From a virus, in the IMG/VR virus record IMGVR_UViG_3300032893_000137, positions 1 to 40,567 of that record: 40,567 bases of DNA. One strand, written 5' to 3'. Below are positions 1 to 40,567 of the stretch, one piece after another (positions within the stretch are counted from its first letter, which is position 1; every line of letters starts with the position of its first letter). The notes under the pieces are model-generated. The model saw only the letters and a program-made list of their open reading frames with translations. It was not told the origin of the DNA and searched no databases. The position numbers were made by a program, and so were the translations under genes.

Positions 1-127
1 TCCCGGCGTGACGTATCTGTGCGCCCCGACGGTGGCTGCCTCATGGGATACGCAAAGCGAATACGATGCCCTTGTGGGTGCGCGTGTGCGTTTTACGTTG
101 TCCGGCGGCGTGTACACCGTTGATGCC
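1..127. repeat. Left copy of the 127-bp terminal overlap
   Basis: These bases are identical to the last 127 bases of the window (40441-40567). The repeat is wholly inside a coding frame that continues correctly across the join. A length of 127 equals a common maximum assembler k-mer. The simplest reading is a circular or circularly permuted molecule of 40,440 bp, not a true physical terminal repeat. Confidence 0.93.
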
Positions 128-232
128 ACCGATAACTCGACCTATGGCCTTGTCGTGGAACCGCTTGATATTGCGCGTTATCCGGGCAAGGTTCGTTTCT
201 CGATCCGTTCGGGTGTCTCATACCTGTCCTAA
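1..232 (+). CDS. Decoration (head-stabilising) protein 1, 3' part; the gene begins at 40181
   Basis: This is the C-terminal portion of a protein whose first part is at the right end of the window. Joining 40181-40440 to 1-232 gives one 163-residue frame ending in TAA at 230-232. This half holds the YLCAP segment, the EYDALVGARV segment and the closing YPGKVRFSIR strand. Each has a counterpart in the next gene (239-739), so the two are tandem paralogues. Position between scaffold and major capsid, size and the Ala/Thr/Gly-rich beta character suggest a capsid decoration protein. That function is inferred from context and family resemblance. Confidence 0.72.
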   Translation, partial: PGVTYLCAPTVAASWDTQSEYDALVGARVRFTLSGGVYTVDATDNSTYGLVVEPLDIARYPGKVRFSIRSGVSYLS

Positions 233-238
233 TTTCCT

Positions 239-739
239 ATGGCCATGAACATCACCATTCGAGACGTGAATGCCTTCGGCAATCCCGGCTCGATGAAGTT
301 CACCGTGGCCTCCGGCACGACCTCTTCCATCACGCCGAACATGCCCGTAGCAAAAACGCTCGGCAACTCCACAGGAAACGTGGTGAGTGCGGCGGCAGAT
401 GCTACGCCTGTCGTAGGAACGGATTGGTTGGCGGGAATTGCCATGAGTACGTCCACGGAAACCGCTTCGGCGGCTGGAACCGTGGATGTCATGAAACTTG
501 TCCCGGATGTTGTGTATCTGTGTGATGCCGATGATGCGACGCTTATTGCCACTCAAGCCGATTACGACGCTTTGGTAGGTGCGCGTGTCGTATTCACGGA
601 ATCTGCAGGTACCTACACGATTGATCTTACGGATGGTGATGGATCGGATAATGGCTTGGTTGTTCAACCGAGCAATATTCTTCTCTATCCTGGCAAGGTT
701 GCCTTTTCCATTCGTAATGCGGTTGATTACTTCGCCTAA
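239..739 (+). CDS. Decoration (head-stabilising) protein 2
   Basis: This 166-residue beta-rich protein is a paralogue of the gene that ends 6 bp upstream. Both share the order PVAK.LGNS(S/T)G, ATPVVGT, LAGIA or YAGIA, AGTV, YDALVGARV and a final YPGKV strand. A proline at the PVAK segment and many small residues are typical of lambda gpD-like or related head decoration proteins. It precedes the major capsid gene, the usual place for such a gene. The start at 239 (ATGGCCATG) follows a pyrimidine-rich TTTCCTATG context with no Shine-Dalgarno; ATG at 245 is an alternative. Having two copies suggests two related surface proteins on one capsid, or a recent duplication that is diverging. Confidence 0.65.
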   Translation: MAMNITIRDVNAFGNPGSMKFTVASGTTSSITPNMPVAKTLGNSTGNVVSAAADATPVVGTDWLAGIAMSTSTETASAAGTVDVMKLVPDVVYLCDADDATLIATQADYDALVGARVVFTESAGTYTIDLTDGDGSDNGLVVQPSNILLYPGKVAFSIRNAVDYFA

Positions 740-766
740 TTATTGAACGACTACTTGTAAAAAAGT

Positions 767-1693
767 ATGTTTACTGAGTCACAGAATATCGCCATCGTGC
801 GAACCGAGCTGGACACCGTATTCTTCCAGCAGTTCGCCTATGACGGTACGGACCCTGGCATTGCCACGGCTCGCACGGGTCAAATCTTTAAGGAAGTGCC
901 GATTGATCGCTTGCAGTACATCGGTCAGATCAACTCTGACGTGGGTCTGTGGCCGAAGATCGGTGAAACGCAGACGGTCCCGACGGCTACCCCGAAGGTT
1001 GCCAATAAGTGGACGGTGCAGGTGGCCGACTTTGCCCAGAGCATTGAACTCTCGAAGAACCTCTTCGATGACAACATGCATGGCGTGTGGGCTAACGACG
1101 TGTCGAAGTTTGCTCGCAAAGCTCTGATCACGCAGGACAACAACGCGTTCGCGCTGTGGCGCAATTCGTTCACGACCCAGCTTACGGCTGACGGCGTGTC
1201 CTTCATCAACTCGGCTCACCCGCTCATTCAGGGTGGTACGACCTCGAACGTGATTAGCGGTGCGCTCACTTCAACGACGCTTAATAGCGGTATCATCGCG
1301 CTCCGTACTCAGGTGGACCAGAACAACGTCATTCAGGGTGGTGTGCCGAGCATCTTGCTTGTCCCGCCGGAACTCTTTAAGACGGCTCTCGAAATCACCG
1401 AATCGGCCCTTGTGTCCGATAGCGGTAACAACGCGCTGAACGTCTATCGCTCGGCCTATGGCATCCAAGTATGGACGAGTCCATATCTTGGTGCGGCGGC
1501 TGGCGGTTCCGCGACGGCTTGGTGGCTTATGACGCGTGATAACTCCGTTATCCGTGTGGTGCGTCAGGGTATCGAGACGGCTCTCCGCGACTGGCGTTAC
1601 TCGAACAACCGTACCTATCTTTATCAGGGTAACTTCCGTGAGGAAGTGTACGCTCCGGACTACTGTGGCGTGGTGGGCTCGCTTGGAACGTAA
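767..1693 (+). CDS. Major capsid protein (HK97-fold type)
   Basis: The protein has 308 residues. Its features match phage major head proteins: an N-terminal extended region with a DRLQYIGQI segment, a GETQTVPTAT loop, an SIELSKNLFDD helix region typical of E-loop and spine-helix capsid proteins, a SAHPLIQGG segment, a LVPPELFKTALEI P-domain helix and a WWL strand near the C terminus. It follows scaffold and decoration genes and precedes the adaptor gene, as expected in a head module. No protease gene lies nearby and the N terminus lacks an obvious delta domain, consistent with use of the separate scaffold at 39560-40126. The start has an A-rich leader (TAAAAAAGTATG). Confidence 0.85.
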   Translation: MFTESQNIAIVRTELDTVFFQQFAYDGTDPGIATARTGQIFKEVPIDRLQYIGQINSDVGLWPKIGETQTVPTATPKVANKWTVQVADFAQSIELSKNLFDDNMHGVWANDVSKFARKALITQDNNAFALWRNSFTTQLTADGVSFINSAHPLIQGGTTSNVISGALTSTTLNSGIIALRTQVDQNNVIQGGVPSILLVPPELFKTALEITESALVSDSGNNALNVYRSAYGIQVWTSPYLGAAAGGSATAWWLMTRDNSVIRVVRQGIETALRDWRYSNNRTYLYQGNFREEVYAPDYCGVVGSLGT

Positions 1694-1716
1694 GTTGATT
1701 CTTTTAACTTCTTCTT

Positions 1717-2130
1717 ATGGCGGGGACTAATCTATTCGCTCCCATTTCATCTACTTGTGATGTCGCCCTCACGAGTAATGAAGCGGCGAGCGCAAATGAC
1801 ACGGGCTTGGCGTATCTCGCCAAATGCACGGGTGCGCCGCCGACCACGGCGGGCATCTTCGCCCCCGGTTGTCTCATGATCCGCACGGACAACACGACCT
1901 TCTACCAGAACACGGGCACGGCGGCTTCTCCGTCGTGGACGTTGAACGGAACGGGGGCGGTTGGTCCGACGGGTCCGACGGGTTACACGGGTTTCACGGG
2001 TCCGTCCGTTACCGGTCCGACCGGTTACACGGGTCCGCAAGGTGCCACGGGTTACACGGGTCCCACGGGCTACACTGGTCCGACCGGGTACACCGGTCGC
2101 ACGGGTCCGACGGGTTACACCGGACCGTAA
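1717..2130 (+). CDS. Short collagen-like virion protein
   Basis: The protein has 137 residues. Residues 1-82 form a beta-type head domain containing [19 protein letters not shown] and [12 protein letters not shown]. From about residue 83 to the C terminus the chain is Gly-X-Y repeats dominated by GPTGYTG units. The coding repeats are near-identical at the DNA level, so the number of units may vary by recombination. It lies directly after the major capsid gene, so it may project from the capsid or neck, but which part it decorates is not visible. Two longer collagen-like proteins occur further right (11922 and 18372) with the same repeat. The leader is pyrimidine-rich (TTCTTCTTATG). Confidence 0.75.
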
Positions 2131-2191
2131 ATGTCAGTTTCCTTTCTTCCTCTTGGTCTCCTCCTAAGGGGACGAAGGATAAACTCATATT

Positions 2192-3418
2192 ATGTCCTAC
2201 AGCATTGCCAACCTGAAGAACGACGTAGCCGCGCGACTGCACGGCACGACCATCAACGCCATCCAAAACTTCTACGGGCTGTGCAATGCGGCGGCCTCGG
2301 ATATTCTGCTTCGGATTGATCCGCAGGAAACAAAACGCTTGGTAGAGACACCGCCTGTGTTTAATGGTGTGTGGGATTACGCCGTTCCGACCGACCTTAA
2401 AGGAAATAGAATCATTGATATCCGTCCGCAGTTCCGTCGCTATCCGAATGACATTTGGATTCAGGACTATAACCAAGAGTTTGATTTGACGAAGAGTGGC
2501 TTCCTCGAATCCTCATGGCAACCGACGTTCACAATCCAATTTAATAACTTTAATAAATACATCCGACTTAACTCTCCGAATCTCATTCCGGGGATTACCG
2601 TAAACTTGGCGGAAAGTATCACCGATAACGGAACATGGACGGTGGGAGGAGATGCAAGCAATCTTGCCGTGGATAACCAGAATTATATCGGAGGAGCTGG
2701 TTCCCTTTCCTTCGATTTAAGCGGTGCAACAGGAGAGGGTTGGCTTGAGAACTCCACGATGGACACGGTGAACTTGTCTAACCAAATCAATCAGGCTACC
2801 GGGTTCCTTTATACGTTCCTTCCTACGGCCGCTGACTTCAATTCCGTTGAATACCGATGGGGTTCAAGCTCGACGGATTACTACTCGGTCACGGTGACGA
2901 CCACACAAGAGAACACGGAGTTCCAGAATGCCTGGAACCTGCTTGCGTTTGAATGGCTCGGAGCGACTGTTACGGGATCACCCGATCCATCGAATATTAC
3001 CTATCTTCGCGTGACGTGGAACTATGATGTAGGCCAACCGCAAACGGCGGTTCACTTGAATGATATTACCTCGGCTCTTGGAACGGTTTTGGAGATGGAG
3101 TATTACTCCAAGTTCATGTTCCGTGACGGGGCGACCGGAGCCTTCAAGGAAAAAGCGACAAGTGATCTTGATCTCATCAACCTTGATACCGAGGCCTACA
3201 TGATTTATGTCAATCGTTTCCTGTTTCTCGCCTCACAGCAAAAGCAGGGCGTTGATGCCGTGTATGGAGACGGCCCGTTCTTCAACAACGAATATGAACG
3301 GGGAATCCAGCGTTATACCGGATTGTATAAATCCGAGGTTCAGAAACCCAGAAATTCCTATTATGTCCAGCCGAATAGTGCATATGGACAGTATCTAGGC
3401 TGGGGACGCTGGAACTAA
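2192..3418 (+). CDS. Head-to-tail adaptor-type structural protein
   Basis: The protein has 408 residues. The N-terminal 60 residues are helical and resemble the start of podoviral adaptor or tubular proteins (LKNDVAARLHG, NAAASDILLRIDP), followed by a WDYAVPTDLKGNRIIDI strand. A central stretch of about 150 residues (roughly 135-290) is rich in Gly, Asn, Thr and aromatic residues and looks like an inserted beta-sandwich of carbohydrate-binding type. The C-terminal part returns to helices (LINLDTEAYMIYVNRFLFL). Gene order after the capsid and before a nozzle-like gene supports an adaptor or connector role. A weak AAGGAT purine stretch lies upstream of the ATG. The family assignment is by context and pattern only. 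Confidence 0.55.
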   Translation: MSYSIANLKNDVAARLHGTTINAIQNFYGLCNAAASDILLRIDPQETKRLVETPPVFNGVWDYAVPTDLKGNRIIDIRPQFRRYPNDIWIQDYNQEFDLTKSGFLESSWQPTFTIQFNNFNKYIRLNSPNLIPGITVNLAESITDNGTWTVGGDASNLAVDNQNYIGGAGSLSFDLSGATGEGWLENSTMDTVNLSNQINQATGFLYTFLPTAADFNSVEYRWGSSSTDYYSVTVTTTQENTEFQNAWNLLAFEWLGATVTGSPDPSNITYLRVTWNYDVGQPQTAVHLNDITSALGTVLEMEYYSKFMFRDGATGAFKEKATSDLDLINLDTEAYMIYVNRFLFLASQQKQGVDAVYGDGPFFNNEYERGIQRYTGLYKSEVQKPRNSYYVQPNSAYGQYLGWGRWN

Positions 3419-3421
3419 TCT

Positions 3422-5869
3422 ATGCAACAAAATCAAGGCCAACCTGCGGCAAAAGCTCCTTCTTATAGTGCGGCCCGTAGGATGGGCGGTGCTTCACTTC
3501 GTGAATATCATTTGATCGAGAAGTTCACTAAGGGCTATCGCAATCGTGAGGATATTACGACCCTCCCGCCGGATGTCATGGTAGTCGGTTCACAAAACGT
3601 GCTGACGAATGTCTATCAGCGCGTTGGAATTCGTCGCGGTTATACTCTCGATGGGCAGAGGGACACGTCCCGTAATCCCGTTCTTTCCTCTTTTGATTGG
3701 GAACGGCATTCAGGCAATACGGTGCATGTTCGAAGTGGAGGAGATTATGCGAATAGCCTTGGTAAACTACAATTTCGGTACGTCGCCACGGCCGACGGCC
3801 AATCATGGGACGGGAATGTTTTTGTAAAAAACCAAGTGTATTGGATTGATTTGATTACCGATCTATCAGCTATTCAATTCAACTATTGTACTTTTTGGGA
3901 TTTCAATTCCGAACTCAAGGATTTCCTGCTTTTTGTAAACGGAGAAAGCAATATCCGTGAATGGACGGGAGGTGTTGCGGTCCTTAAATCCTCTTCGAAT
4001 GCAACGGGGGTGATTAAGACGTTCAAGCAATTCGGCGAAGTGAGTGCCGTTTCTATTACAAGCGGTGGGACGGGCTATGAAACAGGTGATGTGCTCACCC
4101 TTCTTACGGGAAGCGGTACGGCCTCGATTGAAGTAACGGCTCTTGCAGGCGTTATTACTGCTATCAATGTTATTCCCTATGGCGGAAGTGGCTATGCGGC
4201 AGGAACAGACGTAGCAACGCTTGGAGGACATGGATCGGGGGCCTCAATTCATATTGATACTGTGTACTCGAATGCGGGGACGGGGTATGCGATCGGAGAT
4301 ACGCTTACCGTCTCTACGGGAAACTTGGACGCGACCATGACGGTTACGGATATCTATGCCGCAAATGGGGCGATCGTTGCCTTTACGCTTACCAATCCCG
4401 GTACGGGCTATACGGTTTCCGTGGACGCGGTGAATGGCGGGAGTGGCACGGGTGCAACCTTCGATATCACGGCAATCGCTCAAGGGTATTTGGAAAAGGA
4501 AGGAACGACCTCTTGGGCCGAAGAAGGGTTTTATAATCTTCGCGCGACACGTCAGGTAACGATCAATGGGAATGTTTATACTTATACGGGAGGAGAAAGC
4601 ACGACCTTTCTTGTTGGTATTTCTCCCGATCCGACCGGCGAAGCCATTGGCTCGGTGGTCTTTCAGACTCCCGTGGTTACGCCAAACAGCGGCATGACGG
4701 GACTTCCGACCACGCTTAAAAATACCTTGATTGCCAACCTGAATAATCAGGTATATGTGGCCGATACGACGAACAGGAATGTCTATGTCTCCAAGGTGAA
4801 TAACTATCAGAATTACAGTTATTCCACGCCACGACTCGTCGGAGAAGGTGCGACGCTTACGCTCGATGGAACGCCGGTTGCTCTCATCCCCCAACAAGGG
4901 GCGATGTATATGAGTGCGGGGAAGGATCAATGGTATCAAACCGCCTTCCAACTTTCAGCCGATAATACGGCGGAGAGTTTTACGATCAATCGTCTCAAGA
5001 CGACTTCAAGAGAAGGGACGCAATCCCAAGCCCTGACGACTAAGATCAAGAATTATATCGCCTTCATTTCATTCGAGAAAAGCGCGAATACGCTTGGTAT
5101 TGACCCGAACATTCTCCAAGAACCCCGTGTAAGCGATCTGTCGGCTCCGATCGTGAATGACATGCAAGGGTATGATTTTACGGGAGGATTTTGCCAGTAT
5201 TTTCCGGGTTCCCCCACTTTCCCCGGACAATATTTGTTCTTCTCGGTTCCCGAATCGAGCTTGGTTCGTATTTACAACATGACAGACAGTAAAAACATGT
5301 ACTGGGAAGCTCCCCAGATCATGCCTTTAACCTGCTTTTCCATCATTGATGGCGATCTGTATGGCCATTCTTCCCAGTCCACCAATACATTCAAGCTGTT
5401 TGATGGTTATACGGATGATAGCCATGCGGTGAATGCAGTCGCGGCCTTTGCATTTAACAATGACGGCGTGCGAACGGTACAAAAAAGTTCCAACGGTTGC
5501 TATGTAGAGGGATATATCGCCGCAAATACGGATATTACGCTTACGTTACAGCGTGATGTGGACGGGTTGGCCTCCAATTATTCCACGATTATTAGCGGAA
5601 ATGACTCACAGATCGTTCCTCCGGCTCCCGATACGGCCTCTCTTGGAAAGACAAGTCTCGGCAAGAATAGCTTGGGCGGTGAAGCCGAGTTTGCTCCTGC
5701 AAACGCTACCCCTCCGAAGTTTCGTGTCGAAAAAACGTATAACAGGGTAGAATACTTTGAGGAGCAAGTTTCTTTTTCAAGCTATGGGACTGGATTGATC
5801 TGGGAAATCTTGGCCTTTGGCACCAATTCCGTGCCTTCGAGCAACGAACCTACTCAAATCAGACAGTAA
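3422..5869 (+). CDS. Tail nozzle or stabilisation-type protein with Gly-Tyr repeat insertion
   Basis: The protein has 815 residues. The N terminus carries segments typical of podoviral tail-hub or nozzle proteins (LIEKFTKGYRNREDITTLPPDVMVVGSQN, given here as a description of residues 31-61). A middle region, about residues 200-355, contains consecutive beta repeats built on S-G-G-T-G-Y..GD, GGSGYAAG, AGTGYAIGD and PGTGYTVS, a repeat type also seen in other phage tail proteins. The C-terminal part is beta-rich and propeller-like with NNQVYVADTTNRNVY and YMSAGKDQWYQ segments. It starts 3 nt after the adaptor gene and overlaps nothing. Nozzle (T7 gp12-like or P22 gp10-like) is the best guess from order and size. 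Confidence 0.55.
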   Translation: MQQNQGQPAAKAPSYSAARRMGGASLREYHLIEKFTKGYRNREDITTLPPDVMVVGSQNVLTNVYQRVGIRRGYTLDGQRDTSRNPVLSSFDWERHSGNTVHVRSGGDYANSLGKLQFRYVATADGQSWDGNVFVKNQVYWIDLITDLSAIQFNYCTFWDFNSELKDFLLFVNGESNIREWTGGVAVLKSSSNATGVIKTFKQFGEVSAVSITSGGTGYETGDVLTLLTGSGTASIEVTALAGVITAINVIPYGGSGYAAGTDVATLGGHGSGASIHIDTVYSNAGTGYAIGDTLTVSTGNLDATMTVTDIYAANGAIVAFTLTNPGTGYTVSVDAVNGGSGTGATFDITAIAQGYLEKEGTTSWAEEGFYNLRATRQVTINGNVYTYTGGESTTFLVGISPDPTGEAIGSVVFQTPVVTPNSGMTGLPTTLKNTLIANLNNQVYVADTTNRNVYVSKVNNYQNYSYSTPRLVGEGATLTLDGTPVALIPQQGAMYMSAGKDQWYQTAFQLSADNTAESFTINRLKTTSREGTQSQALTTKIKNYIAFISFEKSANTLGIDPNILQEPRVSDLSAPIVNDMQGYDFTGGFCQYFPGSPTFPGQYLFFSVPESSLVRIYNMTDSKNMYWEAPQIMPLTCFSIIDGDLYGHSSQSTNTFKLFDGYTDDSHAVNAVAAFAFNNDGVRTVQKSSNGCYVEGYIAANTDITLTLQRDVDGLASNYSTIISGNDSQIVPPAPDTASLGKTSLGKNSLGGEAEFAPANATPPKFRVEKTYNRVEYFEEQVSFSSYGTGLIWEILAFGTNSVPSSNEPTQIRQ

Positions 5870-5870
5870 T

Positions 5871-7421
5871 ATGCCTTCCATCCCCCGACGCTACGCACAA
5901 TTACAGCCGTTTACCCTTGCAGGGAGCGGCTCGAATCTTGGAGATACAAGTTTTACGCTTTCTTCCTTCAATGATATTGACGGAAATGCGCTAGCCATGA
6001 CAGCTTTTGGCTCAAAAGGCTATGGCACGCTTGAACCGGGAAGTGCGGCACAGGAAGAACAGATCAGCTTCACGGGAATTACGACCAATTCCGACGGCTC
6101 GGTGACGCTTACCGGCGTTTCTAACGTGGACTTCCTGTATCCCTATACGGAAACGTCAGGTCTCGCCAAAATCCATGCAGGCGGCGTGCGTTTCGTCATT
6201 TCCAATACCTCCGGCTTCTACGGGTCATTTGCCAATACTCTCGATGACGAAACGATCACGGGTGATTGGACATTCAGCACCACTCCACAGATTTCTAATG
6301 ATCCTGTGGCCAACTTGGATGCGGCTAACAAAGAATACGTGGACGGGGTGGCCGTAAGCGGTGCGCCGAATGCGAATGAAACGACGAAAGGTATCGTACA
6401 GTTGGCGACAAGTACCCAAACCCAAGCTGGAACGTCGGCAGGCTCAACGGGAGCGCGTTTGGTTGTTCCTAATAGTCTCTCAACGACGACAAGTGCGGGA
6501 GCAGGAAATGCAGGCTATGCGCCTATTCTCGGAGCGGCAGGCCTCCTTGATAATTCTATGCTTCCGAATTCTACGACTTCCGCGAAAGGCGTAAGCGAAC
6601 TGGCAACGGATGCGGAGCTTGCGGCCGGAACGGGAACGGGCGGAAGTGGGCCTTTGGTAGCGACGGGTTCGAGTTTTAACGCTACTCCGGATGATACGAT
6701 CGCGAATAACAGCAACAAAGTTCCTGTCTTGAATACGTCGGGTGTCATGGCTCAAAAGTTCATTGATGGAACAGGAACGAGTGGCGCGGCCATTAGTATC
6801 GGCCAAGGGCTTTACCTTAAAGCGTCGGACGGCTTCCTCTATCCCTCTATCGGAACAGGGGATGAAAGCACGTTTAGTTTTGTGGGAATTGCTCAAAGTG
6901 CCGCAGGAGGGAGTGGGACCGTCGTGCGTTTCGCCCGTCCGGGCCAAATTGCCACGGGGTTGTCCGGACTTTCGGCAGGCTCTTACTACTATGTGACCGA
7001 TGTAGCGGGTACGCTTGATACGACTCCGGGTACTCGATATGCCAAGGTAGGACAAGCTATGAGTACAACGACGATGCGTGTCATTGAACCTCACTTTATT
7101 GCTTCGGGCACATTGTCTCTTGGAAACAACACGGGCACGACGATCACGACGGGTTTTTATCCTACTTTTGTCCAAATCCAAGCGATTATTACGACAGGAA
7201 CGGCCAACAGTACCTCTCTTGGGAATGGTCAGAATCGTTCCATGACTTCGAGTGCATCTCCGACGGCTAATGCGTCAAAGGCTTGGAATGTAACAAACAC
7301 CGGAGCTGTGGTTCATTCGGGCACCGTAAGCAGTAAGTCCGCTACGGGTTTTACTCTTACTTCGGATAATAATGCAGGGAACCCTACTGCCACTCTCTAT
7401 TGGTGGGCCGAAAACCTCTAA
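5871..7421 (+). CDS. Tail fibre protein
   Basis: The protein has 516 residues. The frame extends upstream, but ATG 5871 immediately follows the previous stop in a TAATATG arrangement and fits the start pattern of this genome. The N-terminal 150 residues are a beta-rich attachment-type domain. The tail-fibre signature DAANKEYVDG follows at about residue 150. Then come fibre repeats with TTKGIVQLATSTQTQAGTS, GSTGARLVVP and ASAKGVSELAT-like units. The C-terminal half is Gly/Thr/Ser-rich beta structure ending in WWAENL. Composition, motifs and place after the nozzle gene support a receptor-contacting or fibre-anchor protein. Confidence 0.7.
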   Translation: MPSIPRRYAQLQPFTLAGSGSNLGDTSFTLSSFNDIDGNALAMTAFGSKGYGTLEPGSAAQEEQISFTGITTNSDGSVTLTGVSNVDFLYPYTETSGLAKIHAGGVRFVISNTSGFYGSFANTLDDETITGDWTFSTTPQISNDPVANLDAANKEYVDGVAVSGAPNANETTKGIVQLATSTQTQAGTSAGSTGARLVVPNSLSTTTSAGAGNAGYAPILGAAGLLDNSMLPNSTTSAKGVSELATDAELAAGTGTGGSGPLVATGSSFNATPDDTIANNSNKVPVLNTSGVMAQKFIDGTGTSGAAISIGQGLYLKASDGFLYPSIGTGDESTFSFVGIAQSAAGGSGTVVRFARPGQIATGLSGLSAGSYYYVTDVAGTLDTTPGTRYAKVGQAMSTTTMRVIEPHFIASGTLSLGNNTGTTITTGFYPTFVQIQAIITTGTANSTSLGNGQNRSMTSSASPTANASKAWNVTNTGAVVHSGTVSSKSATGFTLTSDNNAGNPTATLYWWAENL

Positions 7422-7424
7422 TAT

Positions 7425-9878
7425 ATGGCATCCACGAATGCACAGGGATTTACTCCCGAGCAGATGAGCAAATACGCCGAGGATCGTGCTTATCAGCAGG
7501 CGGGTGAAGCCAAACAGTCGCAGATCAACCAAGCGGTGGCCGCCCGTCCCGCAGGAACGGTGTATGACCCGTCTAGTGGTACCTATAAAGACCCTCGCCT
7601 TGGTACGACCTATATCGGCTCTACGACGGGTCAAACGAATGCCCAAGGTCAAGAGCAATTAACCCCGGCTCCAGGGCCCTCGGGTGGTCTTCGCTTTCAA
7701 CAGAACCCGACCAATCCTGTGGTGGTCTCAACGCCAAAGGAGGCCATGCAGGATTTGTCTAGTAAGCAGGCGTTTCTTAATAACCTGACCCAAGGTGTAG
7801 CTAATCAGAGTGCCATGAAAGCTGGTACGAATAATACTTGGGCTCCTCCTGGTGGTTTCAAGACGGAATTGCCACCTACAAATCCAGCTCCTGCAACAGC
7901 CGAAGATACCGCTAATGCCTTAAGCCTTAAATTTGGCTTAGGAACGCCAGAAGCAACAACTACGACTCCTACCGCTACTGGCACGGCCGGGGCGGGAGGA
8001 ACCGATTTAGAGGCCCAGATGAACGATTTGAATGCTAAGACCGATCAAGCTTTTCAGGATTATCAAAACAGCATTAATCAGCTTCGCAGTGGTACGTTTC
8101 CACTTACACCGGACCAGCAAGCCCAAGTGGACGCGATGAATGCGAGTACGCAAAGCTTGATCGCGGCTCAAAAGGTAGCCAATCAAAATTACACTCAGGG
8201 TGTTACCCAAGCCGGGATTACAAGCGGTCAAGCACGCTATTCCCCGGAGATCGCTATGGGGAATATCCAAAATTCGATTAGTGCCGGTTTGGCCAAAGTC
8301 CAAGATATTGAAGTTAAGGCTCAAACCGAGATGACGACGCTCCGTCAGGGTTTTGATGACCGCAATTATGCCCAGATCAATGCGTCATACGATAAGCTCC
8401 AAAGCTATCTGAAGCAGAAGTCGGATTCGATTACGGCCATGCAGAAAGCCATTCAGGATGAGGCGGACAAGACGCGCCAATATAACCTTGATATAGCCAA
8501 GTTCCAGCAACAGCAACAACAAGATAGTTTTAACAATACGATGGCTTCGAATAATGCTGATTTGGCCAGTAAGAAACAGGCGTTTGACGAGTACATGCAA
8601 CAGGCGAACCTGACGGAGAAACAAAAACAAGATGCAACGGATAATTATTATAAAGGCGTGACGGCCAGTCTCCAGCAGGCGCAATTTGCTCTAGATCAGA
8701 AGAAGGAGGCTTTTGCCGAATCGCAAGCGGCCGATCCTCTTGGAATTGCGGCGGCACATCCTGAAACACTCAATGACTTGGTAAAGACGGGTGTTGCGAA
8801 CCAACTTGGAACAGGAGAAACGTTTGTTGATATTTCGGGTTTGCCGGATAGTAAAACGAAAGCTCAAGCGACAAAACTTGCGAATCAGGCGCATCTTCCG
8901 ATTATTTCCAGCGCGGCTGAAGCGCAAGGTCTTACGTCTCTTGATACGGAACAGAAAAACCTGACGAATCTGCTTAACCTTTTCAATCAAGTTGGCCCGA
9001 AGGATGCGACAACGCGTCTTGGCCAAGCCGCTACTCAATGGGGTTCCCTCGCCGCCGACACGCCGCAGGCGCAACTTATTAAAGGCTATCAGTCACTTTC
9101 AAGCACCGAGCTTCCGAGCCTTGTAAAAGCCGTATCCGGTCTGAACCGGGTGAACCAATCGGAACTTCATTCCGCGAGTGATGCGTTGCCTTCGATGGCT
9201 CCCGGTAGCATGGATACGGTCGCAGATGCCAAGGCCAAGATTCAAAATCTTATGCAAGTACTCTCCAATCAAAAGAGTTCCATGCTTGATAACAAGGTTG
9301 TCTATACGGACTTGAACGATTACAAGAATGCTAATCCTGAAAATGTAAGCTATATCGGGGATATTCACAACGCCCATCCCGATTGGTCGCCTGATGATGT
9401 CATGCAATTCATCAACTCTCAAAATGGGGTTGGTCAATTCGATACAGGCCAATCGGATTTTAATGGAGTTGGCGGCGACACACAACCAGCCGATCTGAGC
9501 AAGCTCATAAGTGCCATTGGACAGTATGAAAGCGGTGGCAACTACAAGGCTCTAGGGCCCGTGATACCGAGTGGAGCATATGAAGGGGATCGAGCGTATG
9601 GGAAATATCAGGTCATGGGAAAGAACATCCCTTCTTGGACAAAACAGGCCCTTGGATACTCCATGACACCGCAACAGTTCCTTGCCGATACGGATGCCCA
9701 AGACAAAGTAGCCGAGCATTTTATCGGGGCGAATCTGGATAAATATGGAACGCCGGAGGATGTAGCGGCAGTCTGGCTAAGTGGTCGGCCACTGGCAGGG
9801 AACAATGCCTCCGATTTGGCAACAGGGGTAACTGTGCCACAATACGTTAAGAATGTAATGAAAAACTACTATGCTTAG
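7425..9878 (+). CDS. Internal virion/ejection protein with C-terminal lytic transglycosylase domain
   Basis: The protein has 817 residues. Residues 1-190 are low-complexity (Pro, Thr, Gln, Gly). Residues 190-470 are long, Gln- and Lys-rich coiled-coil helices. The last 115 residues form a lysozyme-like lytic transglycosylase domain: QYESGGNY carries the presumed catalytic Glu, AYGKYQVM is the usual G-x-YQ motif, and VAAVWLSG is the closing helix. In podoviruses such proteins are packaged in the head and ejected to open peptidoglycan locally during DNA entry. The gene begins 3 nt after the fibre gene and overlaps the next by 8 nt. The domain is a clear match; the ejection role is inferred from coiled coils and position. 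Confidence 0.7.
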   Translation: MASTNAQGFTPEQMSKYAEDRAYQQAGEAKQSQINQAVAARPAGTVYDPSSGTYKDPRLGTTYIGSTTGQTNAQGQEQLTPAPGPSGGLRFQQNPTNPVVVSTPKEAMQDLSSKQAFLNNLTQGVANQSAMKAGTNNTWAPPGGFKTELPPTNPAPATAEDTANALSLKFGLGTPEATTTTPTATGTAGAGGTDLEAQMNDLNAKTDQAFQDYQNSINQLRSGTFPLTPDQQAQVDAMNASTQSLIAAQKVANQNYTQGVTQAGITSGQARYSPEIAMGNIQNSISAGLAKVQDIEVKAQTEMTTLRQGFDDRNYAQINASYDKLQSYLKQKSDSITAMQKAIQDEADKTRQYNLDIAKFQQQQQQDSFNNTMASNNADLASKKQAFDEYMQQANLTEKQKQDATDNYYKGVTASLQQAQFALDQKKEAFAESQAADPLGIAAAHPETLNDLVKTGVANQLGTGETFVDISGLPDSKTKAQATKLANQAHLPIISSAAEAQGLTSLDTEQKNLTNLLNLFNQVGPKDATTRLGQAATQWGSLAADTPQAQLIKGYQSLSSTELPSLVKAVSGLNRVNQSELHSASDALPSMAPGSMDTVADAKAKIQNLMQVLSNQKSSMLDNKVVYTDLNDYKNANPENVSYIGDIHNAHPDWSPDDVMQFINSQNGVGQFDTGQSDFNGVGGDTQPADLSKLISAIGQYESGGNYKALGPVIPSGAYEGDRAYGKYQVMGKNIPSWTKQALGYSMTPQQFLADTDAQDKVAEHFIGANLDKYGTPEDVAAVWLSGRPLAGNNASDLATGVTVPQYVKNVMKNYYA

Positions 9879-11661
9879 CCCTGAACAAATCCAAGAGGCC
9901 GCCCAACAATTCGGACCGCCGCCTAGTGCGAAGAATGCGAGCCCAACCGCATCCAAGGATTTTGATTGGGATACTTTTCTTGGCAAAAGCGGACCTGCTT
10001 CTAGCACGTCAAACACTCCTGCCTCTTCAGCCTCTCCTTCTTTCGAAGAACAGCATCCAATCCTAGGAGGTGTCAAAAGCGGTTTAGAAAATATAGGAGG
10101 CGCGATTGCGAGCACGGTTACACAGCCTGCGAAAGCTCTTCAGTCTCTCGGCACGGGTCTTGGGGAAGTCACGGCCGAACATCTGCAAATGCCTTTCGCC
10201 AAACAACTGGCAGGGGCTCTTGGTTTTACTCCAGAGAATGCGGCGGCGACCAAGGCGGCTCTTGAAACAGGTGCTACTCCTGCGAAGACACCTGAACAGG
10301 CGGCTGGTGTGGGTATCCAAGCGGCGGCAAACCTCGCTACTCCAGCGGCTCTTGCGGCCGGTCCGGCTGGACTTGCGGCTCAAACAGCCGCCCTTTCGGG
10401 GGGACAAGCTATGGAACAAGGAAAAGGAGCGGCAGATGTAGGTATCAATGCGGCTCTTGGTGGCGCTCTTGGGGGCGCTCTTGGGAAGGGAACCGAGTTT
10501 GCAGGGAACCTGGTTAGTAAAGGCGCACAGGCTCTCAAAGAGGCGGCGGCTCCTATCGTAGAAAAGACGATGCCGTTTTTAAGCAATGTTCCTAAAGGTT
10601 TTATTACTTTCGCCAAAGCTAACCCTGAACTTGTTCTTCCGAAGATGCAGACGATGGCCAAGGCTCTTGAAAGTGGGGATCCGGCCACGGCTGAAAGTGC
10701 ACTGCGTGAAGAGTTGTTGTCTCATGCGAGGGATATCCATGCCCAAGCCAAGAATGTAGCCGAGACAGCTTACAAAAATGGAGTAGATGCCGTGAAACAG
10801 AAGTTTCCTGATGCTCAAGGATCGGTTGAAGCGATGCGCGGTTCTCTTCGTGCACTGGTAAAGGAAGCTGGTCCCGTCATTGGCCAAGAGAATGAACAGG
10901 CTATGAAGGCAATTGCTAATACGCTCAAAGGTCAAAAGACAGCATCAGTTGATGGATTAATCGGTCTTAAACGTAATCTTGCGAGTATCGTGGATCAGAC
11001 CGAACAAGGTACTCCAGCTTATCGAACCGCTAACTTGATGATGAATGAAGTTGATAACGAACTTAATCGTATAACTAAGGGTGCCATGAAGCCTATCAAT
11101 AAGGCTTATGCGGCCTTCAAGAATGACCAAGCTCAAATCAAACCGGTCTGGTCAAACTCGGCTAAAGAAGACACGGCTAGAAACTTTGTGAATGGCCTTG
11201 AAAGTCAAGCCAAGGGGGGTTCTCTTGATGCCATGAAACGCTTAGAGAAACTTGCAGGAGCTACCAAATCCATTACGGATCAGATCAAAGCTACGAAGAT
11301 TGCAAAAGCCTTTAATTGGGAAAAAGCACCTCCCGGTAGCCGTATCCGCGATCAATTAATGTCTAACGCTATTTCCGCTGGAGGCACGGCGTTAGGGGGC
11401 ATGATTGGAGCTAAAAAACACGGCGTTGAGGGAGGGTTTGAAGGTGCGGGGATTGGAAGCGTTTTGGGCTCTGTTATAGGAGGTAAAGTCACGTCTCCGG
11501 CGGTTCTATCCAAGCTTCTTATGAGTCAATTCGAGGAAAGTGGCGCACCCGTAACGAACGAAGTGCGTCAATGGATTGGTAAGGCTATTTCAAATCCCGC
11601 AACGGCCACGGCCTTGCGTAACATGATTCTTGGATTAACGGGTACTCAACCAACCGAGTAA
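9871..11661 (+). CDS. Internal virion/ejection-type protein with glycine-zipper segments
   Basis: The protein has 596 residues, Ala/Gly/Lys-rich and mostly helical. Residues 60-75 and 150-215 contain small-residue hydrophobic stretches such as AALAAGPAGLAAQTAALSGG and ALGGALGGALGKG, and residues 500-545 contain SAGGTALGGMIG and GSVLGSVIGG. These glycine-zipper segments are typical of proteins that insert into membranes or form ejection channels. The middle (240-500) is charged helix. It overlaps the transglycosylase gene by 8 nt, so the two are translationally coupled and probably act together in genome delivery. The next gene begins after a 112-bp spacer, so this ends a transcription or translation unit. 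Confidence 0.5.
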   Translation: MLSPEQIQEAAQQFGPPPSAKNASPTASKDFDWDTFLGKSGPASSTSNTPASSASPSFEEQHPILGGVKSGLENIGGAIASTVTQPAKALQSLGTGLGEVTAEHLQMPFAKQLAGALGFTPENAAATKAALETGATPAKTPEQAAGVGIQAAANLATPAALAAGPAGLAAQTAALSGGQAMEQGKGAADVGINAALGGALGGALGKGTEFAGNLVSKGAQALKEAAAPIVEKTMPFLSNVPKGFITFAKANPELVLPKMQTMAKALESGDPATAESALREELLSHARDIHAQAKNVAETAYKNGVDAVKQKFPDAQGSVEAMRGSLRALVKEAGPVIGQENEQAMKAIANTLKGQKTASVDGLIGLKRNLASIVDQTEQGTPAYRTANLMMNEVDNELNRITKGAMKPINKAYAAFKNDQAQIKPVWSNSAKEDTARNFVNGLESQAKGGSLDAMKRLEKLAGATKSITDQIKATKIAKAFNWEKAPPGSRIRDQLMSNAISAGGTALGGMIGAKKHGVEGGFEGAGIGSVLGSVIGGKVTSPAVLSKLLMSQFEESGAPVTNEVRQWIGKAISNPATATALRNMILGLTGTQPTE

Positions 11662-11773
11662 GTAGCCGAACATCAGAATAGAAACAAAGGTTAAAGCGTT
11701 CATATAAGTCTAGGGCTAAGATTAGCGAATAATTGGTCTAGCATCCAAGGAACGTAATAATATACATTATATT
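11662..11773 (+). promoter_or_regulatory. AT-rich spacer, possible promoter
   Basis: This 112-bp gap is one of the longer ones in the late block. A TTGGTC hexamer at 11733 is followed, after a 16-19 nt spacer, by the AT-rich run TAATAATATACATTATATTATG, of which the last part abuts the next start codon. It could be a sigma70-like promoter for the fibre and glycosyltransferase genes. The hexamers match consensus only partly, so the call is weak. Confidence 0.25.
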
Positions 11774-13370
<1,597 letters not shown>

Positions 13371-13373
13371 AAT

Positions 13374-14105
13374 ATGGCTATCGCTTACGACAACTCCGTA
13401 ACAGCTCAGCATGTTACCCCCGTCACGGCGACGATGACGATTTCGGCATCGGCGACAATGGCTTTGTGTGCCGTGATGAACGGGAACGGATCATGGACCG
13501 TAGACACGATGACGCTAAATGGGGTGGCGATGACGGCTCTCACGAATTACAAAATCACAAGCGGGAGTTTGAACAACTGGAAAGTGTATATCTACTACCT
13601 CGCCAATCCTTCCACGGGTTCGCAAACTTTTTCGTGCTCGTCGTCAAGCGCGTCGGGAGGTATCTATATTGTTGCTGGGACATGGACGGGAACGGGCTCG
13701 ACCGTCGAGGCATTTCACCAGGATTCCAATACGTCTGGTTCGACGCTTACGAACACGGTGACGACTCTGACAAACAACGCATGGTGCATGAGCTTTGCGA
13801 GCTCGGATGACAACGGGGGTGGGAAGCCTACGGCTAATTCGGGTTGTACGCTTCGTAAATTGGAAGCAGTGGATAACGTAATGGGCTTGTTTGACTCCAA
13901 CGGAGCAATTACCCCAGCCGGGTCTAAATCATTCGTGTACAATATCAATGGAACGCATGGTGGCCGTGGAGTGATTATGTCTATCCCGCCGCTTGCTTCT
14001 GGCCCGACAAATGTAAAAACATGGGACGGCATTTCCCTTTCCTCTGTTAAGACTATTGACGATATTGCGATTGCCTCCATCAAGAGTATTGATGGTGTGA
14101 CTTGA
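13374..14105 (+). CDS. Beta-rich tail-associated protein with C-terminal short repeats
   Basis: The protein has 243 residues. The first 205 residues are beta-sandwich-like and rich in Ser, Thr and Asn (TMTISASATMALCAVM, LNNWKVYIYYLAN, IVAGTWTG). The C terminus carries a short repeat, KTWDGISLSSVKTIDDIAIASIKSIDGV, described here as three approximate copies of V/IKT(I/W)(D/N)(G/D)(I/V). This repeat is common at the end of phage structural proteins. The gene follows the fibre gene by 3 nt with a GAATATG start. It is probably a fibre tip or accessory structural protein; the receptor is unknown. Confidence 0.5.
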   Translation: MAIAYDNSVTAQHVTPVTATMTISASATMALCAVMNGNGSWTVDTMTLNGVAMTALTNYKITSGSLNNWKVYIYYLANPSTGSQTFSCSSSSASGGIYIVAGTWTGTGSTVEAFHQDSNTSGSTLTNTVTTLTNNAWCMSFASSDDNGGGKPTANSGCTLRKLEAVDNVMGLFDSNGAITPAGSKSFVYNINGTHGGRGVIMSIPPLASGPTNVKTWDGISLSSVKTIDDIAIASIKSIDGVT

Positions 14106-14123
14106 TGAACGTAGGATAGTGGC

Positions 14124-15284
14124 ATGACAAAACCTTCTTTTTCGTGTATTTTGATCGCTCGCAATGAAGAAAAAACCCTCCCTCGAATGCTTGAGTCCCT
14201 TACCGAGTTCAAGAACCGAGGAGGGAATACGGTGGTTGTGGATACGGGGTCTCATGACAAAACCGCACAGGTCGCCAGAGATTGGGGGTGTATCGTCGAG
14301 GAAGTCGGAGACAGATTCCGCCTCACGATCTCCGAAGAACAGGCGAAAGCGATCAATGAAAAGTTCATCGTGAACGGGGAGGAGCCCGTCGTGAAAGGCG
14401 GGGATTCGCTATTTGATTTCAGTAGTGCCAGAAACTATGCGGCCAGTCTTTCTCCGACCGACATGATCGCCATGCCGGATTGCGATGAAATGTTTACCAA
14501 GCTAGACATAGACAAGATCAACGAAGCGATTGAAAAAGGGGCCGAGCAATTCGAGTATCAATTCGTATTTTCCCACGATCAGTTCGGGAATCCGATGATC
14601 GCGTTTCTCCACAGCAAGTTTTATAACCGCACGAAGCTCGAATGGACGGGAATTATCCATGAAGTCCTGCGCGGAGCCGCGAATCGCGTATATCTTCCCG
14701 AAGATACGATCAAGCTTGAACATTACCAGAACCAAGAAACCAACCGCACGGGATACCTAAAGGGCCTTGCGCTTGATTGTTTCCTCCATCCCGACAGCGA
14801 CAGGAACAGCCATTACTTTGCCCGTGAAATGATGTACACGAAACGCTATCACTCGGCGATCAAGGAGTTCGAGCGTCATGTGGAAATGAAGAAATGGCTG
14901 GCAGAACGGGCCCAATCCGTCGTGTATATCGGGGAGTGTTATGACCGTTTGGGACAAGAAAACATGGCCGTTTCCGCTTGGCAGGAGGCTTATAACATGG
15001 ATTCAAGTAGGCGGGAGCCATTGATACGCCTCATGCAGTTCTACTTTTACCGAGGAGACGCGCCGAGGGTTGTCGCCTATGGAGAAGCGGCTCTTACCAT
15101 TCCTAAAGGAAATTTCTACTCTGATAATGCGGCTCATTACCGAGAATGGCCGCATGACATGTTGTATTGGGCTTACTGGAAATTAGGCAATAAAGAAAAG
15201 AGCAAAGAGCATTGGCAGAAGTGTCTCGAATATCAGCCGGAAAGTCCTAAATATAAAGCTGATGCCCAATTCTATGTTGCTTGA
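14124..15284 (+). CDS. GT2-type glycosyltransferase with TPR-like C-terminal region
   Basis: The protein has 386 residues. The N terminus is a GT-A glycosyltransferase family 2 domain: CILIARNEEKTLPRMLESL, then VVVDTGSHDKT, with a DCDE motif (about residue 115) as the metal/nucleotide-sugar DxD site, and a later acceptor-side HEVLRG segment. The C-terminal half is helical with TPR-like units (VVYIGECYDRLGQENMAVSAW, WAYWKLGNKEKSKEHW). This layout resembles SunS-like and related transferases that modify protein side chains. An AGGATAG purine stretch precedes the ATG, one of the better ribosome sites in the late block. The substrate is inferred, from neighbourhood, to be a fibre protein or the host surface. 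Confidence 0.8.
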   Translation: MTKPSFSCILIARNEEKTLPRMLESLTEFKNRGGNTVVVDTGSHDKTAQVARDWGCIVEEVGDRFRLTISEEQAKAINEKFIVNGEEPVVKGGDSLFDFSSARNYAASLSPTDMIAMPDCDEMFTKLDIDKINEAIEKGAEQFEYQFVFSHDQFGNPMIAFLHSKFYNRTKLEWTGIIHEVLRGAANRVYLPEDTIKLEHYQNQETNRTGYLKGLALDCFLHPDSDRNSHYFAREMMYTKRYHSAIKEFERHVEMKKWLAERAQSVVYIGECYDRLGQENMAVSAWQEAYNMDSSRREPLIRLMQFYFYRGDAPRVVAYGEAALTIPKGNFYSDNAAHYREWPHDMLYWAYWKLGNKEKSKEHWQKCLEYQPESPKYKADAQFYVA

Positions 15285-15891
15285 TGAACTGACCGAGCTT
15301 GTACGTTTAGAGACTCCTTTTACGTTCGTAAAGAAAGGGGACGGAGAACTTGAGTGCATGCATGGCGTGCAGGGGGGAAATTGTGACGGACATCCCTACT
15401 CCAAGGAATTGGGAGAACGATTGAAACAGGCATTTACTTTTCTTGAAGATAAGGCCTTTATCGTCGAGTTCGGAGACCAACGGAATTACAATAGTCTTTT
15501 GCACCGCACTGACTGTGATTTACAGAAGGTGAAAGACTTTTGGATGAGCGTGCGTAATAGCAATAAAGAGAAAATCTTTATCGGGCCCGAACGCCTTAGA
15601 CGCGTGTCGGGCCTTTTGCATGCCCGTTATTTCCCAATTCCTTTAGTGAATGCCTTCCAACATTATGCGGAAATGTGGAATGCGCTACAGGAAATCATAT
15701 CTCCCGATGCGATTGTCATTCTCTGTGCCGGAATGCCAGCCAAGGTCTTTATCCATGATTTATTGGTGAAATATCCGAATCTTACTTGTTTAGATGCCGG
15801 AAGTGCCTTTGACCCTTTGATTGTCGGCCCCACTCGTACCGTACAAGCCTCTAAAGAAGTCCTGGAAGCTCTCTATGCCGATGTTCTTTAA
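15262..15891 (+). CDS. GT-D-fold-type glycosyltransferase
   Basis: The protein has 209 residues. The segment FTFVKKGDGELECM near residue 20 matches the R/K-x-GDGE signature of the GT-D (former DUF1792) glycosyltransferase fold. Later segments, IFIGPERLRRVSGL and DAIVILCAGMPAKVFIHDLL, resemble the family's second nucleotide-binding half. GT-D enzymes act on O-linked glycan chains of surface proteins in Gram-positive bacteria. The gene overlaps the GT2 gene by 23 nt and the next gene by 17 nt, so the three form one coupled unit. ATG 15274 is an alternative start. The family assignment is by motif only. Confidence 0.6.
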   Translation: MPNSMLLDELTELVRLETPFTFVKKGDGELECMHGVQGGNCDGHPYSKELGERLKQAFTFLEDKAFIVEFGDQRNYNSLLHRTDCDLQKVKDFWMSVRNSNKEKIFIGPERLRRVSGLLHARYFPIPLVNAFQHYAEMWNALQEIISPDAIVILCAGMPAKVFIHDLLVKYPNLTCLDAGSAFDPLIVGPTRTVQASKEVLEALYADVL

Positions 15892-16957
15892 TCCTCCACA
15901 GGAAACTCACCCCGAACGCTTATGGCCTCTTAATAACGGCTGTAGTGGCCGAGTGCTTGATCTTGGCTGTGGAGATCATAAAACCGATCCAAGCTTCACA
16001 GGCGTTGATATACGGCCTGTGACGGATGTCTGTGCGTCACTCGACAAGCTTCCCTTTGAGGATGGAAGTTTTGATTGTCTTATCTCCCGTCATTCTCTCG
16101 AACACATGCTCGATCCCGTGGCCACCCTCAAAGAATGGCTTCGGGTATTAGTTGATGGAGGACGGATGTATATCATTCTTCCCGACCATGAGTTTATCAA
16201 CACGATTGATCCGTTTTACTCAAATGGAGAACATTTACATGCATATACTCGTAGCAGTTTCTCTGCTTTGTGCGGCCTTATTCCTGATCTGTATCTCCTT
16301 AATATAGAGACCGTCGTTCCCGAATGGAGCTTTGGGGTGATTCTCCGAAAGGGAACACCGACGATTAGCGTCGTTCTCCCCCACCTTTCCGAAGTGGACG
16401 GCATAAAGCTCGAACACCGTGAAGCGGGGTTGAAACGCTGTTTAGCGTCTATTGAAGTACAGGATTATCCGCAGGATTTGATTGACGTACAGGTGATTGA
16501 TGGCGAGGGAACCGTGCCGGAAAAGGTAAAACACGGCGTAGAACAGACAAAAGGCGATTACATCATCTACGCCGCTAACGACATGGAGTTTGCGTCTGAT
16601 GCATTCCGATTAGCGATCATGGAAAGCGAGTGCCAAGACAAGGCTTTGGTGTCTTTCGATAGTGGCCCAATTTACGAGGATAAGGGAAATATCTGCGAAC
16701 ATTTCTTGATTCGCAGGGACTTTATTCCTAGGCTTCAACGTGAAGAAATCTTTGATACGAGGTTGAGGCATTGCGGGGTTGATAATTTTTTGTGGGCGCA
16801 AGCCGATAAGCTGAATCAGGCTTTCCACTCGGAAAGAGCTAAAGCGACCCATTATCATTTTTCCAAGGGCGCAAAACGTGATAGCGTATATGACAGAGGC
16901 TGGGGACATGCGGAGCAAGACCGCGCATTACTAAAAACTCTTTTAGAGTCTTTATAA
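15875..16957 (+). CDS. Methyltransferase-glycosyltransferase fusion
   Basis: From ATG 15875 the protein has 360 residues. GGAAG lies 6 nt upstream of that ATG; ATG 15881 and an upstream in-frame ATG at 15821 are alternatives. The N-terminal half is a class I SAM methyltransferase: RVLDLGCGDHKTD (SAM-binding motif I), FTGVDIRP, LPFEDGSFDCLISRHSLEHM and GGRMYIILPDHEF. From about residue 165 a GT2-like domain starts (TISVVLPHL, then IDVQVIDGEG, KGDYIIYAANDMEFA). The pairing suggests transfer and O-methylation of a sugar, as on capped fibre glycans. It overlaps the GT-D gene, and a spike-base gene follows. Confidence 0.75.
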   Translation: MPMFFNPPQETHPERLWPLNNGCSGRVLDLGCGDHKTDPSFTGVDIRPVTDVCASLDKLPFEDGSFDCLISRHSLEHMLDPVATLKEWLRVLVDGGRMYIILPDHEFINTIDPFYSNGEHLHAYTRSSFSALCGLIPDLYLLNIETVVPEWSFGVILRKGTPTISVVLPHLSEVDGIKLEHREAGLKRCLASIEVQDYPQDLIDVQVIDGEGTVPEKVKHGVEQTKGDYIIYAANDMEFASDAFRLAIMESECQDKALVSFDSGPIYEDKGNICEHFLIRRDFIPRLQREEIFDTRLRHCGVDNFLWAQADKLNQAFHSERAKATHYHFSKGAKRDSVYDRGWGHAEQDRALLKTLLESL

Positions 16958-16966
16958 ACATTCCCT

Positions 16967-17215
16967 ATGGCCGGAACTTCCGACATTCTCCCCGCGATCA
17001 ATTTCCTTGCGGTGACACCCTCCGATACGGTTGATCTTCTTCCGACGGGGGCGCGTGCGTTATATGTAGGTACGGGTGGCGATGTGGTAGCGATTAATGC
17101 TTCAGGCGATCCGATCACGTTCAAGAACGTGCCGAGTGGGGCGTTCATGCCGATCTATACGACCCGCGTGAACGCAACCGATACGACGGCTGATGACATT
17201 ATTGCACTCTTCTGA
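16967..17215 (+). CDS. Spike-base-type small tail protein
   Basis: The protein has 82 residues. The pattern GARALYVGTGGDVVAIN, then ITFKNVPSGAFMPI, then RVNATDTTADDIIALF is a recognisable small virion-protein family found in many phages and in gene transfer agents, where it is described as a spike base protein (RCAP_Rcc01079 family). Length and motif order fit. It lies between the glycosyltransferase cassette and the second fibre group, in line with a tail tip role. The start is in a TTCCCTATGGCC context with no Shine-Dalgarno. Confidence 0.65.
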   Translation: MAGTSDILPAINFLAVTPSDTVDLLPTGARALYVGTGGDVVAINASGDPITFKNVPSGAFMPIYTTRVNATDTTADDIIALF

Positions 17216-17225
17216 GCTAAGTTTT

Positions 17226-17753
17226 ATGAGTAGACATTTTGGTAGTAAGTACAGACTGGGTACGGCAACTGTCGAATGTTTACATTGTCATACGAAAAAA
17301 GAAGTTAATGGTTATCGTGCAAAAGGATTTAAGTTTTGTTCTCGCGTATGTCAGATGGCTCATACGCCAGTATGGAATAAAGGACTTAAAACTGGTTTTA
17401 ATCCAAATCACAATAAGGCTCTAAGAGCTTCTTTAGAAAAAAGACCAGGAAGGACTCTTGGAATCGTTCATTCTGGTGGTTATGTCAAATGCGCTAAAGG
17501 TGGTCCCCAAAATTATGTCCGTGAACATCGAGAAGTGATGGCGAAAGCTATAGGTAGGCCGTTATCAAAAAAAGAAATTGTCCATCATTGGGATGAAAAT
17601 AAAACCAATAATGCACAATCAAATCTTGCGTTATTGCGTAGTAATTCAGCTCATACACGACTGCATAATTTCGCACGTCGCCATGGTATCAAGGTTAGTA
17701 TGCTAAAGTTTAATCAACCTTGGCTTTTTGAGCCGAGTGTTAACTCCGTCTAG
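17226..17753 (+). CDS. HNH homing endonuclease
   Basis: From ATG 17226 the protein has 175 residues. The frame opens at 17193, inside the upstream gene, but the shorter start fits the TTTTATG context. The N-terminal zinc finger is C-x2-C ... C-x3-C (CLHCHTKK, FCSRVCQ). The HNH core is VREHREVM ... EIVHHWDENKTNNAQSNLALL, with the H-H pair and the Asn residues of an HNH_3-type nuclease. It is a free-standing endonuclease inserted between tail genes, a usual place for these selfish genes. The local AT content is visibly higher than in the flanking structural genes, which supports later acquisition. Confidence 0.85.
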   Translation: MSRHFGSKYRLGTATVECLHCHTKKEVNGYRAKGFKFCSRVCQMAHTPVWNKGLKTGFNPNHNKALRASLEKRPGRTLGIVHSGGYVKCAKGGPQNYVREHREVMAKAIGRPLSKKEIVHHWDENKTNNAQSNLALLRSNSAHTRLHNFARRHGIKVSMLKFNQPWLFEPSVNSV

Positions 17754-17754
17754 T

Positions 17755-17907
17755 ATGCAAGGATTGATGCTCGGACTCGCCAATTCCGTTGTCTGGTTGC
17801 AGGATGTCTTTGGCATCAATCCTCCCTTCCCTCCGGGGTCATTCCTTGTGACCGAACAGAATGATCCGTTCATTACCGAAGGAGGAGATAACTTCATTAT
17901 TGAATAA
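17755..17907 (+). CDS. Small tail-region protein, unknown
   Basis: The encoded protein has 50 residues, hydrophobic at the start (MLGLANSVVWLQDVFGI) and acidic at the end (EGGDNFIIE). It starts 1 nt after the HNH stop in a TAGTATG arrangement and ends 2 nt before the next start, so it is tightly coupled. Short proteins ending in a FITEGGDNFIIE-type motif are frequent among phage tail genes. No function is assigned. Confidence 0.6.
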   Translation: MQGLMLGLANSVVWLQDVFGINPPFPPGSFLVTEQNDPFITEGGDNFIIE

Positions 17908-17909
17908 CT

Positions 17910-18365
17910 ATGGCCAACGTAAAGTTCACCGACCTAACAGCAACCACTACGCTTGTCGCGGCGGATATTATTCCTGTCGTGACTGATGTAGCAGGTACTC
18001 CAACCAACAAGAAAATTACTTACGGTAATTTCTTTCTTACACCTCCCGCCCGTTTGATGTATCGCAAGGGGGCAAATGTCGCTTCCGCGAATGATCTGAC
18101 GCTCGGGAGTGATGGAAACTTCTTTGCGATCACGGGAACGACGACAATCAACGGAATTGCAACGGCGAGCTGGCAACCGGGCACGCTTATTAACCTGTGG
18201 TTCCAGGATGCGCTTACGCTTACAAATGAAGGTTCCCCAAGTGCGGGCTTCGGTAAGCTCTATCTCTCCAAGAGTCAAGATTTCTTGACGGAAACGAATA
18301 CTATTATGGGCTTTGTTTTCGATGGGACGAATTTTCAAGAGACGTGGCGCAAGAGCCCGTCCTAA
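17910..18365 (+). CDS. Tail fibre-associated beta protein
   Basis: The protein has 151 residues. The N terminus, VKFTDLTATTTLVAADIIPVVTDVAGTPTNKKITYGNF, is described here as residues 4-41 and is the common ...DL..a..l...D.ipvvdva...t.kit...l module of phage fibre and baseplate proteins. The rest is beta-rich (GSDGNFFAITGTTTINGI, LINLWFQDALTLTNEG), a generic tail or fibre fold. It sits directly before the second long collagen-like gene, with a 6-nt gap. It is likely the adaptor or chaperone-like partner of that fibre. Confidence 0.6.
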   Translation: MANVKFTDLTATTTLVAADIIPVVTDVAGTPTNKKITYGNFFLTPPARLMYRKGANVASANDLTLGSDGNFFAITGTTTINGIATASWQPGTLINLWFQDALTLTNEGSPSAGFGKLYLSKSQDFLTETNTIMGFVFDGTNFQETWRKSPS

Positions 18366-18371
18366 AGACCT

Positions 18372-19829
18372 ATGCCCGAAACAATCGGGTATGCCCACCT
18401 AGGGCCAGACGGGAAAGTTCCGGCTGATGAAATTGGCGTTGGTCCGGGAGGTGCAACGGGTCCGACGGGATACACGGGGGACACGGGCCCTGGAAACTTC
18501 ACGGGTGATACGGGACCGACTGGCTATACCGGAGCCACGGGTTTTACCGGCCCGACAGGTTTTACTGGCCCGACAGGGTACACAGGTGATACGGGTTCCG
18601 CAGGTCCTCAAGGCATCCAAGGCCAAACAGGGTACACGGGATACACAGGCTATACGGGAGATAATGGCATCCGTGGAGCAACGGGCTATACCGGTTATAC
18701 GGGTTACACAGGTCATACCGGGTATACAGGGTACACGGGAGCAGGTGCTACAGGATATACGGGCCCGACAGGATATACAGGCTACACAGGCTACACAGGA
18801 GCAGGAAACTTTACGGGCTACACGGGATATACGGGTCCGACCGGCTATTCAGGTCCTCCAGGTGTGCAAGGCTCGACAGGCTATACAGGTTTTACTGGCT
18901 ATACAGGCCCGACGGGTCCGACTGGATATACGGGGCCTGCTGGGGCGGCCTCTGCTACGGGAGCGACCGGCTACACCGGTCCTACGGGATATACGGGGCA
19001 TGCAGGAAGTGATGGAGCAACGGGTCCGACAGGATACACGGGACCCACGGGATATACGGGAGATCCGGGAAATGCTTCCGCTACGGGTGCCACGGGCTAT
19101 ACAGGCTATACTGGGCCTGGCATTACGGGACCGACTGGATATACGGGGGATGATGGTCCGCAAGGTATTCAAGGCCCTACAGGCTATACCGGGTACACAG
19201 GGTACACAGGTGCGGGGAATTTCACCGGCCCTACGGGATATACTGGGCATACCGGATATACGGGGCCAACCGGTTACACCGGTTACACGGGAGCAGGGAA
19301 TTTCACCGGCTATACCGGTTACACGGGACCGACAGGCTACACGGGATATACGGGTCCCGGAGGGGCCGGAGGGAGTGGCACGTTTGTTGGCGTGCCCACA
19401 TCAACCACAATTACAGGCGATACGAGTGAGCATGATTTCTTTGTCGTCTCGGTTCCCGGAGGGACGCTGGGCACGACGGATGGCGTAACCATGCAGATTG
19501 CCGTTCAAGGAACGTTTTCGGGGGGCACAAATCCTACGTTCCGTCTCAAATACGGCACGACGACAATTGCGAATTTCACCGTTACAAGTTCCGGTGCGGG
19601 TGCATGGACGGCGTTTATCTATTGCACGCTTCTTGCAAACGGCTCTACCAGCTCGCAAGTGGCAAGTATCTCCTGTCTCATTCCGACGGCTACGATCAAC
19701 GGGGCGACCATTCTTTCGGGCACGGCATCCGAAAACTCGAACAACACGCTTGATTTCAAGGTAACGGTGCAAAATGCGGTAAGTACCGGCTCCGTTACGG
19801 CCTCGAATGGGTACGCGGTTCTCTACTAG
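18372..19829 (+). CDS. Long collagen-like tail fibre
   Basis: The protein has 485 residues. Residues 1-30 contain [18 protein letters not shown], a short attachment module common in fibre proteins. Residues 31-345 are uninterrupted collagen-like triplets dominated by GYTGYTG, GPTGYTG and GAGNFTG, with rare DNA-level variants. The last 140 residues are a beta-sandwich ([41 protein letters not shown]) that looks like a receptor-binding tip. It shares the Thr-Tyr-rich repeat type with 1717 and 11922. It is the last gene before the lysis cassette promoter. Confidence 0.8.
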
Positions 19830-19838
19830 TGGTATAAT
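19830..19838 (+). promoter_or_regulatory. Extended -10 promoter ahead of the lysis genes
   Basis: TGG followed by TATAAT at 19833-19838 is a perfect sigma70 -10 hexamer with the TGn extension at 19830-19832. It lies just after the fibre stop codon and 25 nt ahead of the holin-like start. No good -35 is seen at 17 nt, which extended -10 promoters do not strictly need. It would let lysis genes be expressed separately from the fibre genes. Confidence 0.55.
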
Positions 19839-19863
19839 AGGGCGGGGCTTATTATTTCTCTCT

Positions 19864-20073
19864 ATGACGCTTACATGTTCATGGTTTAAGCCTGCGCTTA
19901 TCCATGCGATTGAAGCGATCGTGGTGCTTGGGCTCGCCATTCTCGTCGTTCATTTCTTTCCCGAGCAACAGACGGAAGTGGGGGTAATTGCCGTAGGGTT
20001 GCTTGCTTTTCTCGCGAAAGGTTTGCGTGCCTCGAACTCGCCTGTGCCGGATTATGTGAACGGAAATAAGTAA
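19864..20073 (+). CDS. Holin-like small membrane protein
   Basis: From ATG 19864 the protein has 69 residues. An N-terminal membrane segment at about residues 10-28 (ALIHAIEAIVVLGLAILVVHFF) and a second weaker one (TEVGVIAVGLLAFLAKGL) follow in the order expected of a two-segment holin. The tail is polar (ASNSPVPDYVNGN). It is first of the four-gene lysis cassette. In-frame upstream start at 19807 would add residues overlapping the promoter, so the shorter form is preferred. The holin role is inferred from size, membrane segments and neighbours. Confidence 0.6.
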   Translation: MTLTCSWFKPALIHAIEAIVVLGLAILVVHFFPEQQTEVGVIAVGLLAFLAKGLRASNSPVPDYVNGNK

Positions 20074-20094
20074 CTTATTCATTATTCTTTTCCT

Positions 20095-20160
20095 ATGGAC
20101 GAAGAAGTGAAGATCGAGCCCGAAGCGGAAGCGGTCGAGCCGGTCGTAGAACAGCAGTAG
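20095..20160 (+). CDS. Acidic micro-protein in the lysis cassette
   Basis: This ORF encodes 21 residues, MDEEVKIEPEAEAVEPVVEQQ, about a third glutamate. It starts in TTTTCCTATG, the same pyrimidine-rich context as other late genes, and ends 4 nt before the next membrane protein start. It may be a real micro-protein or a leader that couples translation to the following gene. No function can be given. Confidence 0.4.
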   Translation: MDEEVKIEPEAEAVEPVVEQQ

Positions 20161-20164
20161 CTAT

Positions 20165-20371
20165 ATGGATTCGGGACTGATCGGCACAGTTATTCAAGGG
20201 GGTTCCGTCGGCGTGGCCATTGTTGCGCTAGGCATCCTCTATAAAGTAATTATAAACGATCATTCCCGTGTTGATATCGTTATTGATACGATACAAAAGA
20301 ACGCCATAGCCAATACGACGCTCGCCAAAGCCATCGAAAGCCTTGATAAGACGGTACAGAACAAACTATGA
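20165..20371 (+). CDS. Small membrane protein, second holin or spanin-like
   Basis: The protein has 68 residues. One membrane segment lies at about residues 13-28 (GGSVGVAIVALGILYKVII). A polar helical tail follows (VDIVIDTIQKNAIANTTLAKAIESLDKTVQ), a layout of single-pass holins (N-out) or of anchored coiled-coil subunits. It overlaps the peptidase gene by 4 nt (ATGA), so it is translationally coupled to it. Pairing with the preceding holin-like gene suggests a two-part membrane-lesion system. Confidence 0.55.
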   Translation: MDSGLIGTVIQGGSVGVAIVALGILYKVIINDHSRVDIVIDTIQKNAIANTTLAKAIESLDKTVQNKL

Positions 20372-21414
20372 ATTTCATTGACTGGATTAAGAATAAACTG
20401 GGAATAGTTCGGACCATTAATACAGGTCTCCTGCTTGATTCTCCGAAGTTCATCGAGGCACTCCCCCGTCATGAATTGTTCGCGGGTGGCGGAGGCATGG
20501 TCACGGATTGGAAATCCTTATGTCCGCCGTTTCGGTATCAGGGTGCAAGCGTGTGGTGTACGGCCTTCGCGGGTACGGCCATCGGGTATTGTTTCGAGAA
20601 GAAAGAACAAGGCTCCTCTCCGATCTTCTCGGCGATGGAGCTTTTTTATCGTTCGGGCGGTTCCTTGAACGGCAATTATCTCATCAAGACCGCAGATGAA
20701 ATGGAGAAAACACTTGTCCTTGAAACGGAAGTTCCTACCCCCATTCCTGACGGCTGGGATATCAACCGCTTTCAGACTTACAAGGCGGCCTCCTATGCAA
20801 GTGCACAGGAGCTCTCTGAAGGGCAGAAATACGCGCTTAAGAGCGCGGCATCCGTAAATACGGATAAAGTTTCACTTCGCTCCGCCCTCGTCTCCTCGCC
20901 GCTTATGGTGGCTATTCCGATCGGCCGAGGATACTGGGAGAACCCGGCTCCCAACCCTCCCACGAACACGATCAATGCCTATCATGCCGTGGTCCTGGTT
21001 GATATTGACGCACAAGGGAACTACGTTATTTTTGACTCTCTTACGAACCGACAAGGTTTTGATGGTTTCCATTTGCTTGCTTCTGATTATCCGATTCTCT
21101 ACGCCTTATCGTTTATTGATCTACCGGATAACTGGAAAGACATTCAACAAGAGCAGAACGAGATCACCCATTTCGGAGCTTTAGATCACTATGGAGAAAA
21201 GCGTAATTTTGCTCTTGAAGTAAGAGCCGCGAATGATCTGACATTGGCGGCTAAGAAGAATCCGACACTCGCCACTCTCATTGGCCGTCAGTTTACGGTG
21301 TATGTTAACGCCGTTTCCTATGGGAATTATAGTCTCCAAGATATCTTGAACAGCGCGACAAGCGTTCGCCGAGGCCAAGGTCCGATCTTCAACTTTGATC
21401 TGAAGCGAACATGA
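20368..21414 (+). CDS. Papain-like cysteine peptidase in endolysin position
   Basis: The protein has 348 residues. The C1-type catalytic layout is clear: RYQGASVWCTAFAGTA puts Gln58 six residues before Cys64, exactly as Gln19 and Cys25 in papain. NAYHAVVLVDID supplies the His (residue 206), and VIFDSLTN supplies the third polar residue (Asp223, where Asn is usual). No signal peptide is seen. The last 80 residues are an extra helical domain of unknown role. It follows two membrane proteins and overlaps the second by 4 nt, so it takes the place of an endolysin. Cleavage of peptidoglycan cross-bridge peptides or of a protein surface layer would fit, but a non-lytic protease role cannot be excluded. 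Confidence 0.6.
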   Translation: MNFIDWIKNKLGIVRTINTGLLLDSPKFIEALPRHELFAGGGGMVTDWKSLCPPFRYQGASVWCTAFAGTAIGYCFEKKEQGSSPIFSAMELFYRSGGSLNGNYLIKTADEMEKTLVLETEVPTPIPDGWDINRFQTYKAASYASAQELSEGQKYALKSAASVNTDKVSLRSALVSSPLMVAIPIGRGYWENPAPNPPTNTINAYHAVVLVDIDAQGNYVIFDSLTNRQGFDGFHLLASDYPILYALSFIDLPDNWKDIQQEQNEITHFGALDHYGEKRNFALEVRAANDLTLAAKKNPTLATLIGRQFTVYVNAVSYGNYSLQDILNSATSVRRGQGPIFNFDLKRT

Positions 21415-21701
21415 AACCCACGGTAAAAGGCGAGCAGGTACAACTGGCCGGATACTTCGATGAACTTATCCCACATCCGTTAGCGGAGTTAGATCGCACG
21501 GCCTTTCTTCTTCACTCCTACGAGATCGAGAAGAATGCCAAGGAAGGCTTTAAGGATTGGGAAACATGGACAGCTAAGCGTCAGATCATAGAAAACTACT
21601 GCAAGCGAACGGGAGTGAACTTCAAAAAGTTTCTCCACTACGCAAGCGGGAAATACTGGCTCCAAATACAGCTTCATCTATTGGCCATCAAGAAGATATG
21701 A
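21411..21701 (+). CDS. Protein of unknown function at the end of the late block
   Basis: This 96-residue protein is polar, helical and basic. It has EQVQLAGYFDELIPHPLAELDRTAFLLHSYEI, described here as residues 7-38, then a Lys/Trp-rich helix (DWETWTAKRQIIENYCKR). It overlaps the peptidase gene by 4 nt (ATGA) and its stop codon abuts the terminator. It is not a membrane protein and I do not recognise the family. Coupling to the peptidase gene suggests a role in lysis. Confidence 0.55.
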   Translation: MKPTVKGEQVQLAGYFDELIPHPLAELDRTAFLLHSYEIEKNAKEGFKDWETWTAKRQIIENYCKRTGVNFKKFLHYASGKYWLQIQLHLLAIKKI

Positions 21702-21725
21702 AAAAGCCCCTTATGGGGCTCTTTC
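21702..21725. terminator. Bidirectional intrinsic terminator
   Basis: A stem AGCCCC (21705-21710) / GGGGCT (21715-21720) with a TTAT loop is followed on the + strand by CTTTCTT and on the - strand by TTTTTC. It sits between the rightward late block and the end of the leftward block, and can stop both. The - strand arm is the stronger one. Confidence 0.8.
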
Positions 21726-21878
21726 TTACTTCGTCTTTTTTACGGGTTGCGTCTTCGGCAATTCTTTTGCCAAGGCCGCCGGTTTCATCTTGTTCCAAAG
21801 TTCATCCTTGAAGGCGTTGCCTTTTGATTTGCTTTGGGCCAATTCCCCGTTGACTTGGGCGTTGATGCGAGAAGCCAT
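21726..21878 (-). CDS. Small basic protein, unknown
   Basis: The encoded protein has 50 residues: MASRINAQVNGELAQSKSKG, then DELWNKMKPAALAKELPK and a Lys-rich C terminus. The start is in a TAATATG context that recurs through this block. It is the last gene of the leftward block before the terminator. No family is recognised. Confidence 0.45.
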   Translation of the reverse strand: MASRINAQVNGELAQSKSKGNAFKDELWNKMKPAALAKELPKTQPVKKTK

Positions 21879-21940
21879 ATTAGAGAAGGGCAAGCACCTC
21901 GATCGAGGGCTTACGTTTAATCGTAGGTTTCTTATTCATA

Positions 21941-22546
21941 TTAGCAAATACCTTTGTGGTGCTTATGGCCCTTGTGGTGCTTGTGATGGGCATGTTTCAT
22001 CAAATGCTCCTTTCCGGCCATCTTCGGGCTATTTGACGGACCGAATTTGTGATGTTTCTTATGGGAAAACTTGTGATGCTTCTTGTGCTTGCCCGCATGT
22101 TTCGCGGCCATGCGCTGGAAAATGGCACCAGCTACGCGCTTCCCGGCTTCCTTCGAGCCGTATTCTTTGGCGGCACTTTTCGCGATCTTGCCAAAGCCTC
22201 CCGTCTTAAAGGTGCGACCGAGCTTTTTTACCTGGGCCTTACCACGGGCTCCATGAGGTTTTAGATGCGGGAGTTTGTGAGAAAACTTGTGATGCTTCTT
22301 TCCATGCATCTTATGATGCTTTTTATGCATGTTATCCATGCGGCTCGCGATCTTCGCGTCCTCCTGCATGTCTTTCGGAGAACCTTCCGTCAGTCCCGTG
22401 AGGGGGCTGATTTTGTGATGCGCCTTGTGCGAGAACTTGTGATGACGCTTCTTATGCTTGAACATCGGGTCCATCTTCTTCGTCATCTTTGACGAGTTCA
22501 TGGCTCCGATTAACTGACCGGGGTGCTTAGGTTTAGGGATTCGCAT
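21941..22546 (-). CDS. Very Lys/His-rich repeat protein
   Basis: The protein has 201 residues, about 45 Lys and 32 His by count. HHKFSHK occurs at residues 35-41, 85-91 and 157-163, with further KKHHK, HKHHKGHKHH and KKHHKMH units. A non-repetitive block at about residues 100-150 (GRTFKTGGFGKIAKSAAKEYGSKEAGKRVAGAIF, positions 110-143) looks like a compact basic helical domain of a kind I have seen in other small phage proteins. Such composition can bind nucleic acid, divalent metal, or both. It has no membrane segment. A stretch of hairpin and dyad DNA precedes it. What it does is unknown; nucleoid-like condensation or a metal store are guesses. Confidence 0.7.
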   Translation of the reverse strand: MRIPKPKHPGQLIGAMNSSKMTKKMDPMFKHKKRHHKFSHKAHHKISPLTGLTEGSPKDMQEDAKIASRMDNMHKKHHKMHGKKHHKFSHKLPHLKPHGARGKAQVKKLGRTFKTGGFGKIAKSAAKEYGSKEAGKRVAGAIFQRMAAKHAGKHKKHHKFSHKKHHKFGPSNSPKMAGKEHLMKHAHHKHHKGHKHHKGIC

Positions 22547-22570
22547 AGTGCGAAATAAGAGAGTGATTAA

Positions 22571-22615
22571 ACGGTCTCAAAAGAGACTCCCCCAGTGATA
22601 TAAATACTATATCAC
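22571..22615 (-). promoter_or_regulatory. Hairpin and dyad between two leftward genes
   Basis: A GTCTC-AAAA-GAGAC hairpin lies at 22574-22587. A perfect 8-bp inverted repeat (GTGATATA / TATATCAC, 5-nt spacer) spans 22595-22615 and overlaps the end of the HExxH gene. On the - strand TTGAGA is followed 17 nt later by TATTTC, a weak promoter that would end close to the start codon of the Lys/His-rich gene. The dyad could be an operator for that gene. Confidence 0.35.
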
Positions 22616-22929
22616 ACCGAAGCGAGAGTGCCGTAGGTTTTTGACTTCTTCACGTTCCCTTTCAAGGTCATCCGCTTCATTTTCTTTTGCACGGTGCGCT
22701 CGGATGCTTTGGGATGGTTTGCGTGGTACAGCTCATGCGCCATCGTATCCTTGAGACTATTGTACTTCGTATTGCCCTGTTTCTTTTTCAACTTGTGATG
22801 GAGTTTTTTGTTGATGCGAATGAGCTTTTTGGCTGTATCTGTATCGCCCATGAACCTCATTGTAGAATCTTCTACAACTTTATAAATCCCATGTTTTGTC
22901 TTCACTTTGCCAAGGATTTTTTTCTTCAT
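22612..22929 (-). CDS. Small HExxH metallopeptidase-like protein
   Basis: The protein has 105 residues. The zinc motif MAHELYHANHP (HELYH at about residue 65) is followed by EKTVQKKMKR-like charged helix. The short N-terminal part is beta-like, then a Lys/His-rich helix follows. Small free-standing HExxH proteins with this HP(x)n-E-TVxKK ending are found in other phages as predicted metallopeptidases. The protein is basic and short, with no other zinc ligand certain. It overlaps the upstream HNH gene by 4 nt (ATGA). Confidence 0.6.
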   Translation of the reverse strand: MKKKILGKVKTKHGIYKVVEDSTMRFMGDTDTAKKLIRINKKLHHKLKKKQGNTKYNSLKDTMAHELYHANHPKASERTVQKKMKRMTLKGNVKKSKTYGTLASV

Positions 22930-23408
22930 ACTTTCTCAAAGTTACATAAAGCGAATTCGCCTTTTAGTAAACGAGCATGCTTATCATAATGACGTGCCGC
23001 TTTAATTTTATCAGTGAATCGTCCTAAATGACGTGTAATCCCATTAACTGAAATTTGGACTTTCCATTTTTTTGTTCTAGTCTCCCAACAAACCCCCTTA
23101 TAACCAGAAGTGTTTGCATCAAGCAATCTTTGGTTAGCCATGTTTTCTGCTCTTGAACAGAGGCGAAGATTAGACTTTCTATTATCTAACCTATCATGGT
23201 TAATATGATCGACCATTTTATCTGATGGAGCGCGCATCACTAGACGATGCAAAAGGAATCTAGTCATTTTATTCCTGCACTGCTTATTGGCCATGGCATA
23301 ACCGTGTGTATTTATATGCCAAGTATATTGCATCGCCAATTCAAAATCTTCATCATCGACTAATGAAAATTTACCTAAATCCTTCCCTTTCATGGGAACT
23401 TTTTTCAT
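22926..23408 (-). CDS. HNH-AP2 homing endonuclease
   Basis: The protein has 160 residues. The N terminus is a NUMOD4-like module (KFSLVDDEDFELAMQYTWHIN). The HNH core is VDHINHDRLDNRKSNLRLCSRAENMANQ, with the His and Asn ligand positions of H-N-H. The C-terminal 55 residues are an AP2-type DNA-binding domain (SGYKGVCWETRTKKWKVQI, then GRFTDKIKAARHYD). It lies between small genes with ATGA overlaps on both sides, so it has settled into the operon without breaking coupling. Confidence 0.9.
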   Translation of the reverse strand: MKKVPMKGKDLGKFSLVDDEDFELAMQYTWHINTHGYAMANKQCRNKMTRFLLHRLVMRAPSDKMVDHINHDRLDNRKSNLRLCSRAENMANQRLLDANTSGYKGVCWETRTKKWKVQISVNGITRHLGRFTDKIKAARHYDKHARLLKGEFALCNFEKV

Positions 23409-23542
23409 AGGTCTTCTTCGTCTTCATGGCGGATGACGATGTCAATCATCTCGCCGCAGATATAGGTATGCCCTTGGCAATCCGGCGAACAGGTACAAGA
23501 CGTTAAATAGGTTGTAGGATTTTTTGTAAATTCTTGGTTCAT
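23405..23542 (-). CDS. Small Cys-rich protein, unknown
   Basis: The encoded protein has 45 residues. It has a compact Cys cluster, TSCTCSPDCQGHTYICGE, four Cys that could bind one zinc, and an acidic C terminus (RHEDEEDL). It overlaps the HNH gene by 4 nt (ATGA) and begins 1 nt after the GroES gene. It is too short for a family call. Confidence 0.5.
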   Translation of the reverse strand: MNQEFTKNPTTYLTSCTCSPDCQGHTYICGEMIDIVIRHEDEEDL

Positions 23543-23543
23543 A

Positions 23544-23807
23544 CTATCTTACGATAGCAAGAACGTCTTCGTGCGACAAAATAAAGTACGTCTTTCCTTC
23601 AAGGGTAACTTCATCGGGAGCGTACTTCTTGAAAATCACCGTATCCCCGACTTCAATGCCCGCTCCAAGGATAGAGCTAATAGCCACAACTTCTCCCTGT
23701 TCGGGCCTCTCTTTCTCCGTGTTTGCAAGAAAAAGTCCTGACTCGGTTTGCTCGCCCTTTTCAAGCACCAAGACCAAAATACGATTGCCAAGAGGTTTGA
23801 TAGTCAT
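23544..23807 (-). CDS. groES: GroES-like co-chaperonin
   Basis: The protein has 87 residues, close to the usual 95-100 of GroES. MTIKPLGNRILVLVLE is the canonical first strand. The mobile loop follows (KGEQTESGLFLANTEKE), then GEVVAI, GDTVIFKKYAPDEV, and the closing LEGKTYFILSHEDVLAIV. Every element of the cpn10 fold is present in order. No GroEL is encoded, so the protein must work with the host chaperonin, as T4 gp31 does for capsid protein folding. It is the best-defined cellular-type gene in this block. Its start is at 23807 with a TTTCTATG context. Confidence 0.93.
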   Translation of the reverse strand: MTIKPLGNRILVLVLEKGEQTESGLFLANTEKERPEQGEVVAISSILGAGIEVGDTVIFKKYAPDEVTLEGKTYFILSHEDVLAIVR

Positions 23808-23823
23808 AGAAACATGATACCAT
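23796..23823 (+). promoter_or_regulatory. Possible promoter for the isolated rightward gene
   Basis: TTTGAT at 23796-23801 and TACCAT at 23818-23823, 16 nt apart and preceded by TGA (a near TGn extension), form a weak sigma70-like pair. They lie over the groES start and directly before the GGGAGG ribosome site of the rightward gene at 23839. The gene must have some promoter of its own because its neighbours are transcribed the other way. Confidence 0.3.
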
Positions 23824-23838
23824 ATTTAGGGAGGAAAG

Positions 23839-24072
23839 ATGATCGTTTATTTCAAAGAAAATGGGATCTCCGTCGCCATGGAGACCGATCTCGATCATGC
23901 CCAACTGCATGCCCTGTGGATCGCCTCGACGAAACACGGGTGTCATGTCCAAGTTCCTCTTCGTCTCGGATCGCGTGCCCTTTTCCTGAACATCAGGAGT
24001 TTGGATACTGTCAAAAGTTTCGAGGGCGTACTTCTTCCATCCGGGACTATCCGTCCCCCTGCGCCTGGCTAG
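23839..24072 (+). CDS. Isolated rightward gene, unknown
   Basis: The protein has 77 residues: MIVYFKENGISVAMETDLDHAQLHALW, described as residues 1-27, then KHGCHVQVPLRLGSRALFLNI and a Pro-rich end. It has one of the strongest ribosome-binding sites in the window, GGGAGGAAAG 4-5 nt before ATG, in contrast to its neighbours. It is also the only gene of its direction within the leftward block, flanked by a possible promoter and an intrinsic terminator. It looks like an autonomous unit, perhaps a moron or an early regulator. No family is recognised. Confidence 0.6.
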   Translation: MIVYFKENGISVAMETDLDHAQLHALWIASTKHGCHVQVPLRLGSRALFLNIRSLDTVKSFEGVLLPSGTIRPPAPG

Positions 24073-24087
24073 CCCCGGGCTTTTTTA
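24069..24087 (+). terminator. Intrinsic terminator after the isolated gene
   Basis: A short GC stem, AGCC / GGCT at 24071-24081 with a CCG loop, is followed by TTTTTT. It overlaps the stop codon of the gene at 23839. The stem is only 4-5 bp, so termination may be partial. Confidence 0.5.
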
Positions 24088-24159
24088 CTCATCTTCGTCA
24101 GGCCAAATGACGGCTCCTACGATCCCGATACACACAAGAATCCAGACAAGGAGGATCAT
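24085..24159 (-). CDS. Single-span membrane micro-protein
   Basis: This ORF encodes 24 residues: a hydrophobic span (ILLVWILVCIGIVGAVIW) followed by the acidic tail PDEDE. The ATG overlaps the previous stop codon as ATGA. A span of 18 hydrophobic residues right after the start methionine and a charged tail are typical of phage membrane peptides. Function unknown. Part of the 3' end overlaps the terminator of the opposite gene. Confidence 0.5.
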   Translation of the reverse strand: MILLVWILVCIGIVGAVIWPDEDE

Positions 24160-24350
24160 ATAACTTTAACGGATACCTCGTACCATTTGCCCTCTATTCT
24201 AATTTTTCGAGCCACACCATCGTATCCGCATAATTGAATAAAGGCATTTGTATTATTAATTGTGATTTCTGATGGTGGTTCTGTTTGGGCGGCCTCCTCC
24301 CAAAGTTCACTTATCGTTTCTAACGAGAGCTTGCCTTTGGGTTTCTTCAT
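24156..24350 (-). CDS. Small acidic protein, unknown
   Basis: The protein has 64 residues: a KPKGKLSLETISELWEEAAQ helix, then beta strands AFIQLCGYDGVARKIRI and KWYEVSVKV. The start is in a TGATATG arrangement, 1 nt after the stop of the previous gene. It resembles a small alpha/beta host-targeting protein but I do not recognise it. Confidence 0.5.
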   Translation of the reverse strand: MKKPKGKLSLETISELWEEAAQTEPPSEITINNTNAFIQLCGYDGVARKIRIEGKWYEVSVKVI

Positions 24351-24351
24351 A

Positions 24352-24663
24352 TCACTTCTGTCCTTCCTTACGGGCGAGAAGGGCGATAAGACGGTTCATG
24401 AATAAATCGGCTATTTCATTGAAAACCATTTTTTCATCGTATGTTCGGAATGTATGAGTTTCCGTTTCAATCGTTTCACGTTCTCCAAGCCTTGTTTTAG
24501 CGATTCTTTCCACACATTCTTCAATCCCCTTTTTCCGGCCTCGCGCTTCTGCTTCGTCTATCAGCTTATCAAGCAAGCCCGTCGCTTCAGGCACACATCT
24601 ACCCGTAAAAATATCGGCTGGATCGGCAAGGTATTTTTCTATCCATTCTTTTTCTTGTTCCAT
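24352..24663 (-). CDS. Charged helical protein, unknown
   Basis: From ATG 24663 the protein has 103 residues. A GTG at 24696 would add 11 residues, but that start lies inside the Cys-containing gene at 24683-24832, and the 24663 start has the ATATG context shared by this block. Residues 1-103 are mostly helical (EKEWIEKYLADPADIF, LLDKLIDEAEARGRKKGIEECVERIAK, DLFMNRLIALLAR). It has the look of a coiled-coil protein. No motif of known function is visible. Confidence 0.5.
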   Translation of the reverse strand: MEQEKEWIEKYLADPADIFTGRCVPEATGLLDKLIDEAEARGRKKGIEECVERIAKTRLGERETIETETHTFRTYDEKMVFNEIADLFMNRLIALLARKEGQK

Positions 24664-24682
24664 ATGTTCAATCGTTAGAGGG

Positions 24683-24832
24683 TTAAACGTCCCCACTATC
24701 CTTTAGAAACGGTTTTTTCTTGTCGCACCTACACCCCCACGCATTGATGAAACGGTTTTTAGACGGACGGACAATCCATGTCGGACAGTCGTTATACGTC
24801 GTGCATTGCTTCCGTTTCTTCTTGCGCTTCAT
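24683..24832 (-). CDS. Small basic Cys-containing protein
   Basis: The encoded protein has 49 residues. A basic start (MKRKKKRKQCTTYNDC) is followed by NAWGCRCDKKKPF. The four Cys (two before, two after a Trp-rich centre) could bind zinc. It starts 5 nt after the HNH gene, in a CCCTATG context. No family is recognised. Confidence 0.45.
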   Translation of the reverse strand: MKRKKKRKQCTTYNDCPTWIVRPSKNRFINAWGCRCDKKKPFLKDSGDV

Positions 24833-24837
24833 AGGGT

Positions 24838-25428
24838 TCACTCGTTAGAGGGTTTATCTCCCTTGTCTTCCGTGAGGGCGGATTGGGTATCCCCCTTCCG
24901 TGAATTACGTTTATTCCTATTCTGTTCGGCCATTGTCGCCCACCGACAGTTCTCTTTGGAATAGGGGCCATTCGGATCAATTCGGTCTATGGTCGTATTC
25001 TTTGCCCCATACCTTTTCAAGTGTCTTTCGTGGCTCTTGAACATGTCCTTGAAGAAATCATCAAAACTTTTCCATTCCAGCGTAATCCCACGGCCTCCAT
25101 AATACTTGTAAGCCTTACAACTTTTCCTGTTTACTCTAGCTCGCATGCCTCTGTAAATTGAAAACATCCTATGATGTGTCATTCCATGAATAACTATTGC
25201 CGGATTTTTCTTCTTAAATCTTTCTCGTGCCTTATCAAACGAAAAACAACCGCAAGATTTTGACCGACCATTCCTTAACGACGAACCACGGACTACCCCG
25301 CGCTTTCCGCATGAGCAAACGCAATGCCAATGGCTCCCATAACGGTTTTTTAATTCTGACGGCAATTTAGCATATCTAATCACTTTCCATCTACCAAAAG
25401 TCTTACCTACCATCTGGAATATGGGCAT
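24838..25428 (-). CDS. HNH homing endonuclease with N-terminal Cys-rich module
   Basis: The protein has 196 residues. The N-terminal domain GKTFGRWKVIRYAK, then CVCSCGKRGVVRGSSLRNGRSKSCGC, is the standard Cys-rich start of many phage HNH proteins. The nuclease region is HHRMFSIYRGMRARV ... YYGGRGITLEWKSFDDFFKDM, then TIDRIDPNGPYSKENCRWAT, with the catalytic His/Asn replaced by the variant typical of this group. Start ATG 25428 is not strong; ATG 25413 is an alternative. A long unstructured basic tail follows (EQNRNKRNSRKGD). Confidence 0.8.
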   Translation of the reverse strand: MPIFQMVGKTFGRWKVIRYAKLPSELKNRYGSHWHCVCSCGKRGVVRGSSLRNGRSKSCGCFSFDKARERFKKKNPAIVIHGMTHHRMFSIYRGMRARVNRKSCKAYKYYGGRGITLEWKSFDDFFKDMFKSHERHLKRYGAKNTTIDRIDPNGPYSKENCRWATMAEQNRNKRNSRKGDTQSALTEDKGDKPSNE

Positions 25429-25432
25429 GCCG

Positions 25433-25600
25433 TTATTCTGACATAAAATCCGTCGCTTGCGAAGAGGGGGAGAACTTCAAGTATTTCTCCATTGGATCAG
25501 CGTCTTCCCAGTCTTTTGGCGCAGGAGATGAGGCGGAGAATTCGGGTTCACATTCATTACAGCCGCTACACCAATGCGCTTTTAGTCTCTTGTTTGGCAT
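25433..25600 (-). CDS. Small protein with N-terminal Cys cluster
   Basis: The encoded protein has 55 residues: HWCSGCNECEPEF, three Cys that could hold a zinc with a nearby His, followed by an acidic polar chain. The start has the TGATATATG arrangement, 3 nt after the previous stop. It is too short for a family call. Confidence 0.45.
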   Translation of the reverse strand: MPNKRLKAHWCSGCNECEPEFSASSPAPKDWEDADPMEKYLKFSPSSQATDFMSE

Positions 25601-25603
25601 ATA

Positions 25604-25825
25604 TCACTCAGCTAATAGCTTTTTGATGAGACGAAGTTTCGCAAGGGCGGCGCGTCTGGTAGGCACAGCTCCCCAAAGGAATGTTTCAACCTTGCTCTGT
25701 TTTACCTTCGGATAAAAACCCGTCTTTTCGGTTGGCGGAATTGCCTTTTTGATACATGCCATTACATCCAACACATAATAGGCTCGCCATTTCTTCGCCT
25801 TTCGGGCGGAGGGAGACTTGGGCAT
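25604..25825 (-). CDS. Small basic protein, unknown
   Basis: From ATG 25825 (TGATATG with the upstream gene's stop) the protein has 73 residues. A longer frame to 25975 exists but would overlap the upstream gene by 150 bp. Lys/Arg-rich segments (SARKAKKWRAYYVLDVMACIKKA, residues 5-27, and ALAKLRLIKKLLAE) suggest nucleic-acid contact. I do not recognise it. Confidence 0.5.
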   Translation of the reverse strand: MPKSPSARKAKKWRAYYVLDVMACIKKAIPPTEKTGFYPKVKQSKVETFLWGAVPTRRAALAKLRLIKKLLAE

Positions 25826-25826
25826 A

Positions 25827-26174
25827 TCAGGACGGGTATTCAGGAAGATTAGATGAAACATGGTTAATCCCGTTGTTAACCATCGTTTGATGACACCAAT
25901 CAATGTGTTTCTCCAATTCTTCCACCCGTGTAAGGGCGTCAAGGGCGGTGGAGGCCAGATCAGGAGCGGCAGCAATCAGATGAGCATCGGCCCAGCCTGA
26001 CGGGTCTTCCTGATCTAAAATTACGATTTGTTTGTCATCTGGATAGATTCCGTGGCTATCAATCGTGGTTACATTGATATTACCCATTGGGCCAGCGTGA
26101 GCGTGCCACGGCCCGCTTGTGGTTCCTTCCATCAACTCCTTTATCTCCTTCGCGCTCATGATCTTATTTGACAT
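25827..26174 (-). CDS. Ead/Ea22-like early protein
   Basis: The protein has 115 residues. The layout AKEIKELMEGTTSGPWHAHAG ... DAHLIAAAPDLASTALDALTRVEELEKHIDW (residues 7-27 and 62-92) is a recurring phage early-protein family: a TxGPW motif, a D-A-x-LIAAAPxLL motif and a terminal coiled coil, seen in Ead/Ea22-like proteins of lambdoid and many other phages. The function of that family is unknown. The start is in TAGATATG, 2 nt after the previous stop. Confidence 0.6.
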   Translation of the reverse strand: MSNKIMSAKEIKELMEGTTSGPWHAHAGPMGNINVTTIDSHGIYPDDKQIVILDQEDPSGWADAHLIAAAPDLASTALDALTRVEELEKHIDWCHQTMVNNGINHVSSNLPEYPS

Positions 26175-26176
26175 AT

Positions 26177-26365
26177 CTATTCTTCCTTTAATTCATTAGC
26201 CCACTTTTCAAGCTCGGCCAGAAGGATGTCGGCATCAACGGCATGGATTGTCCCGATCTCGTCGCGGAAGCTCGGCCAGTCGTCCGTTTCGAACCCAATG
26301 ACCTTTATTTGCTTGCTGGCCTTTTTCACACACTCGCAAAGACGCAGGAGGTCGGAGGGAGACAT
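26177..26365 (-). CDS. Small acidic protein, unknown
   Basis: From ATG 26365 the protein has 62 residues; the frame opens at 26395, but the shorter start has the TGATATG arrangement with the upstream stop. The sequence is helix, then GFETDDWPSFRDEIGTIHAVDADILLAELEKWANEL. It is acidic and looks like a small alpha/beta protein. No family is recognised. Confidence 0.5.
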   Translation of the reverse strand: MSPSDLLRLCECVKKASKQIKVIGFETDDWPSFRDEIGTIHAVDADILLAELEKWANELKEE

Positions 26366-26366
26366 A

Positions 26367-26594
26367 TCACTCAAGTTCTTCACGCTCGATAACAACTACG
26401 TTCATGCCAAAGGAATCGGATTGCATAGAGATAGCTTTAAGGTCTTTCTCCAATTTGTCTTTCAGTAGTGATACCTTTTCATTCTCTGATTTGGGGATGT
26501 GTAGCACGAGGGAAATCTCCCCGTCCTGCTCAACGCGTGTAAAAACAATCCCATTATCGGTAAACCATTTTTCTACATCTTCTCGGAATGTCAT
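26367..26594 (-). CDS. Small protein, unknown
   Basis: The protein has 75 residues, in beta-alpha-beta order: FREDVEKWFTDNGIVFTRVEQ, then EISLVLHIP, KVSLLKDKLEKDLKAI and GMNVVVIE. It could be a compact ferredoxin-like fold. Acidic at the end. The start is in the TAGATATG context. I do not recognise the family. Confidence 0.5.
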   Translation of the reverse strand: MTFREDVEKWFTDNGIVFTRVEQDGEISLVLHIPKSENEKVSLLKDKLEKDLKAISMQSDSFGMNVVVIEREELE

Positions 26595-26596
26595 AT

Positions 26597-26935
26597 CTAT
26601 TTTAAGTTAGTCAGCTTGCGTAATTCATCGGCACGCGCCTCCGCTTCGGCTTTGGTTTGGTAACAGAGGCCGCTATCGAAGTTGCCTTCATCAAATTGAC
26701 TATTGAAATTATAAAGTCTTGGTTTCCATTTTCCAGCATAGATTTCTAGTGTCCAGTATGGTTCTCCTTTTGATGGTTTCCACCTCTCCTCCACAGGTTC
26801 TGGTTCTTGGGCGGCGAGGTTCCGTAATTCCGTGGCCATTAGAGACGACCAAGTCAATGTCGAGTTTTTTGAGATTTGCTGTACCGTTTCAACCGCCTCC
26901 GCAATCTTCAAGAAGATTTGTTTGTTGGATGACAT
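26597..26935 (-). CDS. Small protein, unknown
   Basis: The protein has 112 residues. The first half is helical; the second is WTLEIYAGKWKPRLYNF, then a SGLCYQTKAEAEARADELRKL helix, a strand-then-helix layout similar to small phage proteins with an AEAxARAxE end. The start is in TAATATG, 1 nt after the previous stop. No function is visible. Confidence 0.5.
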   Translation of the reverse strand: MSSNKQIFLKIAEAVETVQQISKNSTLTWSSLMATELRNLAAQEPEPVEERWKPSKGEPYWTLEIYAGKWKPRLYNFNSQFDEGNFDSGLCYQTKAEAEARADELRKLTNLK

Positions 26936-26936
26936 A

Positions 26937-27239
26937 TTATTTTCTATCCATCAAGAGATACGCTAGAGTTGTAACGAAGATGGATGGCCCCAAAGCAAAC
27001 CAAAGACCATCCAGGGTGATATCCTTCGTATTCGTGCTGATCGTAGTTACGGTTGTTGAAGCCGTCTTTTCTTGCAATCGCCAATCAGACGCTACCACGA
27101 AAAAACTATGTTCATTATTACGGATATCTTCGATATATTTTTGAGTGTAGTAAAAATGCGATGACCAAAACATCGATAGCAGGAAGACAAACCAACAGAT
27201 GCCAAACTTATTTGATAGCGTGCGTTGGGTGTATTGCAT
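26937..27239 (-). CDS. Two-span membrane protein
   Basis: The protein has 100 residues. One hydrophobic span lies at residues 11-29 (FGICWFVFLLSMFWSSHFYY) and another at about residues 79-95 (LWFALGPSIFVTTLAYLLM). The loop between them (about 50 residues) is polar and would be outside if the N terminus is inside. A membrane-targeted early protein is plausible, for example superinfection exclusion or a host membrane effector. The start is in GATATG. Confidence 0.55.
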   Translation of the reverse strand: MQYTQRTLSNKFGICWFVFLLSMFWSSHFYYTQKYIEDIRNNEHSFFVVASDWRLQEKTASTTVTTISTNTKDITLDGLWFALGPSIFVTTLAYLLMDRK

Positions 27240-27242
27240 ATC

Positions 27243-27428
27243 TCATTCAGGGAGAATAGTGATAGAGGCGTGAGGAAACTGTTCCTGTATTTGCTTCCAC
27301 GTCATTAATTCATGTATTTCTACTGCTTCAACCTTTGAAAAGTTTTTAGGCTTCTTGTCTAACCATTCACCTTTTACGAGATAACGAATCGTTCGCTCCT
27401 TCTTCGCGTGTTGTTTTGGGGAGGGCAT
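27243..27428 (-). CDS. Small basic protein, unknown
   Basis: The protein has 61 residues: a basic start (PSPKQHAKKERTIRYLVKGEWLDKKPK), described as residues 2-28, then VEAVEIHELMTWKQIQEQFPHASITIL. The start is in TAATATG. It reads like a small DNA- or RNA-associated protein but no family is recognised. Confidence 0.45.
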   Translation of the reverse strand: MPSPKQHAKKERTIRYLVKGEWLDKKPKNFSKVEAVEIHELMTWKQIQEQFPHASITILPE

Positions 27429-27429
27429 A

Positions 27430-27582
27430 TTATTTGTACTTGGGATCGCGTTCTTTAATGCGCCTAGCTACTTCCTTCTGATCCATCATGTGAAACTCAT
27501 CGAAGCGTTTTTGGACTTCTTTCCTGTCCATCATGGAATGAATTCCCATGACAAACTCGAAGTCAGGATTTATTGTGTTCAT
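27430..27582 (-). CDS. Small charged protein with internal repeat
   Basis: The encoded protein has 50 residues. It contains two similar blocks, MMDRKEVQKRFDEFH and MMDQKEVARRIKERD, an internal duplication of a helix-forming unit. The start is in ATATATG. It may be a short amphipathic or helix-turn-helix-like protein; nothing more can be said. Confidence 0.45.
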   Translation of the reverse strand: MNTINPDFEFVMGIHSMMDRKEVQKRFDEFHMMDQKEVARRIKERDPKYK

Positions 27583-27609
27583 ATATTCATTCTGATTTAG
27601 GGAAGTAGC
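27578..27609. repeat. Direct repeat copy A
   Basis: A 32-bp segment identical to 28284-28315. It covers a start codon region in both copies and the end of a micro-ORF with the tail YFPKSE. A second shared block (23 of 24 bases) lies at 27727-27750 and 28323-28346. The two copies bracket an HNH gene and its neighbour. Confidence 0.85.
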
Positions 27610-27655
27610 CCGCGATCCTCTTTGACTTCACCTCGCCACATGTCTCACACCGCAT
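27587..27655 (-). CDS. Micro-ORF with Cys pair (uncertain)
   Basis: This candidate encodes 22 residues: MRCETCGEVKSKRIAG and the C-terminal YFPKSE shared with the 28293-28355 micro-ORF. It overlaps the 27628-27753 gene in another frame by 28 bp. It has a Cys-x-x-Cys pair but no supporting context beyond the repeat. It could be the relic of a duplicated gene cut by an insertion. Confidence 0.25.
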   Translation of the reverse strand: MRCETCGEVKSKRIAGYFPKSE

Positions 27656-27753
27656 AAGAAAGGTTGTGATGCTCCAATTGGGCGGCCCAACGCGTTTTCA
27701 TCCTCTACCGCATCCCTCTGCTCCTCTACCCACGTATGATTATGGAAGAACAT
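27628..27753 (-). CDS. Small protein, unknown (start duplicated elsewhere)
   Basis: From ATG 27753 the protein has 41 residues; the start is in TGATATG with the stop of the HNH gene. The first eight residues (MFFHNHTW) resemble the MLSFFHHHTW start of the micro-ORF at 28293-28355. The frame can be extended to 27858 but that part lies inside the HNH gene. The remaining sequence is polar. Function unknown; it may be a decayed copy. Confidence 0.35.
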   Translation of the reverse strand: MFFHNHTWVEEQRDAVEDENALGRPIGASQPFLCGVRHVAR

Positions 27754-27754
27754 A

Positions 27755-28018
27755 TCAATCAAATGGTGATGGTAATGGTTTAATGAAGTTCGCGCCTTTG
27801 GATGTGTTGCATTTTCTACATTCGCCTTGGATGTTCTCTTTTCGGTATGTCCCGCCATATGCTTTCGGCAAAATGTGGCCTAACGTGAACGCATTATCTT
27901 CGACTGCTCCTCTTTTATTCATAGCCCGTATGAAACACGGCTGGCCGCACATGGCGCATAGGCCGCGCTGTTTCATAAACAGTCTGTAAAGATTCTTTCG
28001 AGCTTTTTGTTTGCCCAT
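27755..28018 (-). CDS. HNH endonuclease, minimal
   Basis: The protein has 87 residues. A CAMCGQPC knuckle, TLGHILPKAYGGTYRKENIQGECRKCNTSKG with the His, the Asn and the second CxxC, is a compact McrA-type HNH nuclease. It has no separate DNA-binding domain. It lies between the two copies of a duplicated short segment, which may mark where it entered the operon. Confidence 0.8.
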   Translation of the reverse strand: MGKQKARKNLYRLFMKQRGLCAMCGQPCFIRAMNKRGAVEDNAFTLGHILPKAYGGTYRKENIQGECRKCNTSKGANFIKPLPSPFD

Positions 28019-28027
28019 ATGATTTGT

Positions 28028-28288
28028 TCATCCTCTCCATTGCCTTATCCTTTTGGATAAAGCCTCGGAGAGCATGAAAAATCTCATCGCTTCTCGTGCG
28101 GACGCTTCTGTTGGGAAACGCTCCTGAATCTTCTTCACCATCTCTTGAAAGAGAGGGCCGCCTGTCCGAAAATCCTCAATAAGCATCTCGTTCATGTGGT
28201 AGCCGCAAATCTCCGTTCCCTGCTCCCAAATAAAATCGTAGAACTCAATCAGGTCGGCTACCCATCCTTTCGTTTGTGTTTCATTCAT
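28028..28288 (-). CDS. Small helical protein, unknown
   Basis: The protein has 86 residues, all helical in appearance: GWVADLIEFYDFIWEQG, then GPLFQEMVKKIQERF and REAMRFFMLSEALSKRIRQW. It is moderately acidic, with a Cys and two His in the middle. The start lies in the repeat and in the ATATATG context. No family is recognised. Confidence 0.5.
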   Translation of the reverse strand: MNETQTKGWVADLIEFYDFIWEQGTEICGYHMNEMLIEDFRTGGPLFQEMVKKIQERFPTEASAREAMRFFMLSEALSKRIRQWRG

Positions 28289-28315
28289 ATATTCATTCTG
28301 ATTTAGGGAAGTAGC
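28284..28315. repeat. Direct repeat copy B
   Basis: Identical to 27578-27609 over 32 bp. In this copy the second shared block is only 7 bp away (28323-28346), whereas in copy A it is 117 bp away, so copy A appears to carry an insertion or copy B a deletion. Confidence 0.85.
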
Positions 28316-28355
28316 TCTCCTTTACCCACGTATGATGATGGAAGAAAGAAAGCAT
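28293..28355 (-). CDS. Micro-protein MLSFFHHHTW-type
   Basis: This ORF encodes 20 residues with a His-rich start (FFHHHTWV) and the end SYFPKSE. The start has the TAATATG arrangement with the methyltransferase stop, and its stop lies just ahead of the next start. It is the intact form of a sequence that is interrupted at 27587-27753. Whether it acts as a protein or only as a coupling leader is open. Confidence 0.35.
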   Translation of the reverse strand: MLSFFHHHTWVKESYFPKSE

Positions 28356-28356
28356 A

Positions 28357-28863
28357 TTAGAGCTTTATTTCTACTGTTACTAAAGTGTCATTCTTAGAAC
28401 CGCCGTGCGGCACAATCAAGATTCGTTGCATCTCGAATCCCCGACCCTTACCAAGCCCCATAGTATTCCATCCGAAGCAGATAACTTTTCCACCCTGTTT
28501 TGTAATTCTGGCCATTTCATCTTTACAAGATTTCCAGTAGCCCATATTCGCTACAGATTGTTTTAACTTCTCTTTCCCATAGCTTCGATAACACTCGGCG
28601 GCTTGGGTGATGGAATAAGGTGGGTCGAACAGAACTCCGTCTAGCGAATCGCTGGTGATATCGCGTAAAAATGACAGCGCGTCCAAATGGAAAGTTGCCT
28701 TTGCGTCAGGGTTAAGGTCATTGGTAAGAGAACATGGACTATTCATACCGGCAAATGGGTCGGCCCATCTTTCTCCAACGATTTCCTGCTTCAACAATTC
28801 ACGGATCGGCTTAATCGTGAATGTCCATTTGTTGGGCATGGCCCAAATGCGTTCTATTTTCAT
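28357..28863 (-). CDS. Orphan DNA methyltransferase (DPPY type)
   Basis: From ATG 28863 the protein has 168 residues; a GGGGAG ribosome-like site precedes that ATG, so the longer in-frame start at 28935 is less likely. WADPFAGMNSPC is the SAM-binding DPFxG motif and GVLFDPPYS is the catalytic DPPY of N6-adenine or N4-cytosine methyltransferases. The order, DPPY after DPF, is like a beta-type or D12-like class but short. No cognate restriction gene is near. It would protect phage DNA from host restriction or alter regulation. An unexplained KTFT-like N terminus (NKWTFTIKPIRELL) matches the start of similar phage methyltransferases. Confidence 0.8.
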   Translation of the reverse strand: MKIERIWAMPNKWTFTIKPIRELLKQEIVGERWADPFAGMNSPCSLTNDLNPDAKATFHLDALSFLRDITSDSLDGVLFDPPYSITQAAECYRSYGKEKLKQSVANMGYWKSCKDEMARITKQGGKVICFGWNTMGLGKGRGFEMQRILIVPHGGSKNDTLVTVEIKL

Positions 28864-29029
28864 ACTCCCCGCTTTCCATCCCTCTTGGATGAACTTCGGA
28901 GAGCATGAGCTTGAAAGGGGCAGAGGGTCCACCAACCTTTCGGCTGATGAGTTTTCCTTTCAAGCAAAGCTCGCGGACATGACCAGCATCGGGAGATCCG
29001 ATTTCACGGCCCGACCCCCTTCACCTGAA

Positions 29030-29413
29030 CACACCGCTTTAGGGCTGTTAAGTGTGGTGCTATGAACACCGCGATTTTTCATAGAAATCATCCTTACCAG
29101 CCCCGAAGCGACGATGAATGGCTGCTCATTCACTTACGTCAGGGGCGGTTCTTCTCGGCCACCTTACTGAACCATTCATTTCGTATATTTGTCGCTACGG
29201 CCTCTCTTTCGAGAGAGCCGCCGGAAGAAGATGATGACTAACCGATATTCTTCAGCGGAATATCTTCCGTCGGTGTTTTTCATATGCTTATTTAACGCGC
29301 GGCATATGCCTTTTCATCATCTTCCGGCGACTGCCATCAGAGATGGCTCTGCCGCCGACAATTAACAGTGCGGCTAAGTGCCGCCCCAGAAGCCCTGTAA
29401 GGCTCTAGGGGCG
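29030..29413 (-). ncRNA. Candidate structured non-coding RNA
   Basis: The gap 28864-29416 (553 bp) has no gene over about 45 codons. It holds a dense set of helices on the - strand: a 16-bp stem 29219-29237/29314-29329 with a 3-nt bulge; inside it GATATTC hairpin (29244-29264) and CATATGC hairpin (29281-29308); a CTCTC-GAAA-GAGAG tetraloop hairpin (29202-29215, GNRA on the - strand); GCCATC/GATGGC (29333-29347); GCGGC/GCCGC (29370-29384); CGCCCC/GGGGCG with AGCC/GGCT (29382-29413); TGAATG/CATTCA (29115-29132) within GCCCC/GGGGC; and CACAC/GTGTG (29030-29056). The last two top hairpins share bases, so they compete. Two micro-ORFs with ATG starts (29176-29283, 35 codons; 28960-29091, 43 codons) could instead be real. 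The type is unknown. Confidence 0.5.
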
Positions 29414-29416
29414 ATC

Positions 29417-29578
29417 CTAAGCCCGTTTCCGGTTCAGAGCTTCATGTGCCGCCTTATAGTCTCTCTGCAAGGTATTATACCGCCTTTCACTCTGTATCTG
29501 CTGGAAAGCGATAAAGAGGAGGGAGAGGCCATTTGTAATGAACAGGATACCGATCAAAATGAGCAAGATAGAGTCCAT
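29417..29578 (-). CDS. Small N-terminally anchored membrane protein
   Basis: The encoded protein has 53 residues: a hydrophobic span (SILLILIGILFITNGLSLLFIAF, residues 3-25), then a charged helix (QSERRYNTLQRDYKAAHEALNRK). This is a type II-like single-span peptide with a coiled-coil tail. It lies just ahead of the structured gap and follows the GIY-YIG gene by 8 nt. The start is in CATATG. Function unknown. Confidence 0.55.
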   Translation of the reverse strand: MDSILLILIGILFITNGLSLLFIAFQQIQSERRYNTLQRDYKAAHEALNRKRA

Positions 29579-29586
29579 ATGGTTAT

Positions 29587-30330
29587 TTAAGATGTTTTTT
29601 TATGAAGGTTAGACCAACGTTTCTTTTGAGCTAAACTCATGCGAAGTTTTGTTTCCTCAGATATATGCCTACCGAGCATGGCTTTTCGTAGATTTTCCCG
29701 CCATTCTTTCGTGATAATTCTTCCCATTCGGGACTCGCTCATTTTCCTTCTCGACTCCGGACTGAATGTTCTGCCAGTAAGAGCTCTGCTCAATTTCCTT
29801 CGAGTCTCATCTGAGAATGTACGTCCCTTTGTTGTTTTGCTTATCTTTTCTCTTGTCGCTTGTGTCGGTGGAGCCCTACGTTTTTGTGCCTCTGATAGAT
29901 TCTTTCGATGTTCTTCCGAGAATGTTCTTCCTTTTAAGGCTTTGCTAATGTTTTCTCTTGCCTGCTTTGTGGCTTTCTTGCCCAGATGTGAGGCACTCAT
30001 CTTTTTGCGCGTCGCCTCGTATATCTCCTCAGGGCCACAACCGCCTGGCAAAATATTGAACAAGTTAGATTGATACTTTTCTATCCATTCTCTTTCCTTA
30101 TTTTTCCAATCTTTTAATTCGCATTCTTCGAGAATAAGCATTCTTGGCTTTTCTCCCGTGCTGAGAATGTCTTTGATCCAAAAGTAGAGCTTTTTTCGAT
30201 CCGAGATTCTGCCGTCTCTGACATGCTGTGTCAGTCTTTTCCTTGGAAGGTTTGTTTTTCCAATATAACGCACATACGACGCTTCAAGCGGATCGTTTGG
30301 ATGAACCAATCCATAAATGAAGCATCGCAT
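29587..30330 (-). CDS. GIY-YIG homing endonuclease with NUMOD3 repeats
   Basis: From ATG 30330 the protein has 247 residues. The start follows the previous stop as TAAGCATATG; the frame opens at 30366 inside that gene. MRCFIYGLVHPND ... YVRYIGKTN is the GIY-YIG core, with R (HVRDGR) and E (ERE.WIEKY) further on. From residue 110 there are repeated NUMOD3 units (KMSASHLGKK, NISKALKGRTFS, KISKTTKGRTFS, KLSRALTGRTFS, KMSESRMGR) that give sequence-specific binding. This is a typical free-standing endonuclease, here within the early operon. Confidence 0.92.
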   Translation of the reverse strand: MRCFIYGLVHPNDPLEASYVRYIGKTNLPRKRLTQHVRDGRISDRKKLYFWIKDILSTGEKPRMLILEECELKDWKNKEREWIEKYQSNLFNILPGGCGPEEIYEATRKKMSASHLGKKATKQARENISKALKGRTFSEEHRKNLSEAQKRRAPPTQATREKISKTTKGRTFSDETRRKLSRALTGRTFSPESRRKMSESRMGRIITKEWRENLRKAMLGRHISEETKLRMSLAQKKRWSNLHKKTS

Positions 30331-30334
30331 ATGC

Positions 30335-31168
30335 TTAGAACGGGATGCTCTGTCCATTCTCATCAAGCACCTCGGTTTTTTCTGTCTCGGTTTCTTCTTT
30401 CTCGAAAGATTTTTGCCAAGCCAGCAGTTCTAGGATAGCTTGTCGGACACGCTCCTGCTCGCCTTCATCTAATACCCGTTCCGGCACGAACTTAGCCGCA
30501 TAATATTTTTGCGGTTCTGTGAACTCTACGATGTCAAATCGAGTTGCGATCTGAGAAATAGAATCAACGCCGTCAAAAGCCTTTTTCCAATTTCGCAAGT
30601 AATCGAATACACCTTTTCGTGAAACTCCTTTCAATTTCACATTTACAATGCGGTTTGTTTCTAGGTCTAGGCAATAGGCACTCGCCCACAAATCAAACTG
30701 GAAATCCTTTTGATTAGGGATTTGCTTTTTCTCCAGGATCGCCACGTTCACCGCCTGTGCAAACTCCGCATCAATCGCATCCTTGAAGTCATGATAGGAG
30801 GGATAAATCGCAATCTCCGAACTCTTATTCTCCTTGTCGTCCCAGTTGATCGAAAGCAATTTGATCTCGTCATTCCAATCCGCAAACTCACGCGTTCGAC
30901 GGGTCGGGCCTTGGTAGCCTTCCTTGTACTTCTCCTTGGCAAACCAGCGCACAAGGAGAATGGACGCGTCCCATGCACCCCCTCCCTTCCACGGTTTCTT
31001 TTCCTGCTTCTTTTCGGTCTGATTGAAGGAAGACGTATGCCACATACCACTCTTTCCGTCCAAGCGGATATACGTTGGCCTCGGTGTTTCATTCCCGCCT
31101 TGGAAGGTGGAGAGAGTCTTGAAGAAGTCGGCGTTCGAGGAGGTAGTTGAGAGAGCGTTGGTGTTCAT
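30335..31168 (-). CDS. Protein of unknown function with SSB-like C-terminal tail
   Basis: The protein has 277 residues. The N terminus is low-complexity (NALSTTSSNADFFKTLSTFQGG), then a compact alpha/beta body begins with YIRLDGKSGMWHTSSF. Later segments include DAEFAQAVNVAILEK, LWASAYCLDLETNRIVNVKLKGVSRK and KSFDGVDSIS-like helices. The chain ends in an acidic tract and QSIPF, which resembles the DIPF tail by which SSB proteins contact partners. The protein is long enough to be a DNA-binding or recombination factor of early replication. No conserved domain is certain, so the SSB relation is an inference from the tail only. Confidence 0.45.
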   Translation of the reverse strand: MNTNALSTTSSNADFFKTLSTFQGGNETPRPTYIRLDGKSGMWHTSSFNQTEKKQEKKPWKGGGAWDASILLVRWFAKEKYKEGYQGPTRRTREFADWNDEIKLLSINWDDKENKSSEIAIYPSYHDFKDAIDAEFAQAVNVAILEKKQIPNQKDFQFDLWASAYCLDLETNRIVNVKLKGVSRKGVFDYLRNWKKAFDGVDSISQIATRFDIVEFTEPQKYYAAKFVPERVLDEGEQERVRQAILELLAWQKSFEKEETETEKTEVLDENGQSIPF

Positions 31169-31172
31169 ATGA

Positions 31173-31655
31173 TTAGTTATTTTCTAAAGTTTCTCTGATA
31201 GATGAAGGGATTTTTTTATCGGGATAAAGATAGGCAAGCAATTCTTCACCACTCGCATAACCTTTTTTATCGCCCTCCCAAGAGAAGGCATGGGGCGCAC
31301 CACAACAATTACAACCTTCATCGGTAATTGTTTGATTAGTGATCTTCTCGAACTCTTTCAACCCTTCATAGAGAGATGGAAAATCTTTTTTACATGCTCT
31401 TGCCAAACTTCCTAACCACTTATCTTTTTCTTTCATCTCTTTCGGGGAAAAAAATAATCTGTGGCCAGGACATTTATCTACACATTCTTCTGTAAGATAA
31501 TCTGGCTTTTCTTTATGAGAGAAATTATATACCTTACAGAACCACAAACCTCCCCATTCAACTTCCCATCCTGCTTTTTCTAAGGCCTTCCAATCTTTGT
31601 CTTTGAGCCACCAACCACCACCAGAATTATTTGATGAATATGAGAGGGTTATCAT
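31173..31655 (-). CDS. Conserved-looking phage protein with Cys motifs
   Basis: The protein has 160 residues. The start is MITLSYSSNNSGGGWWLKDK, followed by DWKALEKAGWEVEW, a motif that recurs in phage early proteins. Further on are CVDKCPGHR, and GCNCCGAPHAF, four Cys that may bind zinc. The rest is helical. It overlaps the gene before it by 4 nt (ATGA). No function is assigned to this family. Confidence 0.55.
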   Translation of the reverse strand: MITLSYSSNNSGGGWWLKDKDWKALEKAGWEVEWGGLWFCKVYNFSHKEKPDYLTEECVDKCPGHRLFFSPKEMKEKDKWLGSLARACKKDFPSLYEGLKEFEKITNQTITDEGCNCCGAPHAFSWEGDKKGYASGEELLAYLYPDKKIPSSIRETLENN

Positions 31656-31906
31656 ACCACTTGTTTAGAGTGAATGAATGAGCGGAGCTTATCCACGGCG
31701 GCGACGAATGTCGGGGAACCGATCTTGCTACTCTCGACCATCTGTAACCAGTCGATGATGTCCGAAGCTTCGGTACGGGTGAGTTTCAATTCCGAATTTA
31801 GCTGTCGGATAATATTACTTTCCGTCGGAGTGATGTCGGTTGTGTAAAGATTGCCGAGGCTAAAATGGATTTTCCATCCCTGCTTCTCCGTCATTTGGTT
31901 CTCCAT
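31652..31906 (-). CDS. Small protein, unknown
   Basis: From ATG 31906 the protein has 84 residues; the longer frame to 32074 would lie inside the upstream gene and its start lacks the ATATG context. The sequence is beta then helical: KQGWKIHFSLGNLYTTDI, then ESNIIRQLNSELKLTRTEASDIIDWLQMVE and FVAAVDKLRSFI. The start is in TAATATG with the upstream stop. It is not recognised. Confidence 0.5.
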   Translation of the reverse strand: MENQMTEKQGWKIHFSLGNLYTTDITPTESNIIRQLNSELKLTRTEASDIIDWLQMVESSKIGSPTFVAAVDKLRSFIHSKQVV

Positions 31907-31907
31907 A

Positions 31908-32201
31908 TTAGATGCGCTTGCGTAATTCATGCATGCACTCGGCACAGACGCTGGTAGGGACACCATAGTCGAGTTCGACCACGGGATTGTCTTTCTTTTC
32001 ATAGGCCCCGCAACGATGGCACCAAGCCCCTTGAAGACGGGGGGCCGGAGGCCACTCCCCGAACGGACGGCCATCGGTATTCAAGCGAACGGGCTTACAA
32101 CTTGCCCCCTCTTTGATCGTTACCGTCTTGAAATAGTTTTCGATATCAGCACAAATCTCGGCGGCAGTCTCTTCGGTCACGGGTTCGTATTCATGGTTCA
32201 T
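31908..32201 (-). CDS. Small zinc-ribbon-type protein
   Basis: The protein has 97 residues. The N-terminal 40 residues are acidic and helical; the C-terminal part contains WCHRCGAYEKKD and SVCAECMHELRK, a CxxC ... CxxC zinc ribbon. It is the first gene downstream of the TTGACA promoter at 32258-32286. The start is in CCATATG. It could be an early regulator or host-factor binder, but nothing shows which. Confidence 0.55.
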   Translation of the reverse strand: MNHEYEPVTEETAAEICADIENYFKTVTIKEGASCKPVRLNTDGRPFGEWPPAPRLQGAWCHRCGAYEKKDNPVVELDYGVPTSVCAECMHELRKRI

Positions 32202-32257
32202 ATGGGGTAGATTTCATATAGGAAAATCGTTTAAGTACGATCTATCCTTACGTTCAT

Positions 32258-32286
32258 AGCGTACCCTAGGTACGAACGTTTGTCAA
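32258..32286 (-). promoter_or_regulatory. Leftward promoter with operator-like dyad
   Basis: On the - strand a consensus -35 TTGACA (32281-32286) is separated by 17 nt from a weak -10 TACGCT (32258-32263). Within the spacer lies a dyad, CGTACC-CTA-GGTACG, at 32260-32274, exactly where a repressor would block polymerase. It points into the leftward block and lies 57 nt before the first start codon. No obvious repressor gene is present, so the binder is unknown. Confidence 0.6.
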
Positions 32287-32426
32287 GTATTGCTAACCTT
32301 AGCCTCCTTTGGCTTGGCATCCTTACGCATTTCGCGCAGCTTTCTAAAGTGTTCGCTCTCTCCCTTCGGCCCCAGTTTCTTCTTCCGATTGGCGGCCGAT
32401 TTTTTGCCCATGTCTGAAGCGGTCAT
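32283..32426 (-). CDS. Small basic protein, unknown
   Basis: From ATG 32426 the protein has 47 residues: MTASDMGKKSAANRKKKLGPKG, described as residues 1-22, then SEHFRKLREMRKDAK. It is very basic. ATG 32411 (MGKKSAANRK) is an equally good start. Its stop overlaps the -35 of the leftward promoter. It is the outermost leftward gene before the short rightward unit. Nucleic-acid binding is likely from charge, no more. Confidence 0.45.
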   Translation of the reverse strand: MTASDMGKKSAANRKKKLGPKGESEHFRKLREMRKDAKPKEAKVSNT

Positions 32427-32432
32427 CATAGA

Positions 32433-32462
32433 TTGGTATTGTTTGATGGACTGTAGCATACT
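32433..32462 (+). promoter_or_regulatory. Possible promoter for the short rightward unit
   Basis: TTGGTA at 32433-32438 and CATACT at 32457-32462 are 18 nt apart, 4 of 6 consensus bases each. They precede the start at 32475 by 12 nt, which would give an almost leaderless transcript. The match is moderate. Confidence 0.3.
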
Positions 32463-32474
32463 AACGTTCGAGCT

Positions 32475-32645
32475 ATGAACAAGGAAAAAGTCAGAACCTT
32501 TGATACCTACGAAGCCGCATTTTATGCCGCGCAAAATCTCATGTGCCAGGATGAAAAGCCTCTTTTAACGTGGGTCCGAAGTACCAATAAATATCAAGTA
32601 ACGTGGTTCCCGAAACCCGTAGAACCGATCCATGAAAGAGACTGA
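32475..32645 (+). CDS. Small protein, unknown
   Basis: The encoded protein has 56 residues: KVRTFDTYEAAFYAAQNLMCQDEKPLLTWVRSTNKYQVTWF. It reads as one helix followed by two strands. It overlaps the VRR-NUC gene by 14 nt, so the two are coupled. This pairing suggests a partner or regulator of the nuclease. It is not a recognised family. Confidence 0.5.
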   Translation: MNKEKVRTFDTYEAAFYAAQNLMCQDEKPLLTWVRSTNKYQVTWFPKPVEPIHERD

Positions 32646-32976
32646 GATCCAACGCGCCATCCTCGACTACCTGATGTACAAGGGCATCTTGTGTTGGCGC
32701 AATCAAAGTATCCCCGTCCCCATCCGCCGTGGCCGTGAGATCGTCGGCCTTAGGCGTGCCGATCCCCATACGGTCGGCCAACCCGACATCATGGCTCTTG
32801 TACGGCCCAAAAATGCGTTATACGGGGTCTTGGTAGGCATCGAGGTAAAAGGGGCCAAGGGGAGGCTAAGCCCCGAGCAGGAGGCATGGCGCGACAAGAT
32901 CGTAAAAGCTGGAGGGGTGTGGATCCTTGCTCGGAGTATCGAGGATGTGGAACAGGGATTGGCACCCGTGCTATAA
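32632..32976 (+). CDS. VRR-NUC domain nuclease
   Basis: The protein has 114 residues. MKETEIQRAILDYLMYKGILCW is the N-terminal helix; GQPDIMAL carries the nuclease Asp, and GIEVKGAKGRLSPEQEAW carries the E-x-K and QxxW of VRR-NUC, followed by a valine/alanine strand. VRR-NUC enzymes are PD-(D/E)xK nucleases that cleave branched DNA. In phages of this type it probably resolves junctions made in replication or packaging. The stop codon overlaps the TATAAT of a promoter described below. Confidence 0.85.
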   Translation: MKETEIQRAILDYLMYKGILCWRNQSIPVPIRRGREIVGLRRADPHTVGQPDIMALVRPKNALYGVLVGIEVKGAKGRLSPEQEAWRDKIVKAGGVWILARSIEDVEQGLAPVL

Positions 32977-32977
32977 T
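32969..32977 (+). promoter_or_regulatory. Extended -10 promoter at the end of the VRR-NUC gene
   Basis: TGc followed by a perfect TATAAT (32972-32977) overlaps the nuclease stop codon. There is no good -35, as is allowed for extended -10 sites. The site faces right, with no gene in that direction for over 1 kb except on the opposite strand, so it most likely drives a short RNA. Confidence 0.5.
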
Positions 32978-32983
32978 CTCTCG

Positions 32984-33076
32984 GCCCCTAGAGCCCTTCA
33001 AGCGAAAAGCTTGGAGCCGGTCTACCCGCGTCATGCTCTACGGAAACACGAAAGCTCGGCCCATGCTGGGCTTTTT
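32984..33076 (+). ncRNA. Candidate small RNA with intrinsic terminator
   Basis: A rightward promoter (32969-32977) and an intrinsic terminator (33054-33076) bracket about 90 nt with no open reading frame. The sequence folds as an outer CGGC/GCCG helix around a CAAGC-GAAAA-GCTTG hairpin (near 33000-33016), then a linker, then the terminator. It sits between the nuclease gene and the HNH gene on the other strand. It has no tRNA-like features. Its function is unknown; a target could be host mRNA or antisense to the HNH region. Confidence 0.4.
33054..33076 (+). terminator. Intrinsic terminator
   Basis: Stem GCCCA (33059-33063) and TGGGC (33067-33071) with a TGC loop is followed by TTTTT. It ends the short rightward unit and stands just before the end of the converging HNH gene. 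Confidence 0.75.
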
Positions 33077-33080
33077 GTGT

Positions 33081-33680
33081 TTAATTTGCGAATATGCAGG
33101 CGAAAGTAGTTTTACATTTAAGGCACTTAATTCTTGCCGTTAGATCAGAAGACTTGCTTACGGTAAATTGTTTACCCCCGCATCTACAATAAAGACCCGA
33201 ACGGTTTTGCTTTCTTTTACCTCCCTGATAAAGGAACGTGTCCGTCACTTCAAGCAAACTCGGATATGGATGGCTTGACGGCCTTCGTTGATGCTTCCTT
33301 TTTCTTGCATCAAACCTTGCATGAATTGCATTATGGCAGGAGTCACAGACTATTCGTAAATCATCCATTCTTTCGTCTCCAAGACGTTCGTATGTCGCAT
33401 GATGGACATGCAAGCGTTCTCTTGAACCACATTTTTGGCATAAACGACCGTATAATTGAAAAGCCTCATTCTTTTTTTTCTGCCAAAGTTCCGTATTTAG
33501 GTATTCTTTATAGGATTCTTTGTATGTTTTTGGCTCTGACCAATGTTTCCCGTTTCGGAGTAATCTTTCCGGGTGTTTTTCAACAAATGAGCATGTTTCA
33601 CACTTAAAAACACCGCTTCCCATAACGGAGATTCGTACGTTCGCGCAGGAGACGCATTTGGTGGCTTTCGGTCGGTTCAT
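33081..33680 (-). CDS. HNH endonuclease with zinc knuckles
   Basis: The protein has 199 residues. The N-terminal CVSCANVRISVMGSG ... CETC knuckle, then NTELWQKKKNEAFQLYGRLCQKCGSRERLHVHHATYERLGDERMDDLRIVCDSCHNAIH is a complete HNH with two CxxC pairs around the HH motif. The C-terminal CRCGGKQFTV ... IKCLKCKTTF adds a second zinc ribbon. It faces a structured non-coding region at its 5' side (33681-34201) and the terminase genes beyond. The start CCTATGAACC is as in other leftward genes. Confidence 0.85.
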   Translation of the reverse strand: MNRPKATKCVSCANVRISVMGSGVFKCETCSFVEKHPERLLRNGKHWSEPKTYKESYKEYLNTELWQKKKNEAFQLYGRLCQKCGSRERLHVHHATYERLGDERMDDLRIVCDSCHNAIHARFDARKRKHQRRPSSHPYPSLLEVTDTFLYQGGKRKQNRSGLYCRCGGKQFTVSKSSDLTARIKCLKCKTTFACIFAN

Positions 33681-33743
33681 AGGTCGGTCTTTCTGCCAGC
33701 GGGCAAGCGGATACCCTAGCCCGTCGGTGTACGACTGCTTTTA

Positions 33744-34113
33744 GAACACTCTTTACTCGATTTAATATTCGAGAGTGTTTGTCATCGCTCTCCGTCCCAA
33801 GGCATTCGTCGCCGCAGGACAGGCTGTTATCCGCTCCCAATGCTTTGAGGAGTTGTGGATAGCCATGAAACGTCGAGACATCGTTTCACACGTATAGGTC
33901 TTTCTGCCATCGGTGTAAGCATCAACCCTCCCCGTGATTTAACTTGGCATCCAGCAGGCGGCTCACGGGGCTAGCCCGACCGATCCTGCCAGTAATAGGA
34001 GCCTAAGCAACACAAAATCCGCTAAAAGCGGGTCATGTGTGAAACGGACAATACAGGTTGTGCCGCGCTTTTGGCGCGGTAGGGAAATCCCTGCCTGTAT
34101 TGTTGCCGTTTCA
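33744..34113. ncRNA. Candidate structured element upstream of the terminase genes
   Basis: Between the HNH start (33680) and the small terminase start (34202) there is no gene in 520 bp. The span holds eight or more helices: AACACT/AGTGTT over CTCGA/TCGAG (33745-33779); TGAAACG/CGTTTCA (33866-33888); ATCGGT/ACCGAT (33909-33984) enclosing CCCCGTGA/TCACGGGG (33930-33970); CCGCT-AAA-AGCGG (34019-34031); and a 18-bp interrupted stem TGAAACGGACAATACAGG (34040-34057) with its complement (34094-34113), whose interior has a CCGCGC/GCGCGG hairpin (34063-34079) and GGG/CCC. The left arm CGTTTCACAC (33882-33891) can also pair perfectly with GTGTGAAACG (34037-34046), excluding both local stems. Strand is uncertain. 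A cis DNA element (pac, origin) is the alternative. Confidence 0.5.
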
Positions 34114-34201
34114 TAGGCCATTGGCAAGTGTATAACTTAAAGGCCGTCAATGGCAAGAGGGGATTTACCAAGATTTTGTCCACATGCTACCTTGTCATTA
34201 T

Positions 34202-34654
34202 ATGGCAATGGGACGACCATCAATTTTTACGCAAGAATTGGCCGACAAGATTTGTGCCGGAGTTGCCGAAGGGATTTCATTACGGACATTATGCAAAAAT
34301 GAAGAAATGCCGAGCCTTCCAACAATTTTTAGCTGGTTCAGACTTCATGAAGACTTTCTTAAACAATACGAGCGTGCAAAAGAGCAAAGCGCAGTCGCAG
34401 ATGATGAGACTTTACAGGAATTAAACGACTTGGTGATCGAAGAATCGAAGAAAGAAGACTTCAAACGTGCGAACGCGGTTGTGGCGGCCTACAAGCTCAA
34501 GGCCGATAACTTGAAGTGGGCTATGTCGAAGAAGCAACCGAAGAAGTATGGGGATAGGTTGGATTTAACGACGAAGAACAAAGAGTTCCCGGCTCCGATC
34601 TTGGGTGCTTTACTAAAGCAACATGGAGTTCAAGCCGACGACAGCACTAAATAA
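34202..34654 (+). CDS. terS: Terminase small subunit
   Basis: From ATG 34202 the protein has 150 residues; 34184 opens the frame and 34208 (MGRPSIFTQELADKI) is another in-frame ATG. The N terminus is a helix-turn-helix that would bind the packaging site (RPSIFTQELADKICAGVAEG, ISLRTLCKNEEMPSLPTIFSWF). The rest is helical with a long charged helix (ESKKEDFKRANAVVAAYKLKADNLKWAMSK), and a C-terminal tail. It overlaps the large subunit by 32 nt. The start is in TTATATG, with no Shine-Dalgarno. Confidence 0.85.
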   Translation: MAMGRPSIFTQELADKICAGVAEGISLRTLCKNEEMPSLPTIFSWFRLHEDFLKQYERAKEQSAVADDETLQELNDLVIEESKKEDFKRANAVVAAYKLKADNLKWAMSKKQPKKYGDRLDLTTKNKEFPAPILGALLKQHGVQADDSTK

Positions 34655-35861
34655 AATTGCGGCACTGAAGGCGAGGCTTCGGATTATCCAAGGTGGATCG
34701 AGTGCCGGAAAAACAATTGCCATTCTTTTGCTTTTGATCGATTACGCACAATCAACAAAGAACAAGCGCATCTCGGTCGTGTCCGAATCATTCCCGCATC
34801 TTCGCCGTGGCGCGATTGCGGATTTTATTAACATCATGGAGGGCCACAAGTACTACAAAGACGAACTATGGAATAAAACGGAAAGTACCTATACGTTCGA
34901 GACCGGAAGTTATATCGAGTTCTTCTCTGCTGACCAACCGAACAAAGTGCGTGGCCCTCGCCGTGATGTCTTGTTTCTGAATGAAGCGAACAACATCCCG
35001 CATGAGACGTATACGCAATTAGCCATTCGTACCAATGAGTTTATCTTCGTGGACTATAATCCCGTGAGTGAGTTCTGGGTTCATACGGAGATTTTACCCA
35101 AACAAGATCAACGGCATGATTTCCTGATTGTTACCTACAAAGACAATGAGCAACTTCCGGCGGCGATCATTGAAGAAATTGAAAGCCGAAAGAACAACAA
35201 GAACTTTTGGCAGGTGTATGGCTTAGGCCAGCTAGGTCAGGCCGAGGGCCGCATTTTCCGTGATTGGGCTTTAATTGACGACATCCCGCACGAAGCCAAG
35301 CTAGAGAGGTATGGACTCGACTTTGGGTACTCAAACGATCCTACGGCCCTTATAGGGGTCTACAGATACAACGGAGGACTCATCCTTGATGAAGTTCTGT
35401 ATCAAAAGGGTTTGAGCAATAAGCAGATCGCAGATGCGTTACTCAACCTTGAACGGGCTCTCGTGATTGCAGACTCCGCAGAACCAAAGAGCATAGACGA
35501 GCTTAGAAGCTATGGGCTTTCTGTTCTTCCCTCGAAGAAAGGGCCAGGCTCCGTCCTTCAAGGCATCCAATTTGTCCAAGAGCAAAAGATCAGCGTAACG
35601 AAACGTAGCCTTAACCTTCTCAAGGAATATCGAAACTATCTCTGGATGACGGACAAGGACGGCAAGATCATTAACGAGCCGGAGCATGAGTATAGCCATT
35701 CCATGGATGCGAGCCGGTACGCAATCGCCTCTTTCCGTCCGAACCAAGAAAATATGGCCAAGCAAGTGCAATTCAAGGGCACGATGGCTTATCGCCGCAC
35801 TTCTCCGAAAGCTTCGAGTTTAAGTCAGGCAGGCGGTTCTACGCTTGATATGTTACATTAA
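34623..35861 (+). CDS. terL: Terminase large subunit
   Basis: The protein has 412 residues. Walker A is QGGSSAGKT (about residues 23-31). Walker B is DVLFLNEAN. The C-motif region lies at FVDYNPVSEFW. The RuvC-like nuclease is YGLDFGYSNDPTALIGVY (first Asp), VIADSAEPKSIDELRSYG (second) and HSMDASRYAIASF (third). This layout matches the PBSX-type or Terminase_3 family. The ATPase and nuclease parts are both complete. It overlaps the small subunit gene, as is usual. Confidence 0.95.
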   Translation: MEFKPTTALNKIAALKARLRIIQGGSSAGKTIAILLLLIDYAQSTKNKRISVVSESFPHLRRGAIADFINIMEGHKYYKDELWNKTESTYTFETGSYIEFFSADQPNKVRGPRRDVLFLNEANNIPHETYTQLAIRTNEFIFVDYNPVSEFWVHTEILPKQDQRHDFLIVTYKDNEQLPAAIIEEIESRKNNKNFWQVYGLGQLGQAEGRIFRDWALIDDIPHEAKLERYGLDFGYSNDPTALIGVYRYNGGLILDEVLYQKGLSNKQIADALLNLERALVIADSAEPKSIDELRSYGLSVLPSKKGPGSVLQGIQFVQEQKISVTKRSLNLLKEYRNYLWMTDKDGKIINEPEHEYSHSMDASRYAIASFRPNQENMAKQVQFKGTMAYRRTSPKASSLSQAGGSTLDMLH

Positions 35862-35892
35862 GAGTAATTGGGGCTTTTAGTATCTAAAAACT

Positions 35893-38010
35893 GTGTCCAT
35901 CATCAATAGCTTTGACATGCCGGACTCCGGAGGAACGGGAACCATCCCCGCATCCTTGAAGATCGAGATTGATAAACAAAAGGGCATTATAAACGAAGCC
36001 TCCAGTTATAACCCGACGGCGGAAGAGAACGCCGTACGGGCCATGGTGATCTATCACTTCACCTTGGGTTATACGACGATGTACAGGCCGCGTGTGGAGT
36101 TCTCGGATCTCTCCGTGATCGGTCGAGACCAAACTGACTTCCTTGCGTGGAATACCTATCAGCCGAATAACGGGACGCCGTTTGCAGGAGATTTGATTAG
36201 CGGTTGGCGCAGTAATGCCATCCGTCCCGTGGAGCGTAACAAGGCCATTAGTATTGCCGCCCATGCGACCGCAAGACTTTTATTCCCCAAGGTCTTTGCC
36301 TTTGACCAGGCGAGCGATTACCAAGAAGAAGCCGCCCAAGTGATCGAGAATCTGATGGAGTGGACGGCAGAGCGTTACGACTATGCGTACACGGCTCTTC
36401 AAGCCGTTATTCAAGCCTTGGTAAGCCCGGCTTCGATCGTCCACACCGAGTACACCGAGGTTTACCGAGAAGTGAAGCGTGAGAAACTCCCCGATGGAAC
36501 ATGGCGCAAAGAGAAGATTTTGGATGAAACCATGAGTGGCTTTCGGGATACGATCGTCCGTACCGACCAGTTTTTCATCGAGAACTTTTATGAACCGAAC
36601 ATCCAAAAGCAGGGCTGGGTTATTTGGCGACGCGTGCAGGATCACCGTTTAATGGAGCAAAAATACGGTCATCTTCCTAATTTCAAGTATGTAAAGCCGG
36701 GCATGCAGTGCCTGTTTAATGACGCAAACCAAGGCTTTTACTACGTCTATGATCCGAACATGCGCCAGTATCAGGATGAGGAAGTCCTGTACTGGAACAA
36801 AAGCATGGACGTATTCCTGGTACTCGTGAACGGTATTCTGGTTACTCCCGCAGACAATCCGAACCCGCGCTTGGATAAGCAGTATCCCTTCGCCAAGTTT
36901 GGTTATGAGTTCATTGACTCGACCTGTTTCTACTTCAAGAGCTTGGTCTTCAAGATCAGCCATGACGCGAACATCATCAACACGCTTTATCCGATGGTGA
37001 TTGATGGGACGTATCTGAACATCATGCCGCCTTTCCTGAATCAGGGTGGCGAAATGATTGCGTCCGATGTGATCGTTCCGGGGCAGGTAACGACGCTGTC
37101 TGATCCGAATGCCCAGCTCACGCCGATTAAGGTGGCAACCGATATCAAGAGCGGTCTTGAGGCGTTGCTCAAAGTGGAGGAAAGCGTGAATGCAAGCAGT
37201 GAACAGCCGGTCGCTCCCGATAACGGCTCAACGACGGCATATGAGATCAGCAAGCGTGAACAGGAGCGCAATGCTCAGCTTGGCCTCTTTATCCAAATGA
37301 TCGGTAACTTTATCAAGCAATTCGGTGCGCTCCGTCTCTCGGACATTCTCCAGCATTTGACCGTGGCCCAAGTGGATCAGATCACGGATGATCCACAGCT
37401 TGTGTACAAAACGTTTGTGCTTGAGAACAAGGACAAATCGAATAGTGCCAAACGGCGCAAACTCAAGTTTGACGATACGGTTCCCGATGAACCGCTTACG
37501 CCCGATCAGAGGAAAGAGGAAAGCTATAAGACGCTAGCCATGCAGGGAGGTCATGACAGCGAGACCGAGCTTTACCGCATTAATCCGCGCTTGATCCGCA
37601 GTCTCCAGTACATGGTGATCGTCTCTCCCGATGTCCTTCAGCCGCGCTCGGAGGATGTGGAGCGTGCCTACGCCCTTGAGGCATATGACCGTGCTATTCA
37701 GAATCCGACCCTGGATCAGGACAAAATTACGAGGGACTTCCTGCTTGCCCAGTATCCGAAGAGCGCAAAGAATCCCGACTCGTATCTCAAGAGCAAACAA
37801 AACGAAGGCCAGAACTCCATGCTGGCGGGTTTGCCGGGTCTTGGAGCCGGAATGGGCAATCCGCCCTCAAACACGCCCCAAGGCTCAAATAACCCCTTTG
37901 GGGCCGCACAGGGACAACCGCAGGCGAGCCCCGCGATGGCTCAAGGGATGCCCGGAGGAAATATGAAAGCCATGGCTTCCGCTTTGACCCCGCCAGCTCC
38001 AACGCGCTAG
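35893..38010 (+). CDS. Portal protein
   Basis: The protein has 705 residues, long as in podoviruses. The body is mixed alpha/beta with WRSNAIRPVERNKAISIAAHATARLLF near residue 100, GWVIWRRVQDHRLME near 240, then a stem region (YNKSMDVFLVLVNGILVTPADNPNPRLDKQYPFAKFGYEF, near 310-345) and a PVAPDNGSTTAYEISKREQERNAQLGLFIQMIGNF helix typical of the portal barrel. The C-terminal 80 residues are Pro/Gln/Met/Gly-rich and disordered. Its start is GTG 35893; ATG 35917 is an alternative. It sits after the large terminase, the standard place. Confidence 0.8.
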   Translation: MSIINSFDMPDSGGTGTIPASLKIEIDKQKGIINEASSYNPTAEENAVRAMVIYHFTLGYTTMYRPRVEFSDLSVIGRDQTDFLAWNTYQPNNGTPFAGDLISGWRSNAIRPVERNKAISIAAHATARLLFPKVFAFDQASDYQEEAAQVIENLMEWTAERYDYAYTALQAVIQALVSPASIVHTEYTEVYREVKREKLPDGTWRKEKILDETMSGFRDTIVRTDQFFIENFYEPNIQKQGWVIWRRVQDHRLMEQKYGHLPNFKYVKPGMQCLFNDANQGFYYVYDPNMRQYQDEEVLYWNKSMDVFLVLVNGILVTPADNPNPRLDKQYPFAKFGYEFIDSTCFYFKSLVFKISHDANIINTLYPMVIDGTYLNIMPPFLNQGGEMIASDVIVPGQVTTLSDPNAQLTPIKVATDIKSGLEALLKVEESVNASSEQPVAPDNGSTTAYEISKREQERNAQLGLFIQMIGNFIKQFGALRLSDILQHLTVAQVDQITDDPQLVYKTFVLENKDKSNSAKRRKLKFDDTVPDEPLTPDQRKEESYKTLAMQGGHDSETELYRINPRLIRSLQYMVIVSPDVLQPRSEDVERAYALEAYDRAIQNPTLDQDKITRDFLLAQYPKSAKNPDSYLKSKQNEGQNSMLAGLPGLGAGMGNPPSNTPQGSNNPFGAAQGQPQASPAMAQGMPGGNMKAMASALTPPAPTR

Positions 38011-38022
38011 CATGCCTCTAAT

Positions 38023-38463
38023 ATGCTTCCTCCTTCCTTCCAACCCCAAGTAACGATCCCGCAATGGCTTGAGTTGCCCATGCCCGTCCGTTTGCGCCTC
38101 AAGGAAATCTTTAACGTTCCCCGTTCTTCCGGAACGGAAGTGAATAACAACGTAGTGGCTTCCGACGGTCATACGCATAAAGACTTGGCGAACATCACGA
38201 TTGAAAAGATGCAGGCCTTCCTTGAGACAAAGGAAAAAGACTTTTACAAGCTTTGGAACGCGACCGCCGGGAAAGTCTATATGCAGTGGGAGAAGGAGTT
38301 GGGCGATCGTATGGAAGGATTGAAAGAAGAAAAGATCCGCCTCGGCCAAGAGAAGCTGGAAAGCTTGAAGGAATTGACTAAGGAAGTGGAGGAGTTCGCA
38401 AATAGTGTGCAAGAAACGATTAAGCCTAAAAAGCGCGGTCGGCCGAAGAAAGTTACGGTATGA
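38023..38463 (+). CDS. Coiled-coil protein with AT-hook-like tail
   Basis: The protein has 146 residues. The N terminus (IPQWLELPMPVRLRLKEIFNVPRSSGTEV) is a form found next to portal genes. A long charged coiled coil follows (LGDRMEGLKEEKIRLGQEKLESLKELTKEVEEF, residues 90-122) and the C terminus is KKRGRPKKVTV, a GRP AT-hook-like basic tail. Its ATG overlaps nothing but lies in a CTCTAATATG context. It may bind DNA or the portal complex during packaging. Function not known. Confidence 0.55.
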   Translation: MLPPSFQPQVTIPQWLELPMPVRLRLKEIFNVPRSSGTEVNNNVVASDGHTHKDLANITIEKMQAFLETKEKDFYKLWNATAGKVYMQWEKELGDRMEGLKEEKIRLGQEKLESLKELTKEVEEFANSVQETIKPKKRGRPKKVTV

Positions 38464-38699
38464 GCCTTGCCGATCAAATTATTCGTCGCCAACAAGAACG
38501 GGCGATGGAGGAGGCCAAGAAAATGGTGTGTCCCAAGTGTAACTCCCGCATGGTAGAAGTCGGGGCTCTTACGGTTGCGATTAAAGACGACAGCCCAAAG
38601 AACGGAAACTATTGCGCCAAGTGTTATAGGGATTGGGTTGGGGACAATTTCCCTAAGTTCATAACCGACGAAGAACATGCGCTTAAGACTAAAAATTGA
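38460..38699 (+). CDS. Small zinc-ribbon protein
   Basis: The protein has 79 residues. A helix (SLADQIIRRQQERAMEEAKK) precedes VCPKCNSRMVEVG ... YCAKCYRDW, a CxxC pair on each side of 20 or so residues, i.e. a zinc ribbon. It overlaps the previous gene by 4 nt (ATGA). In this block such proteins are often small assembly or regulatory factors. No family is certain. Confidence 0.55.
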   Translation: MSLADQIIRRQQERAMEEAKKMVCPKCNSRMVEVGALTVAIKDDSPKNGNYCAKCYRDWVGDNFPKFITDEEHALKTKN

Positions 38700-38865
38700 G
38701 ACCTTTCTTTTTGGGAAGGAAAAAGCTAAATCACGTCTGCTCGACAGGACGTGCAAGCGTTTGCTTCGCCTAAATAAAAAGATTGAAAAACGATATGGAG
38801 TAGGGATGGATCAAAAATATCTTGATGAATATGAGATGCTCAAGTTGCAAGGAGGAAAGAAATGA
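38677..38865 (+). CDS. Small basic helical protein
   Basis: The protein has 62 residues: MRLRLKIETFLFGKEKAKSRLL, described as residues 1-22, then DRTCKRLLRLNKKIEKRYG and a Lys-rich tail. It overlaps the previous gene by 23 nt and the next by 35 nt. It is a coupled minor gene, not recognised. Confidence 0.5.
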   Translation: MRLRLKIETFLFGKEKAKSRLLDRTCKRLLRLNKKIEKRYGVGMDQKYLDEYEMLKLQGGKK

Positions 38866-39385
38866 ACCTTTGTCCTACTGGGACAGGTTCAAACTCTGGT
38901 TGCTTCAACATCTCCACGATGAGTTGAATGATGAAAAGGCCGATGCCTTTACATCCGGCTTTGGCGATGGATACAAAAAAGGCTTTGAAGAAGCCAATGA
39001 ACGCGCCAAGGAACGCGAGACTTTTTGGATGGAACAGGTAAGAAAGTCCGAGGAATATCTTCCGATGGATTTGCGGCTTAACCTGGATGGAGTAATCGAG
39101 GCAAAACCCGTGAATGGTTTGATCGGGCTCTCTCTTGGAGGGCGTGCTTTGGATAGCGAGGAAGTAAGCGTGCTTAAGCAGGAAAGTGATGCTTTGCTAC
39201 GCTCTCGGTTGTGGGCTATTATGCAAGAGACGGTCAAGCAAAAAGCGATTGATAAGACCGTCCGTGAAAGTACCAACTGGGAACAGGCTCTTGCAGGCAA
39301 AATGATGATCCATTCTCTTGGGCTCCTAAAGTCCATCGTGGATGCGGTCGAGCGTGCCTCGGTTCCTTCCGAACAGAACAAATAA
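38831..39385 (+). CDS. Coiled-coil protein of the head module, unknown
   Basis: From ATG 38831 (AATATG context) the protein has 184 residues; ATG 38825 and TTG 38822 are earlier in-frame options. CSSC near the start could bind a metal. A helix-rich body follows (FGDGYKKGFEEANERAKERETFWMEQVRKS, residues about 45-75; DALLRSRLWAIMQETVKQKAIDK). Overlaps the previous gene by 35 nt. It precedes the regulated region ahead of the scaffold, so it may be an assembly or head-completion factor. Not recognised. Confidence 0.5.
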   Translation: MRCSSCKEERNEPLSYWDRFKLWLLQHLHDELNDEKADAFTSGFGDGYKKGFEEANERAKERETFWMEQVRKSEEYLPMDLRLNLDGVIEAKPVNGLIGLSLGGRALDSEEVSVLKQESDALLRSRLWAIMQETVKQKAIDKTVRESTNWEQALAGKMMIHSLGLLKSIVDAVERASVPSEQNK

Positions 39386-39465
39386 AGACTGGGGACACTT
39401 GGAGAGACACTCCGGGAGGGAATGTTTTATATTAGCCCCAGTCTTTTGTAAGACCATTCCCGCCC
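39384..39465 (+). promoter_or_regulatory. Interlocking stems (pseudoknot-type) ahead of the capsid genes
   Basis: Stem 1 pairs AAAGACTGGGG (39384-39394) with CCCCAGTCTTT (39436-39446), 11 perfect bp. Stem 2 pairs GGGAGGGAAT (39414-39423) with ATTCCCGCCC (39456-39465), 9 of 10 positions. The arms alternate 1-2-1'-2', the arrangement of an H-type pseudoknot. It lies right after the stop of the 38831 gene. A GGAG-AGACA-CTCC hairpin nests in the loop. A regulator of read-through or translation, or an RNA processing signal, is likely. Confidence 0.55.
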
Positions 39466-39469
39466 GTAG

Positions 39470-39493
39470 CGTCCCCCCAAGGGACGGTTTTTA
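39470..39493 (+). terminator. Intrinsic terminator ahead of the scaffold gene
   Basis: CGTCCC (39470-39475) pairs with GGGACG (39481-39486) across a CCCAA loop, and GTTTTTATT follows. It directly follows the pseudoknot-type element, so the two could form an attenuator that decides whether polymerase reads into the scaffold and capsid genes. Confidence 0.7.
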
Positions 39494-39559
39494 TTAGCAA
39501 AGCCTCCAAACTTTGTTACGGAGAAACGCCGCCTCCGGCCAATGCGGTTTACAAAATCT

Positions 39560-40126
39560 ATGGCAGAAGAAGCCAAGGGAGTTGAAGAAACGACCGAGCA
39601 AGCTCCCGCCGGTCAATCAGGTGTTGAATCAACTTCAGTCGCACCTGCTGAAGACCCCGAAGCGAAGATCAACGCTCTCTTGGAGGAGAACGCGAAGCTT
39701 CGTAGCGATCGGGACAACTATCGCAACGCGACTTTGGCCTTGAAAGGCAAGAAAGAGCTCGAAGAGCTTGATCTCTCCGATCCGACCCAAGTCCAGACTT
39801 TCATTCAAAAATCCATCGAAGAACGACTGACCCAAGAGAAGGTAAGTGCGAATGAGAGCGAGCTTGAACGCGTGGTCAAAGACCAAGCCAAAAAGCTCAA
39901 GGAGTTGCAATTCGCTTTGGCCAATAAGTCCGTGGTCAACGGAACGGCGGCCGGAGGCGCGGGAAGTGAACCCGTAGCCTCTCCGAAAGTCGGCTATTTC
40001 TCTCCGGAGCAAAAAGCTGATTTGGAAAAGCGTTGGAAGGCAGTCGGCATCAAGGCGGAGAAATACCCCGAAATGCTGAAGCAAGCCGAAGAAAACGCTA
40101 AGCGCGTAACTCCCGGAAGTCTCTAA
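39560..40126 (+). CDS. Capsid scaffolding protein
   Basis: From ATG 39560 (TCTATGGC, like other late starts) the protein has 188 residues; ATG 39542 is the alternative. It is acidic, Glu/Lys/Gln-rich and almost wholly helical. A coiled coil runs from LLEENAKLRSDRDNY (residue 45) to VVKDQAKKLKELQFALANK (residue 125), followed by a flexible Gly/Ala linker and a C-terminal helical pair (SPEQKADLEKRWKAVGIKAEKYPEMLKQAEE), positions 152-182, of the kind that contacts coat protein. Its place before decoration and capsid genes is standard. Confidence 0.75.
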   Translation: MAEEAKGVEETTEQAPAGQSGVESTSVAPAEDPEAKINALLEENAKLRSDRDNYRNATLALKGKKELEELDLSDPTQVQTFIQKSIEERLTQEKVSANESELERVVKDQAKKLKELQFALANKSVVNGTAAGGAGSEPVASPKVGYFSPEQKADLEKRWKAVGIKAEKYPEMLKQAEENAKRVTPGSL

Positions 40127-40143
40127 GCATACCTCTCGATTGG

Positions 40144-40179
40144 AATCAGGAAGTCTTCGTTGATTATCACTTCCTGATT
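40144..40179 (+). promoter_or_regulatory. Strong hairpin abutting the decoration protein 1 start
   Basis: AATCAGGAAGT (40144-40154) and ACTTCCTGATT (40169-40179) form a perfect 11-bp stem with a 14-nt loop. The stem ends 1 nt before the ATG at 40181. There is no T-run, so it is not a simple terminator. It could protect or process the mRNA, or reset translation between scaffold and decoration protein. Confidence 0.6.
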
Positions 40180-40180
40180 T

Positions 40181-40567
40181 ATGTTGGGTGATATTCTCAT
40201 CTACGATGAAGGAGCATTCGGCTATCCCGGCGACGAAGAATTCGCCGTAGCCGCGAGTGCGACCCTTATCTATCCGGGAGAACCTGTGGCCAAAGCCTTG
40301 GGTAATTCCTCTGGAAAGGTGGTTGCTCCTGCCGCGACCGCTACGCCGGTCGTTGGTACGAACTATTACGCAGGTATTGCGGCGACGACCTCGACCAATA
40401 CCTCCACGGCCGCAGGCACGGTCAAAGTAACCAAGCTTGTTCCCGGCGTGACGTATCTGTGCGCCCCGACGGTGGCTGCCTCATGGGATACGCAAAGCGA
40501 ATACGATGCCCTTGTGGGTGCGCGTGTGCGTTTTACGTTGTCCGGCGGCGTGTACACCGTTGATGCC
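40181..40567 (+). CDS. Decoration (head-stabilising) protein 1, 5' part; continues at 1-232
   Basis: This is the N-terminal portion of the 163-residue protein completed at 1-232. It starts MLGDILIYDEGAFGYPGDEEFAV, described as residues 1-23, followed by LIYPGEPVAKALGNSSGKVV, ATPVVGTNYYAGIAATTST and AGTVKVTKLVPGVTYLCAP. The PGEPVAK proline-rich turn is typical of phage decoration proteins that trimerise on the capsid. The ATG follows the 11-bp hairpin at 40144-40179. The last 127 bases are repeated at the window start. Confidence 0.72.
   Translation, partial: MLGDILIYDEGAFGYPGDEEFAVAASATLIYPGEPVAKALGNSSGKVVAPAATATPVVGTNYYAGIAATTSTNTSTAAGTVKVTKLVPGVTYLCAPTVAASWDTQSEYDALVGARVRFTLSGGVYTVDA
40441..40567. 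repeat. Right copy of the 127-bp terminal overlap
   Basis: Identical to 1-127. See the left copy; removing one copy yields a single uninterrupted decoration gene. Confidence 0.93.

Follow-up and report, generated by a model that had tools for sequence, protein, structure and literature searches.

Structured noncoding DNA between an HNH endonuclease gene and the terminase genes of an environmental phage, and an attenuator-like element ahead of its capsid genes

Results

The window analyzed here, the whole stretch of DNA under study, is a 40,567-base virus record from an environmental phage, read on one strand. A 127-base exact repeat is present at both ends (1-127 = 40441-40567), and the assembly can therefore be closed into a circle of roughly 40.44 kb; the repeat only shows this circular closure of the assembly and nothing further. 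At 33081-33680, the minus strand encodes an HNH endonuclease of 199 aa (PF01844, E value of 3.2e-5; PHROG HNH families). Divergent from it on the plus strand are the genes for the terminase small subunit, terS (34184-34654; PF20901, E value of 4.4e-28), in which alignment places the beginning of homology at the methionine codon at 34208, and for the terminase large subunit, terL (34623-35861; PF17288 and PF04466). Pfam types the packaging genes as an Sf6-type TerS with a Terminase_3/3C TerL. The junction between the HNH gene and terS is the divergent transcription point of the genome, with minus-strand genes mostly to the left and plus-strand genes to the right, and it marks the divergent early/late switch, with a probable terS promoter downstream of it. 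Elsewhere in the window there are a GroES gene (23544-23807, minus strand) and several genes with collagen-like GXY repeats, read from the DNA (2004-2124, 12515-12955, and 18455-19372). At 32969-33075 on the plus strand, there is a TGCTATAAT box where the VRR_NUC gene ends, with a good terminator hairpin 80 to 100 nt downstream, a combination that could possibly represent a small RNA.

No open reading frame of at least 60 aa fits in the core of the junction (33,841-34,127), and the one at 33604-33840 (minus strand) had no match in Pfam or PHROG, so that the sequence-only reading of a gene-free stretch between the HNH gene and terS/terL is borne out. Noncoding, hairpin-rich sequence covers 33,686-34,160 (about 480 nt); the structured block itself, at about 33,686-34,155, is slightly longer than that reading had delimited. 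RNA folding of 33681-34183 gave -187.9 kcal/mol on the plus strand (z score of -5.2) and -177.2 kcal/mol on the minus strand (z score of -4.0), with 0 of 100 shuffles folding as well in either case; repeat folding with 25 shuffles gave z scores of -4.5 to -5.6 and -3.1 to -3.2, respectively. In the same test, two coding controls of 500 nt scored -1.2 to +0.6, and most other gaps between genes of the window scored near 0 to -2. There are 13 inverted pairs of 8 nt in the junction versus 1.7 in shuffles, and none of 1,000 shuffles reached 13. A direct repeat of 12 to 13 nt was matched by 0.5% of shuffles; a lone 10-nt inverted pair, seen in 8.6% of them, is not rare. The structure of the junction exceeds chance, and the region is unusually structured and noncoding. 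The idea that it is merely GC-rich intergenic DNA that folds well agrees with the failure to find conservation, but against the shuffles and the scores of the other gaps it is very improbable.

The fold contains the eight or more helices that had been proposed, and all the coordinates claimed for arms and repeats are exact in the sequence. All features described below are on the plus strand. The direct repeat GGTCTTTCTGCC (33686-33697 and 33897-33908) was mapped as GGTCTTTCTGCCAGCGG at 33686-33702, which abuts the HNH start codon, and GGTCTTTCTGCCATCGG at 33897-33913, at a spacing of 211 from the first copy. Folding identified hairpin A (GCGGGC/GCCCGT, 33699-33724), whose loop AGCGGATA is complementary to 33828-33835 as an inverted repeat, hairpin C (GGCTGTTATCC.../GGATAGCC, 33822-33864), hairpin F (ACACA..ATCCGCT/AGCGGGT..TGTGT, 34010-34040), and hairpin H (GCCATTG.../CAATGGC, 34117-34155). 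Inverted-repeat analysis and folding both gave hairpin B (AACACTCT/AGAGTGTT, 33745-33779), hairpin D (ATGAAACG/CGTTTCAC, 33865-33889), hairpin E (CCCCGTGA/TCACGGGG, 33930-33970), and the three-way junction G (34040-34113), which has a closing stem of TGAAACGG-ACAATACAGG with CCTGTATTGT-CCGTTTCA and two inner hairpins. A tandem duplication of the two junction halves was rejected, as its modest alignment scores were exceeded by some shuffles, and so was a pseudoknot at 34020-34104, the score of which (54) lay inside the shuffle range.

The sequence-only reading had described the element as bistable. The two segments on which this was based, CGTTTCACAC at 33882-33891 and GTGTGAAACG at 34037-34046, are exact complements and give an alternative long-range helix of 10 bp, for which probability and energy were computed; ATGAAACG at 33865-33872 and CGTTTCAT at 34107-34114 are also perfect complements and give a companion swap helix of 8 bp, and both helices are found as inverted repeats. 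As both arm pairs are perfectly complementary, all four arms are able to swap. The arm TGAAACG/CGTTTCA is common to hairpin D and the closing stem of G, and cross-pairing between them arises partly because the arms are inverted copies of each other. The swapped pairs match better (10/10 and 8/8) than the local pairs of D and G. The alternative helices thus exist on paper, but they are weakly populated: the swap has a pairing probability of about 0.005 on the plus strand and about 0 on the minus strand, and forcing it worsens the minimum free energy by 3.7 and 6.7 kcal/mol, respectively. Judging from the folding model, a bistable fold is possible but is not favored unless a ligand, a protein, or cotranscriptional folding assists it.

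A candidate terS promoter, TTGTCC-17-TATATG, was read by eye at 34176-34204 on the plus strand, with 3 nt separating it from the conserved ATG at 34208, and the same 3-nt spacing is found in the phage L029 (TATAAT-GAC-ATG). The box had no significant match in a promoter scan that, taken alone, is at chance level. Its position and the spacing shared with L029 suggest a terS promoter downstream of the junction element, and terS probably has its own promoter there. No convincing plus-strand promoter was found by the scan ahead of the element, and 33744-34183 contains no good U-tract terminator. The terS start lies 29 to 53 nt past the last hairpin, and no expression platform, as a terminator or as masking of the ribosome site, was found in the element. 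Shine-Dalgarno motifs are missing from most start codons of this phage.

Rfam gave no match to the junction at the gathering score, and at E values of ≤5 over 33500-34300 it returned only chance miRNA, rRNA, and sRNA fragments, consistent with the earlier failure to recognize a known RNA family. The models of the group I and group II intron catalytic cores had no match in the junction. A packaging RNA like that of phi29 had also been considered, and the junction resembles phi29 pRNA (Rfam phage_pRNA) in being noncoding, structured, and near packaging genes. However, it has no Rfam pRNA match, and its length, structure, and position differ; in addition, phi29 is a protein-primed phage with an RNA-dependent packaging ATPase and no TerS, whereas the window has the Sf6-type TerS and the Terminase_3/3C TerL. 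The proposal is unsupported. GOLLD, ROOL, and OLE are large ornate RNAs of phages and bacteria (PMC12286853). The junction shares with them and with HEARO the character of a large structured noncoding RNA, sometimes found in phages or beside HNH genes, but it differs from GOLLD, ROOL, and OLE in having no covariance match and no oligomer or motif evidence, and from HEARO/OMEGA RNA in having no Rfam match and in that the 199-aa protein matches HNH families only, as opposed to an IscB-like RuvC-HNH protein. Mutually exclusive pairings are a feature of attenuators and riboswitches as well, but the junction has no terminator or start codon sequestration.

The order HNH, spacer, terS, and terL is that of the cos/pac region of HK97 and its relatives, a known packaging arrangement in which HK97 gp74 stimulates cos cleavage in vitro (PMC11331095). 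The junction might accordingly be a DNA-level control site, where the inverted repeats are operators, a replication origin, or pac/cos and the folding is a by-product of palindromes. Its position at the divergent junction, with the AT skew minimum of the window at 33,916, would fit such a site, as would hairpin D (ATGAAACG-N9-CGTTTCAC), which resembles a dimeric operator with arms recurring inverted at 34037-34117. However, this AT skew minimum is explained by gene orientation alone, and no origin signal was found by GC skew over the window. The stems are long, imperfect, and multibranched, RNA energy is better on one strand, and there are no iterated terS-like repeats past one pair. Furthermore, the HNH gene reads in the opposite direction and is missing from seven related phages and therefore is not a conserved packaging partner: searches of the 7 related phage records and, by pattern, of IMG/VR, both run with no positive control for their sensitivity, gave no relative of the HNH protein. 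The Sf6-type TerS, another difference from the HK97 arrangement, suggests headful packaging, for which one would not expect a dedicated site of 480 bp. We consider a DNA site possible but somewhat unlikely.

We looked for homologs of the junction by blastn against INPHARED, PLSDB, and 36 TerL-related and 7 portal-related records and found none, and searches with HNH, TerS, and TerL, which included related IMG/VR contigs, found no relative carrying the element. The CCGMTGGCAGAAAGACC repeat pattern had seven matches in IMG/VR, at least four of which fit the coding motif RWQKD; a match in L204 near terS was short and inverted with respect to terS and was judged to be chance. TerL relatives are at most 69% identical, and the TerS protein in most of them is a different one. 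Among the phages found, L206/L207 come closest, with 87% identity in the major capsid protein (MCP) and 78% in the portal protein. The gene order in L207 is VRR_NUC (minus strand), Zn-finger gene, 702-aa primase gene, 215-nt spacer, and terS, with no HNH gene, versus VRR_NUC (plus strand), HNH (minus strand), junction element, and terS in the window, where no trace of an L207-type primase was found. With a primase in the sister slot and the HNH gene and element in the window, what lies between the replication and packaging modules varies, and the element and HNH gene are lineage specific, as judged from these gene orders. Structured noncoding DNA that has no sequence similarity to the junction lies upstream of terS in some related phages: stacked multibranch elements with closing stems in L029, the 215-nt structured spacer in L206/L207, and, in the more distant L204, a promoter-like sequence close to consensus, a fold, and a hairpin resembling a terminator. 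The L029 region (740-1660) has at least three multibranch elements in a row, with closing stems of 12 to 20 bp. In most terminase relatives, a structured spacer is missing.

The junction could also be a scar of recombination or of a mobile element. In this case, an HNH gene with palindromic flanks would have entered between the replication and packaging modules, and the hairpins would be leftovers or a minus-strand leader of the HNH mRNA. The sister slot holds the Zn-finger and primase genes in place of HNH and the direct repeat reaches the HNH start codon, both of which speak for a scar; four HNH/GIY-YIG genes in the window resemble homing endonucleases, and one of them splits a gene that is continuous in the phage G037. 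A weak promoter-like pair also lies on the minus strand just before the element, but the scan that gave it is at chance level and the minus-strand fold energy is the weaker one. A 500-nt structured region with direct repeats follows an HNH-like gene in the phage G043 as well. No target duplication or empty site could be defined, and we regard a scar as doubtful.

Other endonuclease-linked regions were noted. In the window, two plus-strand open reading frames (16967-17215 and 17728-17907) match one continuous G037 gene (15784-15383), and an HNH_3 open reading frame (17193-17753) sits between them; from this comparison, the window gene at 16967-17907 appears to have been interrupted by an HNH gene. 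About 720 nt of structured noncoding DNA at 28865-29586 (minus strand; z score of -7.1 on that strand) lies directly 3' of a GIY-YIG/NUMOD3 gene; it has several closing stems, including one of 16 bp (29219-29234/29314-29329), and no Rfam match at the gathering score. The G043 region (L216:842-1341) has the direct repeats CCCTCTCGCTCAARTG (918 and 1161) and ACAGTGCCGT (1209 and 1305), so that partner switching among its closing stems may be possible, as proposed for the window junction.

In a whole-genome scan for interleaved helices, the top match of the window was 39384-39481, about 5 kb from the junction. The element (39,384-39,505, plus strand), which is pseudoknot-like, runs into an intrinsic terminator and is flanked by a head-operon gene (38822-39385) and by the gene preceding the capsid region (39542-40126), about 1.8 kb before the MCP gene. 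The same arrangement occurs in other relatives, with copies at 7066-7175 in L226 and about 1.2 to 1.5 kb before the MCP gene in L228, L234, L232, L233, L236, and L239. Eight phages were scored (the window, L206, L212, L209, L232, L233, L236, and L239), in which helix P1 has 8 to 15 bp and helix P3 20 to 30 bp; the scores of all eight (61.6 to 78.6) were above the best of 320 shuffles (60.8). The arm sequences of P1 and P3 are almost wholly different among the eight phages, and the pairing is retained. In the cases read by eye, the 3' arm of P3 overlaps the 5' arm of a hairpin with a U-run behind it. With loops of 0 to 13 nt, full P1 and full P3 should sterically exclude each other, which would give the order anti-antiterminator (P1), antiterminator (P3), and terminator, the very layout that the junction does not have. 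Rfam had no match at the gathering threshold, and one search of the literature turned up nothing similar. The element appears to be a so far unreported transcription attenuator that precedes the capsid genes, and it is a stronger RNA element and a more valuable lead than the junction. In L207 (1675-1765), just before the Zn-finger/primase operon, the helix GGTTCTCC/GGAGAACC interleaves with the helix AAAACCGTT.../...AACGGTTTT, after which T's follow, and the arrangement resembles the capsid-operon attenuator.

Discussion

The most likely function of the junction, which we put forward tentatively and at somewhat below even chances, is that of a transcribed, structured cis RNA read toward terS. 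This reading rests on the stronger z score of the plus strand and the excess of inverted pairs (13 versus 1.7), on the structured DNA before terS in L029, L206/L207, and L204, and on the conserved RNA switch elsewhere in the same genome, at 39.4 kb. Three further structured regions of the group (window 39386-39541 on plus, window 28865-29586 on minus, and the G037 capsid-operon element) have their stronger z score on the transcribed or same-operon strand; by this rule, the junction would be read on the plus strand. Speaking against the cis RNA are the missing homologs, the missing plus-strand promoter ahead and U-tract terminator behind, the probable terS promoter downstream of the element, the lack of a structured spacer in most terminase relatives, and the thermodynamically minor swap.

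Transcription of the junction, a working role for the plus strand, and use of the second fold are our inferences. In the proposed mechanism, about 480 nt of the divergent early/late junction would form a cis-encoded structured RNA, most likely transcribed toward terS and terL. Transcripts on their way into the packaging operon would be controlled or processed by its series of hairpins and single three-way junction, with a second fold available through the swappable TGAAACG arms. A more specific proposal, a plus-strand RNA switch at the early/late junction that gates transcription into the packaging operon through partner exchange among the four TGAAACG arms, is improbable; it would be one of several structured RNA regulators in this phage lineage that share no sequence similarity, of which the 39.4-kb attenuator is conserved.

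If transcribed, the junction would place an orphan structured RNA where a phage late operon is controlled. The 39.4-kb element, with covariation visible in eight phages, would represent a new form of RNA-based control over the expression of capsid genes, and this phage lineage appears to use RNA structure heavily.
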